Assembly: GCF_900100335.1 (NCBI RefSeq)
Contig: NZ_FNFE01000001.1
Location: 248,001-312,000 of the forward strand
Direction of reading: 5' to 3'
DNA length: 64,000 nt
DNA from: Natronorubrum texcoconense
GTDB taxonomy: Archaea; Halobacteriota; Halobacteria; Halobacteriales; Natrialbaceae
The notes under the pieces were generated by a model. The model was not told the origin of the DNA, did not search any database, and was given only the letters and a program-made list of their open reading frames with translations. Both the position numbers and the translations under genes were made by a program. Below, piece after piece: positions 1 through 64,000 of this stretch. Each line of letters starts with the position of its first letter. Positions within the stretch are counted from its first letter, which is position 1.

Positions 1-121
1 CGTCCGAATCGTCGCCGGCCATCACGCTCGAGATACCAAGCGCGCTCCCGCCGAGTACCGTTCCCGCAGCGCCGATACCGAGCAAACTCTCGCGTCGTGA
101 AAGTGAATTGAACTTTGTCAT
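1..121 (-). CDS. N-terminus of a Tat-exported protein (partial)
   Basis: Only the first 40 codons lie in the window; the gene runs off the left edge. The ATG is at 121 on the minus strand. The N-terminus has a twin-arginine stretch (SRRESLLG, residues 8-15), a hydrophobic Gly/Ala/Leu-rich core (residues 16-35) and then an Asp-rich sequence. This is the usual form of a haloarchaeal Tat signal peptide. The mature protein is not visible, so its function cannot be given. Confidence 0.7.
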   Translation of the reverse strand, partial: MTKFNSLSRRESLLGIGAAGTVLGGSALGISSVMAGDDSD

Positions 122-675
122 CGTTGGTCTTCTCGACGGACTAATCTCCGTGACCGTCGAGCTCGATCGAGTCTCTTCCCTCCCGAAGTATTGTTACTCG
201 AGGACTATCGTCCCGAACTGATTTACAGCTATCTCTGATTGTATTCGACGAGAAATTGTTGACCAAATTACAACGTATGGAATAGGGTAGAACGCCGATC
301 CCCCTGACGATATCGGGCGGAATTCCCTCACTACCCTCAACCTGATTACACGAGGTGCTTCGAGATATCGAGTTCGGAAAAATCGTTGTCGGTACTGAGC
401 GATCGGGAGCGTGTCAGCCACGGCTCGCGCCCGGAAACGAGCGGCAACCAACGGTCTACGACGGTCGGCGAATCGACTCCGGAGCGATAAAACGTCGGTC
501 GCGTTGTTCGGCTGAGGCCGCGATTCGACGGGTGCGATCGTTTACTGGCCACTGAGTCGAGGGACTGCTCGTCGGCGAGGCCAGGACGGTGCGTAAGCGC
601 ACCGTATCGTTCGAACACGGTCGTTTCTGCTGCATACGATTCGACTACGGGGGGTGATCGCGGTGAGCGAACCGG
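122..675. other. Intergenic region, no supported gene
   Basis: A 550-nt gap between the partial Tat protein and the nif3-like gene. Open frames on both strands are short and have Arg/Ser/Thr-rich, non-haloarchaeal composition, so I accept none. It is somewhat AT-richer near 190-300, which could be the promoter of the leftward partial gene. It also contains the hairpin at 586-605. Confidence 0.6.
586..605. terminator. Perfect 8-bp hairpin downstream of nif3-like gene
   Basis: ACGGTGCG-TAAG-CGCACCGT is a perfect 8-bp stem with a 4-nt loop. It lies about 70 nt past the stop of the leftward gene at 676. It has no T-tract, so a role as transcript end or 3'-stabilising hairpin is inferred from position only. 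Confidence 0.35.
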
Positions 676-1443
676 CTACAGTCCGGTCGGTTCCTCGAAG
701 TAACTCGTCTCGAGGCCCCACCTTTCGACCAGTTCCTGCAGCGCGCGGACGCCGAACGTCTCGGTGGCGTAGTGACCCGCGAGGAAGACGTGGATACCGG
801 CCTCTCGAGCTTCGTGGTAGGCCTTCTGTTTCCCCTCGCCCGTAATCAGCGCGTCCGCGCCGGCCGCTTCGGCTTCGTCCAGCCAGTCGGTGCCGCTGCC
901 GGTGACGATCGCGATCTCCTCGATCTCGTCGGGGCCGAACTCGAGCGCCGGGACGGGTCGACCGCCGGTCTCGAGGCTCGACTGCAGCCGTTCGCGGAGT
1001 TCGTCGACCGTGTAGGACTCGGATGCGGTACCGCGCTGGCCGATGTACTCCGGCCCGAGCTCTCCGAAGGGGGCGCGGTCCTCGAGGTCGAGCACGTCGG
1101 CGACGCCGGCGGCGTTGCCCAGTTCCTGGTGGCCGTCCAGCGGGAGGTGCGAGACGTACAGCGCGAGGTCGTTCGCGATCAGGGGTTCGATCCGGTCGTA
1201 CGTTCGCCCGGTTACCCGGTCGAAGCCGCCCCACGAGAGGCCGTGATGGGTGACGAGCGCGTCAGCGTCGGCCTCGACCGCGCGCTCGAACGTCGCTTGC
1301 ACGCCGTCGACGGCGAAGGCGACGTGTTCGACCTCGCCGGCGTCGGGGCCGACCTGCAGCCCGTTCGCGCTGGCGTCGAGGTCGGCGTAGTCGTCGGTGC
1401 GCAGTTCCTCGTCGAGACGGTCGACGAACGTCGCGAGCTCCAT
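676..1443 (-). CDS. Nif3-like dinuclear metal center protein (DUF34)
   Basis: A 255-aa protein of the Nif3/YbgI family, whose members bind two metal ions; bacterial members act as GTP cyclohydrolase-like hydrolases or have no settled role. Expected ligands are visible: HHG (His66, His67), Asp103 and His105 in HLPLDGH, and AGHYATE (His224, Glu228). Length fits the short, insert-free archaeal form. It lies 156 nt downstream of the oxidase gene in the same direction, so read-through is possible. Family assignment is firm; the substrate is unknown. Confidence 0.88.
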   Translation of the reverse strand: MELATFVDRLDEELRTDDYADLDASANGLQVGPDAGEVEHVAFAVDGVQATFERAVEADADALVTHHGLSWGGFDRVTGRTYDRIEPLIANDLALYVSHLPLDGHQELGNAAGVADVLDLEDRAPFGELGPEYIGQRGTASESYTVDELRERLQSSLETGGRPVPALEFGPDEIEEIAIVTGSGTDWLDEAEAAGADALITGEGKQKAYHEAREAGIHVFLAGHYATETFGVRALQELVERWGLETSYFEEPTGL

Positions 1444-1599
1444 GCCCCGAGGTTGTCCGGCGAGGTCCTTGTATTCGACTGGTTCCGCGTCGAGTCCGTA
1501 TTCGACTGGTTCTACGACGAGTTGGCCGTATCGAGCCGGCGCAGCGAGCGAGCGCGATCGAATCGAGTGAGCGACGACGGCCGCGACGAGAGCCGCTCC

Positions 1600-4050
1600 C
1601 TACATCAGGTAGAACAGCGGGAACAGGAACACCCAGACGATGTCGACGAAGTGCCAGTAGAGCCCGAAGAACTCGACCGGTCGAGTATCCTCGAGATAGG
1701 CGTCGACGCTCGCGATCCGGTAGAGCATGAAGACGGCGATGAGCAGGCCGAGGAGCACGTGCAGGGCGTGTAACCCCGTCGTGACGTAGTAGATCGTGTA
1801 CTCGAGCCCGTACCACCAGTACTCGCCGTCGGCGAACTTCACGTTGTACTCGTACGCTTTGACGCCCATGAACGTCAGTCCGAGCAGCAGTGTCGCGCTC
1901 AGGGCGCCGAGCAGCCCCTGCTTGTGCTGGCGCTCGGCGAAGGCGAGCGCGAGGACGACCGTGAAACTCGAGGTGAGCAGGATGTAGGTGTTGAGCAGGC
2001 CGGGCCAGGCGGCAAACGGCACGGTCACCCAGTTGTTCCAGCCCATGTGCAGGCGCATGAAGATGTACGAACCGATCACGGCGCCGAAGACGACGACGTC
2101 GGACGCCAGGAAGAACCAGACGCCGAGTTTCGTGTTGCCGACGCCCTCGAACGGCCAGCGCTCGGCGATGGCCATCTCGGGGGCATTGAACTCCTCGCGT
2201 CCGTACTCGAAGAGCGTGAACGCGAGAATCGCCACGCCGAGTACGGTGAAAATCGGATACAGCACGGTCGGCTCGGCGGCGGTGCTGGCGTCCTCGAGCC
2301 CGCGCGCCTGGGCGAACTCGAGTACGTACGGCGTCAGCCCCGAGAGCCCGAGGAAGAACACGAACGCCCCGAGTCCGATCCCGAGCGGCCAGATGCTCGC
2401 GTGATCCGCGTGTTCGACCTGACTCGCCTCCTCGGTCACCACGCCGCCGTCGGTCGTCGCCGACGTGTCGTCGACGAACTCGAGTCGGCCGCTGGCGTAG
2501 CTCGGCCGGCCGCTCCAGTTCTCGAGCGGCGGGGGAGAGGGGATCGCCCACTCGGCAGTGCGGGAGAACTCCCACGGGTTGTCAGGCGCATCGGGGCCCG
2601 AGATCCAGCTCTTCGCGAACGTGTAGAACATGATCAGGAACGACGCGCCGAGGACGAACGCCCCGACGGTCGCCAGCTGGTGGTAGAACTGCATCCCCTC
2701 GCCGTAATCGAAGACGCGCCGCGGCGTCTCCCAGGCGAGGAACATCGGGAAGTAGAGCAAATTAAAGCCGATGAAGTAGACCGCGAAGTTGAGCTTCCCG
2801 AGCGTCTCGGAGTACATCTTCCCGGAGAGCTTCGGCCACCAGTAGTAGAGGCCGGCGATCAACGCGGTAACCCCCGAAACCATCACGTAGTGAAAGTGCG
2901 CGACGACCCAGTAGGTGCCGCGGAACTCGTAGTCCAGCACGACCGCGCCGAGGAAGACGCCCGTGATGCCGCCGAGGATAAAGAGGACGAGCGCACCCAG
3001 CGAGAAGAGAAACGGGGTCGTAAACCGGATTCGCCCTTTGATCATCGTGTAGATCAACGCGAAGACCATCAGGTCGAACGGCAGCGAGATCCCGATGGTC
3101 GTCGCCATGAACAGCGTCTTCACCTCGAGGTTGATGGTCGTCAGGAACATGTGGTGCATCCAGACCAGGAAGGACTGAACGGCCACGAGCACCATCGAGA
3201 TGATGACCCACTTTCGGCCGACGAGCCGGCGACCACAGAAGGTCTGAAACGTCTCGAACATGATCCCCAGCGCGGGGAAGAAGACGATGTACACCTCCGG
3301 ATGCCCGAAGAACCAGAACAGGTGCGCCCACAGCAGACTCGAGCCCTGATCGGTCGCCATATACTGCGTGAGGAGGATTCGATCGCTCGCCTGCAACAGG
3401 AGGGCGGCGAGCAGCGCGGCGAACGCGAACAGCATCATCCAGACCGTCAGCAGCCACGACCAGGTAAACAGCGGCATGTTCCAGAGGCCCAGCCCCTCCG
3501 CACGCGACCGATGAATCGTCGTGAGGAAGTTAACGGTCCCGATCGTGATCGAGAAGACGAACAGGATCAGCGCGAGGATCGCCGCGTTACCGCCGGTCGT
3601 CGCCTCCATCGCCGGCGTGTACATCGGGACGTTCAGCGGCGCGTACATCGTCCAGCCGCCCGCGTACGATCGCCCCTGAAAGAACGACAACACGAACAGC
3701 AGCCCCGAAAAGAGGTAGAACCAGTAGCTCAGCGCGTTTAGCCGCGGGAACGCGAGATCCTTCGCCCCGATCTGCAGCGGGACGAAGTAGTTCGCGAACC
3801 CGGTCGCGATCGGGGAAAGGAACCAGAAGACCATCAGCAATCCGTGAGTCGAGACGGACTGATTGTACTCGCTTCCGGTCAGCAGCCCCGTTCCGCCCGG
3901 CGCCCACAGGTGGATGCGGAATATCAGTGCGAGAACGCCGCCCAGCAGGAGGAAAAACAGGGATGTCGCCAGATAGAGGAGGCCGACGTCCTTGTGATTC
4001 GTCGTGACGAACCAGCGCTTGACGGACGTCATCGGGGGCAGGTCGCTCAT
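1600..4050 (-). CDS. Cytochrome c oxidase subunit I + III fusion
   Basis: An 816-aa haem-copper oxidase. Residues 1 to about 560 are subunit I: His69 and His387 (low-spin haem), His250/Tyr254 in GHPEVY (cross-linked His-Tyr, CuB), His299-His300 (CuB), and His385 in AHFHY (high-spin haem). Asp98 and Glu252 match the D-channel of A1-type oxidases. From about residue 626 the chain is a subunit III domain ending in GLYWHFVDIVWVFLFP. The start at 4050 is chosen because GAGGGGTG sits just upstream and MSDLPPMTSVKRWF matches normal N-termini; the frame is open further upstream to 4209. It is a membrane proton-pumping terminal oxidase. No subunit II gene is in the window. Confidence 0.93.
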   Translation of the reverse strand: MSDLPPMTSVKRWFVTTNHKDVGLLYLATSLFFLLLGGVLALIFRIHLWAPGGTGLLTGSEYNQSVSTHGLLMVFWFLSPIATGFANYFVPLQIGAKDLAFPRLNALSYWFYLFSGLLFVLSFFQGRSYAGGWTMYAPLNVPMYTPAMEATTGGNAAILALILFVFSITIGTVNFLTTIHRSRAEGLGLWNMPLFTWSWLLTVWMMLFAFAALLAALLLQASDRILLTQYMATDQGSSLLWAHLFWFFGHPEVYIVFFPALGIMFETFQTFCGRRLVGRKWVIISMVLVAVQSFLVWMHHMFLTTINLEVKTLFMATTIGISLPFDLMVFALIYTMIKGRIRFTTPFLFSLGALVLFILGGITGVFLGAVVLDYEFRGTYWVVAHFHYVMVSGVTALIAGLYYWWPKLSGKMYSETLGKLNFAVYFIGFNLLYFPMFLAWETPRRVFDYGEGMQFYHQLATVGAFVLGASFLIMFYTFAKSWISGPDAPDNPWEFSRTAEWAIPSPPPLENWSGRPSYASGRLEFVDDTSATTDGGVVTEEASQVEHADHASIWPLGIGLGAFVFFLGLSGLTPYVLEFAQARGLEDASTAAEPTVLYPIFTVLGVAILAFTLFEYGREEFNAPEMAIAERWPFEGVGNTKLGVWFFLASDVVVFGAVIGSYIFMRLHMGWNNWVTVPFAAWPGLLNTYILLTSSFTVVLALAFAERQHKQGLLGALSATLLLGLTFMGVKAYEYNVKFADGEYWWYGLEYTIYYVTTGLHALHVLLGLLIAVFMLYRIASVDAYLEDTRPVEFFGLYWHFVDIVWVFLFPLFYLM

Positions 4051-4320
4051 CGGGACACCCCTCGAGCAAGCCCGCTCGATTCTTCGGTCCGGTCTCCGCG
4101 ACGTTCGCTGTGTGATCGGCGCGACCGTCGTCGCTGAACGCTTCGATGCGGCAGCCACCTCGGGGACCGACGAACCAGGAAGCCCATAGTCGAAACGTTC
4201 CACACCCAAGCCCCGTATGAATGTGTGTGACGCATGTGCAAGGACACGGTCGCAGGGGACGAGGTCCCTTCAACTTCCTCGAGGCGACGATTTACCGTCC
4301 TGCGCGCAGATACAGACGAT

Positions 4321-5238
4321 ATGTCACGCGAAACGGTTTCCCACGAGGACGGCGCGATCTACGAGTTCACGCCCGATCTCGAGGCGCTCGCTACGGTCGA
4401 CTCGGGCGCTGAACTGACGATCGAAACGAGAGATAGCTTGGACGGCGCGGTGCAGACCGAATCGGACGTGATCGAGTCGGTCCCGGAGGAGGTCAACGCT
4501 GCAACGGGACCGATCGCACTCGAGGGTGCCCAACCCGGCGACGTGCTCCGCGTCGAGATCGAGGAGATCCGAATCGCCGAGGAACACGGCCGCGTGATCA
4601 CCATCGACGGCTTCGGCCTGCTCGACGGCGACGCGGATATCGAGGCCCCGCGGACGCGGATGACACCGGTTTCGGCGGACGGCGAGACGCTCGCGTTCGA
4701 CGACCTCGAGGTCCCGATCGACCCCGTCATCGGCACGATCGGCGTCGCACCCGAGTCGGAGTCGTATACGACGCTCGTGCCTCACGACCACGGCGGCAAC
4801 CTCGATACGACCGATATGACGGCGGGTAGCATCGCCTACTTCCCCGTCTTTCAGGAGGGCGCGATGCTCGCGATGGGCGACTGCAAGGCCGCGATGGCCG
4901 ACGGCGAGATGTGCGGCACCGGCGCCGAAATCGCCACGGAGATCGACGTCACGCTCGAGGTGATCGACGGCGACGCGGTCGATATCGACCTCGAGCGCCC
5001 GCTGGTCGAGACGGACGACGCCTGGAAGACCATCGCGAGCGCCGAGACGCTCGAGGCGGCCTGCGAACTCGCGAACCGGGACGCGATCGAGTTGCTCGCT
5101 GCGGAACACGGTTTCGACACGACCGACGCCTACCTGTTCTCGAGTCTGGTGGGTGGTCTCGAGATCAGTCAGGTGGTTGACCCGCTGGTGACGGTGCGAA
5201 ACGCGGTGCCGAAGGCGCACCTGTCGTCGCCGTTCTAA
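4321..5238 (+). CDS. Acetamidase/formamidase family protein
   Basis: A 305-aa protein of the acetamidase/formamidase fold, hydrolysing short amides to ammonia and the acid. Family-type segments are visible: VPHDHGGNLDT around residue 155, GDCKAAMADGE and CGTGAEIA near 185-200, and a C-terminal SSLVGGLEISQVVDP stretch. The start at 4321 is an ATG whose protein begins MSRETVSHEDG; the frame is open a further 87 nt upstream. It is divergent from the oxidase gene with a 270-nt shared upstream region. The exact amide is unknown. Confidence 0.85.
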   Translation: MSRETVSHEDGAIYEFTPDLEALATVDSGAELTIETRDSLDGAVQTESDVIESVPEEVNAATGPIALEGAQPGDVLRVEIEEIRIAEEHGRVITIDGFGLLDGDADIEAPRTRMTPVSADGETLAFDDLEVPIDPVIGTIGVAPESESYTTLVPHDHGGNLDTTDMTAGSIAYFPVFQEGAMLAMGDCKAAMADGEMCGTGAEIATEIDVTLEVIDGDAVDIDLERPLVETDDAWKTIASAETLEAACELANRDAIELLAAEHGFDTTDAYLFSSLVGGLEISQVVDPLVTVRNAVPKAHLSSPF

Positions 5239-5374
5239 CCGCCTCGTATCTGTCTCTTGGGCGATCGGTACGTTTTCAATGCCGCTTCGAAATCGTCGCC
5301 GGAACATCCGTGACGAGCCCGTGTTCCGACGCGAATAACACAACAATTACCCTATCTCGCTGTCAGGTTGGCGT

Positions 5375-6223
5375 ATGGATTCGATCGGTGTCTCGTTCGA
5401 CGTCTCGTTCGATCCGACGTTCGTCTATCTTCTGCTCGTGTTGTTCGGAGCTGCGTCCCTCTATCAGGCGTTCAAGGCGTTCAGGCGGTACAGATCGATC
5501 CGCGGTGCAGCGGCGACCCTCGATCGTGAACGAGCCAGCGGGGATGCGACGATCGTCTCCGGACCGGTCTCGGTCCTCGAGTCGGCGACGCCCGAACGCG
5601 AACCGCCCGAAGCGGTGTCCGCCGTCGACCACCGGTCGGCGCTGTTCGCGTGGCGGATCCGTCGTCACTCGAGTTCGCCCGGCCGTCGCGGTTCGTCCAC
5701 GACCGAGACCGCCGAGGGCGGACTGGCTGTCGGCGAGTTCGATGTCCGACACGAGGGGCGATACGTCCGGTTCGACGAGGACGCACTCGCGCCTGAATCG
5801 GAGGGCCCGAACAAGCCGTACGACCCGTTTGATGATCCAGCCCTCGATCTGGGTGATCCGACGGCCGACGTTCGACTCGGCGAACCGGATCCGGTGACGA
5901 AGGCCCTCGAGCGACTGCGGTTGATCGGCGATCGCGGGCTCTTCGGCGATCCGGAACTCGGATTCAGCGTCGGCGGGAACTCGGTAACGCCCGATCGATA
6001 CCAGGCGTTCGTCGTCGGAAACGGCGACGAACTCTCGATCGAGGGGACCGTCCGGGAGACGCGAGACGGTCCCGTGCTGGAACCCGCTACCGAAACGACG
6101 CCGACCGTGGTGGCCAGCGAGCTCGGCGAACGCGGCTCGAAATATCGATCGACGGCGATTCGTCACGCCGTTCACGCGGTCGTATTGATCGCACTCGGAC
6201 TGTGGCTCCCGTCGCTGTTTTGA
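5375..6223 (+). CDS. Membrane protein with GIDE-like architecture
   Basis: A 282-aa protein with one N-terminal transmembrane segment (about residues 13-32), a long soluble middle and a C-terminal transmembrane segment (about 262-281). The arrangement, and the stretch GPVSVLESATP followed by a segment predicting a SAL.AWRI core, resemble the GIDE/BAM domain of MUL1-type proteins, which in eukaryotes precedes a RING domain. No RING is present here. The resemblance is by eye and the function is unknown. The next gene, at 6322, runs in the same direction. Confidence 0.55.
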   Translation: MDSIGVSFDVSFDPTFVYLLLVLFGAASLYQAFKAFRRYRSIRGAAATLDRERASGDATIVSGPVSVLESATPEREPPEAVSAVDHRSALFAWRIRRHSSSPGRRGSSTTETAEGGLAVGEFDVRHEGRYVRFDEDALAPESEGPNKPYDPFDDPALDLGDPTADVRLGEPDPVTKALERLRLIGDRGLFGDPELGFSVGGNSVTPDRYQAFVVGNGDELSIEGTVRETRDGPVLEPATETTPTVVASELGERGSKYRSTAIRHAVHAVVLIALGLWLPSLF

Positions 6224-6321
6224 GCCCTTTCCGCCGTACGGCATCTCCGCCTGTTCTTCCTTTCGGTCACGACAGGTCCTCGATCGGTAGCATTAATTGA
6301 CATCTCGAGCGAGTCGAACGC

Positions 6322-7008
6322 GTGTCCTCCTCGACCGACAGACGAGCCGATCGCGACGCCGTCGTCGCCGTCGTCCGACGATATCACCGCGTCGAACGAC
6401 TCTGTAGCATTGCCGCTGCTGTGGCCGTCGCACTCGTCGCCTTCGTTGCGATCGTTTCGCTTCCGTTCCTCGTCGGCCTCCTCGCCGCGATCGGTCTCCT
6501 TGTGCTTGCCCGTGTACCGGTTCTTTCCCGAACGACGACGACGCGAGTGGTCACCGACGCGGATATCGACGCTGTCGTCGCTGATTTCGACGGTGCCACG
6601 CCACCAATGCTCGCCTTCCAGTGGGGGCTCGCCGACGACGTTCGCCCGACTGCAGACGGCGGCGTCTACGACTTCTCGTACGCCTTCGGCTTGCAGTCTG
6701 CGACGGTGACGGTGGAGAGCGCCCTCCGCTCGTCCGATTCGCCCGGCACGGACGACTCGAACGGGGACGATAGCGCCTCGACGCTCGAAATCACGACGAC
6801 CGCGAACGACCGTTCGTGGGGGACGTACACGATCACGATTCGAGACCGTGGCGACGAGACGTCCGTCGAAATCGAGGGCGAACCGAACAGGCGGTTCGGG
6901 CTGCGCTATCTCGTACAGGGCGGGCTCACCAACCGGTACTACGCCGACGTGCTCGCTGCACAGGGATACACCACCGTCGAACGGGAGACGTCGCTGTCGC
7001 TGTTTTGA
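6322..7008 (+). CDS. Conserved membrane protein, unknown function
   Basis: A 228-aa protein starting with GTG at 6322. A TTAATTGA box lies about 29 nt upstream, which would fit a leaderless transcript. Two hydrophobic segments (about residues 30-70) form a hairpin; the rest is an acidic soluble domain with a low-complexity Ser/Asp loop around 135-150. It ends with the same ...SLF-type tail as the protein encoded upstream. No family recognised. Confidence 0.7.
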   Translation: MSSSTDRRADRDAVVAVVRRYHRVERLCSIAAAVAVALVAFVAIVSLPFLVGLLAAIGLLVLARVPVLSRTTTTRVVTDADIDAVVADFDGATPPMLAFQWGLADDVRPTADGGVYDFSYAFGLQSATVTVESALRSSDSPGTDDSNGDDSASTLEITTTANDRSWGTYTITIRDRGDETSVEIEGEPNRRFGLRYLVQGGLTNRYYADVLAAQGYTTVERETSLSLF

Positions 7009-7074
7009 GGCGCCGACACTCGAGAACGGGTGTGCCCATCGCTTTAGCGATGGTTGGGAACTACCGACGGCGAC

Positions 7075-7932
7075 TCACTCACCGGTAGCGGCCGCCTTCG
7101 AGAAGACGAACTCTCGAACCAGTTTTCCGGCGAGCGACGCGGCCTGGCCGTCGTCGCGGTCGTTGACCTCCACGACGTCGAACCCGCCCGCGTGGGGAGC
7201 CACTTCGCGGACGATATCGCGTATCTCGCGCGGCTCGAGCCCGAACGGCTCCGTCGTTCCCGTCCCCGGCGCATAGGCGGGGTCGGCGGCGTCGATATCG
7301 ACGCTGAGGTAGACGTCACGGTCCTCGAGTCTGTCGCCGAACGACCGGTCCGCGACGTCCTCCGGCGGGACGACGGTCACGTCGTCCTCGCTCGCACGGT
7401 CCCACTCCGCCTCGCTGCCCGTTCGGATCCCGAGGAGGACGATTTCCTCGACGGACTCGACTTCGAGGATTCGCCGCATCACGGCGGCGTGGGACAGTTC
7501 GTTCCCGTCGTACGCCTCGTAGAGGTCGAGGTGGGCGTCGAGACAGACCACAACCTCAGGTTCGACCGCGCGGACGCCCGCGAGCGAGACGGTGTGTTCG
7601 CCGCCCAACAGCAATGGGACGGCGTCGTCCCAGACGATATCGCGCAGGGTTCCCTCGAGGTACTCGAGATACGCTTCGGCATCGTCCCAGGCGCGAACGT
7701 CGCCGCGGTCTTCGACGCCGAGGTCGGAAAAGTGCTGGTCCGTCCGGTGGTCGTAGTCGTCGAACGGCTCCGCAAAAGTCCGAATGCGTCGGGGACCGAA
7801 CCGGGTCCCCGGCTGAAAGGTCGTCGAGACGTCCAGGGGCGCACCGACGACCACGAAGTTCGCGCCAACACGGTCGGGTTCTCGCCCTCGCGCGTCGGAA
7901 TCCTCGCGTCCGTCGGTCGCCCCGGGAAACAT
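7075..7932 (-). CDS. speB: Agmatinase/ureohydrolase family protein
   Basis: A 285-aa ureohydrolase. The binuclear manganese ligands are all present: GGEHT (His113), DAHLD (Asp132, His134, Asp136) and SVDIDAADP (Asp212, Asp214). The family removes urea from agmatine to give putrescine. The gene overlaps the eIF5A stop codon by one base (TGATG), so the two are translated from one message. Work on Haloferax volcanii has linked this enzyme family to eIF5A modification using agmatine as the aminobutyl source; the pairing here fits that role. Confidence 0.9.
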   Translation of the reverse strand: MFPGATDGREDSDARGREPDRVGANFVVVGAPLDVSTTFQPGTRFGPRRIRTFAEPFDDYDHRTDQHFSDLGVEDRGDVRAWDDAEAYLEYLEGTLRDIVWDDAVPLLLGGEHTVSLAGVRAVEPEVVVCLDAHLDLYEAYDGNELSHAAVMRRILEVESVEEIVLLGIRTGSEAEWDRASEDDVTVVPPEDVADRSFGDRLEDRDVYLSVDIDAADPAYAPGTGTTEPFGLEPREIRDIVREVAPHAGGFDVVEVNDRDDGQAASLAGKLVREFVFSKAAATGE

Positions 7933-8306
7933 CAGACGATCTTTCGCTGGTCTTCCATCTCGAGGTACTCGATGTTCTCGTCGGGGGAGACGTCGACGTC
8001 CTCGGGGATGCGCATCGTGAGCGTTTCGTACGTCTCGAGGTCCATGACCTGCATGTCGTCGCCGTCGACGGAGACGACCTGTCCGTTCTTCCGTTCGATG
8101 ATCGGGACCCAGATCTTCGCGTCGACGGGCTGGGAGAGCGAGCGCTTCTTGCCGTCGAAGACGCCTGCGGCTTCGACTCGAGCCTTCGCACTGCCGTGTT
8201 TACCCGGCTTGGCGGTCGAGTAGGCGTTGATTTTGCAGGCTGCGTCGTCGATCATGACGTAACTTCCTTCCTGGAGTTCGCGAACTTCGGTCTGCTGTTT
8301 CGCCAT
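7932..8306 (-). CDS. eif5A: Translation initiation factor 5A
   Basis: A 124-aa eIF5A, which helps the ribosome pass poorly reacting sequences such as polyproline. The hypusination loop [12 protein letters not shown] carries Lys36 as the modified residue, followed by the OB-fold domain. Length is typical for archaea. It is the first gene of a two-gene operon with the agmatinase. A TTTATG box at 8331-8336 on the minus strand lies 25 nt before the ATG, so the transcript is probably leaderless. Confidence 0.97.
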
Positions 8307-8330
8307 ATCCCGGCGTAATCAACCGACGGC

Positions 8331-8336
8331 CATAAA
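8331..8336 (-). promoter_or_regulatory. TATA-like box of eIF5A-agmatinase operon
   Basis: On the minus strand GGTTTATGG lies about 25 nt before the eIF5A start codon, preceded by a purine-rich AAAC. This spacing fits an archaeal TATA box of a leaderless mRNA. Inferred from position and base composition. Confidence 0.5.
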
Positions 8337-8504
8337 CCGTTTGGAATGGACGCTGGGCCGACTTCAGTGTGCTAACACGTCCGAACCGTCCGGTGCGGCC
8401 GGTGTACTGGGGGTAGATCTTCGGGGACAGCACCGAGTGGAACCGTTTGCAGCCAGTGGCTCTCGAGCGAAATCTCTACTAACCGGCCGACGAAGGCACG
8501 ACTG

Positions 8505-9152
8505 ATGCCAGGCAGCCTCGTCGCCGTCCTCGGTGTCGTCGCCGCGTTCCTCTCCGGTCTCAGCATCGCCATGGTCGTTCGACACCGCAGGCGTCGCCAC
8601 GCCCGGTCCGAACTCGCGGACGCCCTCGACGACCGACTGGCCGAGGCGTTGGGTCCGGGAACCGGCTCCCACCTCGAGCGCTCGCCGGCCGTCCGCCGAA
8701 TCGCCGTCGTCGATGCGGATGCCGAGAGTCGCAGCGGGCCGGCGGGCGAAGGTGACGGATCGGCGGGCGAAGGTGGCGGGTCGACGGACGAGGACGATCG
8801 AGCGATGCTCGTCCCGATCGTTCGCGTCGACCTCGAGACCACCGACGCGCCGGGGATGAAGATCATCTTGGAGTACGTCGCAGACGTGCTCGAGGCGATC
8901 CACCCCGAACTCGAAGCGCGCGACGAACGCGTCCACCGCTACGACGTCGAGTTCACCTTCGGTCCCGGCGGGTTGATCGTCGCGGGAGAGTGTCGCCGCG
9001 TCTCCGTCGCGCCGGAACTGGCCGCTCGACTGCTCGAAGACGAGCGCTACGGCGCGTTCGAACTCCGACGCGACGTCGAGCGTGCCGACCGAGACGACGA
9101 CAGTCCGACCGCCCTGTGGGACGACTGTCGGTCGTCGGCCGACCGTCACTGA
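8505..9152 (+). CDS. Membrane-anchored protein of unknown function
   Basis: A 215-aa protein with one N-terminal transmembrane segment (about residues 4-24) followed by an Arg/His-rich stop-transfer (RHRRRRHAR). A Gly/Ser/Asp linker with a short imperfect repeat (PAGEGDGSAGEGGGS) spans about 79-97. It is followed by a soluble acidic alpha/beta domain. I do not recognise the family. It is divergent from eIF5A across about 200 nt. Confidence 0.7.
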   Translation: MPGSLVAVLGVVAAFLSGLSIAMVVRHRRRRHARSELADALDDRLAEALGPGTGSHLERSPAVRRIAVVDADAESRSGPAGEGDGSAGEGGGSTDEDDRAMLVPIVRVDLETTDAPGMKIILEYVADVLEAIHPELEARDERVHRYDVEFTFGPGGLIVAGECRRVSVAPELAARLLEDERYGAFELRRDVERADRDDDSPTALWDDCRSSADRH

Positions 9153-9355
9153 CTGGGGGTGTTTGCGACGAATACTACTACTCGGTCGACCCGCTACGAC
9201 TGCGTCTCCATCGGTCGGCGACGGATGCAAACCCGAACCACGAGGTATGTCAAGAGTTAACACACCCCGGCGCGTAACGGTTGTGAGTGTTCTTCGGCGT
9301 CGGCGGTGAGACACCTGTCTCCCGGAGCGACGAACGCTCGGAAAGTGGTCCACAG

Positions 9356-9955
9356 ATGTCGACGATTCACGAATCCGCGGCGGTCGAGACGGCGACGAAG
9401 GCCGAAGAGCAACAGGTCATCAATACCCTCGTGCTGGCGTTCGGTTCGGATCCGATGATGCGCTGGTTCTATCCGTCGCCGAACGACTACATGGAACACT
9501 TCCCGGAGTTCGCCCGGATCTACGGCGGCAAGGCGTTCGAACGCGGGACCGCCCACACCCTGCACGATTTCGCGGCGGCTGCGCTCTGGCTTCCGCCAGG
9601 TGTGCATCCGGACGAAGACGCGTTGGTCGCGCTGTTTCAGGATGCCCTGCCCGAAGAGCGCCTAGCCCACGCCTTCTCAGTCATGGAACAACTCGAGACG
9701 TACCATCCCACCGAGCCGTACTGGCACCTGCCGCTGATCGGCGTCGGCCCCACCCAACAGCGCCGGGGGTACGGATCGGCGCTGATGGAGCACGCACTCG
9801 AGACGTGCGATCGGGAGGGCGAACTCGCGTACCTCGAATCGAGCAACCCCCTGAATATTTCGCTTTACGTCCGGCACGGGTTCGAGATACTCGGCGTGAT
9901 CCAGGAGGGTGCGATGCCGCCGCTCATTCCGATGGTGCGCACGCCACAGGAGTGA
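9356..9955 (+). CDS. GNAT family N-acetyltransferase
   Basis: A 199-aa acetyltransferase. The acetyl-CoA loop appears as VGPTQQRRGYGSALMEHAL (about residues 135-153), followed by YLESSNPLNISLYVRHGFE, the usual C-terminal motif. The start at 9356 (MSTIHESAAVE) is preferred over an open upstream extension with unlikely composition. The substrate (small molecule or protein N-terminus) cannot be read from sequence. Confidence 0.85.
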   Translation: MSTIHESAAVETATKAEEQQVINTLVLAFGSDPMMRWFYPSPNDYMEHFPEFARIYGGKAFERGTAHTLHDFAAAALWLPPGVHPDEDALVALFQDALPEERLAHAFSVMEQLETYHPTEPYWHLPLIGVGPTQQRRGYGSALMEHALETCDREGELAYLESSNPLNISLYVRHGFEILGVIQEGAMPPLIPMVRTPQE

Positions 9956-10001
9956 GAATCACCGGATCGGCTGCCGACGAGCGAGGAGGGATCCGAAGCA
10001 C

Positions 10002-11354
10002 TCAGTCGTCGTGGGTCGCCGGCTCGTGCTCTCGCTCGTGGTGCTGTTTCTCCTGGAGGTGTTCGATCGCGTGGAGTTCGACGACGGGGACGACCTTGGC
10101 GACGGTCAGGAAGATCAACACGACCATCCCGATGGTGCCGATGACCGACGCGATCTCGATGAAGCTCGGGAAGTAGTCGCCGGGCGTCGCCGCGTAGATG
10201 TTCATCGTCGGGTACATCAGCCCCTCGACGACGAAGAGGATCTTCTCGAGGAGCGTCGCGGTGAGAACCGCGAGCCCACAGGCGACGGCTCGCTGCTTGG
10301 TGAACAGCGACGGGCGAATCGTCTGTGCGAAGATGAAGGCCAACACTCCGGCGACGAGTCCCATCGAGAAGAGATAGATGGGATGTGAGAGCGTCGCGAA
10401 CGTGACGTACTCAACGTCGATCGGGGCGGTGAAGCTGCCGGTGACCATCTGCTGGAGCTGGAGCCAGAGGAACAGCAGGGAGAAGAAGCCGAGCCACAGG
10501 AGCAGCCCGCGGAAGATGTCGTCGGTGATGATGTGATCCCAGTCGTAGGCCCGGCGGAAGGCGTAGGAGAGGAGGATCACGCCGCTGATCGCCGAGGTCA
10601 GCGCGATCGTGAGGAACTGCGGTCCCTGCACCGCGCCGAACCAGCCGGGCATGCTCGGGATCAGGGCGAACAGCCACGGAATCACGCCGCCGTGGAGCAA
10701 GAGCGGGGCCATGATGATGATCGCGAGCGCGAGCCACCAGACCATCCGCTGGACGATCTCGTCTTCTTTCTCTGAGTAGCCGATAGTCAACAGTTTGTAG
10801 ATGGGACCGAAGTGATCCGGCAGATCACCGCGCAGTCTAGTGACGTCGTACCGGAGCGTGAGTGCGAGATAGGTCGCCGTCAGCACGAAGTAGGCCGTAA
10901 TGACGGTGACGTCCCACACCAGTGGCGAGGCGTGGATCGTGATGTGGTAGTGCGTGATGATGCTCGTGACCATCCGGTCTGGCCGTCCCAGGTGGACGAC
11001 GATGTAGAAGCCGGCTGCCGAGAGCCCGGCGATGGTCAGCAACTCGGCCAGCCGAGCGACCGGCATGTAGCGTTCCATCCCCAGCAGGCGGACCGCAGCG
11101 GAGAGGATGATCCCCCCGTGGGCGATTCCGACCCACCAGATGAACGCGCCGATGTACAGCCCCCAAGTCACCCCGCCGCCGGTCCCCCAATCGGAGAGCC
11201 CGGTGACGACCATCCCCTCGTAGAGCTGGTAGAGCCAGCCGATAAAAAAGAGGGTGAACGCCAGCCCAGCGACTCCGGCCAGGACGAAGTATTTCGTCGA
11301 CGTATTCTGTATCGGCCGAAGGATATCGGCCTTCTGTGGCGATTTCGTGCTCAT
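10002..11354 (-). CDS. NrfD/PsrC-like quinone-interacting membrane subunit
   Basis: A 450-aa polytopic protein with about ten transmembrane segments and the NrfD/PsrC/HybB-type N-terminus (LYIGAFIWWVGIAHGGIIL, then HLGRPDRM). These proteins anchor iron-sulfur or molybdenum oxidoreductase modules and exchange electrons with quinones. No partner iron-sulfur or catalytic gene flanks it; the neighbours are a GNAT and a Usp. The C-terminus is His/Glu-rich and cytoplasmic. Family is clear, electron partner unknown. Confidence 0.85.
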   Translation of the reverse strand: MSTKSPQKADILRPIQNTSTKYFVLAGVAGLAFTLFFIGWLYQLYEGMVVTGLSDWGTGGGVTWGLYIGAFIWWVGIAHGGIILSAAVRLLGMERYMPVARLAELLTIAGLSAAGFYIVVHLGRPDRMVTSIITHYHITIHASPLVWDVTVITAYFVLTATYLALTLRYDVTRLRGDLPDHFGPIYKLLTIGYSEKEDEIVQRMVWWLALAIIIMAPLLLHGGVIPWLFALIPSMPGWFGAVQGPQFLTIALTSAISGVILLSYAFRRAYDWDHIITDDIFRGLLLWLGFFSLLFLWLQLQQMVTGSFTAPIDVEYVTFATLSHPIYLFSMGLVAGVLAFIFAQTIRPSLFTKQRAVACGLAVLTATLLEKILFVVEGLMYPTMNIYAATPGDYFPSFIEIASVIGTIGMVVLIFLTVAKVVPVVELHAIEHLQEKQHHEREHEPATHDD

Positions 11355-11522
11355 CGTGCGAGAGTCTCACAATCATACCGTCGCCACGTCCGTCATTGCA
11401 TCCGTTGGCCTTGCAAGCACTCCACCCGTCGTCGACCGTTCACGCCCCGCTCGCCGTCGAACGGCTCGTGACACGTGTTACCGAGGGCATCACTCAAGTG
11501 TCCGCGGACCGAACACCTTGAT

Positions 11523-11939
11523 ATGGTGCTGCTGGTGGCCCTCGACGAGTCGGAACCGGGCTGGGCGGCACTCGAGTACGCTCTCGAGGAACACGCCGAC
11601 GACGAGATCGTCGTCGTCCACGTCGCCGATCCGAACCGGAGCGGCTACGGCGAGTTCGCCCATCTCGGTGCGGAGGCGATGCGCGAACGGATGCGCGAGG
11701 CAGCGTCCGGTCTGTTCGATGCGGCCCGTACTCGAGCGACCGATCGGGGCTGTGAGATCACGACGGAACTGCTGATCGGTCAGCCTGCGCCGGCAATCGT
11801 CGAGTACGCGTTGGATCACGACGTCGACCGCATCGTGGTCGGCAGTCACGGTCGGTCCGGCTTCTCGCGCGTCTTACTCGGCAGTGTAGCGGAGCGTATC
11901 GCCCGACGGGCATCCGTTCCCGTGACGATCGTCCGCTGA
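11523..11939 (+). CDS. Universal stress protein (UspA)
   Basis: A 138-aa UspA-fold protein. The ATP-binding signature G-x2-G-x9-G(S/T) is seen as GSHGRSGFSRVLLGSVAERI near the C-terminus, followed by the SVPVTIVR strand. The start at 11523 (MVLLVALDES) fits the family's first beta-strand. It is divergent from the NrfD-like gene. The role in stress tolerance is inferred from family. Confidence 0.9.
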   Translation: MVLLVALDESEPGWAALEYALEEHADDEIVVVHVADPNRSGYGEFAHLGAEAMRERMREAASGLFDAARTRATDRGCEITTELLIGQPAPAIVEYALDHDVDRIVVGSHGRSGFSRVLLGSVAERIARRASVPVTIVR

Positions 11940-12098
11940 CCGTTCGCCATATCGACCGTCGGTAAGCGGACGATTACTTCGCTCGCCGATCTGCCCGCTC
12001 GTGTCTCACCTGGTAAGTATAAATTGTGATACGTGTGGACTTCCGGTCACTCCGTCGCAACTGAATAAACTAATGAGGCTCCGAAATAGTTTCGCGGT

Positions 12099-13331
12099 AT
12101 GAACAACCGCTACGATGTGGTTATCGCAGGCGCTGGCCCAGCCGGTGGCCAGTGCGCACGCGACCTCGCAGCCCGTGGATACGACGTCGTCGTCCTCGAG
12201 ACCGAGTCCGAGGACGAGTTCCCGCGCCAGAGCAACAAGTCGACCGCGGGGACGTTCCCCTCGATGATGGCCTCGTTCGGGATTCCCGACGACGTCGTCA
12301 TGCAGTACACCGACAGCGTCGTCCTCGAGTCGCCGACCGAACACTACGTCCGCGAACAGCCCGGCGCGGTCCTCGAGTTCGCCGACTTCAAGCGCTTCCT
12401 CGTCGAGGACAGCCGCGCGGACGGCGCGGAGTACCGCTTCGACGCGCGCGTCACCGCGCCCATCGTGGAGAACGACGAGATCGTCGGCGTCCGGTACAAC
12501 GGCGACGAGGAGGTTTACGGCGAGATCGTTATCGACGCGACGGGGCCGGCCGCGCCGCTCGCGAAGAAACTCGGCGTCGTCGATCTCAAGCGGGAGAACC
12601 ACGCGATCGGCATCGAGTACGAGTTCGAGGGCATCGACATCGACCGCCCCGGCTTCGCCGATCTCCACGACGCGATGATGCTCCGACTGGATCACGAGCT
12701 CGCGCCCGGCGGCTACTCGTGGATCTTCCACACCGGCGGCGATACCGCCAAGGTCGGCCTCTGTTACATCCAGAACGGGAGCCACGAGCAGTACGCGCGC
12801 GACGGCTACTCGATCGACGACTACCTGAACCACTGGCTCGAGACGGACCCCCGCTTCGCGAACGCCGAGCGACTCGAGGGGAAACAACACCGCGGCTCCG
12901 CGCACATCCAGCTGCCGGGCCAGATGCACACCGACCGGTTCATGGCCATCGGCGACACCGTCCCGACGGTCGACCCGCTCTGGGGCGAGGGGATCAACAA
13001 GTGCATGCAGTCCGGCCGGATGGCCGCTATTGCGGCCGACTCCTGCCTCAAGCACGGCGACGTGAAGCCGACCGCCGAGAATCTCGAGGTGTACGATACC
13101 CTCTGGCACCGCGACGTCGCTCCGAACGTCAAGACCCGCCAGCACATGACGCAACTGCTCTATCTCGCGTCGAACGAGCGCTACGACAAACTCATGCGGG
13201 ATCTCAACCGGTTCGACGAAGAGACGCTGGCCGAGGCAAATCGCGGGAACATTCGAGCCGTATTGAAACTGCTCGGTCCGAGCGACGCCTCCCTGCTCGC
13301 CCGATTCGCGAAACAGCAGTTCGGATTCTGA
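12099..13331 (+). CDS. Geranylgeranyl reductase family flavoprotein
   Basis: A 410-aa FAD-dependent oxidoreductase. The N-terminal dinucleotide-binding motif VIAGAGPAGGQCARDLA is followed by an acidic VVVLE; a second FAD motif, RFMAIGDTVPTVDPLWGEG, lies near residues 285-303. The family saturates isoprenoid chains of archaeal lipids or quinones, or oxidises related substrates. A long interval upstream with ATAAATT-like sequence at 12017-12025 could hold its promoter. Whether it is the main digeranylgeranylglycerophospholipid reductase or a paralogue cannot be decided here. Confidence 0.85.
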   Translation: MNNRYDVVIAGAGPAGGQCARDLAARGYDVVVLETESEDEFPRQSNKSTAGTFPSMMASFGIPDDVVMQYTDSVVLESPTEHYVREQPGAVLEFADFKRFLVEDSRADGAEYRFDARVTAPIVENDEIVGVRYNGDEEVYGEIVIDATGPAAPLAKKLGVVDLKRENHAIGIEYEFEGIDIDRPGFADLHDAMMLRLDHELAPGGYSWIFHTGGDTAKVGLCYIQNGSHEQYARDGYSIDDYLNHWLETDPRFANAERLEGKQHRGSAHIQLPGQMHTDRFMAIGDTVPTVDPLWGEGINKCMQSGRMAAIAADSCLKHGDVKPTAENLEVYDTLWHRDVAPNVKTRQHMTQLLYLASNERYDKLMRDLNRFDEETLAEANRGNIRAVLKLLGPSDASLLARFAKQQFGF

Positions 13332-13447
13332 CTCGACCGATACGACGCGATCACTCGCTCTTCCCTGCGTCGCTACTCCCGGCTCTCGACCGATCGAGGC
13401 CGCAGTCACCGAACGGTTAATGGTTCTTGGCTTCGAGACGTGCCAAT

Positions 13448-14581
13448 ATGTTGACTCCCCGCCCGGACACCGACGGTTCTCCTCTCTCGAGGCGAGCGCT
13501 GCTCGCCGCCTCTGGTGCGCTGGTCTCCGCGACGGCCGGCTGTGCTGGCTTTCTGGAGGACGACGATTCCCGGTCCAACGGCGACCTCGTGGACGACGTG
13601 CCGGCGGAAACGGCCGTCCTCGCTCACCTCGACGTCCCCGCGGTCGCGGACGCGGGTGCGCTCGAGACGGACGAGGATGTCTCGGATTCTGACGGCGACA
13701 CGGCCGATACGGACGATGATACGATCAGTGCGGACGACGGTGCAAACGGTGCGAACGACGACGCTCTCGAGGACGACGGCTCCGTCGACCCGGGCTACGT
13801 CGCCGATCTCGCGGCGGCGGTCGAGGCCCGAACCGGGCTCGACCCGCTCGCGGCGAACGAACTGTTGCTGTTCGGGGACGGCGACGCCGAACTGAACGAG
13901 ACGAGCCTCGGGGACACCGAGTCGGACGACTGGGAGCGGATCGACGCCGTGGTCGACGGCGACTGGAGCGAAGACGATGTCGTCGACTCGCTCGAGGCGA
14001 CCACCGACGTCGCGTACGAGGAGACGACGTACGCGGAGGAGTCGGTGCTGTACGAACCGGAAACGGGCGGGGACGATCCGTACACCCCTTCCCTCGGCGT
14101 CCTCGGCGACGACCGATTCGTCGTCGGCGACGGGGCTGCCGTGCGATCCGTGCTCGACGTCCGATACGGCGAGAGCGATCCCGTCTCCGGGCTGGTTCGC
14201 GACGCGTACGAGGACGCCCGCGGCGCGCAGTTGACCGTCGCCTCCGAGACCGACGGGCTCTCGGTTCCCGAGATGATCGAGCTGTTCGTCGACCTCGAGT
14301 TCGATATCCTCGACGAGGTCGACGCCGTCGGCCGGAGCTACGCCCTCGTCGACGCCGGACTCGAGTTCGAGATCGACCTCCACGTCGGCGACGACGGCGA
14401 CGCCGCAGAACTCGAGACCGTGCTGCGCGGCGCGCTTCCGTACCTCGGGAGCATCGACGAGGAGTTCGACGAAGTACGCGACGATATCGACCTCGAGCGG
14501 AACGGCCCGGTGGTAACGGCTGCCTACGAGGGGGAGGCCGACGCCGTCCTCACCCTGCTTTCCGTGCTCGACGGGGTGTAA
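13448..14581 (+). CDS. Tat-exported lipoprotein, unknown function
   Basis: A 377-aa secreted protein. SRRALLAASGALVSATAGC is a Tat signal ending in a lipobox with the lipidated Cys near residue 30. A long acidic low-complexity linker (DEDVSDSDGDTADTDDD and onward) follows, then a mostly beta domain. ATG 13448 is preferred to the in-frame TTG at 13427. It sits 6 nt upstream of the ABC permease gene, so it likely belongs to that transporter operon as an extracellular part. Confidence 0.8.
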   Translation: MLTPRPDTDGSPLSRRALLAASGALVSATAGCAGFLEDDDSRSNGDLVDDVPAETAVLAHLDVPAVADAGALETDEDVSDSDGDTADTDDDTISADDGANGANDDALEDDGSVDPGYVADLAAAVEARTGLDPLAANELLLFGDGDAELNETSLGDTESDDWERIDAVVDGDWSEDDVVDSLEATTDVAYEETTYAEESVLYEPETGGDDPYTPSLGVLGDDRFVVGDGAAVRSVLDVRYGESDPVSGLVRDAYEDARGAQLTVASETDGLSVPEMIELFVDLEFDILDEVDAVGRSYALVDAGLEFEIDLHVGDDGDAAELETVLRGALPYLGSIDEEFDEVRDDIDLERNGPVVTAAYEGEADAVLTLLSVLDGV

Positions 14582-14587
14582 CGTCGC

Positions 14588-15652
14588 GTGGACCTGCTGG
14601 CGCTGTTGCGAAAGGAATCGATCACCGTCAGGCGAAATCTGGGATTGATTCTCGTGCTCCTCGTCTTGCTTCCCGGCGGACTCGTCGCAGGGACCGCCGT
14701 CTTCGAGCAGACGATCCCCCGCGACGTACCCGTTGGCGTCGTCGCCGAGGAGGGGACGACCGAGGACGATATCGCGATCGCCGAAGCGGGGATGGTCGCG
14801 TTCGCGACGCCGGTCGAGTACGAATCGGCGGCTGACGCGCGCGAGGGACTCCAGCGCGAGGAAGTGTATCTCGCCGTCCACGTGCCGGGCGACGTACTGA
14901 ACGAGAGCGGCGAGGCGAACGTGACGATCGTCTCCGATCGCGCGTTCGTCCCGTTCGAGGAACCGGTCAACGAGAGCGTCGGCGTCGCCGAATCCGAGAT
15001 CGACGGGCTCGTCCCGGCCGACGTCACCGTCGATCACGAACAGGTCGGCGCGGAGCGGAGCCTCTCGGAGTTCCTCGTCCCCACCGGTCTGTTCGCGTTC
15101 GTCACGCTCTACGCGCTGGTCTTTCTCCCCTATCAGGTCCGGTCCGAGCGGCTGGTGCTCGATCGGCTCCAGACCGAGTCGCGACTGGATACCGTCGTCG
15201 CGAGCAAACTGCTGTTCTACGGCGCCGCGCTCGCGATTCCCGCAGCTGTCGTCGCCGCGATGGCGTACTGGTTCGGCTACGACGTGACCGTCCTCTCACC
15301 GCTGTCGGTCGCCGTCTTCGGACTCACGTTCGTCTATCTGGCCGCGGTCGGCCTCGCCGTCCTCTTCGCGCTCGGGCTCCGCCAGACCGCCCTGTTCGTC
15401 AACCTCGGGCTCGCGCTGGCCGTCTTCGGACTCTCGAGTCTGGTCTACCCGACCGGCTTCTTCTCCTCGGCGCAGGGGACGATCTCTCGAGCGCTGCCGA
15501 CCTACTACTCGGTGGTCACGACCCGGAGCGCGATGCTTCGCGACGCGCCGGCGTCGCTGTACGCCGACTACCTGTGGTGGCTCGTCGCGACGACGCTCGC
15601 CTCGCTCGTCGTCCTGAAACTGGCGCTGGCCGTCTACGAACGGAGGCGCTGA
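14588..15652 (+). CDS. ABC-2 type transporter permease
   Basis: A 354-aa permease starting at GTG 14588. It has one N-terminal transmembrane segment, a large extracellular domain (about residues 45-155) and five or more C-terminal segments. This is the plan of ABC-2 exporters of the NatB/CcmB class. It overlaps nothing but is followed after 1 nt by the ATPase gene. It probably exports a small molecule or peptide; substrate unknown. Confidence 0.87.
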   Translation: MDLLALLRKESITVRRNLGLILVLLVLLPGGLVAGTAVFEQTIPRDVPVGVVAEEGTTEDDIAIAEAGMVAFATPVEYESAADAREGLQREEVYLAVHVPGDVLNESGEANVTIVSDRAFVPFEEPVNESVGVAESEIDGLVPADVTVDHEQVGAERSLSEFLVPTGLFAFVTLYALVFLPYQVRSERLVLDRLQTESRLDTVVASKLLFYGAALAIPAAVVAAMAYWFGYDVTVLSPLSVAVFGLTFVYLAAVGLAVLFALGLRQTALFVNLGLALAVFGLSSLVYPTGFFSSAQGTISRALPTYYSVVTTRSAMLRDAPASLYADYLWWLVATTLASLVVLKLALAVYERRR

Positions 15653-15653
15653 G

Positions 15654-16385
15654 ATGACGGACGCCGACTCGACTCACGACGCCGGCTCCGATTCCGCGAG
15701 CCGAGACGCCCCCGACGGCGATGATAGTTCGCTCGCGCTCGTCGACGTGACGAAACGCTACGGCGAGACGACGGCGCTCGAGGACCTCTCCCTCGAGTTC
15801 CGTCCCGGCACGTTCCACGGCCTGATCGGCCCGAACGGCTCCGGGAAGACGACGCTGTTCGCGCTGCTCGCCGGCCTCACGCAACCCACGAGCGGCCGGA
15901 TCGAGCGCGCCGACGCGACCGCCGACGTCGGCTACAGCTTCCAGGAGCCCCGATTCTACCCGTCGCTCACCGTCCGCGAGAACCTCGAGATATTCCGCGG
16001 GTTCGTCGACGACCCGCCGCCGGACGCCTGGACCGAAACCCTGCTCGAGGAGCTTCGACTCGAGCCCGCCGCGGACCGGCGGGCCGACGAACTGTCGGGC
16101 GGCTTTCGCAAGAAACTCGACCTCGGACTCGCGCTGATCAAGCGTCCGCAGTACCTGTTGCTCGACGAGCCGCTGGCCGACGTCGACGACTACTCGCGGC
16201 GCCGCATCACCTCCTTCCTCGACTCGTACCGCGAGGCCGACCGGACGGTCGTCGTCTCGACGCACAACGTGGCCGCGTTCGCCGACCAACTCGATCGGCT
16301 CTCCGTCGTCGTCGACGGCGACCTCCGGTACGACGGCCCGCCCGCGGAGGACGTCGTCTCGCAGTACCGGACGCTGTTGGAGTGA
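15654..16385 (+). CDS. ABC transporter ATP-binding protein
   Basis: A 243-aa ATPase. Walker A GPNGSGKTT (about residues 60-68), Q-loop in YSFQEPRFYP, signature LSGGFRKKLDLGLAL, Walker B LLLDEPLADVDD and the switch histidine in VVSTHNV are all present. It partners the permease encoded just upstream. The first 22 residues are an acidic Ser/Asp extension. Confidence 0.95.
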   Translation: MTDADSTHDAGSDSASRDAPDGDDSSLALVDVTKRYGETTALEDLSLEFRPGTFHGLIGPNGSGKTTLFALLAGLTQPTSGRIERADATADVGYSFQEPRFYPSLTVRENLEIFRGFVDDPPPDAWTETLLEELRLEPAADRRADELSGGFRKKLDLGLALIKRPQYLLLDEPLADVDDYSRRRITSFLDSYREADRTVVVSTHNVAAFADQLDRLSVVVDGDLRYDGPPAEDVVSQYRTLLE

Positions 16386-16460
16386 CGGCGCTCTTCCGCG
16401 AACGTACATCGTTCCCGACGGGTCCGAGAGGGTTTTACCCGGGTCGTCGTACGCGTCGCT

Positions 16461-16904
16461 ATGTTCGAGACGATCCTGCTCCCGACCGACGGCAGCCAGC
16501 ACGCCGAAGCCGCGGCCGAAACCGGCCTCGAGCTCGCGGGCGTCCACGACGCGGCGGTTCACGTCGTCTGCGTGGCCGACACCGGTCCGCTGAGCGATCT
16601 CCGCCTTCCCGGCGACGCCGCGAGCGCCGAAGACGCGATGCGCCAGCGCGCCCAGGAGTCCGTGGACGCGATCGTCGAACGGGCCGAAAACGCTGGTCTC
16701 GAGGTGATCGGCGTCGTTCTGGAGGGGCCGCCCGAGCACGAACTGCTCGAGTACGCCGACGAGGCCGGCGTCGACCTCGTCGTGATGGCAACTCGTGGTC
16801 GGGGCGGGGTCCACCGGATGGCGCTGGGGAGCGTCTCCGATCACGTGATTCGGTTCGGCGACGTTCCCGTGCTCGTGGCGAACTCGGGTTCGCGTTCGGC
16901 GTGA
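16461..16904 (+). CDS. Universal stress protein (UspA)
   Basis: A 147-aa UspA domain. MFETILLPTDGSQHAEAAA is the typical start, and ATRGRGGVHRMALGSVSDHV is the nucleotide-binding signature. It follows the ABC ATPase gene by 75 nt. A hairpin at 16949-16973 lies just downstream. Confidence 0.93.
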   Translation: MFETILLPTDGSQHAEAAAETGLELAGVHDAAVHVVCVADTGPLSDLRLPGDAASAEDAMRQRAQESVDAIVERAENAGLEVIGVVLEGPPEHELLEYADEAGVDLVVMATRGRGGVHRMALGSVSDHVIRFGDVPVLVANSGSRSA

Positions 16905-16948
16905 GACCGGTGGGGGGTCTCACCGGGGTGATTGACCTCGAGCGTTCA

Positions 16949-16973
16949 CTCGCTGGGCTTATTGACCAGCGAG
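16949..16973 (+). terminator. Hairpin after usp gene
   Basis: CTCGCTGG and CCAGCGAG form a perfect 8-bp stem around a 9-nt AT-rich loop, 45 nt past the usp stop codon. It is flanked by a direct GAGCGTTC repeat. A role in ending or protecting the transcript is inferred from position. The rest of the 290-nt gap to 17193 shows no gene. Confidence 0.4.
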
Positions 16974-17193
16974 CGTTCTATCAGGTTCGAATGAAGTTCA
17001 TAGCGTCGTGCCGAATACAGGGCGCGAATGCGACACTAACCGAACGTCAGTGAAAGGGACTCGTAGTCAATCGCTATATGCTATGTATGCAGCACGCATC
17101 GACACGCACATAACGAGTTGTAGTGAGCGCTCAGTTCAGCATATCTCTTGGAGACATTGCGACTTGAACGTAAATGGCTAACTCGACTATCGC

Positions 17194-17874
17194 TCACCTG
17201 CGCAGCGTTCCAAACCGCCACCCCGAAAAGAGCAGTAATCCGATTCCGATAGCATACAATACTGATCTGACTACGATGAGTGCGTTCCCGTCCGTCCAAT
17301 GACTCTTCGTCGTGAATCTCGGCGTCCAATAATATTCTCCGTTGTGTTCGATGATTTCCCCGCGCTCGAAAGCTTCGACCCGCTCTCCATGGACGGTGAC
17401 TGAGCCAGTCTCAACGGCCGCCTGTACTTCGGGTGGACGGTCGGCTGTGGACACGGCGACGTGTTCGGCCGCATCCATGTGGGTAATCTCCGTAAGCGTG
17501 AGCACCGTCCCGTCCTCTCCCGATTCGTGTTCGGGCAAATACGGTTGACTATCGATTCTCACGACCGGATACCATCCCGGTCGCTCGTAGCTGATCCACG
17601 GTTCTTCAAACCACTGTACGTGGTCATCGTATTCGACAGAGCCCTCTTCGAGGATCTGTTCCTCCAGCGCACAGAGGCGGACGCCCGGACAGTCCACGAT
17701 GTTCTCTTCGTCCTCAGCATAGGTGATTGCACCCGCTGCTGCCGTTTCGTTCTCGATCTGTTCGACGTGGTACGTTCTCTCGACGCCTCCACCATCTGGA
17801 TAGAGAACGATTGGATTCAACACAAGGGCAACGCCGAGGAGGGCGGGGACGAGTATCCAGTAATGGCGAGCCAT
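17194..17874 (-). CDS. Membrane protein, unknown function
   Basis: A 226-aa protein with an N-terminal transmembrane segment (about residues 4-22), a large extracellular domain with two Cys (IVDCPGVRLCALEE) and a C-terminal transmembrane segment (about 200-219, WTDGNALIVVRSVLYAIGIG region onward) ending in a basic tail. ATG 17874 is chosen over one at 17889. GC is somewhat lower than in flanking genes. I do not recognise the family. Confidence 0.7.
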   Translation of the reverse strand: MARHYWILVPALLGVALVLNPIVLYPDGGGVERTYHVEQIENETAAAGAITYAEDEENIVDCPGVRLCALEEQILEEGSVEYDDHVQWFEEPWISYERPGWYPVVRIDSQPYLPEHESGEDGTVLTLTEITHMDAAEHVAVSTADRPPEVQAAVETGSVTVHGERVEAFERGEIIEHNGEYYWTPRFTTKSHWTDGNALIVVRSVLYAIGIGLLLFSGWRFGTLRR

Positions 17875-18071
17875 TATACTATCCAACACTAAATAGTTAG
17901 CATATAATAATTACGTCGCATAGTTTATAGGTCTACTGAGCGGTTGGTGAATTACCGTCGAAATGATACAAACGAAGCCATCATGCTGCATACATGCTCT
18001 GTACTGAGCGCTTCGGTTGTTCGCCACATCGATTGATACCCGGAAACGACGCTCCGGTGCCGACCAGTCGC

Positions 18072-18485
18072 TCAGCGAACGATCTCGTTGATCGCCTCGG
18101 TTCGACGGCCGATCGACCAGCCGAACAACGCGAGGCCGACGTAGACTCCGAGTGCGGGCAGGACGTACGCCTCGAGGATCACCTCAGGTGTGAATCCAAA
18201 CCCATCGAGCGCCGCGGCGAGCAACACCGAGACGAGAAAGAGCGCGATGCCGACGTCCGCAAAGCGCATACTGGGGAGTTCCGTCGGCTGCGAGCCGATG
18301 CGACCCACCGCGTAGAACGCGAGAGTGTAGGTCAGCCAGCCGAAGACGAGGGCCAGTGCGGTCGTGAACACGTCGTCGGGGTACTGCTGGGGGACGACCG
18401 AGAGGTGAACCACCAGCGTCACGAGCGCGGCGCTCGCGAGGAGCACGAACAGGAGCGGCCGGGAGGCTGCGGTCGAATCGCTCAT
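18072..18485 (-). CDS. Small four-helix membrane protein
   Basis: A 137-aa protein with four predicted transmembrane segments. Its ATG at 18485 overlaps the stop of coaD as ATGA, so the two are translationally coupled. No motif of a known family is visible. The link to coenzyme A synthesis is only positional. Confidence 0.8.
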   Translation of the reverse strand: MSDSTAASRPLLFVLLASAALVTLVVHLSVVPQQYPDDVFTTALALVFGWLTYTLAFYAVGRIGSQPTELPSMRFADVGIALFLVSVLLAAALDGFGFTPEVILEAYVLPALGVYVGLALFGWSIGRRTEAINEIVR

Positions 18486-18949
18486 TCGATGCGGGCTCCG
18501 TGTTCGTCGATCTCGCCCGCGACGATCCGCGTCGAGGAGATGCGCTCGCCGTCGTCGGCGAGGGTGTACGGGGCGACGATTCCGGAAATCGGCTCGAGCC
18601 CCCGCCGTCGGCGTCGGTCGTTGATTTCCTCGAGTTCGGGGGCCGTCTCCGGTGAGACGACGAGCGCGTCGACCGCGGGGTCGTCTTCCGCGATGCCGTA
18701 CTCGCTCGTGAGCTCCCGAATCTCGACGTCGCGATTCCACTCGTCGAGACGGTCGATGGCGTCGGTGACCTGCTGAACCCGGTCGTCGAACGCGGGAATC
18801 TCCCGGGGCTGGTGGCGGGTCTCGACCGCGAGGTCGTCGCTCGTCAGCGCGACGACGACGCCGTCGTCGCCGAACCGGAGCGCGTGCTCGAACAGGGTCC
18901 GATGACCGTCGTGCAGCGGGCCGAACGTCCCGGCGACTGCGACGTACAT
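18482..18949 (-). CDS. coaD: Phosphopantetheine adenylyltransferase
   Basis: A 155-aa nucleotidyltransferase. The HxGH-type motif is in GTFGPLHDGH near the N-terminus and the C-terminal ISSTRI motif binds ATP. The archaeal PPAT family transfers AMP to 4'-phosphopantetheine, the fourth step of coenzyme A synthesis. The start at 18949 (MYVAVAGTFGP) puts the catalytic motif at its usual distance from the N-terminus. Confidence 0.9.
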   Translation of the reverse strand: MYVAVAGTFGPLHDGHRTLFEHALRFGDDGVVVALTSDDLAVETRHQPREIPAFDDRVQQVTDAIDRLDEWNRDVEIRELTSEYGIAEDDPAVDALVVSPETAPELEEINDRRRRRGLEPISGIVAPYTLADDGERISSTRIVAGEIDEHGARIE

Positions 18950-19089
18950 ACGAGTCCCGGCAACGGGGAGGCCCATAGGTGTGTCACGTTCTCTCGACTG
19001 CTGAACTCGAGGGACGCTATCGCGACTCGATCGAATGGGCGAATATATCCGTTCGAAGAACGATTCGCGAACTAGAAACGTTGGTCTCG

Positions 19090-19908
19090 ATGTCGCTGAC
19101 TACCGAACTCTCGATCGTCTTTCTCGTCGGTCTCGTCACCGGTCTCGCCACCGGGTTGGGTGTTGCGCCGTTTTTCCTCGTTCGTGAGATCGCCGACCGC
19201 TGGCTCGTCGTGCTCTGGGGCCTCGCCGTCGGTATCCTGCTCTCGGCGGCCCTGTTCGGGCTCCTCGGCGAGGCGCTCGCCGAGGGCGAACTCACACACG
19301 TCATCGCCGGCGTGGTCGGCGGCGTCGCGTTCGTCTACCTCGCCGACCACCTCGTGTCGGGGTACGAGTTCTCCCCGCGGACGGTCTCGGCCGTCGATCC
19401 GCGGACGGTCGTGCTGACCGTCGGCGTGCTGACGATCCACAGCATTCCGGAGGGGATCGCCGTCGGCGTCGCGTTCGCCGATCTCGGGACGGGTGAAGGG
19501 CTCGAGGTCGCGGGTCTCACGGTGCCGGCGCTCGCCGTCTTCATGGGAATCGCCATCTCGATCCTGAACGTGCCCGAGGGGCTCGCCATCGCCATCCCGC
19601 TGATCGCCTACGGGATGGACCGCTGGAAGGTCGTCGGCTGGGCCGTCTTCTCCGGTCTGCCACAGCCGATCGGCGCAGTGGCGGCCTACTACTTCGTCAG
19701 CACGCTCGAGGGCCTGCTGGCGGTGAGCTTCGGGTTCGCCGCGGGGGCGCTGTTCTACCTCGTCGTCGTCGAGTTCGTGCCCGCGGGGATCGACGCTGGC
19801 CGATCGCTCCCGCAGCGGGGACGACCACGACTCGTCGCCGGCGCCTGCGTCGGCTTCGTGGCGACGCTTGCGATCATCTTCGTGGTCGAAGGCATCGGAA
19901 CCGTCTGA
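19090..19908 (+). CDS. ZIP family divalent metal transporter
   Basis: A 272-aa membrane protein with about eight transmembrane segments. The metal-site motifs of ZIP proteins are visible: HSIPEGIAVGVAFADLG in helix 4 and ILNVPEGLAIAIPL in helix 5. It would move zinc or iron into the cytoplasm. The start at 19090 (MSLTTELSIVF) is chosen because the first helix follows directly. No metal-responsive regulator is adjacent. Confidence 0.87.
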   Translation: MSLTTELSIVFLVGLVTGLATGLGVAPFFLVREIADRWLVVLWGLAVGILLSAALFGLLGEALAEGELTHVIAGVVGGVAFVYLADHLVSGYEFSPRTVSAVDPRTVVLTVGVLTIHSIPEGIAVGVAFADLGTGEGLEVAGLTVPALAVFMGIAISILNVPEGLAIAIPLIAYGMDRWKVVGWAVFSGLPQPIGAVAAYYFVSTLEGLLAVSFGFAAGALFYLVVVEFVPAGIDAGRSLPQRGRPRLVAGACVGFVATLAIIFVVEGIGTV

Positions 19909-20013
19909 GTTCGGGTCGGTAACCGGGATTCGGCAAGTAGAGGTGTCTCAATTATCGCTTCACCCAAACCTATTAACTATGCAACACACGAGATAGTAAT
20001 CGAGAGCAAGAAT

Positions 20014-20136
20014 ATGATTGAGACTATCGTGATGATTTTATTCTTTCTAATAGTAGTACTTACTGCTGGACTCCCAGCATGGGTGCTTATTCGGTGGAAC
20101 GTGCAAAGACGCGATAACGACGATACGGACAGTTAG
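20014..20136 (+). CDS. Small single-helix membrane protein (40 aa)
   Basis: ATG 20014 opens a 40-codon frame. The protein is one hydrophobic helix (residues 1-28) with a Trp-Val-Leu-Ile-Arg boundary and a charged tail ending RRDNDDTDS. The helix-plus-charged-tail layout is that of bacterial and archaeal small membrane proteins. AGAGCAAG precedes the start but there is no clear Shine-Dalgarno. Function unknown; could be chance in an AT-rich patch. Confidence 0.45.
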   Translation: MIETIVMILFFLIVVLTAGLPAWVLIRWNVQRRDNDDTDS

Positions 20137-20242
20137 AAGTCTGTCAAATAGCTTGCTTGCAACCGAGCTATTAGATAGTGAACGTGATTCTCCGTTCAGT
20201 TCGCCGGAATACACCCCGAAATACTCGATCGCCCAGATCGTG

Positions 20243-20863
20243 TTACGACTTAGACTCGATCCCGACTACCTCGTCGGTCCACACCACGTCCGCGAACTCG
20301 CCCTCGAGGTGGGCCAGCGCGGTTCGGTGAACGGTCTCCGCACCGAACGCCTCGCCGTCGAACTGTCGATCGAAGGTTGCGGTCGCGTCGGCGACCACGA
20401 CCGGATCGAACCCCAGATTCTCGGCCATCCGCGTCGTCGTCGAGACACAGTGGTCGGTCGTGAGCCCGACGAGGAGGACGGTCTCGAGGCCGCGCTCCCG
20501 GAGCCAGTCCTCGAGGTCCGTCCCGATGAACGCACTGTTGACCGACTTCGTCATCGTCGCCTCGTCCTCGAGCGGGGCTGTTTCGGGTTTGAACGCGAAG
20601 CCAGGTCCATCGCCCCGCAACGGCGAGTCGGGTTCTGTGGAGTCGTGGCGAACGTGGACCACCGGCCGATCCGTCTCGCGCCAGCGTGCGAGCAGTCGCG
20701 CCGCGTTCGCCTCGGCCTCGGGATTGTTTCGCTCGCCCCACCCGGAGTCGTCGAACCCCGTCTGAAGGTCGATCAGGAGGAGCGCGGCGTCCTCGAGTCG
20801 GTCGTCTCCGTAGTTTCGCTCCTCTCCGCGGTTCCGATCGCCTCCGCAGTTCCGACCTGCCAT
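20243..20863 (-). CDS. Isochorismatase-like cysteine hydrolase
   Basis: A 206-aa alpha/beta hydrolase of the isochorismatase superfamily. [11 protein letters not shown] gives the first catalytic Asp, KSVNSAF the Lys, and [11 protein letters not shown] the nucleophilic Cys. An N-terminal Arg/Gly/Asp-rich 20 residues is unusual. Its ATG overlaps the stop of the upstream gene by one base (TAATG). Substrate (nicotinamide-like, or another amide) unknown. Confidence 0.87.
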
Positions 20864-21660
20864 TACGGCAACCTCGCGGCCGGTTTCGGATGCTCCCGCG
20901 TGACCGTGATCGGACACGTCGAGGGAGCCTGCGCTTCGTCTTCTGAAAACAGGTACTGGGGCCACTCCCGGTCGGTGTCGACGCCCCAGTCGCCGAGGTC
21001 GGCGTGCGGGCAGACGCCGTCGTACTCCTCGAGTCGGTTCTGGATGACTTCGCGGGCGTGCTGACCGGCCTCGGTGTCGCCCGTGACGCCCATGTTCTCG
21101 AACAGCGCGCGGGGTTGGAACGTGATCTCGAGACCGATCGGACAGTACCGACTCTTTCGCTCCTCGTAGAACGGCGCTCGGCAGGTCGGGAACATCGGCT
21201 CGCCGCCGAGACAGAACTCCCAGTAGGGGTCGTCCGGATCGGTGGGAATGTCCTCGGGCCAGGGCTCGGGATCGTGGAGGTGTAACGTCTGGAGAATGTG
21301 CCAGAGCGCGTCGTGGTACTCCCGTTCGGAGAGGGACCGCTCGGGCGGCTCGAAGAAGGTGACCAGCGACGCGCGCTCGGAGTGGCCCTGATATATTTCG
21401 AGGTACTCGAGGATGCGATCCCGGAGCGTCAAGAGTGCGTCCGCGTCGCTCATCGAGGGGACGGCGGTGTAGAGCGGGTCGCCCTGCTGGACGGACTCGG
21501 CGCCGAAGAAACAGGGAAACGGGGTTCCGTTTCGCTCGCCGAGCAGCCCGTCTCGGAACGTCCCCCAGTGGTCGACGACCCATCCGGGGGTCTCGCCGGC
21601 CTGCACGCGTCGCTCGAGCGTCTCCTGATCCATCAGCGACTGGATACCCGGCTCGTTCAT
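20863..21660 (-). CDS. YqcI/YcgG family protein
   Basis: A 265-aa protein matching the YqcI/YcgG family. Visible features include a [13 protein letters not shown] segment, [25 protein letters not shown] split across about residues 100-125, and a [16 protein letters not shown] segment followed by [14 protein letters not shown]. Conserved Cys and Trp residues suggest a redox or metal role, but the family has no proven function. It is translationally coupled to the downstream hydrolase. ATG 21660 is used rather than the one at 21723. Confidence 0.75.
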
Positions 21661-21761
21661 ACGTTCCCCTTCGGCCTCACGAAAATGTAGCTTTTGTTTC
21701 CCTGACGCCCACCAGCCGAACATATGTGGGTGTTATTCCCCATCCCGCGATCGATCTTCCG

Positions 21762-22223
21762 CTATTCGACCCGTTCGATCGGTGCCCCGGTCGCTACGTC
21801 TCCGCCTTCGAGAATCCGCGCTCGAAGCCCGCCGCGGTGGACCAGCGCCTCCCGGACGCCCTGTTTCTCGAGGTGTCGCTCGAGGTACGAACACGGCTCA
21901 CAGAGTTCGACGCCCTCGCAGACGACGTCGCCGACGCGGAACCGCTCCCCGACGAGGTGGTTCAGCGCGACCCCCTCAGTCGTCACGTTCCGCCGGTGGA
22001 CGCCCGGCTCGAGGCTGATGTCGTACTCGTCCGCGACGCCCTCGAGCGCTTCGCGTTCGATGAGCGTGAGGTCGCTGCCGTCCCGATCCGCGAACGTTCC
22101 GTCGGTGTCGAAGTAGCGGTCGCCCTCGAGGCCCTGTTTTGCGACGGCGCGTACTTCTTCGAGCTGTTCCATCGGTTCACCCTGTTCGGGTGCGATGTGG
22201 ATCGCGCGTACGTTGGCAGTCAT
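21762..22223 (-). CDS. MOSC domain protein
   Basis: A 153-aa stand-alone MOSC domain. The core GLEGDRYFDTDGTF, LTLIEREAL, HRRNVTTEGVALNHL and CEPCSYLERH segments are present, with a conserved Cys in ELCEPCSY that in this superfamily binds sulfur or molybdenum cofactor. Such proteins handle activated sulfur or N-hydroxylated compounds. Partner unknown. Confidence 0.88.
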   Translation of the reverse strand: MTANVRAIHIAPEQGEPMEQLEEVRAVAKQGLEGDRYFDTDGTFADRDGSDLTLIEREALEGVADEYDISLEPGVHRRNVTTEGVALNHLVGERFRVGDVVCEGVELCEPCSYLERHLEKQGVREALVHRGGLRARILEGGDVATGAPIERVE

Positions 22224-22301
22224 GTGTGTCTCGTGGGGGTGGCTCGAGTTATATTCGATGGATCCGATTCGGACGACCGACCCGTTTCGACGCGTGATCG
22301 C

Positions 22302-23042
22302 TCATACCGTCTCGGGTAACCAGCCGCCGTCGACCTTCACGTTCTCGCCGCTGATGTACCCGCTTTCGGGATCCAGGAAGAAGTACAGCGGCTGAATCAG
22401 GTCCTCGAAGCTCGCGGGGCGGTCGCGGGGGAGTTCCTCGGGAAACTCGTCGGAGTTCTCGACGACGTACGGCGAGACGGCGTTGACCGTCAGGTCGTCT
22501 TCCTGCGTGTCGGCCGCGAGCATCCGCGTGAACATCAACACCCCGGCCTTGGCGACGAAGTAGGGGAAGTTCTTCGGGCTGACGAGCCCCTTCTCGCTCG
22601 AGGCGTAGCCGACGTTCACGATCCGACCGTAGTCGCCGTCGCGCAGGTTCGGTAGGGCGCGTTTCGAACAAAGGGCGGTGCCGTTGAGGTTGGTCTCGAG
22701 TACCCGGTTCCAGGTGGCAAAGTCGATCTCTTCCCAGTGGGCGGGCGCGAAGTCGCCGACGTTGTTCACGAGAACGTCGACGGGGCCGAGTTCGGACTCG
22801 ACGGCCGCGAAGACGCCGTCGACGCTCTCCGGATCGGTGACGTCTCCCTGCACCGTCATCGCGTCGCTCGCCCCCCGATCCGTGGCTTCGTCGGCCACCT
22901 CGCGCGCCGCGTCGGCGCTCGTGTGGTAGTGGACGGCCGTCTTCGCCCCGCAGTCGGCCGTCGCCAGCAGGAGCGCCCGGCCGACGCCCTTCGCGCTCCC
23001 CGTTACGAGCACCGTCCGATCCGACAGATCTGGTCCGTCCAT
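22302..23042 (-). CDS. SDR family oxidoreductase (FabG-like)
   Basis: A 246-aa short-chain dehydrogenase. TVLVTGSAKGVGRAL is the NAD(P)-binding motif, LVNNVGDFAPAHW the NNxG motif, and YASSEKGL...YFVAKAG holds the catalytic Tyr-x3-Lys region (YFVAK). Named 3-oxoacyl-ACP reductase-like by form only; haloarchaea do not make bacterial-type fatty acids, so the substrate is open. It is followed leftward by the MOSC gene with a short gap. Confidence 0.88.
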   Translation of the reverse strand: MDGPDLSDRTVLVTGSAKGVGRALLLATADCGAKTAVHYHTSADAAREVADEATDRGASDAMTVQGDVTDPESVDGVFAAVESELGPVDVLVNNVGDFAPAHWEEIDFATWNRVLETNLNGTALCSKRALPNLRDGDYGRIVNVGYASSEKGLVSPKNFPYFVAKAGVLMFTRMLAADTQEDDLTVNAVSPYVVENSDEFPEELPRDRPASFEDLIQPLYFFLDPESGYISGENVKVDGGWLPETV

Positions 23043-23192
23043 GTCTCGTCTCTCTCAACGGGTTCGGCGTGGAAAAAGCGTCCGGAACGACGGCCCTTGT
23101 GTGGCGTACGTGGCCCGCTGCGGCCGAAATAGACGGAACGGGACGTTCGCAAAAAACGTGGCTTTACGGTACTCCATTGGGATAGTGGCAGT

Positions 23193-23657
23193 ATGGAGTT
23201 AGAAACCGTCCTGCTCGCCGTCGGACCCGGCGACGCCGATCGAATCGACGAACTGGCGAAATCCGTCGTCGAAGTAGCCAAGCCGGCCGACGCGACCGTC
23301 GTCCTCGCACACGTGTTCACCAGCAGCGAGTACGACGACGTCCTCACGCGACTCGAGTTCGACCGCGCCACCGACGAGATCGATCCCGACGACGTCGCTC
23401 GACGCCACCAGTCGATCATCGACCTCCGTACCGTCCTCGACGAACACGACGTCGATCACGTCATCAAGGGTGCGATCGGCGAGCACGGACCGACGATCGT
23501 GGATCTCGCGACCAGCAACGACGCCGATCGAGTGATCGTCGGCGGCCGTCGCCGATCCCCGACCGGGAAAGCGGTGTTCGGCTCGACGGCCCAGGAGGTT
23601 CTACTGTCGGCGCCGTGTCCGGTGACGTTCGTGCGGAGCGACGATATCGACGAGTGA
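23193..23657 (+). CDS. Universal stress protein, tandem copy 1
   Basis: A 154-aa UspA-fold protein. MELETVLLAVGPGDADRI starts the fold; VGGRRRSPTGKAVFGSTAQE is the nucleotide-binding signature and APCPVTFVR the last strand. It has the same length and layout as the next gene, which shows a tandem duplication. A CTTTACGGT box 27-34 nt upstream could be its TATA element. Confidence 0.92.
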   Translation: MELETVLLAVGPGDADRIDELAKSVVEVAKPADATVVLAHVFTSSEYDDVLTRLEFDRATDEIDPDDVARRHQSIIDLRTVLDEHDVDHVIKGAIGEHGPTIVDLATSNDADRVIVGGRRRSPTGKAVFGSTAQEVLLSAPCPVTFVRSDDIDE

Positions 23658-23837
23658 TCGGACGAGACGTCGACGCGGTAGTCGCGCTGCGTTGTTCGGT
23701 TTCCGGCGCTGTCACTCGCTCCCGACGCCAGTAGCTGCGTTGTCACCTTGATCTCGAAACGGCGACGAAGACCGCTCTCGAGTCGGTTTCGCCCGGTTCG
23801 GGAATACTGCGACGACGAGAATACTTAAGCGGGTGGC

Positions 23838-23854
23838 ACCACCACTGTGGTGGT
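23838..23854. promoter_or_regulatory. Palindrome abutting usp start codon
   Basis: ACCACCAC-T-GTGGTGGT is a perfect 8-bp dyad ending directly before the ATG at 23855. A TTAAGC box at 23825 would place the transcription start within the palindrome, so a bound protein could block initiation. Inferred from position. Confidence 0.4.
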
Positions 23855-24319
23855 ATGGCGATCGATACGATACTGCTTGCTGTCGGGCCGATGGATACCG
23901 TCCGAGCGGGGGAACTCGCAGATACCGTCCTCGAGATCGCGGAGCCGCTCGATGCGACGGTCGTGATCGGTCACGCGTTCACGGAAGACGAGTACGAGGA
24001 TATCCACGACGACCTCGGCTTCGACGCCCGCGTCGAGGACGTCGACCCCGACGAGGTCGCCGCCCGACGCGCACCGGTGGGGGATCTGGAGGAGATCTTC
24101 GCCGACGCCGGCGTCGACTACGAGGTCCGCGGCGCACTCGGCGAGGTCGGTAGCAAGGTCGTCGACATGGCGATCGAGGTCGACGCGGATCGGATGGTCG
24201 TCGGCGGCCGACGACGCTCGCCCGCGGAGAAGGCCGTGCTGGGCTCGGTCTCCCAGGAGATCATCCTGCAGGCACCCTGCCCGGTCACGTACTTCCGCGA
24301 CCTCGACGTCATGGAGTAG
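23855..24319 (+). CDS. Universal stress protein, tandem copy 2
   Basis: A 154-aa UspA-fold paralogue of the preceding gene. VGGRRRSPAEKAVLGSVSQE is the nucleotide-binding signature and APCPVTYFR the final strand. Residues match copy 1 across most of the fold, with more divergence in the first helix and the dimer-side loop. It has its own promoter-like region with a palindrome at the start codon. Confidence 0.92.
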   Translation: MAIDTILLAVGPMDTVRAGELADTVLEIAEPLDATVVIGHAFTEDEYEDIHDDLGFDARVEDVDPDEVAARRAPVGDLEEIFADAGVDYEVRGALGEVGSKVVDMAIEVDADRMVVGGRRRSPAEKAVLGSVSQEIILQAPCPVTYFRDLDVME

Positions 24320-24441
24320 CCGGCTGCTTCTGCTTTCGTCGGTCCTCGGGCGCCGAATCAGAGTACCGGCTCGTCGGGCCCGCTCGAGTTGGCTCCCGTG
24401 TTCTCGTACGGATAGCTGACATAACCGTTTGTAAACACTAC

Positions 24442-24457
24442 TCGTACTCGAGTACGA
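24442..24457. promoter_or_regulatory. 16-bp perfect palindrome upstream of ROK gene
   Basis: TCGTACTCGAGTACGA is a perfect 16-bp palindrome 42-57 nt before the ATG at 24499. A TTAAGTA box lies just downstream (about 24467-24473), 27 nt from the ATG. The palindrome therefore covers the BRE/upstream face of the promoter, where an archaeal regulator would act. Function inferred. Confidence 0.5.
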
Positions 24458-24498
24458 TCTGTGTAGTTAAGTACGGCGACGGCACTGTCTAGGACAGC

Positions 24499-25470
24499 AT
24501 GGACTACTATGCCGGCGTCGATCTGGGCGCGACCAACGTCCGGGCGGTCGTCGCCGAACAGGACGGGACGACGATCGGCGCGGACCGCCGGGCGACGCCG
24601 CGCGGACCGACGGGAATCGACGTGACGGAGGGCGTCTTGCGGACGCTGCGCGGCGCGTGTGGCGACGCCGGGATCACGCCGACGGAGATCGTCGCGGCCG
24701 GAATCGGCTCTATCGGACCGTTCGATCTCGCAGAGGGGACCGTGATCGATCCCGCGAACCTTCCCGATTCGATCGATCGGATCCCCCTGACGGGTCCCAT
24801 CGAGAAACTGATCGACAGCGACGAGGTCTACCTCCACAACGACACCAACGCCGGCGTCATCGGCGAGCGGTTCCACGCCGACCGAAACCCCGACGACATG
24901 GTCTACATCACCATCTCCTCGGGGATCGGAGCCGGCGTCTGCTGTGACGGCAACGTGGTGAGCGGCTGGGACGGCAACGCCGGCGAGGTGGGCCACTACG
25001 TCGTCGATCCGCGCGGCCGACTGACCTGTGGCTGCGGCCGCGACGGCCACTGGGAGGCCTACTGCTCGGGCAACGCGATCCCGGACTACGCCCGACTGCT
25101 CGCCGAGGACGACCCGACCATCGAGACCGATCTGCCGCTCGACGGACCCGATTTCACGGCGAAAGACGTCTTCGATCTGGCCGGCGAGGACGAACTCGCC
25201 GACTACGCGATCGAGCAACTCGCCCACTGGAACGCGATGGGCGTCACGAACGTCATCCACGCGTTCGCGCCGATCGTCGTCTCATTCGGCGGCGCCGTCG
25301 CTTTGCACAACGAGGAGCTGGTCGTCGACCCGATCCGCGAACGCGTCGCGGAGTCGGTGATGACGAACGTCCCGGAGATTCGCGTCACCGACCAGGGCGA
25401 CGACGTGGTCGTCGAGGGCGCGCTCGCGAGCGCGCTGACCGGCGGGACGGGCGACCGCCAGCGGCTGTAG
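24499..25470 (+). CDS. ROK family sugar kinase (glucokinase-like)
   Basis: A 323-aa ROK kinase. The phosphate-binding motif GVDLGATNVRAVV is at residues 6-18, catalytic Asp115 is in HNDTNAGVIGE, and the zinc-site residues His166, Cys177, Cys179 and Cys189 are in HYVVDPRGRLTCGCGRDGHW...YC. It phosphorylates glucose or a related hexose with ATP. It has no DNA-binding domain, so it is an enzyme and not a ROK repressor. A 16-bp palindrome lies in its promoter. Confidence 0.9.
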   Translation: MDYYAGVDLGATNVRAVVAEQDGTTIGADRRATPRGPTGIDVTEGVLRTLRGACGDAGITPTEIVAAGIGSIGPFDLAEGTVIDPANLPDSIDRIPLTGPIEKLIDSDEVYLHNDTNAGVIGERFHADRNPDDMVYITISSGIGAGVCCDGNVVSGWDGNAGEVGHYVVDPRGRLTCGCGRDGHWEAYCSGNAIPDYARLLAEDDPTIETDLPLDGPDFTAKDVFDLAGEDELADYAIEQLAHWNAMGVTNVIHAFAPIVVSFGGAVALHNEELVVDPIRERVAESVMTNVPEIRVTDQGDDVVVEGALASALTGGTGDRQRL

Positions 25471-25612
25471 TCTGTGGCCGTCTCGCTCGTCGGGTTCGGC
25501 GGCCGTTTCTCGCTCGGCGGCGCCGAAGAGGTAATCGATTCCTGTTAATTCGGTATTTCTTGTACTGTTGGGGAGAACGCTTATTGTGTACGGTAATTTC
25601 TGACCGTCCACG

Positions 25613-25855
25613 ATGGTTACGGGGGATACGGTCCGGGGGGACTGCGAGGAGCTGTCGATACTCCTCGTCGATCCGGATTCGGTGACGTTTACGAAGCGGT
25701 CCGTCGAGGTCGCGCTGTGCGAGACCGAGGATGATTCGGCGACCGTCGACGTCGACCTCGAGTTCGAGTGGCACCAGATCTGTCACGGCTGCGGCGAGCG
25801 AAAGTGGTTCAGTTCGATGATCTGTGACGACTGCCGGGACAGACACGGCGTCTGA
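25613..25855 (+). CDS. Small zinc-ribbon protein
   Basis: An 80-aa acidic protein. The last 30 residues contain CHGCGER and CDDCRDR, a four-Cys zinc ribbon. The N-terminal 45 residues are an acidic beta-rich segment. Haloarchaea carry many such small zinc proteins, a few of which affect motility or biofilm formation. Function here unknown. Confidence 0.75.
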   Translation: MVTGDTVRGDCEELSILLVDPDSVTFTKRSVEVALCETEDDSATVDVDLEFEWHQICHGCGERKWFSSMICDDCRDRHGV

Positions 25856-25972
25856 CGATGGTATCGAAGCGTGATTCCGGCGTGCCGCCTCTCGCTCTCC
25901 GATCGGCAGACGCTCACTCACTGACCGGGAACCGACCACGCGTTACTTGAGCGGCGGGTACGAGGCTATCGT

Positions 25973-27358
25973 ATGCAGCGACGAGAGTTCCTCCGGACGA
26001 GCGGGGCGGCCGGAGTTGCCGTGGCGCTCTCGGAAGCCGTCCTCACGGCGACGACTCGAGCCACGGCGGCCGCGGCCGAGAGCACGCCCGACGGCTACGA
26101 ACCGCTCGGACGCGTCGCGGTCACCGGAGCCGCCGAAGCCGTCGTCGGCGACGACGGGGAGACGGTCTACCTCGCCACTACAGACGGCTTCGCGACGGTC
26201 GATATCAGCGACCCGTCCGAGCCCGAACTGCTCGCGGACCGATTCCCGCTCGAGGTCGGCGACACGCCGTTTCGAGAGATCCTCGACGTGAAAGTCGACG
26301 GCGACCGACTGGTCGTCGCCGGCCCGGCGAACCAGCACGAGGACGATGTCTTCCACGGGTTCGAACTGTACGACGTGAGCGACCCAGCCGATCCGGTCGC
26401 CGTCGGCGAGCCCTACGAAACCGGCTATCACATCCACAACTGCTTTCTCGCGGACGACCTGCTCTACGTGGTCGCCAACAGCGAGGCGGAGAACCCGCTC
26501 GTCATTTTCGACGTCAGCGACGACGACGCCGAGGAGATCGGCCGCTGGTCGCTCGTCGAGCACGAACCGGAGTGGCAGGAGCTCTACTGGCTCGCGCGGT
26601 ACAACCACGACGTCTACGTCCACGACGAGATCGCCTATCTGGCCCACTGGAACGCCGGGACCTACCTGATCGACGTGAGCGACCCCACCGACCCCGAGTA
26701 CGTCTCGCGCGTGAGTGACACCGACCTCGAGGAGTCGCTCGCGCTCGAGGACAGCGAGGCACAGATGGGCCTCCCGGGCAACGACCACTACTCGGCGGTC
26801 GACGACACCGGCGACCTCCTCGCGGTCGGCCGGGAGGCCTGGGCGACGGGCGGCGACGAGCCCGACGGCCCCGGCGGGATCGACCTCTACGACGTGAGCG
26901 ATCCGGCGAACCCCGACTCCCTCGCTTCGATCGATGCACCCTCCGCGGACGACGCCTCCTACTACGGCGAGGAGTGGACGACCGCCCACAACTTCGAACT
27001 GCGCGAGGACCGCCTCTACTCCTCGTGGTACCAGGGCGGCGTCAAGATCCACGACGTGAGCGACCCGGCCGAGCCCGAGGAACTGGCCCACTGGCGCGAC
27101 ACCGATACGGCCGGCTTCTGGACCGCTCGCGTCGCCGACAGCGAGACGTTCGTCGCGAGCAGCACGCCCCTCATCCCCGGCGCGGAGACCGAGGGCGCGC
27201 TGTACACCTTCCCGACCGATCCCGACCCCGACTCGAGCGCGTCCGGCGGCCCGCTCGATTCGATCCCCGGATTCACCGGCGCGGCCGGTCTCGCCGGCGT
27301 CGCCGGCGGGGCCGTCGCCCTCGAGTGGCTCCGTCGTCGCGACGACGCCGATCGGTAA
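25973..27358 (+). CDS. Tat-exported LVIVD-repeat beta-propeller protein
   Basis: A 461-aa surface protein. MQRREFLRTSGAAGVAVAL is a clear Tat signal. The mature part has repeated LVIVD-type units, each with a DVSDP(A/T)(D/N)P core (seen at about residues 75, 140, 220, 300 and 360), which build a beta-propeller. A C-terminal hydrophobic segment (about 427-446) followed by RRRDD anchors it in the membrane. Ligand or partner unknown. Confidence 0.87.
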   Translation: MQRREFLRTSGAAGVAVALSEAVLTATTRATAAAAESTPDGYEPLGRVAVTGAAEAVVGDDGETVYLATTDGFATVDISDPSEPELLADRFPLEVGDTPFREILDVKVDGDRLVVAGPANQHEDDVFHGFELYDVSDPADPVAVGEPYETGYHIHNCFLADDLLYVVANSEAENPLVIFDVSDDDAEEIGRWSLVEHEPEWQELYWLARYNHDVYVHDEIAYLAHWNAGTYLIDVSDPTDPEYVSRVSDTDLEESLALEDSEAQMGLPGNDHYSAVDDTGDLLAVGREAWATGGDEPDGPGGIDLYDVSDPANPDSLASIDAPSADDASYYGEEWTTAHNFELREDRLYSSWYQGGVKIHDVSDPAEPEELAHWRDTDTAGFWTARVADSETFVASSTPLIPGAETEGALYTFPTDPDPDSSASGGPLDSIPGFTGAAGLAGVAGGAVALEWLRRRDDADR

Positions 27359-27449
27359 CCGCCTCGCCGCCGAAATCCTCAGGATTGATCCTGATGGATG
27401 GTAGCAGCTGTCAAAACCTTATTCACCGCTCGAGCCCGTAGTTCGAGTA

Positions 27450-27839
27450 ATGACTACTCCCGACGCGGCAGCCGACGCCGAAACCGACGGCGAGCCACCG
27501 CTCAAAGAGCGCGTCGAGTCCTGGCTCACCCGCGAGATGCCGATCATCCAGATGCACGGCGGAACGAGCGCCGTCCGGGAAGCCGACCCCGAGACCGGCG
27601 AAGTGATCATCGAACTCGGCGGCGGCTGCGAGGGCTGTTCGGTCAGCGGCATCACCTCGAGCAACATCGAGGCCGAACTCCTCACGTGGCCCGAAATCGA
27701 CGAGATCACCGTCCGCGTCCCCGATCCCCGCGAGAGCCTCGGCGGCCCGGATCAGGCCGAGTCGATCATGGGGGTCGACCGCACCGAGGGTGGGCGCGGC
27801 GACTGGGGCTCCTCGAATCCCGGGAAGGATCACCTCTGA
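27450..27839 (+). CDS. NifU C-terminal-like iron-sulfur scaffold protein
   Basis: A 129-aa protein of the NifU C-terminal/NFU family. The CxxC motif is in ELGGGCEGCSVSGITS (about residues 52-67) and normally holds a 4Fe-4S cluster for transfer to target enzymes. The N-terminal 25 residues are acidic and disordered. It is a single-gene unit between the LVIVD gene and the ACT-hom operon. Confidence 0.85.
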   Translation: MTTPDAAADAETDGEPPLKERVESWLTREMPIIQMHGGTSAVREADPETGEVIIELGGGCEGCSVSGITSSNIEAELLTWPEIDEITVRVPDPRESLGGPDQAESIMGVDRTEGGRGDWGSSNPGKDHL

Positions 27840-28030
27840 GTCCCGGACCGACTCGAGTCCCGCCGACCGGAGTGGCGGTCGACGCTCGACTGAAATCCCG
27901 CCCAACCCGGTGTGTGCATGTCGGTAACAGGGGCGGATCATTTTGGGAATTCCTATATCCTTTTACGCGCCCATTACGGAGTCGTATACCATGATGACGT
28001 GTGAACGCCCGAAAGCAGGAGGTGACGGCA

Positions 28031-28591
28031 GTGAGTGACGATTCCGCCGCGGAAGAGAACGCGGAGACGGACGGCGGTGTTCGCGCTTACACCGTCCGCC
28101 TCGAACTCGTCGACGAGCCCGGCGAGTTGCTTCGCGCGCTCGCACCGATCGCCGACAACGGCGGGAACCTACTGAGTATCCACCACGAACGCGGCAACAT
28201 GACCCCTCGCGGGCACATTCCCGTCGAGGTCGACCTCGAGTCGCCGCCGGACCGGTTCGACGGCATCGTCGACGCCCTGCGCGACGCCGGCGTCAACGTG
28301 ATTCAGGCCGGCGCGGAACACTACGGCGAGGAGATCAACGTCGTGCTGGTCGGCAACATCGTCGAGCACGACCTTTCGAACACGCTCTCGCGGATCGAAG
28401 ACGAAGCGAACGCCGTCGTTCGGGACCTCTCGCTTTCGGCACCCAACGGCACGGAAGCGGTCTCGAGTGCGCGAATCCGACTGGCCATCGACTCTGGCCG
28501 GTCCGACGCGGCGCTCGAGGCGATTCGCTCGATCGGCTCGGACAAGGAGCTCACTGTCGTCGAACCCCTCCTCGGAGGTGACACTGCATGA
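28031..28591 (+). CDS. ACT domain protein linked to homoserine dehydrogenase
   Basis: A 186-aa protein starting at GTG 28031, chosen because GGAGGTGA lies at 28018-28025, six nt upstream. An ACT domain spans about residues 18-90 (YTVRLELVDEPGELLRAL). ACT domains bind amino acids and control pathway enzymes. Its stop overlaps the hom start as ATGA, so it is probably the detached regulatory subunit of homoserine dehydrogenase. Confidence 0.88.
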   Translation: MSDDSAAEENAETDGGVRAYTVRLELVDEPGELLRALAPIADNGGNLLSIHHERGNMTPRGHIPVEVDLESPPDRFDGIVDALRDAGVNVIQAGAEHYGEEINVVLVGNIVEHDLSNTLSRIEDEANAVVRDLSLSAPNGTEAVSSARIRLAIDSGRSDAALEAIRSIGSDKELTVVEPLLGGDTA

Positions 28592-29535
28592 AACTCGCAA
28601 TTCTTGGTGCTGGTGACGTCGGCCGCTCGGTGGCCGATCTCGCGGGCGAATACGGACACGACGTCGTCGCGCTCGCCGACTCCACGACCGCCACGGTCGA
28701 CGCCGACGGGATCGACATCGAGGGCGCACTCGAGCGCAAAGCCGGCGGCGACGCGCTGGGCTCGAGCGATCCCGCCGACGTCTTCGAGAGCGAGTACGAT
28801 GTCTTGGTCGAGGCGACGCCGACGACGCTCGGCGACGCCGAACCCGGCTTCTCGCACGTCGAGCGCGCACTCGAGGCCGACCGTCACGTCGTGCTTGCGA
28901 ACAAGGGCCCCGTCGCGGAACGGTACGAGGAACTCCGCGCGCTCGAAGCCGATAGTGCGGGCTCGATCCGGTTCGAGGCTACCGTCGGCGGCGCGATTCC
29001 GGTGCTCTCGACGATCGAGGACTCGACGCCACAGGCCGTGACCGCCGTCCGGGGTGTCCTGAACGGCACCGCGAACTTCATCCTCACGCGGATGGCCGCG
29101 GAGGGACTCGACTACGAGCACGTCCTCGCGGAGGCCCAGGATCTCGGCGTGGCCGAAGCCGATCCGACGTTCGACGTCGACGGCACCGACGCCGCGCTCA
29201 AGTTCGTCATCCTCGCGAACGTGCTCGCCGACGGCGGGTTCTCGCTCGAGGACGCGACGGTCGAGGGCATCCAGTCGATTCCCGGCAGCGCGCTCGACCT
29301 CGCCGCGGAGGACGGCCGAACGATTCGGCTCATCGGCGAGGCGACCCGCGACGGCGTCCGCGTCGGACCGCGACTCGTCCCCGAGAACGGCCCGCTGGCC
29401 GTCACCGGGACGCGAAACATCGTTCAGATCGAGACCCGAAACGCGGGCTCGCTGCACTCGAGCGGTCGCGGTGCGGGCGGCCCGGAGACGGCGACTGCCG
29501 TCCTCTCCGACGTCGGACGACTGCCGCCGCTGTAA
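28588..29535 (+). CDS. hom: Homoserine dehydrogenase
   Basis: A 315-aa enzyme that reduces aspartate semialdehyde to homoserine on the path to threonine and methionine. The NAD(P)-binding motif LAILGAGDVGRSVADLA is at the N-terminus; GGAIPV and RGVLNGTANFILTRM are the substrate and catalytic segments, and EADPTFDVDGTDAALK carries the conserved DxxGxDxxxK pattern. It lacks a C-terminal ACT domain, which the upstream coupled gene supplies. Confidence 0.95.
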   Translation: MKLAILGAGDVGRSVADLAGEYGHDVVALADSTTATVDADGIDIEGALERKAGGDALGSSDPADVFESEYDVLVEATPTTLGDAEPGFSHVERALEADRHVVLANKGPVAERYEELRALEADSAGSIRFEATVGGAIPVLSTIEDSTPQAVTAVRGVLNGTANFILTRMAAEGLDYEHVLAEAQDLGVAEADPTFDVDGTDAALKFVILANVLADGGFSLEDATVEGIQSIPGSALDLAAEDGRTIRLIGEATRDGVRVGPRLVPENGPLAVTGTRNIVQIETRNAGSLHSSGRGAGGPETATAVLSDVGRLPPL

Positions 29536-30031
29536 GGATCGGTTCGTGGCCAACTCCGTGCATCGGCCGCAGTCGCCCCCGTCTACACCGACGGCTCATT
29601 CTCGAGTGACCCGTGTGGTTCGTCGATCAGTTCGGGAATTTTCTTGACTTCTTTCGCGCACGTGTGACGACGTCGAACTGGTGGTGGTGCATCACCGCCG
29701 AACTCTCCTTCTGCTGCCGACCTACCGCTTTACCGCCGACCTATCGCTCTCCGGTCGAACTCCCGCTCTCCCACTGGATCTAGCCCTTCGGTGGCCTGCG
29801 GGCGACGGGAGACCGATCGGTTCGGGGGCTGTCGATGCTCGAACGGCGCCTCCTCGCCGCTCAGTTGCTCTCGTCGGCCGATGGAAGCCGTGAATCGGAG
29901 TCCCCACACCGTGTGAACGCTAGGCAAACCGCAAGAAGGCGCGGGGTTCGGCAAAATACGCTTTCGAAATGGTTTTAACCGCAACGAGCAAAAGAGACCG
30001 ATATAAGCGCCTCTGCGCGTGAGCTACAACA
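29536..30031. other. Intergenic region upstream of tuf, no supported gene
   Basis: About 495 nt with only short, Arg/Pro-rich frames on both strands. A near-repeat GCCGACCTAYCGCT occurs twice around 29717-29752. The last 70 nt hold the promoter of the tuf-rps10 operon. Nothing else recognised. Confidence 0.6.
29964..29979 (+). promoter_or_regulatory. BRE/TATA-like element of tuf-rps10 operon
   Basis: TTCGAAATGGTTTTAA lies 53-68 nt before the EF-1alpha ATG. The TTCGAAAT..TTTTA string recurs upstream of rps24e at 47603-47617. A second box, GATATAAG at 30000-30007, is 25-32 nt from the ATG and could drive a near-leaderless start. Which is used cannot be told from sequence. Confidence 0.5.
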
Positions 30032-31297
30032 ATGAGCGAACAACACCAGAACCTGGCCATCATCGGCCACGTTGACCACGGGAAGAGCACGCTCGTGGGA
30101 CGCCTCCTGTACGAGACAGGCAGCGTACCAGAGCACGTCATCGAACAGCACCGCGAAGAAGCAGAAGAGAAGGGCAAGGGCGGATTCGAGTTCGCCTACG
30201 TCATGGACAACCTCGCCGAGGAGCGAGAGCGTGGTGTCACCATCGACATCGCCCACCAGGAGTTCTCGACGGACGCCTACGACTTCACCATCGTCGACTG
30301 TCCTGGCCACCGCGACTTCGTGAAGAACATGATCACGGGCGCATCCCAGGCGGACAACGCCGTCCTCGTCGTCGCCGCTGACGACGGTGTCGCGCCCCAG
30401 ACCCAGGAGCACGTTTTCCTGGCCCGAACCCTCGGTATCGACGAACTCATCATCGGCATCAACAAGATGGACGTCGTCGACTACAAGGAGGATACCTTCA
30501 ACGACGTCGTCGACGAAGTGAACCAGCTGCTCAAGCAGGTTCAGTTCCAGACCGACGACGCCTCGTTCATCCCGATCTCGGCGTTCGAGGGCGACAACAT
30601 CGCCGAAGCCTCCGAGAACACGCCGTGGTACGACGGCCGTACCCTGCTCGAGGCACTCAACGACCTGCCGGCGCCGGAGCCACCGACGGACGCGCCGCTC
30701 CGACTCCCGATCCAGGACGTTTACACCATCTCCGGCATCGGTACCGTCCCAGTCGGACGTATCGAGACCGGTGTCATGAACATCGGCGACAACGTCTCCT
30801 TCCAGCCCAGCGACGTGGGCGGCGAAGTGAAGACGATCGAGATGCACCACGAAGAGGTGCCGAAGGCCGAGCCCGGTGACAACGTTGGATTCAACGTTCG
30901 TGGCATCGGTAAGGACGACATCCGCCGCGGTGACGTCTGTGGTCCAGCCGACGACCCACCGAGCGTCGCCGAGACGTTCCAGGCCCAGGTCGTCGTCATG
31001 CAGCACCCGTCCGTGATCACGGCCGGTTACACGCCGGTCTTCCACGCTCACACGGCTCAGGTCGCTTGTACGATCGAGTCCATCGACAAGAAGATGGACC
31101 CAGCAAGCGGCGAGGTTGCCGAGGAGAACCCCGACTTCATCCAGTCGGGTGACGCTGCTGTGGTCACCATCCGACCACAAAAGCCACTCAGCATCGAGCC
31201 GTCGAGCGAGATCCCAGAACTCGGGAGCTTCGCCATCCGCGACATGGGTCAGACCATCGCGGCCGGCAAGGTCCTCGAAGTTCACGAGAAAGAATAA
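30032..31297 (+). CDS. tuf: Translation elongation factor 1-alpha
   Basis: A 421-aa GTPase that brings aminoacyl-tRNA to the ribosome. P-loop GHVDHGKST starts at residue 12; DCPGH (G3), NKMD (G4) and the two C-terminal beta-barrel domains follow. Codon use is strongly biased, as in highly expressed genes. Its TAA directly abuts the S10 ATG, the conserved archaeal tuf-rps10 order. Confidence 0.99.
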
Positions 31298-31606
31298 ATG
31301 CAGCAGGCACGCGTTCGACTCGCGGGCACGAGCCCAGAAGACTTAGACGACATCTGCGACGACGTCCGCGAGATCGCGAACAATACCGGCGTCAACCTGA
31401 GCGGTCCGATCCCGCTGCCGACGAAGACCCTCGAGGTGCCGACCCGGAAGTCGCCTGACGGCGAAGGGACCGCCACGTGGGAGCACTGGGAGATGCGCGT
31501 CCACAAGCGCCTGATCGATCTGGACGCCGACGAACGCGCACTCCGCCAGCTCATGCGCATTCAGGTGCCGAACGACGTCTCGATCGAGATCGTCCTCGAA
31601 GACTAA
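31298..31606 (+). CDS. rps10: Ribosomal protein S10
   Basis: A 102-aa small-subunit protein (uS10), which also serves in transcription coupling in bacteria. The N-terminal [14 protein letters not shown] and the [17 protein letters not shown] loop are family-typical. It starts immediately after the tuf stop codon. Confidence 0.98.
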
Positions 31607-31617
31607 CGGTCGATTCG

Positions 31618-31634
31618 CGTTTTTCACCGTTTTT
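31618..31634 (+). terminator. Double oligo-T tract after rps10
   Basis: Two TTTTT runs (31620-31624 and 31630-31634) lie 14-28 nt past the rps10 stop. Archaeal RNA polymerase ends transcripts at such non-template T-runs, so this is a likely terminator of the tuf operon. Confidence 0.6.
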
Positions 31635-32003
31635 GCGCGTTGATTGCTGGTCCGTAGCGATAGCTGTCCGATTCGGCGACTTCCTGAGTAGATACGGATC
31701 AGTCCACATGCGATGGCGCGTGCTGGGCCGCGGTGAGGCATGCGAGGTCGAACGAGGTGAGACTTCGATAACGTGAGCGATGGCCTTCGGGAATCGCGTG
31801 ACGATTGACGTACCGTCGCTCAAACGCACGCGAGGTCGTCGCGAGCCTCGCGAGCGACTGCTCGGAAGATGTCCCCCACTCGAGGCCACACTGAGAGTTC
31901 GGCTATTTTCACCACCACGTACCCCACTCGAGTCGACCCCGCCGTTCTCACACTCTACGAGTCAGTGCGGAGGCTTTTGTCGGTCGCCGTCGCAGAGACT
32001 CCT
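31635..32003. other. Intergenic region, no supported gene
   Basis: About 370 nt between the tuf operon and the rhomboid gene. Short frames here have poor composition (Arg/Ser-rich). Nothing recognised beyond the oligo-T terminator on its left edge. Confidence 0.55.
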
Positions 32004-32708
32004 ATGTCGAGGCGCTCGCGGTCGCAGTCAGTTCCCTCTCTCGGGTCCGACGCCAGTGGGGACGACGGGTCGGCCGAGGGCTCGAGCAGCCCCATCGTCG
32101 AACTCCTGATCGTCTTCGTCGTCGTCTTCGCCGCCCAGCAGGTGGCGGCGATTATCGGGATCGGCGTGATGGCCGGCCTGTTCGTTCTCGCGCCGCCGTT
32201 GACGACCAACCCGTGGACGATCGTCACGAGCGTCTACGCCCACGGCGGCATCGGCCACCTGGTGTCGAACAGCCTCGCGCTGATCGTCTTCGGCTGGCCC
32301 GTGGCGCGGGCGACCACCCGACTTCGATTCCACACGTTCTTCCTCGTCACGGGCGTGATTGCCGGGATTTCGCAGATCGTCCTCAGCGGGTTCCTCGAGG
32401 GGATGCCCCTCGTCGGCGCCTGGTTCGAACAGGCTCCGGTCCTCGGCGCTAGCGGTGCCGTCTTCGCCCTCCTGGGCTACCTGATCGCCTCGAACCGGCT
32501 GTCGACCGGGCTGGCCTCGTTCGTCGACGTTCCGCAGTGGCTGGCCGTGCTCGTGTTCGTCGGGCTGGCGGCCGCGGTGACGCTGGCGACCGCCGCGCCC
32601 GGCGTCGCGCTGCTCGCACACTTCACCGGGCTCCTCGTGGGGCTGGTGGCCGGGCGAGCTCGCGTGTTACACGTCGGCGGGTCGGATGGGCGTGGCTCGA
32701 GGCTGTAG
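32004..32708 (+). CDS. Rhomboid family intramembrane serine protease
   Basis: A 234-aa membrane protein with six transmembrane helices. The nucleophile Ser150 is in GASGAVFALLGY, the catalytic His206 is in LLAHFTGLLVG, and HGGIGHLVSNSLAL (about residues 80-93) is the family's helix-2 motif. It cleaves transmembrane substrates within the membrane. Start ATG 32004 gives a 30-residue Ser/Gly/Asp-rich cytoplasmic leader; the frame is open upstream. Confidence 0.9.
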   Translation: MSRRSRSQSVPSLGSDASGDDGSAEGSSSPIVELLIVFVVVFAAQQVAAIIGIGVMAGLFVLAPPLTTNPWTIVTSVYAHGGIGHLVSNSLALIVFGWPVARATTRLRFHTFFLVTGVIAGISQIVLSGFLEGMPLVGAWFEQAPVLGASGAVFALLGYLIASNRLSTGLASFVDVPQWLAVLVFVGLAAAVTLATAAPGVALLAHFTGLLVGLVAGRARVLHVGGSDGRGSRL

Positions 32709-32781
32709 CTGACTAGAGTGGTGCGATACCATTCGAGTCGTGAGTGTGTCCTCGAGACAAGCGTTTCGGCGTGGACGAAGA

Positions 32782-32828
32782 ATAATCGTGATTACCAAAT
32801 CACGATTATACTACTCACGATTATACTA
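32782..32828. repeat. 12-bp inverted repeat plus 14-bp direct repeat
   Basis: ATAATCGTGATT (32782-32793) and AATCACGATTAT (32798-32809) form a perfect 12-bp dyad with a 4-nt spacer. The right arm, TCACGATTATACTA (32800-32813), is repeated exactly at 32815-32828, a 15-nt period. This three-half-site array lies in a 215-nt AT-rich gap just before tRNA-Ala. It looks like a protein-binding site, but no target gene is evident. Confidence 0.6.
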
Positions 32829-32924
32829 TCTGCATTTGTGGTTCGAACGAGTGTCGTGGTGGCACCTCTCGAGTCGTCCTCGAAACACAAGCTACAAATA
32901 GAAACCGAGGTTAGAAACGGTCGA

Positions 32925-32996
32925 GGGCTCGTAGATCAGTGGTAGATCGCTTCCTTCGCAAGGAAGAGGCCCTGGGTTCAAATCCCAGCGAGTCCA
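32925..32996 (+). tRNA. tRNA-Ala (anticodon CGC)
   Basis: A 72-nt cloverleaf. Acceptor GGGCTCG pairs with CGAGTCC (one G-U pair); the D arm is GATC/GATC; the anticodon stem CTTCC/GGAAG closes loop TTCGCAA with anticodon CGC (Ala, codon GCG); the T arm is CTGGG/CCCAG with loop TTCAAAT. Discriminator A; CCA is not encoded. No intron. The AT-rich island begins immediately downstream, which suits a tRNA integration site. Confidence 0.97.
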
Positions 32997-32999
32997 CTA

Positions 33000-33034
33000 T
33001 TTTGCGCCGCGAACAACTCCGTGAGCGGCGCAAA
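33000..33034. repeat. Inverted repeat directly after tRNA-Ala
   Basis: TTTGCGCCGC (33001-33010) and GCGGCGCAAA (33025-33034) form a 10-bp perfect stem, extended by TAT/ATA with a one-base bulge. It begins 4 nt past the tRNA 3' end, so it may be the tRNA terminator or a scar at an integration junction. Confidence 0.55.
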
Positions 33035-33076
33035 TAGTCGTCGAAGCTGAATTTGAAGCCTTGGAAGTCGTGGTTC

Positions 33077-33137
33077 GAAAGACGCGTAGCGTCTTTCGTC
33101 ACTACAATAATTCTCCCTCCAGAGAGACGTCTGGAGG
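33077..33137. repeat. Two adjacent hairpins
   Basis: GAAAGACGC-GTA-GCGTCTTTC (33077-33097) is a 9-bp perfect stem with a 3-nt loop. CCTCCAGA...TCTGGAGG (33116-33123 and 33130-33137) is an 8-bp stem with a 6-nt loop. Both are in DNA without a supported gene, downstream of tRNA-Ala. Confidence 0.5.
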
Positions 33138-33269
33138 AAGGGGGTTCGGTTTGAACGCGATATCACCTCCAGAATTCACTAATTTTCCAGACATTTCTCC
33201 GGACTGGAAACGGTCTACGCTCATGAATTCTATCAAATGAGGGGTGCATAATAAACTGCTTTGCGTATA

Positions 33270-33308
33270 GGTACAATATGGGTCTATTTCAACCCGCCAT
33301 ATTGTACC
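33270..33308. repeat. 12-bp inverted repeat GGTACAATATGG
   Basis: GGTACAATATGG (33270-33281) and CCATATTGTACC (33297-33308) are perfect complements around a 15-nt spacer. The core GGTACAATA recurs in each 50-bp tandem repeat that follows, so the sites probably bind the same factor or derive from one unit. Confidence 0.6.
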
Positions 33309-33371
33309 GCTTTTAGCATCCGGTTCAATTAGATGGTGATGCTGTACGATGCCTAATAGAGAGAAGACGGG

Positions 33372-33500
33372 TTGAAGCGTATTTCGAGAAGGTACAATAA
33401 GCAGTTCACTGAAGAAGTGTATTGAAGCGTATTCCAAGAAGATACAATAAGCAGTTCACTGAGGAAGTGTATTAAAACGTATTCTGAGAGGGTACGATAA
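33372..33500. repeat. 50-bp tandem direct repeat, 2.6 copies
   Basis: Copy 1 (33372-33421) and copy 2 (33422-33471) differ at about 4 of 50 positions. Copy 3 (33472-33500) is partial and more diverged. Each contains GGTACAATA or a one-base variant. The 50-nt period is not a multiple of three, and copies abut with no spacers, so this is neither coding nor CRISPR. An iteron or operator array is possible. Confidence 0.75.
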
Positions 33501-33533
33501 TAGAGAATGAACTCCTGATGGCTAGTCTGAAAC

Positions 33534-33575
33534 CGTGACATTCTTCGTGCCCTGAAGGGCGCGGCTTCCCGTACC
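33534..33575 (-). mobile_element. Solo IS200/IS605 (TnpB-type) right-end remnant
   Basis: Read on the minus strand, GGGAAGCCGCGCCC-TTCA-GGGCACG followed by AATGTCAC has the form of the right end of IS200/IS605-group elements, including the imperfect hairpin at 33546-33563. No tnpA or tnpB reading frame adjoins it, so it is probably a remnant. Identification is from memory of the end motif. Confidence 0.5.
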
Positions 33576-34192
33576 GCAGGTGGGATACTATCAGGGGGAT
33601 CGGTCGCAACGAATGGACATTTCGACGACCGTGGCCGCTTACTACACACGGGTGTTGATCACGGGACCGATGATTCTCGATGCGTTCGCGAACGTCGGCA
33701 CTCGAGCGTCCGATACCCAGCGGCGACGGCCTCGAGCAGTGGTCGATGTCGAATACCGACCCGACGGTTATTCGCGGCCTCGAGCTGCCTTGGAGGACTC
33801 CCGGCGGCGGGAGCGAAACCGGATTCGTCGGTGCTATTGCTGATCGGTGAACCGACTCGAGTAGTGGCAACGCTACCCCTTTCCTTCATTTAGACAACCA
33901 GAACTTCAGTAGCGGCTGATTTTCGCAATTTCAGTTGTGCTCGGACTCTCGAGGGCGGGGTCGGTACCGCGATCGCACTGCAGAGTCTGTGGGATCGTTT
34001 CGCGCGAAAACCCCCTTGGCGGGTGGCCCAAAGGGACTAAGCTAAAAAATTCCAACGCCCCACCGCCGCCACCGCACGCAGATTTCGAGTTGAAGCACAT
34101 AAAATAGGGGTTAGATTGAGACAGACCACAGCCATCAGTATATTTATCATACTTGCATCTCTACCATTTCAAATAGCGATCTTGAGTAATAT

Positions 34193-34768
34193 ATGACACC
34201 TGTGATTGGTACTGTTGGAACGATCATACTCTCTGCATTTTCTGGAGCGGCGGCATTGATGTTGCTTAGAATTCTATTAAAGAGAAGACGGTTAATGGCA
34301 GCTCTTCATGAGGAATTACTCAACATTCACGTCAAGTGTCGCGTGTTTTCAGAAGATGGAGGCCATGCATTAGAAGACGCGCTAGTACGAGCACCAACAA
34401 CTGAATTTGACCGTTCAGCCTTCCAATCGCTCAAGACAAAAGATCCAGCATTATACGTCAAGATCACTCGATATTCCTCTGATTTGTCAAAGTCGTACGG
34501 AACCCTTACTGGACTAGAGTATGTTGAAAAAGACGGCCTTTTACCATATAAGAAGTATAACCTGAACGACCAAGACGAATATGAGAAGTTAAAAGAAGAA
34601 TTCGATGGAATGAAAGGATTTGTGAATGGAATTATAAGTGAAGTTGAGGAATCATCGAAGAATAGTATAACGGAAATTGAAAACTATACTCAAGAGTCTC
34701 TGATTCGCCGTGTTATATACTGGGGCTGTTTCAGAAGTATAAATATAGATCCCGATAACCCAGAGTAA
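34193..34768 (+). CDS. Membrane-anchored protein of AT-rich island
   Basis: A 191-aa protein with an N-terminal transmembrane segment (about residues 8-27) and a basic stop-transfer LKRRRL. The rest is a soluble, mostly helical, Lys/Glu-rich domain, with a coiled-coil-like EYEKLKEEFDGM stretch. Lys and Asn use and AT-rich third positions differ sharply from the chromosomal core, which points to transfer from elsewhere. No family recognised. Confidence 0.7.
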   Translation: MTPVIGTVGTIILSAFSGAAALMLLRILLKRRRLMAALHEELLNIHVKCRVFSEDGGHALEDALVRAPTTEFDRSAFQSLKTKDPALYVKITRYSSDLSKSYGTLTGLEYVEKDGLLPYKKYNLNDQDEYEKLKEEFDGMKGFVNGIISEVEESSKNSITEIENYTQESLIRRVIYWGCFRSINIDPDNPE

Positions 34769-34862
34769 TAACCTGTCTAAAACGTAGTTCGTGAGCTGAT
34801 GTTCTCATGTCCGCTTAGAAGGGTACGGAGGTTTAAGTGCGAAAACGAGGCCACGACAGTCC

Positions 34863-35084
34863 GTGGTGCGCCATCCTCGAGATGACTCGCTGGCCGTATT
34901 CGCACTTGTCGTACTCGCTCGCGATCATAAGGGAACGCCCACTGAGAATCATGCGCTCGACCTGGCTGCCAAGATCGCTGACCAGCACGGACTCACGACT
35001 ATCGATGTGTTCCGACAGCTCGAGGAACGGAGCGAGGCTCACTGCTGGGGGAAGATTGTGGCTAAGGCCAAGGTCACAAATTAA
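34863..35084 (+). CDS. Small protein, possibly a frameshifted remnant
   Basis: A 73-aa frame starting GTG. The segment TPTENHALDLAAKIADQHGL then TTIDVFRQLEERSEAHC looks like a genuine helical protein. Just upstream, from GTG 34837, the neighbouring frame reads MRKRGHDSPWCA, which also looks coding. The two may be one gene broken by a frameshift near 34870. GC here is higher than in the flanking island. Function unknown. Confidence 0.4.
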   Translation: MVRHPRDDSLAVFALVVLARDHKGTPTENHALDLAAKIADQHGLTTIDVFRQLEERSEAHCWGKIVAKAKVTN

Positions 35085-35252
35085 CCGCCCTGTCTCCTAC
35101 TGTCCTCAAGAGGGCAGAGGCAAAAAATCACAGCATCCGGCCGCACCTCTTGTAATTGCCTTGTTGGATCTGCTTAGGAGGTCGCGGAGTTCTGTGGGCA
35201 AATTCAATCGGCTGTGGACCTCATTTGGGAAATTAATATATAGGGAGTCTTA

Positions 35253-35867
35253 TCAAACAGGTTGGCTTTTCACCGTTGCATACCACTGAGATATTGTTAT
35301 TAAAAGAAGACCAATATATATGAAATCAGCTAGCAAAACAATTAGCACACTAAAATAGAATTGTGGACTGTATAAATCTAGATTGGGAATGTCTGTAATA
35401 ACTAGGTTATTTCGGATAAAAGCCACATATCCAATCATTACAGATAGTAATAGCAAATTCACCATATACCGTATTATTGCAAATCCGGTAGCACCTCTAA
35501 TTCTTGCTGCATGTTTCTCGGCATTAGGTGGCAAATCTATCACCTGTAGTTGACTTTCGGAAGCACTATTCACACCTCTTAAGAGAAGTATTCCGGGAAC
35601 GTAGATAATAACCGCAAAGAAGGTCAAATTAAGAAGGAGAGAAAAAATCATACTTAGGATACCAGATCCATCTAATGCAAAACTCAAAACTGAATAAAGC
35701 AGTATGAAGCCAATTGTACTGAATACGGTCAGTACAAAGCCTACCGCGAACAAGGTTTCAAAAAACCCATCCCAATCTGTCTGATTGATTCGCGACTTGA
35801 TGTCAGAAACTATTCCAAGTGGGAGAAAATCTTTAAGAAGGATTTTTAGAGGGTGATCTTGAGTCAT
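35253..35867 (-). CDS. Four-helix membrane protein of AT-rich island
   Basis: A 204-aa protein with about four transmembrane segments (near residues 38-62, 70-95, 130-150 and 172-195) and a cytoplasmic N-terminus. Between helices 2 and 3 is a soluble loop (GVNSASESQLQVIDLPPNAE). Base composition is strongly AT-rich. No recognisable family; it may be a transferred gene. Confidence 0.7.
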   Translation of the reverse strand: MTQDHPLKILLKDFLPLGIVSDIKSRINQTDWDGFFETLFAVGFVLTVFSTIGFILLYSVLSFALDGSGILSMIFSLLLNLTFFAVIIYVPGILLLRGVNSASESQLQVIDLPPNAEKHAARIRGATGFAIIRYMVNLLLLSVMIGYVAFIRNNLVITDIPNLDLYSPQFYFSVLIVLLADFIYIGLLLITISQWYATVKSQPV

Positions 35868-36039
35868 CGCCTGTGGTAAGTTATTAAAGAATAGTAATAA
35901 TGTGTTATGTTCTTTTCGATTGATGTTTTCTCCAGACTTTTAGCTACAAGTAGCCATGTTCATTATCTCTCTCACTAGGGTTGTACGATGACGCAACTCC
36001 AGACGTGAGACCGTCGTTGTGGTGGGACGAATATTGGTG

Positions 36040-36870
36040 TTATCTCCCACCACTATTATTGTTATAAAAGCTGGACGGCTGGCGAAGGTTTTGAGGTTGA
36101 ATAGTTTCCCTTGGGTCCTCGTCACGGACGTTCTCTGCTTTCACAATATCCATAAGTGAATCTACTTCGTGTATGTTGAATTTCTGCGACCATATTAGCT
36201 TTTCTTCGATCACATCAGATAAACTATTGGAATATTTGAATGAAACTTGGAATTTGAACAGATCATTCCCAGTATTAACGTAGTGATCCTCTTCCTCGTC
36301 CAAATTCGTTTCTTTGAAATTGTCGAAACCACTATAGAATACATGGTCGTTTGATTCAGGATCCCAACATTCTATCACAATTGAATAAGGAGCGAACACA
36401 GTGACTCCAGTTTCTCCAGCACGCAGTGCCCCTCTTCCTATAACCTGGTGGCTAACTTCTGTTCCATACTCAGCCATGTATTCTTGCTCTTGTATCTGAT
36501 TGACTTCATTCCAAATTATTTCTTCAGAATTTATCGTTCGATCTAAGTGTGTATCTGTGTTTTCAGGAAGTGGTGCAATCAAAATTGCCAATTCGATATC
36601 TTTAGCAGTCCCAGAACCAATGTTTGACAGTTCGAAAAAAAGTGCATCATCTTTAATGTACCATTTGTCAATTGCAATAACAGGCTGGTGGGAAAGTTTA
36701 GTCTGCTCTTCCAGTATCTCTCGCTGTTTTTCCATACTTCTGTACTGTGCGATATACGCGATAACAAGAAGAAAGGATAATAATACAGAAAGAGCACCTT
36801 GGTTTTGGTTTAGAACGTTCAATATTTCCTGTAATAGTTGAGTTCCTCTCTCCAAGAATATGGTAGTCAT
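36040..36870 (-). CDS. Membrane-anchored protein of AT-rich island
   Basis: A 276-aa protein with one transmembrane segment (about residues 24-42), then a coiled-coil-like EKQREILEEQTKL and a soluble beta-rich domain (DKWYIKDDALFFELSNIG, GSGTAKDIELAILIAPLP) that resembles an immunoglobulin-like fold. The tail is Asn/Gly-rich. AT-rich codon use marks it as part of the island. Function unknown. Confidence 0.7.
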   Translation of the reverse strand: MTTIFLERGTQLLQEILNVLNQNQGALSVLLSFLLVIAYIAQYRSMEKQREILEEQTKLSHQPVIAIDKWYIKDDALFFELSNIGSGTAKDIELAILIAPLPENTDTHLDRTINSEEIIWNEVNQIQEQEYMAEYGTEVSHQVIGRGALRAGETGVTVFAPYSIVIECWDPESNDHVFYSGFDNFKETNLDEEEDHYVNTGNDLFKFQVSFKYSNSLSDVIEEKLIWSQKFNIHEVDSLMDIVKAENVRDEDPRETIQPQNLRQPSSFYNNNSGGR

Positions 36871-37015
36871 GTTTCTAGGTATTTTGCTTACAATAGATAA
36901 ACACTATTGGTGTAATCTAACCACCTAATCATAACTGTCCCAGCGGATAGTTTAGGAGAATCTGAATTAGGCTGTCTTCCCCCTGCGGTTGAATGTTGCG
37001 AAGAATGGTTTCCCC

Positions 37016-37052
37016 AATATGAACACGAGCCGAGTACTGTCGTGTTCATATT
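37016..37052. repeat. 13-bp perfect inverted repeat
   Basis: AATATGAACACGA (37016-37028) and TCGTGTTCATATT (37040-37052) are perfect complements around an 11-nt spacer. No gene starts close by on either strand. It could be a binding site, a mobile-element end or a bidirectional terminator. Confidence 0.6.
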
Positions 37053-37177
37053 CAGCCAATAGCCCACGAGACCGCCCCGGTCCTCGCATCGATCACGACG
37101 CATTCAACCCTCTCTTTATAAGCAAAAACCGCTCGAGTGAACCAAAAAACGAGGAGAGACGAGCCGTATTCACGACC

Positions 37178-37195
37178 AGATCTCATACCGAGACA
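37178..37195 (+). repeat. 18-bp direct repeat, left copy
   Basis: AGATCTCATACCGAGACA. It matches 17 of 18 positions with 39927-39944 in the same orientation. Together the copies bracket the structured element, the zinc-finger gene and the two kinases. Confidence 0.45.
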
Positions 37196-37251
37196 CAACT
37201 CGATCCGGCCAGGAACAATAGCTATAAGTTATACTAGACTGACATTCAGAA

Positions 37252-37395
37252 TGGAAGCAACGACTCCGATCCGCCGCAGGGGGCATGCGCTGAAATGCCC
37301 CGGGTGCTGAAGACACCCGAGACGTGGCTTCCAAATCCCCATCACGGGATTCAAAGCCATGATTGCGTACATTCTACCGGGACATAAACGTCCCG
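37252..37395 (+). ncRNA. Putative structured RNA with five helices
   Basis: P1: TGGAAGC (37252-37258) with GCTTCCA (37327-37333), extended past one mismatch by ACG/CGT. Inside it, P2: GGGGCAT (37280-37286) with ATGCCCC (37295-37301), and P3: GGGTG (37302-37306) with CACCC (37314-37318). Downstream are P4: AATCCC/GGGATT (37334-37339, 37346-37351) and P5: CGGGAC/GTCCCG (37378-37383, 37390-37395). The density of nested perfect stems looks like selected RNA structure. It lies 88 nt before the zinc-finger gene. It might be a cis-regulator, a small RNA, or part of a mobile-element scaffold. Strand is assumed from the neighbour. Confidence 0.5.
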
Positions 37396-37482
37396 CAAGT
37401 GCGTCGTATCGACCGTTCCGAACAGCGAACGCGCCGGATACCGCGGTCTCGAGTCCACCCCTTACCTCGAGCGCCAGAACCG

Positions 37483-37626
37483 ATGGCCGATGAGTCCGAG
37501 GCGACCCCGACGTTCCCCGACTGCCCGCGCTGTGGTGAGCCGATCACGATGGCGGTGGTCGCCGGCCCGATGACGGCCAGGGTTTCGCCCTGTGGCTGTC
37601 GGGTGGTGCCGGAGTCGCTCGAGTAG
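37483..37626 (+). CDS. Tiny zinc-finger protein (47 aa)
   Basis: A 47-aa protein from ATG 37483. It has CPRCGEP and, 20 residues later, CGCRV, a minimal four-Cys zinc site of the CPxCG type found in many haloarchaeal small proteins. It follows the putative structured RNA, which could act in its leader. Function unknown. Confidence 0.65.
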   Translation: MADESEATPTFPDCPRCGEPITMAVVAGPMTARVSPCGCRVVPESLE

Positions 37627-37712
37627 CAGGTACGAGGGTGAGAGACCGTCGTTGAAAGCAGCGACGACACCGTGACTGCACTGCGATCCCCGAACGGTGA
37701 ATACGGAACGTG

Positions 37713-38759
37713 CTACTGCACACACCGATCGGTCTGTGGCAGTACAAAGCGAACGATATTCCCTTCGGGAGACCCCTCTTCGAAGGTGAGTTCACCCCCG
37801 AGCGAATCGACACACCATTGCATCACCCAGAGGCCAACGCCGGACCCGTGAAAGGTGGTGCTCGCCGTTACATCCTCTTTGAGCACGTCAATTTCGACGG
37901 CTGGAATGGTTTCATTAGTATCGACAATTTGAATCACTGCCCGACCAGTGTCGGTCTCTTCGGTGACCGAAATTTTGACAGCGGGATCCGCATCGTCACT
38001 GTGGACGATCGCATTTTCGAGCGCGTGCTTCGTAGCGTAGTGGAGTCCCCTATCAGCGTTCACGAAGACGTCTGATTGGATATCGACAGTCAGTTCGGCG
38101 TCTGGATACTCCGATTGGATCTCCGTAGCGACTTCCGTGACCAGTCGTTTCCCCTTCGTGGGCGATCGCTCCGTTGCGTCGGGTTCCGCGATCTCTTCGA
38201 CCTGCTGAATCGAGTCGCTCAACGTTCCGATCTCCATGGCGATATCCACGATGGTCTCGATTTCCTCCTCGAGCGTCTCCTCCTCGACTGCACTTTTAAG
38301 CCGATCGGCGTACCCGATGAGTATGTTCGTCTCGTTTCGTAGGTTGTGCCGAATAACTCGGTTGAGGAGTCGCAATCGTCGTTCTCGAGCCTTATATCCC
38401 GTAATATCCCGAATCTCTGCGACAACGCATGTCGTCTCATCGATCGTCGTGCGATTCAGACATGCACGAACCCAGACTAACTCACCGGTAGCACGTTCGA
38501 TTTGCCACTCGAATACCTGCTCCTCCCCGTCAGCTGCTGCCCGAATTCGACGGACCGCTTTTTCTTGGGTGAACCGCTTTGTGGACGCCGTATAGTCTCC
38601 GACCTCCATTTCCCGTAACTCTGCTCGAGTGTAGCCGTATAATTGTTCCAGCGGCTTGTTTACGTCGAGTATTTCTCCTGTTTCCGGTTCGTGCAACGTG
38701 ACTCCAATCTTCAAATCATCGAAAGAGTTCGGCAGTACAACATTCTTCAAATCGGACAT
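37713..38759 (-). CDS. PAS domain sensor histidine kinase
   Basis: A 348-aa cytoplasmic kinase. A PAS domain with PAC motif covers residues 12-125. The phosphoacceptor His138 is in RVIRHNLRNETNILIGY, the haloarchaeal H-box type. The ATPase domain has N-box HALENAIVHSD (about 240) and G-box GSGVGLWVMQW. There are no transmembrane segments. The start at 38759 has a strong AGGAGG directly upstream. It is divergent from the next kinase and has lower GC than the core. No response regulator adjoins it. Confidence 0.9.
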   Translation of the reverse strand: MSDLKNVVLPNSFDDLKIGVTLHEPETGEILDVNKPLEQLYGYTRAELREMEVGDYTASTKRFTQEKAVRRIRAAADGEEQVFEWQIERATGELVWVRACLNRTTIDETTCVVAEIRDITGYKARERRLRLLNRVIRHNLRNETNILIGYADRLKSAVEEETLEEEIETIVDIAMEIGTLSDSIQQVEEIAEPDATERSPTKGKRLVTEVATEIQSEYPDAELTVDIQSDVFVNADRGLHYATKHALENAIVHSDDADPAVKISVTEETDTGRAVIQIVDTNETIPAVEIDVLKEDVTASTTFHGSGVGLWVMQWCVDSLGGELTFEEGSPEGNIVRFVLPQTDRCVQ

Positions 38760-38911
38760 ACCTCCTATAGTAATTAAACTTATATAAACAAGCGAACTGA
38801 GGAAACGGTTGCCTATTGGTTTTCTCAATTCATATGGGTACTTTCACTTTAGGCACCAGGCCAACACCCTTAACAGATGAAACATCGAGTTATTGCATAC
38901 TAAGGACACTC

Positions 38912-39883
38912 ATGCAAGACGAAAATCCACCGTCGCACGGTGACCGGACGCTGATTGAAAACTTTCCAAACGGAGTATTAGTACTGTTCGATGCTGACCT
39001 TCGCTATCGTATTGTTGGCCCCGAGACGCTCCCGTTCTCACAACGGAGCGCAACAGAGATGGTCGGCAAACACGTTGATGAGCTTTTTCCAGACGAAACA
39101 GTTGCCGTGCTTAAACCGAACCTTCACGCTACGATTGCAGGAGGCTCTCGGTCGTTCGACACGGAATACCAGGGCCAGATCCACCATATTGAGACGAGAT
39201 CAGTACGTGTTGGCGACGAGCCGTACGGCATTTTAGTCACACAAGATGTCACCGAAGCTCGCCAGACAGCGGCGGAGCTCGCCGATCAAAACAAGCGCCT
39301 CGATCAGTTTGCGAGTATGGTTTCTCACGACCTTCAAAATCCCTTAGCGATTGCAGTCGGTGAACTCGAGCAATATCGCGAGACGGGCGACGACAGCTAT
39401 TTAGATGGAATCGAGAACGCGTTGGTACGAGTAGAGGATCTCGTCGTAGATCTCACCGCACTCGCTCGAACCGATACCCCGTCAAATACCCGCAAATCTG
39501 TCTCACTACCTGAGGTCGCACGAGAGGCCTGGAAATTCATCGATACACAGTCAGCTTCTCTTGAAACGCAAAACTGTGCCATCCAGGGCGACAGGAGCCA
39601 ACTTCAGGCACTTTTCGAAAACCTGCTTCGAAACGCGGTCGGCCATGGTGGAACGGATGTAACTGTCCGGGTCGGCCCCACTGGGGGCGGATTCTACGTC
39701 GAGGATACTGGAACGGGAATTCCACCAGAGAAACGAGAGCAGGTGTTCGAACACGGGTTTACGACAGGTTACAGTGGGAACGGCGTCGGATTGACGATTG
39801 TCGGTCGAATTGCCGCCGATCATGGGTTTGAAGTTGCGCTTATGGAATCGCGAGAGGGCGGTGCTCGGTTCGAATTGCAGTAA
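38912..39883 (+). CDS. PAS domain sensor histidine kinase
   Basis: A 323-aa cytoplasmic kinase. The PAS domain is at residues 12-115; His139 is in FASMVSHDLQNPLAIAVGE, a classical HisKA box. The N-box is LFENLLRNAVGHGG, followed by VEDTGTGIPPEKREQVFEHG and GNGVGLTIVGRI. The start is ATG 38912; an in-frame ATG at 38834 is possible. It shares an upstream region with the leftward kinase. GC is below the core. The output partner is unknown. Confidence 0.9.
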   Translation: MQDENPPSHGDRTLIENFPNGVLVLFDADLRYRIVGPETLPFSQRSATEMVGKHVDELFPDETVAVLKPNLHATIAGGSRSFDTEYQGQIHHIETRSVRVGDEPYGILVTQDVTEARQTAAELADQNKRLDQFASMVSHDLQNPLAIAVGELEQYRETGDDSYLDGIENALVRVEDLVVDLTALARTDTPSNTRKSVSLPEVAREAWKFIDTQSASLETQNCAIQGDRSQLQALFENLLRNAVGHGGTDVTVRVGPTGGGFYVEDTGTGIPPEKREQVFEHGFTTGYSGNGVGLTIVGRIAADHGFEVALMESREGGARFELQ

Positions 39884-39926
39884 CTGCACACTGGCCCCTC
39901 CAACGGTTACTATCGTGCTCTCCTCT

Positions 39927-39944
39927 AGATCTCACACCGAGACA
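39927..39944 (+). repeat. 18-bp direct repeat, right copy
   Basis: AGATCTCACACCGAGACA, one base different from 37178-37195, in the same orientation and 2.75 kb away. It lies just past the stop of the second kinase. Confidence 0.45.
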
Positions 39945-40086
39945 GCGGGATCGGTTCGAGTCAGGTCCGCGGTCCCAGTCATGCCGAACACAGAGCGCTC
40001 TCGAGCTACTATCCACCCCCGCACCCAAATACATCTATCAACTGCAGGGACAACCATCACCTGTCACCGAGTGATCGTCTACGAAA

Positions 40087-40281
40087 ATGACCAGCGAGTC
40101 CGCCGACTGGGAGTACAAAGCCGTCGAGCCCCCCACGGAACTCACGAAACGCGAGTCCGCCAACCCAGAGCAACGACTCAACGAACTGGCCGCGGAGGGG
40201 TGGCGACTCGTCGAGACCGTCTCCTACGACGGCGGCGGCACGAAGTACCTGATCTTCGAGCGGTCGCTCGAGGACGCATGA
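40087..40281 (+). CDS. DUF4177 domain protein
   Basis: A 64-aa protein with the DUF4177 pattern: WEYKAVEPP near the start, then LNELAAEGWRLVETVSYDGG and KYLIFER. The fold is small alpha/beta and of unknown function. Its stop overlaps the next start as ATGA, so both are made together. Confidence 0.85.
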   Translation: MTSESADWEYKAVEPPTELTKRESANPEQRLNELAAEGWRLVETVSYDGGGTKYLIFERSLEDA

Positions 40282-41279
40282 AGGACTTCTCGACCGATAA
40301 CACGATGCGGGGCCGGGCCCACGAGAACCGCTACAAGCTCTGGGTGTTGCTCAACGCGAATCGGTGGTGGCTCACCGGGGCGATGGCCGCCGGGATCTTC
40401 GGCGCGCTGTTGCTCTGGGGGGTCTCGAACCCGCCGTCGGCACAGGAGGTGCTGTTGACCACCGACTGGGTCAAGATGTCCTTTCAAGCGCTGATCGGCG
40501 CGCTCATCACCGGGACCACGCTGGTCGTCTCGATCAACCAACTCGTCCTCTCCCAGGAGATCGGCCCGCTCGGCGGCCAGCGCCAGCGGATGGACCTCGC
40601 GATGGACTTCTACAAGAACACCGACGAGCTGCTCGAGTTTCCCAGTCCCGCCAATCCGGCGCTCTTTCTCAAGGAACTCATCGACGCGACCAGCGACCGC
40701 GCTCGCGCGTTCGAGAACGCGGTCCAAGAGAGCGACGACGAAGACTTCCGGGAGCACACCGAGGCGTACGTCGAGGACCTGCTCGAGAACGCGGAGGTGG
40801 CAACGGACCAGCTCGAGAACGCCGATTTCGGCTCCTTCGCCGTGATGAAGGCCGCGCTGAACTACAACTACGACCGGAAGATGTACGATCTTCGCTGGCT
40901 GCTGGACGAACACGAGGACCACCTCACGACGGCACAACGCGAGGCGGGACGCGAAACGCTCGAGGCGCTCACGATGTACGGCCCCGCCCGGGAGTACATC
41001 AAGACGCTCTACTTCCAGTGGTCGCTGGTCAAACTCTCGCAGGGGATTCTGTATCTCGCGGTGCCGGCGCTCGTCGTTGCGGGTGGCATGGTGATGCTCG
41101 TCGACGGGACCGCGATCAGCGGCACGCTCCTCGGCATCGACGTCTGGCTGTGGGTCATCTGTGCCGCGTACACGATCTGTGTCCTGCCGTTCTTGCTGTT
41201 CGTCTCCTACATCCTCCGGCTGGCGACGATCGCAAAACGAACGTCCGCGATGGGGCCGCTCGTCCTCCGCGGGGACTGA
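40278..41279 (+). CDS. Membrane protein coupled to DUF4177 protein
   Basis: A 333-aa protein with two N-terminal transmembrane segments (about residues 34-54 and 68-92), a long helical acidic cytoplasmic domain (about 95-245) and two C-terminal segments (about 252-275 and 283-310). The middle has coiled-coil-like DLLENAEVATDQLENADFG. Family unknown. Coupling to DUF4177 suggests that the two proteins work together. Confidence 0.8.
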   Translation: MKDFSTDNTMRGRAHENRYKLWVLLNANRWWLTGAMAAGIFGALLLWGVSNPPSAQEVLLTTDWVKMSFQALIGALITGTTLVVSINQLVLSQEIGPLGGQRQRMDLAMDFYKNTDELLEFPSPANPALFLKELIDATSDRARAFENAVQESDDEDFREHTEAYVEDLLENAEVATDQLENADFGSFAVMKAALNYNYDRKMYDLRWLLDEHEDHLTTAQREAGRETLEALTMYGPAREYIKTLYFQWSLVKLSQGILYLAVPALVVAGGMVMLVDGTAISGTLLGIDVWLWVICAAYTICVLPFLLFVSYILRLATIAKRTSAMGPLVLRGD

Positions 41280-41298
41280 GTTCGCAGAAACAGGTCGA

Positions 41299-41526
41299 TC
41301 AGTCGCTCGAGCACTGCAGCAACCGCGCGTCACCGGCCGGCCGGCGATCCCGGCTCGGTCGGCTGGTGATCGTCGTCCGACAGACCGGGCAGTCGTAGTC
41401 GACCGCGTCGCCGTTCGGTCGCCGGTTCCAGTCGCCCTCGATGGGGCTCTCGTGGCCGCAGTCGAAACAGTACAGCGTCGTCTTATCGGGTATCAGGGGG
41501 TCGGTAGTGGAGGCGGGGAGTGTCAT
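41299..41526 (-). CDS. Small zinc-ribbon protein
   Basis: A 75-aa protein with CFDCGHES and, 20 residues later, CPVCRTTI, a four-Cys zinc ribbon of the haloarchaeal CPxCG type. It overlaps no other gene and faces the preceding membrane protein gene. Function unknown. Confidence 0.75.
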   Translation of the reverse strand: MTLPASTTDPLIPDKTTLYCFDCGHESPIEGDWNRRPNGDAVDYDCPVCRTTITSRPSRDRRPAGDARLLQCSSD

Positions 41527-41773
41527 ACCAGCGGTCCGAACCGGGTGGACATAACCCCGTTGGTGTCAGCCGTGTTCGACGTGTGATAGCGGCTATCAAT
41601 CCTGTGACAGTGAGACTATCTCGCACGAATTTTCGAACGACGCGTCGATGGCCCTCGTCTCGAGACGGCCGTAAGTGACATGCTCGAGTCGGTCACTTGC
41701 GACGTACCCGAGACGAGCGTGCACGGGGTCGAGACGGCTGCACACGATCCGACTCGAGCGCTGCCGTCGTCGA

Positions 41774-42097
41774 CTACGCGCTCCCGGTCAGTTGGGCCTC
41801 GAGCCACCCTTCGAAGCGCTCGACGACGACCGTCGCCACGGCGTCGGCGATCCGGTCGGGCGAGTCGGTCAGATCCCAGACGTACTCGCCGTTTCGAGTC
41901 ATCGTCACCCACTCGACGTACTCGCCGCGGTCGAGTTCGAGGAGCAACTCCTCGAGGACGCTCTCGTCGAGTCGACAGCCGACCGCGTCTTCGATGCGCG
42001 CGGTGAGCTGGGGTGTCGTTGCGACGATACGGTCTTCGTCGGTGGCGGTCGCGGGGAGGGCGGTCGGCGATTGCGGGGACGGCGGCCGGTCGGTCAT
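41774..42097 (-). CDS. Small acidic protein, unknown function
   Basis: A 107-aa protein from ATG 42097; the frame is open upstream. It is acidic and helical, with ARIEDAVGCRLDESVLEELL and EYVEWVTMTRNGEYVWDL, and looks folded. No family recognised. It ends 250 nt before the zinc-ribbon gene, a gap with no further gene. Confidence 0.65.
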   Translation of the reverse strand: MTDRPPSPQSPTALPATATDEDRIVATTPQLTARIEDAVGCRLDESVLEELLLELDRGEYVEWVTMTRNGEYVWDLTDSPDRIADAVATVVVERFEGWLEAQLTGSA

Positions 42098-42479
42098 TGT
42101 CGGCCAATCGGTTGGTGTTCGAGGTGTATTAATTCTGGTGGAAGTCTCGGCATCGTGACTACCGCGAAACACGACCGGATCCGAGTGGCGCGGTCGACCG
42201 CGTCCGAGTCGAGCACTGTCCATCGAGACCGTTGGGTACGCAACGTTTTCGCCGTTCGAGCGACCCTCGCTTCCGGACGAGCGCGAGCGATGTCACCCCC
42301 GAACTGGCCCTGATCCTCATTGTGACCGAAATATTCCGTCTCCCCCTCCCGACGACGGAGTCCAACGACTGCCAATAGCCGTTGGCCGTAACCTATACTT
42401 CGTAATTTTACGTTACACTCTTTCTTCAATATCTCGCCAACCAGAAATATTATTAGTCAGCACAGTATTGAAACGCGAT
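42098..42479. other. Divergent promoter region, no supported gene
   Basis: A 380-nt gap, AT-rich from about 42390. It contains a short palindrome CGTAA-TT-TTACG near 42403 and an AATATTATTAG box about 30 nt before the Bat-type gene at 42480, a possible TATA element. No coding frame supported. Confidence 0.5.
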
Positions 42480-43214
42480 ATGCGATACGTGACATACGTA
42501 CTCACGCCACAACAGGGGTACTTCGATCCGGGGGAAGCGCTGTTGCGCGAGTGCGGTGTCACCCTCAGAACGATACAGGACATCGACTTCCTCACCGACG
42601 GGACGATCGTCACGCGACGTGAGATCCGAGGGGACCGAGGGGACATCATCAGCGCACTCGAGCATCCCGACTCGAAGATCTTCGATTACCTGCTCAGCGA
42701 CGTCGACGGCAACACGATCCTGCAGATGCACTACCAGCCGAGCGAGTTGACGACGACGCTCTTCGAGATCCACCGGCGACACGCCGTCTTGCTCGACTAT
42801 CCGATGGAGTATACCGGGCCCGAGAACGCGTGTCTTCGGGTCTCCCAGATCGGCTGCGAGAGCGAACTGCAGTCGCTCGTCGCGGAGACGCGAGACGCCG
42901 TCGACCTCGAGATCGAACGTCTCGGCAGGTACGACCCCTCCGACGGACAGCCGTTGACCGATCTGACGGAGCGCCAGCGCGAGGTGCTCTCCGTCGCGAT
43001 CGAGGCAGGCTACTACCAGGAACCCCGCGAGGTGACCTATCAGGATATCGCCGAGCGACTGGGCTGCTCGGCAGGTACCGTCGGCCAGCACCTTCGTCGA
43101 ATCGAGTCTCAGCTCATGTCGACGGTGATCACCGGCGGTACGTCGGCCACAGAGCACAACTCGACGTCGGAGACCGGATCGAACGCGGAACCGAGGCCGC
43201 CGTCGAGGCGATAA
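42480..43214 (+). CDS. Bat-type helix-turn-helix transcription regulator
   Basis: A 244-aa regulator of the bacterio-opsin activator (HTH_10) family. The N-terminal 150 residues form the domain found in non-PAS Bat proteins. The DNA-binding HTH_10 is at about 160-215 (LTERQREVLSVAIEAGYY, then VTYQDIAERLGCSAGTVGQH). The tail is a disordered Ser/Thr stretch. ATG 42480 is chosen. It lies next to a sensor kinase, but no receiver domain is present. Confidence 0.9.
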   Translation: MRYVTYVLTPQQGYFDPGEALLRECGVTLRTIQDIDFLTDGTIVTRREIRGDRGDIISALEHPDSKIFDYLLSDVDGNTILQMHYQPSELTTTLFEIHRRHAVLLDYPMEYTGPENACLRVSQIGCESELQSLVAETRDAVDLEIERLGRYDPSDGQPLTDLTERQREVLSVAIEAGYYQEPREVTYQDIAERLGCSAGTVGQHLRRIESQLMSTVITGGTSATEHNSTSETGSNAEPRPPSRR

Positions 43215-43234
43215 ACGGTCGAGGCCGAGTCCGG

Positions 43235-44728
43235 TTACGGAGCCGCTCGCGTCGCCGCGTCCGCCGAGACCGACTGCTCCTGCGGGAACGAGAGCGTGAC
43301 GATCGTGCCGCCACCGGGCCGATCCGCAAAGCGCAGGTCGCCCCCGGCGTTCTGGACGATCCAGGCGACGAGCCACAGGCCTAGTCCGGAGCTGTGTTCA
43401 AGCTGTGTCTCCCGACCCTCGAGGACCGCCCGCCGTTCGGCGTCGGGAATGCCGTTGCCGTCGTCGGTGACCGTGAACTCGAGTCTGGACTCGGTCTCGT
43501 ACGCGACGGTACGGACGGCGATTTCGACGGTCGGACCGTCGCCACCCTCCCCGGTCGAACTGTCGTCGTCGCGGGGCCCGTTGTGCTGAATCGCGTTGGC
43601 GACCAGTTCGTCGAGGGCGTCGGTGATGCTGCCGTCGACGCACGGCCTGGTCGCCTCTGATCTCTGCTCCTCGACCTGCGTGATGATCCGAGCGTCGGGG
43701 TACGCGGTTCGCGCGCGGTCGACGACCGACCGCACCACCGCCGTCGTCTCGACCAGTTCGGCCGCGCCGTTCCGTTCGAGCGTCCGCTCGACGCCGCGGG
43801 CCTTGTCGGCCGTCGTCATCAGATCGTCGATCTCCTCGAGAATGGGGGCGACGTGACGGCACTCGAGGGTCGAGTCCCGCTCACCCGCGAGGGTTGCGTG
43901 GCCCTGGATAACGGTGACGGCGTTCCGGAGGTTGTGCCGAAGTACGCGGTTCAGCACTTGAATGCGCTGTTCGCGGTCGCGCTGCTCCGAGACGTCGCGT
44001 GCGACGACGACGGAGCCGTACTCGAGAGCGCTCACCGTAACGTCCTGGGGGAAGGCCGTCCCGTCGGCGCGCTTGCCGGTCAGCGTTCCCCGCCAGTAGC
44101 GCCGCTCGTCCAGCGCCGGGAGGACTTCGCGTTCGATGGTGGACCGGGCGGCGTTCGTGTACAGCGTTTCCCAGTGTGTTCCCTCGAGCGCCGCCGCGCT
44201 TCGAACGCCGTAGAGGGCGGCGTAGGCGTCGTTGGCGTAGGCGTGGTTATCGTCGACGACGACGGCGATGCCGTCCATCGAGGCGTCGATGGCCTGGGAC
44301 AGTTGTGCGTTCTCGCGATAGTGGTGGGCGAACTCGACGTAGATGTGGCCGAGAACCGCGCCGAAGGCGATACCGGTACTTAGCGCACTGAGCACCGGCT
44401 GGGCGAACCCGCCGGTAAATCCAGCCCTGATCGAGAGGAGGTAGATGCTCCAGGCGCAGAACGTTGCGACGATTGCACCGCAGGTAACTGAGAATACGGT
44501 GACGATATCCACCCGCTGCGTTCCGTTCTCGCGAGCCTGCGATCGGAGCCCGTACCAGACGAGAGCTACGCCGATCGCCCCCGGAACCAGGAGTTCGACG
44601 ACCAGCAGTGTGAGGGGGCCGCCGAACACGAACGCGTACGCGCCAACAATGCCGAGGAGGACGATTCCGACGATCGAAACCGAGTACTCGCGAACCGCTG
44701 AAATCGCGAGGCGAGCACTCGAGTTCAT
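43235..44728 (-). CDS. Membrane PAS sensor histidine kinase
   Basis: A 497-aa kinase. The N-terminal 150 residues hold about four to five transmembrane segments. A PAS domain follows (about 155-260), then the H-box RVLRHNLRNAVTVIQGHA and an ATPase domain with ELVANAIQHNG and SSGLGLWLVAWIVQNAGG. The H-box matches the haloarchaeal type of the kinase at 37713. The start is at 44728. It converges with the Bat-type gene 20 nt away. Signal unknown. Confidence 0.9.
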   Translation of the reverse strand: MNSSARLAISAVREYSVSIVGIVLLGIVGAYAFVFGGPLTLLVVELLVPGAIGVALVWYGLRSQARENGTQRVDIVTVFSVTCGAIVATFCAWSIYLLSIRAGFTGGFAQPVLSALSTGIAFGAVLGHIYVEFAHHYRENAQLSQAIDASMDGIAVVVDDNHAYANDAYAALYGVRSAAALEGTHWETLYTNAARSTIEREVLPALDERRYWRGTLTGKRADGTAFPQDVTVSALEYGSVVVARDVSEQRDREQRIQVLNRVLRHNLRNAVTVIQGHATLAGERDSTLECRHVAPILEEIDDLMTTADKARGVERTLERNGAAELVETTAVVRSVVDRARTAYPDARIITQVEEQRSEATRPCVDGSITDALDELVANAIQHNGPRDDDSSTGEGGDGPTVEIAVRTVAYETESRLEFTVTDDGNGIPDAERRAVLEGRETQLEHSSGLGLWLVAWIVQNAGGDLRFADRPGGGTIVTLSFPQEQSVSADAATRAAP

Positions 44729-44913
44729 CGGCGTGACAGTAGCCGATGGGGGAACGGTCACGATAAATCAATTGGCAGTCCCGTCGACAGATCCGTCGTG
44801 AAACGGAGTTCAGTACGGCTCTCCCGAGTCGAGATGATGATCGAGCCGCTTCGAGTCGTCTCTCCCGCATCGCCACCCTACATCGTTTGTAGCTGGCGCC
44901 CGTCCAGTCAACT

Positions 44914-45996
44914 ATGTCGACCCTCTACGCGGCACTCCGCGATCGACTCCTCGCGTGTACGCAAGACGGACCGACCGACGCCGATTGGACGGTGACGACC
45001 CACCTCGAGGGCCACGACCTCGAGTGCGTCGCGGCTTCCCCCGCCGCCCCGGATCGCGTCTTCGTCGGGACCTTCGAAGACGGACTCTTTCGCGCGCAGG
45101 CGGCGGACGACGGGACGGGAGACTCGAGCGACGAGGTGGACGAACCGAGCGCCGACGCGGACGCCCCGTCGTTCGAGCGCCTCGAGACCGAGTTCGTCAG
45201 CGACGCGGTCATGTCGCTCGCGATCAGCCCCCACGACCCGGACGTGGTCTACGCCGGCACGGAGCCGAGTCGCGTCTACCGCTCCGCCGATGGTGGGGAC
45301 TCCTGGACCCTGCTCCCGGGGCTGACGGACCTCCCCTCCGCCGAGGAGTGGTACTTCCCGCCGCGCCCGCACACCCATCACGTCCGCTGGCTCGAGGTCG
45401 ACCCGTTCGACCCCGACCGTCTCTACGTCGGCATCGAGGCCGGCGCGTTCGTCCTGAGCACCGACGGCGGCGAGACCTGGCACGAACGGCCCGAGGGCTC
45501 TCGTCGGGACAACCACACGCTGGCGATCCACCCCGACCGAGAGGGCCGCGTCTACACCGCGGCGGGCGACGGCTACGCCGAGAGCGACGACGGCGGCGAG
45601 TCCTGGACACAGCCCCAGGAGGGCCTCGAGCACACCTACTGCTGGGGTCTCGCCGCCGACCCGGGCGATCCGGACTCGATCATCGTCTCGAGCGCGAGCG
45701 GCGCTCGGAGCGCCCACACGGCCGAGACGGCCGAGTCGTACGTCTACCGCCGAACCGACGACGAGCCGTGGGACCGACTCGACGATCACGGGCTGCCGAC
45801 GGGCGAGGGCGTCGTCCGCGCCGTCTTCGACACGACCGACGAGAAGGGCGTCGTCTACGCCGTGAACAACCGAGGCCTGTTCGTCAGCGAGGACTTCGGT
45901 GGCCGCTGGGAGCGCGTCGATATCGACTGGCCGTCGGAACTCGAGACGCAGACGCCGCGTGGGCTGGCCGTTCTCGAGGGCTATCGGAGCCACTGA
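44914..45996 (+). CDS. BNR/Asp-box beta-propeller protein
   Basis: A 360-aa protein with no signal peptide. Asp-box repeats (SxDxGxTW type) are clear: RSADGGDSWTLL, STDGGETWHER and SDDGGESWTQP, plus a weaker FVSEDFGGRWERV. They build a sialidase-like propeller. VIVSSASGARSAH adds a further blade. It probably binds or cleaves a glycan, or is a scaffold; catalytic residues of sialidases are not evident. Confidence 0.82.
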   Translation: MSTLYAALRDRLLACTQDGPTDADWTVTTHLEGHDLECVAASPAAPDRVFVGTFEDGLFRAQAADDGTGDSSDEVDEPSADADAPSFERLETEFVSDAVMSLAISPHDPDVVYAGTEPSRVYRSADGGDSWTLLPGLTDLPSAEEWYFPPRPHTHHVRWLEVDPFDPDRLYVGIEAGAFVLSTDGGETWHERPEGSRRDNHTLAIHPDREGRVYTAAGDGYAESDDGGESWTQPQEGLEHTYCWGLAADPGDPDSIIVSSASGARSAHTAETAESYVYRRTDDEPWDRLDDHGLPTGEGVVRAVFDTTDEKGVVYAVNNRGLFVSEDFGGRWERVDIDWPSELETQTPRGLAVLEGYRSH

Positions 45997-46058
45997 GGGT
46001 CAAAGAACCCGAAATCACAGGACACCGTCGCGATCGGTGTGGAAACGGTTTCCGTGGC

Positions 46059-46856
46059 TTAGCGTCTCGGTTCGATCGGCGTCCCGGCCAATCCACCACG
46101 GCGGTGTTCGAACAGCGAGACGATCGCGACGGCGTGAACCGGAGCGATGAGCGCGCTACCCAGAAACGCGCCGATGACGGGAACGCTGGTGAGAAGCCAG
46201 GTGCCGATTCCGAGGACGAGTATCAGTCCGAGCACCGACCAGCGAACGCCCCGGGTCCAGGCGCCGGCCTGTCGGATCGCCGTCCAGGGCGACACGCCAG
46301 CGGCAACGAGTCCGGGCACTGGAAAGAGCCACACCACCACGGCGAACAACGCTGCCAGCGGAACGAGTCCGAGCACCCCCATCTCCTGAAGGAATCCGAC
46401 CGAGCCGAGCAGCCGATGTGCGAGGTCGATTCCGACGACGACCACGAGATACGACGGGAGCGGTCCGAGATGCGCTTCGCCGTCCAGCAGACGGGTCAGC
46501 GCGATAACGCCGGCGAGGGAGACCGCGAGCACGGAGAGAACGTACAGTCCGAATCCCCACACGAAATACGGCGCCTCGAGTCCGACGAGCGATTCGAGGG
46601 GCAGCGTCGTCTGCCCTACGCCGGTCGGATAGCCAGGAAACTCGACGTGGACCGTCGCTTCGTCGAGGCCGTCGTACTCGAGGGCCGGAATCGGATCGCG
46701 CCGTCGGAGCGCGTCGACGACGGAGAGAACGATCCCCGCGACGGCGAACGGAACGAGCACGGACGGGTTCCGACGGAGCCGACCGACGGCTGCCGAGAGG
46801 ACGGGCACCACGGACCACGCCCGCCGGTTGTACCCGTCGTTTCGGTCGCGCAACAC
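46059..46856 (-). CDS. Membrane protein, unknown function
   Basis: A 265-aa protein with about six transmembrane segments, including FGLYVLSVLAVSLAGVIALT and LGLILVLGIGTWLLTSV. GTG 46856 is chosen because it lies 2 nt after the upstream stop at 46859, indicating co-translation with the PQQ-propeller gene. Family not recognised; the Arg-rich longer open frame is not used. Confidence 0.75.
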   Translation of the reverse strand: MLRDRNDGYNRRAWSVVPVLSAAVGRLRRNPSVLVPFAVAGIVLSVVDALRRRDPIPALEYDGLDEATVHVEFPGYPTGVGQTTLPLESLVGLEAPYFVWGFGLYVLSVLAVSLAGVIALTRLLDGEAHLGPLPSYLVVVVGIDLAHRLLGSVGFLQEMGVLGLVPLAALFAVVVWLFPVPGLVAAGVSPWTAIRQAGAWTRGVRWSVLGLILVLGIGTWLLTSVPVIGAFLGSALIAPVHAVAIVSLFEHRRGGLAGTPIEPRR

Positions 46857-46858
46857 GG

Positions 46859-47449
46859 CTAGCTCGCCTCCTCGAGGGCCAGCAGTCCCTCGTCGGTGAG
46901 GACGTACAACACGCCGTCGCCGACGATCGGCTGCGTGAAGTAGGTCTGTTCCTCGTAGGTCCACCGTCTGTCGCCCGTCTCGGCGTCGATCGACCGCCCG
47001 AACGCCGCGTAGCCGCCGCCGGCGCTCACTCCGCGAATCCCCTCGCGGCCGCTGACGGCGAGCGTGTCGTGTCGGTAGGCTCTCGCTTCGGCTCGAGCAG
47101 GCGTCGACCAGTAGCGACCGTCCCGTGCGAATCGAATGTCGCCGGTGGTCCGATCGAACGCGACGAGCGACCCTCGGCCAACGACGTATAGCGTCTCTCC
47201 GACGAGAATCGGTGCCGCCAGCCCGTGCATTGGCGACTCCCTGTCACGCTGCCACGCGACGTCGACGCCGTCTTTCGGCCCCGAAGCGGCTGGATTGTGA
47301 CCGGTTCCGGCGGAGTCGTACCGCGCCATCGGCCAGTCGGTCTCGGTCGTCGCTCCGGGTGAGATCGGTCCGTCGACGAGCTGGTGGCCGCCGGCGACCC
47401 CCGCGAGGGCGAGGCCGCCGCCAGCGAGTACGTGTCGTCTGGAGGGCAT
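46859..47449 (-). CDS. Tat-exported PQQ-like beta-propeller fragment protein
   Basis: A 196-aa protein. MPSRRHVLAGGGLALAGVAGG is a Tat signal. The mature part has PQQ-type blades: LVAFDRTTGDIRFARDG, SIDAETGDRRWTYEEQ and GDGVLYVLTDEGLLAL. It is short for a full eight-blade propeller. ATG 47449 is preferred; one at 47476 is possible. It is in an operon with the membrane protein gene. Confidence 0.8.
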   Translation of the reverse strand: MPSRRHVLAGGGLALAGVAGGHQLVDGPISPGATTETDWPMARYDSAGTGHNPAASGPKDGVDVAWQRDRESPMHGLAAPILVGETLYVVGRGSLVAFDRTTGDIRFARDGRYWSTPARAEARAYRHDTLAVSGREGIRGVSAGGGYAAFGRSIDAETGDRRWTYEEQTYFTQPIVGDGVLYVLTDEGLLALEEAS

Positions 47450-47602
47450 CACCGACGGGGTTCGTCCACGCAACATGTAAACACTCTCATTCGTTCGGGC
47501 CGAATTCAACGGCGTCCGTCAGCGTCGGCGCACTCGACGGAGCGGCGTTCTCGCCGGCCGACGGAGAGACCGACTCGAGTACCCGTGCAATCGGCTGCAT
47601 GC

Positions 47603-47618
47603 TTCGAAATCCTTTTAG
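47603..47618 (+). promoter_or_regulatory. BRE/TATA-like element of rps24e operon
   Basis: TTCGAAATCCTTTTAG lies 38-53 nt upstream of the rps24e ATG, giving a predicted leader of about 17 nt. The TTCGAAAT..TTTTA string matches the element upstream of tuf. Confidence 0.5.
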
Positions 47619-47655
47619 GCGCTACACGGGGATAGTAGTGTAACTGAGTGATATC

Positions 47656-47973
47656 ATGGACGTCGACATCATCTCCGAAACGGAGAACCCCATGTTGCAT
47701 CGAACGGACGTTACCTTCGAACTGACCCACGAGGACGCGACCCCCTCGCGCCTGCAGGTTCGCGACAGTCTCGCGGCCAAACTGAACAAGGACGCCGACG
47801 AGGTCGTCGTCCGCAAACTCGACACCAAGTTCGGGATGCGCAAGACCGTCGGCCAGGCGAAGGTCTACGACACGGCCGACAACGCCCGCGACGTCGAGCA
47901 GGACCACATGCTCGAGCGCAACAAGATCGGCGCGGCCGAAGAGGACGCCGAACCGGAAGCGGAGGAGGCCTGA
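47656..47973 (+). CDS. rps24e: Ribosomal protein S24e
   Basis: A 105-aa small-subunit protein shared by archaea and eukaryotes. [19 protein letters not shown] and [20 protein letters not shown] are family-typical. It ends with a Glu/Ala tail. The S27ae gene starts 1 nt after its TGA. Confidence 0.97.
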
Positions 47974-47974
47974 A

Positions 47975-48109
47975 ATGGCACGACACGAACTCTACAACGA
48001 CGACGGCACCACGGAGCGCGAGAAGTGCCCCCGCTGTGGCGACGTCTTCCTCGCGGACCACGGCGACCGCACCCACTGCGGCAAGTGCGGCTACACCGAG
48101 TGGGAATAA
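47975..48109 (+). CDS. rps27ae: Ribosomal protein S27ae
   Basis: A 44-aa zinc-ribbon ribosomal protein. CPRCGDVF and CGKCGYTEW supply the four Cys ligands. The start ATG 47975 follows the rps24e stop by one base. The operon order S24e-S27ae followed by Kae1-Bud32 is widely conserved in Euryarchaeota. Confidence 0.97.
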
Positions 48110-48163
48110 CGGGAACCGTTCCGCTCCACTCTTCCGACCGATCGTACAGCCGGATACCTACAC

Positions 48164-49903
48164 GTGAGTTCTGACACCCGAATTCTCGGCATCGAAGGCA
48201 CCGCCTGGGCGGCCAGCGCGGCCGTCTTCGATGGCGCGACCGACGACGTGTTCATCGAGAGCGACGCCTACGAACCCGACAGCGGCGGCATCCATCCACG
48301 CGAGGCCGCCGAACACATGCACGACGCGATTCCCCGCGTCGTGGAGACCGCACTCGAGCACGCCCACAACACGTTCGACGGCCCCGCCGACGAGGCACCG
48401 ATCGATGCCGTCGCCTTCTCGCAGGGTCCGGGTCTCGGCCCCTGTCTGCGCATCGTCGGCACGGCCGCACGGGCGCTGAGCCAGGCGCTCGAGGTCCCTC
48501 TCGTCGGCGTCAACCACATGGTCGCCCACCTCGAGATCGGCCGCCACACCTCGGGCTTTGACTCCCCCGTCTGCCTGAACGCAAGCGGTGCGAACGCGCA
48601 CCTGCTAGCCTACCGTAACGGTCGGTATCGCGTGCTGGGCGAGACGATGGACACTGGCGTCGGCAACGCGATCGACAAGTTCACCCGCCACGTCGGCTGG
48701 ACCCACCCCGGCGGACCGAAAGTCGAGGCGGCGGCCGAGGACGGCCAGTACATCGACCTCCCGTACGTCGTCAAGGGGATGGATTTCTCCTTTTCGGGGA
48801 TTATGAGCGCGGCGAAACAGGCACACGACGGTGTCTCCGCGAGCAGTGCGAGCGGAGGCTCGTCGGACGAGCGTCGTGAGTCCGACGGTGGGACCCCCAT
48901 CGAGGACATCTGCTTCTCCCTCCAGGAGAATATATTCGGGATGCTCACAGAAGTCGCCGAACGAGCGCTCTCGCTGACCGGCAGCGACGAACTCGTCCTC
49001 GGCGGCGGCGTCGGACAGAACGCCCGCCTCCGAGAGATGCTCGAGGCGATGTGTGACCAGCGCGGCGCCGACTTTCACGCCCCCGAGCCCCGATTCCTGC
49101 GGGACAACGCGGGGATGATCGCCGTGCTCGGAGCGAAGATGTACGACGCGGGCGAGACGCTGGCGCTCGAGGACTCGCGCGTCGACCCGAACTACCGGCC
49201 CGATCAGGTCCCCGTCGTTTGGCGCACGGACGAGCCCGAACTCGCAGTCGGGCGGGCCGACGGCGAAACCCAGGTTCGCGGCGCGGAAGCGCTCGTCTCC
49301 CTCGACCCCGACGCCGGCCGGGTCACGAAACGCCGCGAGTCGAAGACCTACCGCCACCCGGAACTCGACGAGCGTCTCCGGCGCGAACGCACGACCCTCG
49401 AGGCCCGACTGACGAGTCTCGCCCGTCGCGAGGGCGTGCCGACGCCGGTGCTGTCGGACGTCGATCCGCTCGAGGCGCGACTGGAACTCGAGTACGTCGG
49501 CGACGCCGACCTCCGCGACGCGCTCACGGCCGAACGCGTTCGCGACGTCGGTCGCCACCTCGCGCGACTACATCGGGCGGGGTTCGTCCACGGGGATCCG
49601 ACGACGCGGAACGTTCGGGTCGGGAGACACGACGGGTCTTCGGAGGAACGATCGGCCAACAGCCGCGAGCCGGATCCAAACCGCACCTTTCTCATCGATT
49701 TCGGCCTCGGCTACCACACCGACCACGTCGAGGATTACGCGATGGACGTCCACGTCTTCGACCAGAGCCTCGTCGGCACCGCGGACGACCCCGAACCGCT
49801 GCGCGAGGCGGTCCGGGAGGGCTACCGCGAGATCGGCGAGGAGAGTGTGCTCGAGCGCTTGCGGGACGTGGAGGGACGGGGTCGGTACGTGGACAGTACG
49901 TAG
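48164..49903 (+). CDS. Kae1-Bud32 fusion, tRNA t6A synthesis
   Basis: A 579-aa bifunctional KEOPS subunit, started by GTG. Residues 1 to about 340 are Kae1/TsaD: the metal-binding pair His118/His122 is in NHMVAHLE, with SQGPGLGPCLRI and FSFSGIMSAAK. A linker is followed by Bud32, a small kinase/ATPase with LARLHRAGFVHGDPTTRNV and LIDFGLGY. Together they transfer threonylcarbamoyl to A37 of tRNAs. The Asp/Ser insertion near 225-245 is typical of haloarchaea. Confidence 0.96.
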   Translation: MSSDTRILGIEGTAWAASAAVFDGATDDVFIESDAYEPDSGGIHPREAAEHMHDAIPRVVETALEHAHNTFDGPADEAPIDAVAFSQGPGLGPCLRIVGTAARALSQALEVPLVGVNHMVAHLEIGRHTSGFDSPVCLNASGANAHLLAYRNGRYRVLGETMDTGVGNAIDKFTRHVGWTHPGGPKVEAAAEDGQYIDLPYVVKGMDFSFSGIMSAAKQAHDGVSASSASGGSSDERRESDGGTPIEDICFSLQENIFGMLTEVAERALSLTGSDELVLGGGVGQNARLREMLEAMCDQRGADFHAPEPRFLRDNAGMIAVLGAKMYDAGETLALEDSRVDPNYRPDQVPVVWRTDEPELAVGRADGETQVRGAEALVSLDPDAGRVTKRRESKTYRHPELDERLRRERTTLEARLTSLARREGVPTPVLSDVDPLEARLELEYVGDADLRDALTAERVRDVGRHLARLHRAGFVHGDPTTRNVRVGRHDGSSEERSANSREPDPNRTFLIDFGLGYHTDHVEDYAMDVHVFDQSLVGTADDPEPLREAVREGYREIGEESVLERLRDVEGRGRYVDST

Positions 49904-49946
49904 TCGCGAGGGCGGCGACGACTGGTACGCAGTGGAGGGGTTCCTG

Positions 49947-50177
49947 TTACTCGAGCGAACAGGCGTCGTCCTCTCCGGCGGTCGTATCGAGTCCGAACAG
50001 CAGATTTCCGCCGCAGAAACCGGTTAGCGCGTTCTGGAGAAGTCCGAGTCCCGCGACGGCCGCGATTGCGGCGCGTTCGCGTTTGTCCTCGGAGTACGCT
50101 GCAACAGCGATCACGACGAGCCAAATGCCGAGCACGCCTCTGAGTACGCGATCGAATCCGCCGACGTTTCGGTTCAT
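49947..50177 (-). CDS. DUF2892 membrane protein
   Basis: A 76-aa protein with the DUF2892 start MNRNVGGFDRVLRGVLGI, two transmembrane helices and a QNALTGFCGGNLLFGLDT tail with a conserved Cys. In bacteria this domain is often fused to rhodanese. It converges with the Kae1-Bud32 gene. Function unknown. Confidence 0.88.
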   Translation of the reverse strand: MNRNVGGFDRVLRGVLGIWLVVIAVAAYSEDKRERAAIAAVAGLGLLQNALTGFCGGNLLFGLDTTAGEDDACSLE

Positions 50178-50267
50178 ACGCTTCCGTTCGGTAGTTTCAA
50201 CGAAAAGCGTTCGTGATCACCGCTCCGAATCGAGGAACTGATAGCCCGTTGGGTACAGATTCGACCG

Positions 50268-50887
50268 ATGACCGACATTCTTCTCACCGGCTACGAACCG
50301 TTCGGCGAGTTCGAATCCAACCCCGCGAGCCAGCTCGCGAACCGCCTCGACGGGACGACCGTCGGCGACGCGACGATTGTCGGGCGCGAACTCCCCGTCG
50401 TCTTCGACCGAGTCCGCCCGGCACTCGAGGCCGCGGTCGACGAGCACGACCCCGATATCGTCTGCGGACTCGGGCTGGCCGCCGGTCGGAACGCGCTCTC
50501 GCTCGAGCGCGTCGGGATCAACCTCCGGGATACCGCGGGAATCCCAGACAACGAGGATCGAACGGTGGTCGACGAGCCGGCGATCGACGACGGTCCGGAC
50601 GCTTACTTCGCGACGCTGCCGCTACGACCGATGAAGGAGGCGATGCTCGAGGCGGGCGTGCCGACGACGCTGTCGACCGACGCCGGAACGCACGCCTGCA
50701 ACAACCTGCTCTAGCCGCGCGCCATCTCGTCGAAACGAGCGATCGGGAGTTCAGCGCCGGGTTCGTCCACGTTCCGCTCTCGCACGAGCAGGCGGCCGAA
50801 CGCGACGACGGCGAGCCCAGTCTGGCCCTCGAGGCGATGGCGGACGGACTCGTCGCCGGGCTCGAGACCGCGGTCGCGGAACGGTAA
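50268..50887 (+). pseudogene. pcp: Pyrrolidone-carboxylate peptidase with -1 frameshift
   Basis: The first frame (50268-50714) encodes 148 aa with Glu80 and Cys144 (DAGTHACNNLL) and then hits TAG. The next frame continues at once with AARHLVETSDREFSAG and FVHVP up to 50887. Adding one base at about 50713 restores Tyr-Ala-Ala-Arg and places the catalytic His at residue 168, as in intact enzymes, for a 206-aa protein. The enzyme removes N-terminal pyroglutamate. It is either inactivated, misread in assembly, or recoded. The missing base lies exactly between Cys and His of the triad. Confidence 0.85.
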
Positions 50888-51015
50888 CGGGTACAGACGG
50901 ATACGAAACGAAAACAAGTGCGGTGATAGCGGTCCGCAACTACCACAGAAGGGGTCCTTGCGAGCAGAGAGACGAGTACCCAATACTCATATCCGGGGAG
51001 GATGTACGTTCGCGC

Positions 51016-51300
51016 ATGGCAGACAAGCCGAGTTCCGGAGAGATTCTTGGGGTACCGTACAACTTCGAACGACCCAGCATGGGCCGCATGCTCTCGTCGT
51101 ACTGGCAGCCCGGCGAAGGAATGCTCGTCGAGAAGCCCTTCGGTGTCGGCTACACGCTGAACCTCGCCAACTGGCGATCGTGGGTCGTCGTGGTCGTCGC
51201 CGGCGCGCTCCTCTGGCAGCAAGAACAGGGTGCCGCCGACCAGAGCCAAGAGCGCGAGGACGAACCCGTCGAAGTCATCGTCGACGAAGACGATAACTAA
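51016..51300 (+). CDS. DUF5808-type small membrane protein
   Basis: A 94-aa protein. EKPFGVGYTLNLANWRSW is the DUF5808-like signature, preceded by LGVPYNFERPS. One transmembrane segment (about residues 58-72) is followed by an acidic Gln/Glu/Asp tail. It is a frequent haloarchaeal protein of unknown function. ATG 51016 is chosen. Confidence 0.8.
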   Translation: MADKPSSGEILGVPYNFERPSMGRMLSSYWQPGEGMLVEKPFGVGYTLNLANWRSWVVVVVAGALLWQQEQGAADQSQEREDEPVEVIVDEDDN

Positions 51301-51560
51301 CCGCTGCGAGCCGATCGCAGACGGGGGCGAACCGTTTCGGGCGCACCGTCGATCGCGTCGACAACGCGCCTGTGAGTCGATCGCCTGATCGAGCCGGCAC
51401 GAATCGATTTCTCGGGCGGTAGTCCGTCCGATCCGCCGTCGGATTGTCGACTCGGTTTCAGGGTAGGTGGGGAGTTATCCACCACGTTCCCCTCGCGTTT
51501 CTCGAGACGCCGAAACAACCGGCGGATAACAATGGTCACCAGTGGCGACACTCACGCGTA

Positions 51561-52751
51561 GTGTCCCGCAAGAACGAACGGAGAGTCGGTGACGCCGCCC
51601 CGGAGTCGTCCAACAGCCCGTCGATCGTTGAGCGAGTACGCTCGGCGGCGATCGACTCGCGGACGGTGTCTCGAGCGGCCTGGCACTGCGGCCGGTTCGT
51701 CCATCAGACGTGTCCTACCCTCGCACGTCGAATTCGACGGCGGCTTCGGACGGGCGCTACCCCAACGACGTCGACGTCGGTCGCGTCCGACGGCGGCCGC
51801 GTTGGGACGACCCAGCGGTCTCCGCGGGCACCGTCGGGCGACGCACCTGCCACGGATCCGCTCGAGTTACAACCCGATCCGACGGTCGTCAACCCGGTAC
51901 TCACCGCGAGGGACGTCACCGACTTCGGCGCCGTCGACTTCGTCGCGGACCCGTTCCTGTTCGTCACCGACACCGGTGAGTGGCACATGTTCTTCGAGGT
52001 TCTGAATCGGGATCGAACGCCGCCGGCGGCGATCGGACATGCGACGAGTCCCGACGGCGGCTTCACCTGGGAGTACGATCGGATCGTGCTCGAGACGGAC
52101 GAGCACCTCTCGTTCCCGTACGTCTTCGAGTGGGAGGGCAGGCGCTACATGGTCCCGGAGGAGGGCGGTCCGGACGGCACGACGGTCACGCTGTACGAGG
52201 CGGTCGAGTTTCCGACGGCGTGGAAGCCGGTCGCGACGCCCGTTGCGAACGACCACGGAACGGACGATACGATACTCTTCCACTGGGAGGAGCGCTGGTG
52301 GGCGATCGTCGGTGACTCGGTCTACGAGAACCGGATTCACGTCTATCACAGCGAGTCGCTTCGTGCCGACGACTGGACGCCACACGCCGCGAATCCCGTG
52401 GTCACCGATCGGCCGAGCGCGACGCGACCCGCCGGCCGACCCATCCTCCGAGACAATCGGCTGCTCGTCTTCTACCAGGACTGTCGTCGACAGTACGGCG
52501 ACAAGGTTCGAGCGTACGAGATCACTGCGCTCTCGCCGACGGCCTACGCCGACCGCGAGTGCGCGGAATCGCCGATTCTCGAGGGCTCCGACTCGCTGCT
52601 CGGCTGGTCCTCCGGCCGGATGCATCACGTCGACGCCTGGCATACCGGCGACGGCTGGCGGTGTGCCGTCGACGGCAACGTCGGGTTCGGACAGTCCGTG
52701 CTCTCGGATAACCACTGGGCGATCGGGATGTACGTCGACGCCGAGCGGTGA
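51561..52751 (+). CDS. Five-bladed beta-propeller (GH43/GH117-like) protein
   Basis: A 396-aa protein from GTG 51561. After a variable, Ser/Arg-rich N-terminal 110 residues comes a propeller with VDFVADPFLFVTDTGEWHMF, GHATSPDGGFTWEYD, HLSFPYVFEWEGRRYMVPE and RLLVFYQDCRRQYGDK. These are DPF/E/D-type blades of the glycosidase clan and of glycosyltransferase-linked propellers. It may act on a surface glycan. The frame is open upstream to 51444; the exact start is uncertain. Confidence 0.65.
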   Translation: MSRKNERRVGDAAPESSNSPSIVERVRSAAIDSRTVSRAAWHCGRFVHQTCPTLARRIRRRLRTGATPTTSTSVASDGGRVGTTQRSPRAPSGDAPATDPLELQPDPTVVNPVLTARDVTDFGAVDFVADPFLFVTDTGEWHMFFEVLNRDRTPPAAIGHATSPDGGFTWEYDRIVLETDEHLSFPYVFEWEGRRYMVPEEGGPDGTTVTLYEAVEFPTAWKPVATPVANDHGTDDTILFHWEERWWAIVGDSVYENRIHVYHSESLRADDWTPHAANPVVTDRPSATRPAGRPILRDNRLLVFYQDCRRQYGDKVRAYEITALSPTAYADRECAESPILEGSDSLLGWSSGRMHHVDAWHTGDGWRCAVDGNVGFGQSVLSDNHWAIGMYVDAER

Positions 52752-52802
52752 TCGGCGAACCGACGGCTATATTCGCTCGGGAGCCACCGCCTCGAGTAGC
52801 GT

Positions 52803-53354
52803 ATGACCATCCGATTCGTCACCGGTAACGAGGGGAAAGTCAGCGAAGCGCGAGAGTACTTCGAGGGTATCGCATCCGTCGAACAAGTTCAGTACGACTA
52901 CACCGAGGTCCAGAGCGACTCGCTCGCGGACATCGCGACCCACGGCGCCCGTGAGACGTTCGAGGCCCTCGAGAGCGACGAGCCGGTGATCGTCGACGAT
53001 ACGGGACTGTTCGTCGACGCGTTAGGCGGGTTTCCGGGCCCGTATTCGGCCTACGTCGAGGATACCGTCGGCGTCGAACGCCTCTGGCGGCTCGCGAGCG
53101 AGGAGGAGAACCGACGGGCGCGTTTCAGGACGGTCCTCGTCTACGCGGATGCCGACGGAACGGAGACGTTCGAGGGATCGGTCGCTGGCACGCTCGTCGC
53201 CCCGCGCGGCGAGGGCGGGTTCGGCTACGACCCCATTTTCGAGTACAACGGGGCGACGTTAGCCGAGATGAGCACCGAGGAGAAGAACGCGATCAGTCAT
53301 CGCGGCCGCGCGTTCGCCGCATTCGCGGAGTGGTACGCCGACAACGAGAGATAG
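52803..53354 (+). CDS. XTP/dITP diphosphatase (HAM1 family)
   Basis: A 183-aa pyrophosphatase. RFVTGNEGKVSEAREYF is the N-terminal nucleotide-binding motif, with VIVDDTGLFVDALGGFPGPY, GGFGYDPIFEY and AISHRGRAF following. It removes deaminated purine triphosphates (ITP, XTP) from the pool. Length and motifs are complete. Confidence 0.95.
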   Translation: MTIRFVTGNEGKVSEAREYFEGIASVEQVQYDYTEVQSDSLADIATHGARETFEALESDEPVIVDDTGLFVDALGGFPGPYSAYVEDTVGVERLWRLASEEENRRARFRTVLVYADADGTETFEGSVAGTLVAPRGEGGFGYDPIFEYNGATLAEMSTEEKNAISHRGRAFAAFAEWYADNER

Positions 53355-53549
53355 TACGGATCGAACTTCTCCGATCTATCCGACAGCTCTCCTCTGCCCA
53401 CAATAACTACTTTCGGCCCCAGATGCCTCTGTAGTGATTGTCTCTTTCGCCAGGCTAGAACCTTATATCGGAAGAGCACGATATGTTCTACACGATGCCG
53501 ACGACCACGAACCGTTTCCGAACGCGATCCCGGATCGACCGACTCCGAT

Positions 53550-53939
53550 ATGAACTCGAGCAGTGAGGCCCTCGAGGCGGCCTGTCAGGCGCTCGAAGGC
53601 GTCTACGACGACGTCGACGGGGCCGTTGCCGGGCTCGAGGACCGACGGCCGGTTGACGGCCGGACCGAGACGCAGGTGACCGTCTTCGGCGCGCTCGCGA
53701 ACGACCACCGGGTCCGCATCCTCGAGGCCCTTCGAGACGGCGAACTGTGTGCCTGTGAGCTGCAGGTCGTCCTCGAGGCTCCCCAGTCGACCGTCGCGAC
53801 GCATCTCCGAACGCTCCGGGATGCGGGACTAATCGCGGGCCGCAAGAAGGGGAAGTGGACCTACTACCGAATCACCGACACGGCGGTCTTCGAACTGCTC
53901 GATCTGGGGGCTGCCGTGGACGTCCCGGCGGACGACTGA
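53550..53939 (+). CDS. arsR: ArsR family metalloregulator
   Basis: A 129-aa winged-helix repressor. ELCACELQ in helix 3 (Cys67, Cys69) is the As(III)-binding motif, without the third Cys of Escherichia coli ArsR; Cys12 might supply a third ligand. STVATHLRTLRDAGLIAGRK is the recognition helix and wing. It is followed after 33 nt by the arsenite methyltransferase gene. A TTATAT box lies at 53463. Confidence 0.88.
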   Translation: MNSSSEALEAACQALEGVYDDVDGAVAGLEDRRPVDGRTETQVTVFGALANDHRVRILEALRDGELCACELQVVLEAPQSTVATHLRTLRDAGLIAGRKKGKWTYYRITDTAVFELLDLGAAVDVPADD

Positions 53940-53972
53940 TCGCGATAGCGAACGCCGACTCGTACTCCACCC

Positions 53973-54743
53973 ATGACGACGAACGAATCACCCGACGACG
54001 ACGCGACGACCGACCAGCGAACGCACGTCCGCGAGACGTACGGCGACATCGCAGCGACCGGCGACGGTTGTTGCGGAAACTCCGACGCCGAGATAGCGGC
54101 CGATCCCGACCGTACGCTCTCGCTCGGCTACGACGCCGACGACCTCGAGGAGGCTCCTGACGAGTCGAACCTCGGACTCGGCTGTGGCAATCCGGTCGCG
54201 ATTTCGAATCTCGAGCCCGGCGAGACGGTGCTCGACCTCGGTTCCGGCGGTGGCTTCGACTGTTTCCTCGCGGCCCGCGAGGTCGGCCCCGACGGGCGTG
54301 TTATCGGGGTCGACATGACGCCGGAGATGCTCGAGCGCGCTCGCGAGAACGCGGCCGACAGCGATCACGAAACCGTCGAGTTTCGACTCGGCGAGATCGA
54401 ACACCTGCCCGTCGCGGACGCGGCCGTCGACACGATCATCTCGAACTGCGTCGTCAACCTCTCGCCCGACAAGCGGCGGGTGCTCGCGGAGGCCTACCGC
54501 GTCCTGCGGCCCGGCGGCACGCTCGCGATTTCGGATCTCGTCGCGACCGAGCCGTTGCCCGACGAAATCCGGGACGATCCCGATGCCGTCGACGCCTGCG
54601 TCGGCGGCGCTGCCACGATCGACCAACTGGAAGTGTGGCTCGCCGACGTGGGCTTTACCGACGGTTCGATCACTGTCGAAGGCGAGTGGACCGACGACCT
54701 ACCGATCGTCTCCGCGCGAATCGAGGCGAAAAAACCGACCTAG
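53973..54743 (+). CDS. arsM: Arsenite methyltransferase
   Basis: A 256-aa SAM-dependent methyltransferase. Conserved Cys appear in DGCCGN (Cys33/34), GLGCGNP (Cys71), [13 protein letters not shown] (Cys159) and DACVGGA (Cys209), the pattern that binds As(III). [12 protein letters not shown] is the SAM site. It turns arsenite into methylated, partly volatile arsenicals using SAM and thiols. It forms an operon with arsR. Confidence 0.93.
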
Positions 54744-54748
54744 CGATG

Positions 54749-55222
54749 TTACGAGCGCGGGTCCCGATCCGGCCCTGGATACTCGCCGCCCTCGACCGCC
54801 TCGTAGAGGCTTTCGGGATCGAACAGCCGGGCGAAGGCGTCCGGCGGACGGACGCTGACGGAGACGCGTGACTGTAAGGTGAGGCCAGCCTGTGCCGACC
54901 CCAACCCCTCGTTGTAGGAGAGCAGGTGTGCAGCGTCGCCTCGATAGGCCGACGCGAGGGCCGGGTGGTCGCCGTCCGGCTGGTCGACGGCGACCCGTTC
55001 GGCCTCGAGTCGCTCACGGTGATCGGCCGCCAGATCGGCGTCGGCGAGCGCCGTCACCAGCCGTTCGGTTTGTGCGAGCAGCGGATCGCTCGCGACGAGG
55101 TCGACCCAGGAGTGGCTGCGGATGTGATCGAGGGCCTCACGGGCGTCGCCGCCGACGAACAGGTCGGCCGCGAGCACGTCGGCGTCGGCGACGACGCGTG
55201 CTGGATTGGGTCGGTCAGCCAT
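54749..55222 (-). CDS. PIN-like domain protein
   Basis: A 157-aa protein with VVADADVLAADLFV at the N-terminus, the first acidic strand of a PIN fold, and later acidic residues (DADLAADHRE, DQPDGDHPAL). PIN proteins are often RNases of toxin-antitoxin pairs. Its start overlaps the small gene upstream by 8 nt. It converges with arsM. Nuclease activity is inferred. Confidence 0.7.
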   Translation of the reverse strand: MADRPNPARVVADADVLAADLFVGGDAREALDHIRSHSWVDLVASDPLLAQTERLVTALADADLAADHRERLEAERVAVDQPDGDHPALASAYRGDAAHLLSYNEGLGSAQAGLTLQSRVSVSVRPPDAFARLFDPESLYEAVEGGEYPGPDRDPRS

Positions 55223-55343
55223 CGTCGGACGCCTCCTCGGTCGCCGCCGTAGCCGTCTGATCGTCGGCCGCCATCCGCACGTCCTCGAGCGTGACGTCGT
55301 ACTTCCCGGCGCGGTCGAACAGTTCGGCCCAGGTCGCTGTCAT
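55215..55343 (-). CDS. Small protein coupled to PIN gene (42 aa)
   Basis: A 42-aa protein, MTATWAELFDRAGKYDVTLE and an acidic tail ending EEASDDG. It precedes and overlaps the PIN gene by 8 nt. The arrangement resembles an antitoxin before a toxin, but its N-terminus also looks like a common haloarchaeal small-protein domain not tied to toxins. Confidence 0.6.
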   Translation of the reverse strand: MTATWAELFDRAGKYDVTLEDVRMAADDQTATAATEEASDDG

Positions 55344-55626
55344 CGGCGATACTTCGCAGTCCGGGGAGAAAAGCGCGGTGTCTCTCGAGGAACCTCGATT
55401 TTGTATAGCCCATATCGGTTTATGGCTGTCGTTATCGCGTAAGAGTGGTCGGCACAGGTGCTCGACTCGAGCGTTGAAACGGCCTCTTCGGGCGTCTTCG
55501 CCGGTGAAACGGGCTCGACCCGGGTTGCTCGGTCTGAGTGCGTACTGAACGCCGTGGCGGAATGTTGATCTGGCAGTAGAACGTATTTCTTTCGAGACAG
55601 TCGACATGTTCATAGGGTTTACAAAA

Positions 55627-56043
55627 ATGGAACATATGTGGGCCAGACACTCCAATCCAAAGAGTGGATGGAGTCGAATGGCCGCAGGGTTCGTGGCCGT
55701 GGGCGCACTCTACCATCGGCAATGGAAGTTGCTGGGGCTCACTCTCCTGTTCTTAATCATCAACCCGGTGCTATTCCGCGAACCAAGTGAAGAGTTGGAT
55801 GACTGGATGTACAAGGTCGTACGTGCTGAAGAACGCTGGACTAACGACGGGCACCGCCTCATCGGTCTCGGCTACCCACAGATCCTCAACACCGTGAGTA
55901 TTCCAATCGGACTCTATGGTCTCTACGCGGCGTACAAACGCAAGCCTGTCTCAACGTTGGTTTTCACGCTCGCATCACAAGGACTCAACCAGTGGTGTTT
56001 GAAGGAAATCATCGAGTACTACGAAGAGGTCGATTCGCAGTAA
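55627..56043 (+). CDS. DUF6653-like membrane protein
   Basis: A 138-aa protein starting MEHMWARHSNPKSGWSRM, a pattern I associate with DUF6653. It has about three transmembrane segments (near residues 19-37, 41-58 and 92-120). GC is lower than in neighbours. ATG 55627 is chosen; ATG 55606 is in frame. Function unknown. Confidence 0.75.
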   Translation: MEHMWARHSNPKSGWSRMAAGFVAVGALYHRQWKLLGLTLLFLIINPVLFREPSEELDDWMYKVVRAEERWTNDGHRLIGLGYPQILNTVSIPIGLYGLYAAYKRKPVSTLVFTLASQGLNQWCLKEIIEYYEEVDSQ

Positions 56044-56170
56044 GAATAGATCCCAAATTGATCCTCCGTCCAGAACGATGTATGCGTCACCTGTGCTGAT
56101 CGCGTGCAACATCACTGATCTCGGACGACGAAACTGGCTCGCTGCGGCGTCTACCGATAGGCACGTTTCC

Positions 56171-57274
56171 TCACGCCCGACTCGAGAGCACCCAGAACGC
56201 GACGGCCCCGAGCACGAACGCCACGCCGACGTTGACCGCGAGTCCCACCGCACCGACGCCGACGACGACCGCGAGCGACCGCCGGTCCGCGACCGGTTCG
56301 AACGCCGCTCGAGCCAACTCGAGTGCGACGACGACGAGCAAGACGCCGAGAACGGCAACCGGGAACGCGGCCAACAGTGCGCCGGTGGCCACCAGCGCGA
56401 GCGCGAGGTAACCAACCCCGAGGAGAACGTTCGCACCCCCGGTGCGAGCGCCGAAGGCGTACTTCCCCGCGAGCCCGCCGCTGCCGTGACACATCGGGAT
56501 CCCGCCGATCGGAATCGCTGCGAGACAGGTCGCGCCCATGCTCCGCGAAAGTGTGTCCGGTGAGACGTCCCGATCGTACAGATCGCCACAGAGCAGGGCC
56601 GTCGCGATGGCCGCGTTGCCGACCGTCATCCCCAACTGGGCGACGGTTCCCTCGAGTGCGCCGGTCGAGAGCGTCGGCGTTCCCGCGGGAAAGAGCGCGA
56701 GTTCGGGGAGTCGAGGCGTCGGAACGCCGGTCGTCGCGACGGCCGCAACGCTCCCGATGGCGAGAATGAGCAGGACGCTCGCGGCCCGATAACCGACCAA
56801 CGCCAGACAGCCGACGACGGCCAACCCGGCGACGGCGACCGGCACGTTCCCTGCCGAGAGGCCGACGGCCGCCTCGAGCAACAGGAGGGCGACGGCGAAC
56901 TGGACGCCCCGGATCACGGGTTCGCCGACCACTCGCTGGAGCTGACCGACGAGCCCCAGTTTCCCCACGGCGAGCAAGACGCCGCCCGCGAGGAGCCCGG
57001 CCGCGGCGAGTTCGGGATACGAAAGCGAGCCGACGATCGCGAGCCCGATCAGGGCCTTCATCGGCTCGATGGACATGGGCATCCCGTAGTAGATCCCCCA
57101 GACGATCTGAAAGACGCCGAAACCGACCAGCACGTGCGGGAGAGAGACGCTCGTGGTCGCTGCCAGCGCAACCAGTAACGGGAGGACCGTAACCGAATCT
57201 CCTAGCGCACCCGTCAGTTCCGACGTCGAGAACTCGAGATCGGATTCGGCCGCAACGCTGGACGAATACGCCAT
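56171..57274 (-). CDS. MOT1-type sulfate/molybdate transporter
   Basis: A 367-aa membrane protein with about ten transmembrane segments. GMPMSIEPMKALIGLA (about residues 63-78) and IPMCHGSGGLAGKYAFGART (about 258-277) are the two signature motifs of the MFS_MOT1 (SulP-related) family. It probably imports molybdate or sulfate. No molybdenum-cofactor gene adjoins it. Confidence 0.87.
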   Translation of the reverse strand: MAYSSSVAAESDLEFSTSELTGALGDSVTVLPLLVALAATTSVSLPHVLVGFGVFQIVWGIYYGMPMSIEPMKALIGLAIVGSLSYPELAAAGLLAGGVLLAVGKLGLVGQLQRVVGEPVIRGVQFAVALLLLEAAVGLSAGNVPVAVAGLAVVGCLALVGYRAASVLLILAIGSVAAVATTGVPTPRLPELALFPAGTPTLSTGALEGTVAQLGMTVGNAAIATALLCGDLYDRDVSPDTLSRSMGATCLAAIPIGGIPMCHGSGGLAGKYAFGARTGGANVLLGVGYLALALVATGALLAAFPVAVLGVLLVVVALELARAAFEPVADRRSLAVVVGVGAVGLAVNVGVAFVLGAVAFWVLSSRA

Positions 57275-57421
57275 TGACGTCTGCTATGGGCAAGACACAC
57301 TTCACTGTTGTCCGTAACTGCTTCCGATTTCACCACAGTCTGGCGCTAGCGGATTCAGTTACGTACGCCGACCGAGGTTCGACAGTAAATGGACGGAGCC
57401 AACGCGGAGGCGTCGAGCTGG

Positions 57422-59041
57422 CTACCGCGAGGTCGGTTCCCCGTTTCCGATCGTCTGCGTCGAGGGATTCGCAGTCGATACCACCTCCGGATCGACGCCG
57501 TCGGCCGTTCGCGGTTCGGGGAGTTCGTACCCGGTTTCGGTCGCGTAACGCTCGAGATGGGTGTTCAACTCGCCGGCCTGTTCGGTCAGGATCGTCGCGC
57601 TGTGGGCCACGTGAGAGAGGGCAACAGCCTGTGCGGCCGCACGCCGGGCGGCCCTGGCCGACATCGTCGCGGTGCCGTCGCTCGTTTCCGCGGCGTCCTC
57701 GACGATGGCGACGACCTCCTCGGTCGCCGAAGCCTGTTGTTGGGTCGCCGCGGAGATCTCCTGAACGCCGTCGTTCGTTTGCTCGGCAAGGCCGGCGATC
57801 CGCTCGAGCGCGCTCGCCGCGTGCTCGACGTCGTCGACGCTGTCCTCGATGCGGTCGCGGCTGGTTCGAACCTCGTCGGCGGCCGAGATAGCCCGTGTTC
57901 GAAGCTGCTCGAGGCGGTCTTCGACCGACTGGACCGAGTCGTAGACCTCCTCGGAGAGGGTCTGGATCTCGTTGGCGACGGCACCGAACCCCTGGTCGGC
58001 GCTGTCAGCGGATCGAGAGGCCTCGATGTTGGCGTTGAGCGCCAGCATGTTCGTCTGCTCGGCGATATTGCTGATCGATTCGATGAGGTCGTCGATTTGC
58101 TCGGCTTCCGCCTCGAGCTGCTCGATCTCCTCGAGGGTCCGTTCGGTTTCCGTATCGATCACGTCCATCCCTTCGATCGCGTCGCTGGCGGCGCGCTCTC
58201 CTTCCTGTCCGACTCTGGCAGTTCTGTCCGCCCTGTCGGCGACTTCGGAGGCCGTCGCGGCGATTTCCTCGATCGTCGTCGAGAACGTCTGCATCTCGGT
58301 CGAGACGGTTCGAAGCTGTTCGTGCTGGGCCTCGTTCGTCTCGGCGATGTCGGAGAGCGTCTCGCTCGCGCGGTCACCCTCGGCTCGAACCGTCTCCATA
58401 CTCGTGTTGAGCTCGTGGCTGTAGGTGACGACCTCGCCGGAGAACGACTTCAGCGTCGCGAACGTGTCCTCGATCTCGGCCAGCATCGCGTTGGAGTTAT
58501 CGGCCAGTTCGTCGACCGCGTCGTGGGCTCCGGGCTGACCGAACCGCTGGGTGAGGTCGCCATCGGCGACCGACTGCGTCGTTTTCGCGTGTGACTCGAC
58601 CATCGACTCGAGTTCGGTCAACGACCGATCGGTCCGTTCGCCCCGCGCGAGGCGGTCGCGGACCGACGCGAGCGAGCGCTCGAGTCGTTCGAGTTCGTCG
58701 TCTCGCTCGGTGACGAACGAGACGTCGTGGTCGCCCGCCTCGAGACGGACTGCGCGATCGGATACGTCGTCGATCGCCTCCCGCAGGTCGTCGCGCTGGC
58801 GCGGTGCGGTTCGCCCGTCCGATACCGCAGCGATCGCCGCGGCAGCCAGCCCAGCGGTGACGACGCCACCGACGGCGACGCCGAATACGGCCGGTGTTAG
58901 TTGGTCGAGTGCAACTGCACCGACGCCGACACCGGCCAGACCGACGAGCGTGACGACGATTCCGAAGCCGATCGGCCGCTGAGACTGCATCGCGCTCGGA
59001 ACCCTCGACTGACGGTCGCCGGCCGTTGCGGGCTCAGTCAT
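57422..59041 (-). CDS. Methyl-accepting chemotaxis protein
   Basis: A 539-aa chemoreceptor. Two transmembrane helices (about residues 24-44 and 52-73) are joined by a very short loop, so there is no external sensor. A HAMP-like region is followed by a long coiled coil with the signalling hairpin IAEQTNMLALNANIEASRS (about 326-344). The ATG at 59041 lies inside the H-NOX gene's last codons (8-nt overlap). The input is therefore most likely the H-NOX protein. No che genes are nearby. Confidence 0.92.
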   Translation of the reverse strand: MTEPATAGDRQSRVPSAMQSQRPIGFGIVVTLVGLAGVGVGAVALDQLTPAVFGVAVGGVVTAGLAAAAIAAVSDGRTAPRQRDDLREAIDDVSDRAVRLEAGDHDVSFVTERDDELERLERSLASVRDRLARGERTDRSLTELESMVESHAKTTQSVADGDLTQRFGQPGAHDAVDELADNSNAMLAEIEDTFATLKSFSGEVVTYSHELNTSMETVRAEGDRASETLSDIAETNEAQHEQLRTVSTEMQTFSTTIEEIAATASEVADRADRTARVGQEGERAASDAIEGMDVIDTETERTLEEIEQLEAEAEQIDDLIESISNIAEQTNMLALNANIEASRSADSADQGFGAVANEIQTLSEEVYDSVQSVEDRLEQLRTRAISAADEVRTSRDRIEDSVDDVEHAASALERIAGLAEQTNDGVQEISAATQQQASATEEVVAIVEDAAETSDGTATMSARAARRAAAQAVALSHVAHSATILTEQAGELNTHLERYATETGYELPEPRTADGVDPEVVSTANPSTQTIGNGEPTSR

Positions 59042-59666
59042 CTGACCCTCCGCTCGCGGGCTCGGTCGTCGACTCGGGGTCGCCGAACTGGAACGTCGCC
59101 TCCGTGTCGCTTGCGGATGTCGCAGAGCTAGTTCGTCGAATATCGAATCGACAGGCATCGTCACCTTCGTGCATGCACGTCTGCTCTTCGGCGACCAGCT
59201 CTTCGTCGAACTGCGCCGCAACGCCCTGAATCGCCCCGCGCGCGACGTCACACAGTTTCCGGTCGGAATCGTACGTGATCCGAACATGGTGGTCGCCGAT
59301 TCGCTCCGATCGAATCCGCGGCGTCGTCAGCGTCGTCATATCTCGGGTTCGCAACGACGTGTGAAACTGCTGGATATTCGCGATGAGCTCGAGTCCGCTC
59401 CACTCGTCGTCGATGTGGAGATCGTAGGTCTCGAGCAGCGCCGGAACGACCCACTTCCCGTACTGGCTCAAGACCGTTCGCGGGCTCTGATCGGTCAGTT
59501 CGCCTGCGGTTCGGACGATCTCGTACACGTCGCCGTCCGGATAAACGGTGACGGGCACGTAGACTTTCTCTTCGATGTCCGCTTCGCGCTGGATCGTCAG
59601 CCAGGCGTCCTCGCCGTACGTATCCACCACGAACGCCTGTAGCGTCTTCAGAATAATGCCGTGCAT
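59034..59666 (-). CDS. H-NOX haem gas sensor
   Basis: A 210-aa haem-NO/O2-binding protein. MHGIILKTLQAFVVDTYGED is the family start. The proximal haem ligand is His102 (QQFHTSLR), and the haem-carboxylate motif Y-x-S-x-R is Tyr132/Ser134/Arg136. The distal-pocket Tyr140 used by O2-binding members has no counterpart (Asp140/Val141), which predicts an NO-selective sensor. Cys139, Cys164 and Cys172 match three ligands of the structural zinc site of bacterial H-NOX. It overlaps the MCP gene downstream. GGGGGA precedes the ATG. Confidence 0.9.
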   Translation of the reverse strand: MHGIILKTLQAFVVDTYGEDAWLTIQREADIEEKVYVPVTVYPDGDVYEIVRTAGELTDQSPRTVLSQYGKWVVPALLETYDLHIDDEWSGLELIANIQQFHTSLRTRDMTTLTTPRIRSERIGDHHVRITYDSDRKLCDVARGAIQGVAAQFDEELVAEEQTCMHEGDDACRFDIRRTSSATSASDTEATFQFGDPESTTEPASGGSDD

Positions 59667-60185
59667 TCGGTCCCCCGTTCTGCCCCGAGATGGTCTGTCG
59701 CCCCTGAGTTATCATATCTCACGATTGTATTACTCTACCAGTAGTGGTCCTTAGCGGTTCACCCTGCACTGTTGGGTAGTTCCGGTCGTCGACGGTGACA
59801 TGGCTACTCGCTCGAGTGCGGCGAGCGATGGTTTCTGGGACGAGGGGAGGTTAGCAAACCCTATACCGATATACAAAATCGCCGAGGCCGACGACTCGTC
59901 GGCCATATCGCGGTACGACTCGAGTGCCGCGTGGTCCGAGCCGTAGTACGTTGCCGTAACTCACGAGCGTCGTGTCCGCGCCCGTTTGGACCACTCGTTC
60001 GGTGTTCCCAGCAATGACCGTCCCGAGGCTGTCGTCGTCGACGGTGCCGCCGTCGAACGAGGTCGCGAGTGGAACGCCAGCGCCATGCAGGAACGCTCGT
60101 GGGGAGGTCGAAGCTACCGGTCGGATACTCGCGACGGATTCGCGACGACGAAACTGTTTTGAACTGTCACGTGGCTGTGGTGGGT
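59667..60185. other. Intergenic region with degenerate gene
   Basis: A 519-nt gap between the H-NOX gene and the GNAT. Near 59700-59740 it is AT-rich and probably holds the H-NOX promoter. From 59835 to 60110 there is a decayed coding fragment on the minus strand (see next entry). Confidence 0.5.
59835..60105 (-). pseudogene. Degenerate coding fragment
   Basis: On the minus strand two frames read protein-like segments in order: LHGAGVPLATSFDGGTVDDD then LGTVIAGNTERVVQTGAD, and, after a phase change near 59950, TYYGSDHAALESYRDMADES then SASAILYIGIGFAN. This fits one gene broken by a frameshift. There is no start or full length. Family not recognised. Confidence 0.4.
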
Positions 60186-60701
60186 ATGGAGATTCGCCGT
60201 CTGCGGGGGAGTTCGGATGCTCGCGCGATCGTTCGAATCAACGTGGCGGCGATGCGTGCGGCCTACGACGAGTTGCTCCCTGCCGACGTCCTCGAGCAGT
60301 TCGATTCTGATCCACCCGACGAGGCCGTCCGGGAGTACGCTGCTCGGTTACGCGAGGATCGAGACGGCATCGCTCTGGCCGACGTCGACGGCGCCGCCCG
60401 CGGTTACAGCTATTTCCGCTGGGGCGACGACACCAAGTCGTTCGTCGGCCCGAGCGAGGCCGGCCTCAAGGAGCTCTACGTCGAACCAGAGTACTGGGGC
60501 GAGGGCGTCGGTACCGCGCTGTTCGAGTACGGACTCGATAGCCTCCCGGCCTCGGTCGATCGCGTGAAACTCGAGATGCTGGACGGAAACGATCTCGGCC
60601 ACCGGTTCTACGACGCCCGCGGCTTCGAACGGACGGGCTCGAGCGAGTTCGAGATCGGCGGCGAGTCGTATCCGACGGCGATCTACACGCTCGAACTGTG
60701 A
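60186..60701 (+). CDS. GNAT family N-acetyltransferase
   Basis: A 171-aa acetyltransferase. The acetyl-CoA motif is in LKELYVEPEYWGEGVGTALF (about residues 98-117), followed by KLEMLDGNDLGHRFYDARGF. ATG 60186 is chosen; a TTTTGAA box lies about 28 nt upstream, compatible with a leaderless mRNA. Substrate unknown. Confidence 0.88.
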   Translation: MEIRRLRGSSDARAIVRINVAAMRAAYDELLPADVLEQFDSDPPDEAVREYAARLREDRDGIALADVDGAARGYSYFRWGDDTKSFVGPSEAGLKELYVEPEYWGEGVGTALFEYGLDSLPASVDRVKLEMLDGNDLGHRFYDARGFERTGSSEFEIGGESYPTAIYTLEL

Positions 60702-60803
60702 ACTGTCGCGGTCGGCGCGTCAGAACCGTTCCCAGCGATCACCTGCTCGAGCGACGCGCCGACAATCAGCACGTCTAAGCCGTCCCGATTTGACCACTCG
60801 AGC

Positions 60804-61838
60804 GTGAGCGACCTCGGCAAAATCGATCGACCGTTCTTCGAGCGCCACGTCGCGCCGAACCTCGGCGCGGATCGAACCGACGTCGCCGTGGGGCCGCGCC
60901 ACGGCGTCGACTTCGGCGTCCTCGATATCGGCGGGCAGGCGCTGGTGACCGCGACCGATCCCCTGTCGATCCTCCCGGCGTTGGGGTTCGAGCGAGCGGG
61001 CCGGTTCGCCCTCGATCTCGTGCTCGCGGACGTCGCCGTTAGCGGCATCGCGCCGTCGCATCTCTCGATCTGTTTCACGCTGCCCGAGACGATGACCGAC
61101 GAGCAGTTCGCCACCGTTTGGGAGGCGATCCACGCGGAGTGTGCAGATCTCGGCGTGGCCGTGGTGACCGGCCATACGGCCAGATACTCGGACCCCTCCC
61201 ATCCGTGGGTCGGCGCGGCGACCGCGATGGGCGTCGGGGACCACGCGGATATCGTTCGCCCCGACGGAGCCAGTGTGGGTGATCGACTCCTCCTGACGAC
61301 CGGTCCCGCCGTCGAGTCGGTCGGACTGTTGAGTACCCTCTTCGGCGACCAACTCGAGCTCCCCGACGGCGTCGTCGCGGACGCACAGGATCGACTCGAG
61401 GAGGTCTACTGCGTTCGGGACGCCCTCGCGGCGGCCGCCGCGGGTCCCGTGACGGCGATGCACGACGTGACCGAGGGCGGCCTCGCGGGCGCGTTGAACG
61501 AGATGGCCGACGGTGCGGGGGTTCGGTTCGCGGTCGATAGAGCGGCCGTCCCGATGCGTCCCGGCGTGCGGGAGGTGTGTGAGGCCCTCGAGATCGACCC
61601 GTGGGCGGCGACCAGCAGCGGGTCGCTGTTGATCGCCGTCGATCCTGCGGGTGTCGACGCGGTTCGCGAGGCGCTCGAGGATCGGGACACCGTCGTCGCC
61701 GACATCGGCCGCGTCGAGGCTGAGAGTGGTGAGAAAGGGGAGGGGGAAGTCGTCGTCGATGGGGAGCGACTCGAGCACCCGAGCGTCGACCCGTCGTGGG
61801 CCGCGTACGCCGAACTGGCCGACGCGGCGAGCGATTAA
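60804..61838 (+). CDS. AIR synthase-like (HypE/ThiL/PurM fold) protein
   Basis: A 344-aa ATP-binding protein started by GTG. DIGGQALVTATDPLSILPAL is the N-terminal metal/ATP motif, VVTGHTARYSDPSHPW and AMHDVTEGGLAGALNEMA the central motifs, and ATSSGSLLIAVDP the C-terminal one. The HypE-type C-terminal Cys is absent, so it is not a hydrogenase-maturation enzyme. It could phosphorylate or dehydrate a small substrate. Substrate unknown. Confidence 0.8.
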   Translation: MSDLGKIDRPFFERHVAPNLGADRTDVAVGPRHGVDFGVLDIGGQALVTATDPLSILPALGFERAGRFALDLVLADVAVSGIAPSHLSICFTLPETMTDEQFATVWEAIHAECADLGVAVVTGHTARYSDPSHPWVGAATAMGVGDHADIVRPDGASVGDRLLLTTGPAVESVGLLSTLFGDQLELPDGVVADAQDRLEEVYCVRDALAAAAAGPVTAMHDVTEGGLAGALNEMADGAGVRFAVDRAAVPMRPGVREVCEALEIDPWAATSSGSLLIAVDPAGVDAVREALEDRDTVVADIGRVEAESGEKGEGEVVVDGERLEHPSVDPSWAAYAELADAASD

Positions 61839-62192
61839 ATTGTGTATCGCTTGCGGTGGCGCGCGCTGTGTCGCGGTGAGCGAATCGGCTGAGGAGGATG
61901 TGAAATTCCTCGTTTCCAGTACGAGCAGCGGGTAGAACCCGTCGGAAGTGTTCGCAACTATCCAACCGACGTGGCGGCAATGATTTCCACGCCCTCCCCA
62001 GCCGACTCGTTCACTCCCTCCGGTCGTTCACTCGTCCCTCGCGTGGGTAGCGCCGCAGTTCGTTCGTCACTCACTGCGGCTCCGCACGCGCCACCGCCGT
62101 CGGCTGAGTAGGCTGGGACGAGACGGCATCCGAATCGATTCTCAGGATCGCTTACCACGACCACTTTGTATAACCGGGGAATACCTACGCGT
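61839..62192. other. Intergenic region upstream of thiD
   Basis: A 354-nt gap with no supported gene. It contains a perfect 8-bp hairpin GCCGCAGT/ACTGCGGC (62052-62059, 62073-62080) and the thiD TATA-like box. No TPP riboswitch motif was found. Confidence 0.55.
62165..62173 (+). promoter_or_regulatory. TATA-like box of thiDN operon
   Basis: TTTGTATAA lies 20-28 nt before the ATG at 62193, the spacing of a leaderless haloarchaeal promoter. It follows a CCACGACCAC stretch, with no clear BRE. Confidence 0.5.
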
Positions 62193-63590
62193 ATGAGAAC
62201 GCCAGCACCCGAGACTCGGCCGGTAGGATTGACGATCGCGGGGAGCGACTCCGGCGGCGGCGCCGGGATCCAGGCCGACCTCGCGACGATGGCCGCCCAC
62301 GGCGTCTTCGGGACGTCCGCGATCACCGCCGTAACCGCCCAGAACACCCGCGGCGTCGAGTCCTCGCACGTCCTGCCGCTCGAGGAGATCGAGGCCCAAC
62401 TCGAGGCCGTCACCGACGACTTCGACGTCGGGGCCGCGAAGACGGGGATGCTCGCGACGACCGACGTCGTTCGTTTCGTCGCCGACCGCGCGGAGTCCTT
62501 CGAGTTCCCGCTGGTCGTCGACCCCGTGATGGTCGCGACCTCCGGCGACCGCCTGCTCGAGCCCGAAGCCGAACGCGCCTACGAGGATCTGCTGAGTGCG
62601 GCGACGCTGGCGACGCCGAACGCCGACGAGGCCGAGGTGCTGACCGATATCGAGGTCGCCGACGAGGAGAGCGCCCGCGAGGCGGGCGAAGCGATCCTCG
62701 AGACGGGCGTCGACGCGGTGCTCGTCAAGGGCGGGCACATCCCCGGCGAGCAGGTTCGGGACACGCTCGTCACGAACGACGCCGTGCGCGTGTTCGAGCA
62801 TCCGCGTATTCGGACGGAGGCGACCCACGGCTCCGGCTGCACGCTCGCCGCGGCCATCGCGGCCCGCTTGGCGAAGGGGGAACCGCTCGAGCCCGCCGTC
62901 GAGGGTGCGACGAACTTCCTCGCCCGCGCGGTGCGGTACTACTACGACGTTGGGGAGGGCCACGGCGCGGTCAACCACCTCGTCGACCTGCGAAACGAGG
63001 CGAGCCGGAACCTGACCGCCGAGGAGGTGCAGGCGGTCGTCGACCGGTTCGTCGAGCGCGACGTCTCCCTCCTCGTCCCCGAGGTCGGGATGAACGTCGT
63101 CGGCGCGACCCCCGCAGCCGAATCCGTCGCGGATACCGCGGCCGTCGAGGGCCGGATCACGCGGACGCTCTCGGGCGTCCAACCGAATCGCGGCGTCCGA
63201 TTCGGGGCCTCGAGCCACGTCGCCCGATTCCTCCTCTCGGCCCGCGAGTTCTTCCCGAACCTCCGGTTTGCCGTCAACTGCCGCTTCGGCCCGGACGTCG
63301 AGGACGCCCTCGAGGACCTCGAGTGGCGACTCGCGGCGTACGACCGAGACGAGGAGCCGATGGACGCCAAAGAGGCCGAAGGCGACACGATGAGCTGGGG
63401 TGCCCGGCAGGCCTTCGGCGACCGCGAGGAGCCGCCGGCGGCCGTGATCGACCGCGGCGACGTCGGCAAGGAGGCGATGACGAAAGTCATCGCGAGCGAT
63501 CCAGAAACGCTCGCGGATCGAGTGCTGGAACTCGAGGAGGCGCTCGATACCGACGGCGAACTGGCGCTCGAGGACGAGGTGACTCGATGA
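62193..63590 (+). CDS. thiD: ThiD-ThiN bifunctional thiamine biosynthesis protein
   Basis: A 465-aa fusion. Residues 1 to about 255 are HMP/HMP-P kinase: [46 protein letters not shown] (anion hole and catalytic Asp region). Residues about 285-465 are ThiN, the archaeal thiamine-phosphate synthase ([45 protein letters not shown]). The protein makes HMP-PP and joins it to the thiazole. Its stop overlaps the next gene as ATGA. Confidence 0.93.
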
Positions 63591-64000
63591 GTCCCACCGA
63601 GCTCGAGGTCGGCATCATTCTCCCCCAGTACGGCACCGATATCGACACGGTTCGCGAGACGGCGCTCGAGGCCGAAACGCTCGGCTACGACGCGGTGTGG
63701 CTCGAGGATCACTTCCAGTCGTGGATCGGCGACCCGCGCCGGGCGACCCACGAGTGCTGGACGACGCTCAGTGCGATCGCCGAAGCCACCAACGAGATCC
63801 GACTCGGAACGCTCGTCACGAGCCAGTCCTACCGCCATCCCGCCGTGCTGGCGAAAATGGCGGCGCAAGTCGATCAAATCAGCGAGGGGCGGCTCGAACT
63901 CGGCCTCGGCGCGGGTTGGTACGCTGAGGAGTACGACCGCTTCGGCTACGAGTTTCGGGAGCCGCCGGCCGAACGGCTCCGTCGGCTCGCCGAAACCGTC
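63587..64000 (+). CDS. LLM-class flavin-dependent oxidoreductase (partial)
   Basis: The first 138 codons of a luciferase-like F420/FMN oxidoreductase, cut by the window end. EVGIILPQYGTDIDTVRETA, AVWLEDHFQSW, IRLGTLVTSQSYRHPAVLAK and LELGLGAGWYAEEYDRFGYE are typical of the family. It starts within the thiDN stop (ATGA overlap), so it is in that operon. Substrate unknown. Confidence 0.9.
   Translation, partial: MSPTELEVGIILPQYGTDIDTVRETALEAETLGYDAVWLEDHFQSWIGDPRRATHECWTTLSAIAEATNEIRLGTLVTSQSYRHPAVLAKMAAQVDQISEGRLELGLGAGWYAEEYDRFGYEFREPPAERLRRLAETV

Follow-up and report, generated by a model that had tools for sequence, protein, structure and literature searches.

The H-NOX gene and its chemoreceptor partner

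The window analysed here is a stretch of 64,000 nucleotides from Natronorubrum texcoconense, in which two overlapping genes encode a putative haem sensor of the H-NOX (HNOB) family, P0001, and a methyl-accepting chemotaxis protein (MCP), P0002 (Table 1). The preliminary description of this DNA reported an 8-nt overlap between the genes and named the residues His102, Tyr132/Ser134/Arg136, and Cys139/164/172 of the sensor; the overlap was found in the sequence as described, and every one of the residues lies at the number given.

Table 1. Features of the H-NOX–MCP locus and of the His-less HNOB clade (positions refer to the window unless a locus is named)
Feature	Position	Strand	Remarks
H-NOX (HNOB) haem sensor gene, P0001	59034-59666	-	210 aa; Pfam, PDB matches, AlphaFold
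Methyl-accepting chemotaxis protein (transducer), P0002	57422-59041	-	539 aa; MCPsignal E 2.3e-27
8-nt overlap ATGACTGA, H-NOX stop and MCP start	59034-59041	-	Sequence (read 59041-59034)
His102, predicted proximal haem ligand	59361-59363	-	Aligned with proximal His of Nostoc H-NOX
Tyr132-x-Ser134-x-Arg136, haem propionate motif	59259-59273	-	Invariant in 31-sequence archaeal alignment
Cys139/164/172, zinc/redox site of So/Vc type	59151-59252	-	Sequence; motif per PMC12329717
Val141, position of O2-stabilising distal Tyr140 of Tt H-NOX (Met144 in Nostoc)	59244-59246	-	Alignment to 4iae
Two TM helices, residues 27-45 and 55-73	58823-58963	-	Hydropathy scan; coordinates approximate
Receptor hairpin tip QTNMLALNANIEASR, CheA/CheW-binding region	58013-58057	-	Most conserved block, 96%
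C-terminal tail GYELPEPR (consensus GY[DE]LPE[AP]R), candidate docking motif	57509-57532	-	Conservation
CCCAACAGTGCAGGG element upstream of H-NOX	59762-59776	-	Many relatives have a similar element; no other exact copy in genome
His-less HNOB clade	L002:1441-1980 (G000:C11:14878-15354)		72 other loci in L079-L157

The HNOB assignment of P0001, which the preliminary description had left to a profile search, was borne out by a match to PF07700 (E 2.3e-33, residues 2-159) that scores 115.8 bits against a curated cut-off of 25.5 and covers positions 1-161 of the 163 in the profile. Among solved structures, the S. oneidensis (So) H-NOX is the closest in sequence (1.9e-14), together with other bacterial H-NOX proteins, and human guanylate cyclase beta-1 is a lower-ranked match. 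It is also the closest in fold: the AlphaFold model of P0001 alone, obtained from an alignment of 31 archaeal sequences (mean pLDDT 83.7), adopts the H-NOX fold and superimposes on the crystal structure 4u99 of this protein with Z 23.4 and rmsd 2.4 over 183 residues. The acidic tail from about residue 180 is modelled with low confidence and is probably disordered. His102, the YxSxR motif, G70, P116, and G144 do not vary across the 31 archaeal sequences. The full-domain profile match, the proximal His with YxSxR, and the predicted fold identify P0001, as judged from sequence and model, as an H-NOX protein with ligand residues of the haem type, for which haem binding itself is predicted. The zinc site, defined for H-NOX by three Cys and His/Gln at position 161, is present in part, with all three Cys and a Glu at 161 in place of the fourth ligand. 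A V4R match (PF02830, 1.9e-9, residues 128-177) also scores above its gathering cut-off.

P0002 carries the MCP signalling domain (PF00015) at residues 284-451, and its hairpin tip is canonical and intact, as expected of an MCP. The claim that this receptor has two helices and no external domain agrees with the hydropathy scan, since the loop between the helices is only about 9 residues long. Conservation in the N-terminal membrane part is among the lowest in the protein, with 64-76% per block vs 96% at the tip. HAMP domains are suspected and not claimed, the matches being sub-threshold (E 0.06). The longest ATG reading frame of P0002 begins at 59287, within the H-NOX gene; relatives conserve the start at 59041 instead. 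In two loci from another genus of the family (L080 and L082), the MCP has no TM helices and yet keeps both the overlap with the H-NOX gene and the C-terminal tail, and therefore the signal must enter these receptors from the cytoplasm. The tail motif was found in all 20 complete MCPs of the P0002 clade, the TM-less ones included, and in none of the four other MCPs of the genome, which may suggest it as a candidate docking site for H-NOX. At L084:4539-5324, the H-NOX gene is followed, with the 8-nt overlap retained, by a shortened MCP-like protein with a HAMP-like part and a coiled coil and without the hairpin tip.

The genome contains one CheA and five MCPs, and its che operon has the order cheW-cheY-cheB-cheA-cheC-cheC-cheD-cheR; no second Che system was seen in it. 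Besides P0002, three MCPs each possess a large N-terminal region flanked by hydrophobic segments, and the fourth is HemAT, encoded apart from the H-NOX pair and carrying a protoglobin domain (E 2e-30), by which O2 sensing is, as predicted from this domain, already served. Upstream of the H-NOX gene, CCCAACANTGNAGGG was considered as a regulon signal and rejected, since the genome contains it exactly only once and its one-mismatch matches are about as frequent as those of a control. Elsewhere in the window, at 53550-54743, there is a gene for an ArsR-type regulator followed by one for a methyltransferase resembling arsenite methyltransferase.

Conservation of the pair and other archaeal H-NOX lineages

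The survey of gene order in other haloarchaea, proposed with the preliminary description, was made with PF07700 in 391 Halobacteria genomes, 85 of which gave matches (117 HNOB proteins, with 4 kb fetched on each side), and the pairing recurs. The proximal His is present in 44 of the 117 proteins. An MCP is encoded near 35 of these 44 and near only one of the 73 His-less proteins (Fisher p ~3e-20, uncorrected for phylogeny); in this sole exception, L081, one gene sits between the two. Of 41 loci that encode a His-bearing H-NOX, 32 also encode an MCP no more than 4 kb away, against an expectation of about 2 if every genome had as many as 20 MCPs; together with the overlaps and the joint presence or absence of the genes, this rules out chance adjacency. 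In 25 of the 32 pairs, the genes overlap by 4 or 8 nt. This count takes in three pairs in which the first start listed is at -29 and an in-frame start is available at -8; the remaining pairs are separated by gaps of 120-194 nt (six) or 619 nt (one). In Natronorubrum and Natrinema, H-NOX and the MCP orthologue are both present in 17 genomes, both absent from 12, and split in none, with one further genome interrupted by a contig end and shared ancestry uncorrected. The orthologue shows at least 69% identity and more than 690 bits in the 17 genomes; the best MCP in the 12 genomes without H-NOX reaches at most 46% identity. The haem-sensor/chemoreceptor gene pair is thus a real, conserved unit, retained or missing as a whole in Natronorubrum and Natrinema.

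On the H-NOX tree, which was built of archaeal sequences, the presence of an MCP requires five changes, at least two of them forced by well supported branches. For nine His-bearing H-NOX proteins, one of them at a contig edge, the 4 kb on either side contain no MCP gene, and therefore other outputs exist. No natural H-NOX–MCP fusion was found among the fetched haloarchaeal loci. Three loci have the tandem order H-NOX–H-NOX–MCP (L044:3782-5114, L046:3989-5174, and L071:3986-5240), with haem residues in both copies, which come from different branches of the tree. On a plasmid of Natrinema salinisoli (L066:3998-5655), a haem-type H-NOX gene overlaps a gene for a PNPOx-domain protein, and no MCP lies in the fetched 4 kb.

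The machinery that such a receptor would need generally accompanies the pair, as CheA was found in 31 of the 32 pair-bearing genomes vs 314 of 391 overall. The one pair-bearing genome without a CheA match, G182, has a completeness of 94% and comes from a genus where this domain is hardly detected. The H-NOX fold, the ligand residues, the conserved overlap, the joint presence and absence, and the complete che system together uphold the earlier view that this H-NOX is functionally tied to the chemoreceptor.

Distant H-NOX genes were also found inside che operons of Halobacteriota outside Halobacteria (family f16: L158, L160, L162, L163, L164, and L165), in mostly small and fragmented assemblies. 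The order in L158 is MCP-cheW-cheY-cheX/C-cheB-HNOX-cheA, and cheA is present in several of the f16 loci. These H-NOX proteins form a clade of their own (100% support), with the proximal His present and the distal Tyr and the Cys site absent. Considered together with the haloarchaeal pair, they link H-NOX to chemotaxis in at least two archaeal lineages.

The His-less HNOB proteins also form one clade with 100% support (24 sampled). In 68 of the 73, a gene for ribose-phosphate pyrophosphokinase (PRPP synthetase), with the domain confirmed, lies directly upstream on the same strand. Tyr is the commonest residue at the position of the proximal His, and most members keep YxSxR or YxTxR and the three Cys, so the three-Cys site probably has a use in the absence of haem. 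The copy in this genome was modelled and retains the H-NOX fold, with Z 23.0 to 4u9b. The clade gives the impression of an H-NOX form that works without haem, perhaps as a redox sensor, in connection with the supply of nucleotide precursors.

Ligand and output of the putative receptor

It is fairly probable, in our judgement, that the H-NOX and the MCP form a two-protein gas receptor, most likely for NO, which steers swimming. Under this model, the soluble H-NOX would bind haem in the cytoplasm through His102, and a diatomic ligand, most likely NO, would change its shape. H-NOX would then touch the MCP directly on its cytoplasmic side, perhaps at the conserved C-terminal tail, and so act on it. 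The MCP, which has no ligand domain of its own and would merely be anchored in the membrane by its two helices, would set the activity of CheA, and through the usual Che pathway of archaea the swimming bias. We infer haem occupancy, NO as the ligand, the direct contact of H-NOX with the MCP, and taxis as the output. Whether, more broadly, the Tyr-less H-NOX acts in the cytoplasm as a separable ligand-binding subunit for an archaeal chemoreceptor, with NO (or nitrosative/oxidant) taxis occurring in Archaea, seems to us evenly balanced.

NO is favoured as the diatomic ligand by the absence of the distal Tyr, the mark of NO-type H-NOX (PMC12329717), but a Trp nearby (Trp72) and the Cys site, which could sense oxidants, call for caution. 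Position 141 is occupied by V, I, L, F, or W in the archaeal set. This position also weighs against a reading in which the pair is a receptor for O2 (or CO) and mediates aerotaxis, as is thought for the Tyr-bearing H-NOX–MCP fusions of strict anaerobes. The bacterial H-NOX proteins known to be linked to MCPs are of the O2 type (PMC12329717), and a distal hydrogen bond could be donated by Trp72, which aligns with Nostoc W74, or by the Tyr72 that replaces it in L080 and L082; however, P0001 has Val at 141, Tyr was found there in 0 of 31 archaeal sequences, and the genome encodes HemAT as a dedicated globin O2 receptor, which together leave aerotaxis through this pair quite improbable. A more serious rival is a redox or oxidant receptor, in which the MCP would be informed when Cys139/164/172 (the zinc site) or the haem iron become oxidised, for flight from oxidants such as hypohalites or peroxide, NO not being the physiological signal. 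Cc H-NOX is Tyr-less and binds NO without being activated, and only oxidation of its zinc-site Cys switches it; there is precedent for such sensing in both Vc and Cc H-NOX (PMC12329717), and it is this precedent, together with the near-invariance of the three Cys in the haloarchaeal set, that gives the rival its weight. Most of the His-less sister clade retains these Cys, and reactive halogen species may confront a halophile. On the other hand, the MCP-linked proteins show no variation in His102, YxSxR, or the haem-pocket Pro and Gly, so that haem is selected for in this set, and the fourth zinc ligand position, 161, holds Glu rather than His/Gln; we therefore consider an oxidant receptor possible and on balance unlikely.

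The output might also be other than swimming, with the MCP acting on pili, biofilm, or another Che-linked process. In bacteria, Tyr-less H-NOX proteins chiefly control biofilm and quorum sensing (PMC12329717, PMC8846402), but the single CheA of this genome is encoded beside cheY, cheB, cheC, cheD, and cheR, and such an output appears very improbable.

Returning to NO taxis, the preliminary reading of this locus stood in so far as a haem-type H-NOX is tied to an MCP; NO is a probable rather than an established ligand, and the suggestion that it comes, perhaps, from denitrification was not supported by the survey as a general link. nirK was found in 20-21 of the 32 pair-bearing genomes vs 208 of 391 (p 0.2-0.36) and, above the cut-off, is absent from 11-12 of the 32. 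The genome of N. texcoconense itself has a match to the Cu nitrite reductase (nirK, E 2e-105) and none to the quinol-NOR domain PF22085, a profile that was positive in a Haloferax control. Denitrification as the source of NO is thus possible in this genome and no general rule. The molybdate transporter MOT1, a conserved neighbour in 17 loci, was dropped as a hint of nitrate respiration; an AIR-synthase-like neighbour shows about the same degree of conservation (16 loci), and the conservation of MOT1 is therefore plain synteny.

Comparison with known systems

In keeping with the preliminary description, no characterised archaeal H-NOX–MCP pair came to light: the open-access literature that was searched contained no paper on such a pair or on H-NOX in haloarchaeal chemotaxis. 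It contained no characterised NO sensing by an archaeal H-NOX either, this having been worked out in animals and bacteria. In this salt-loving archaeon, a relative of the human receptor for nitric oxide is paired as sensor with a receptor of the swimming-control type. The pair is conserved and co-inherited in culturable Natrinema and Natronorubrum, and archaeal NO or oxidant taxis is therefore directly testable.

The three-Cys cluster of P0001 is shared with V4R, MetOD1, and MsvR domains, and MetOD1 was described as similar to both HNOB and V4R (PMC5847659). P0001 differs from them in its full-length HNOB domain and its haem residues, the V4R match being confined to the C-terminal third. HemAT is a cytoplasmic haem gas receptor, as is proposed for the H-NOX pair, but with the sensor fused rather than unfused. 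In layout, the pair resembles SRII-HtrII, a haloarchaeal gene pair of a sensor and a two-helix transducer feeding CheA; the sensor is a rhodopsin there and a soluble H-NOX here.

Among bacterial systems, So H-NOX/HnoK and the H-NOX proteins of V. cholerae and Legionella (Hnox1) are like P0001 in being Tyr-less, in possessing Cys139/164/172, and in being encoded by a separate gene beside the output partner. They differ in the zinc site, which has His/Gln at 161 where P0001 has Glu, and in the partner, which is a histidine kinase or c-di-GMP enzyme in bacteria and an MCP in N. texcoconense. The Tyr-less H-NOX proteins of facultative anaerobes respond to NO via kinases or c-di-GMP enzymes, and the Tyr-bearing ones, found in strict anaerobes, occur as MCP fusions and have O2 as their ligand (PMC12329717). 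The archaeal pair departs from the first rule and, with a Tyr-less H-NOX, an MCP output, and separate genes, is by its predicted features outside both groups. The predicted wiring of Tyr-less H-NOX to chemotaxis recurs across several haloarchaeal lineages and also, separately, in the che operons of the f16 Halobacteriota. Tt H-NOX, recovered as a relative of P0001 by both sequence and fold, and the Clostridium SONO MCP fusions of strict anaerobes have the same H-NOX fold, haem ligands, and MCP output; they consist of one protein with a distal Tyr of the O2 type, whereas the archaeal pair consists of two overlapping genes with Val141. The pair can thus be regarded as a natural split form of the H-NOX–MCP fusion, and as such it offers a route to study how the signal is transferred from H-NOX to the receptor.
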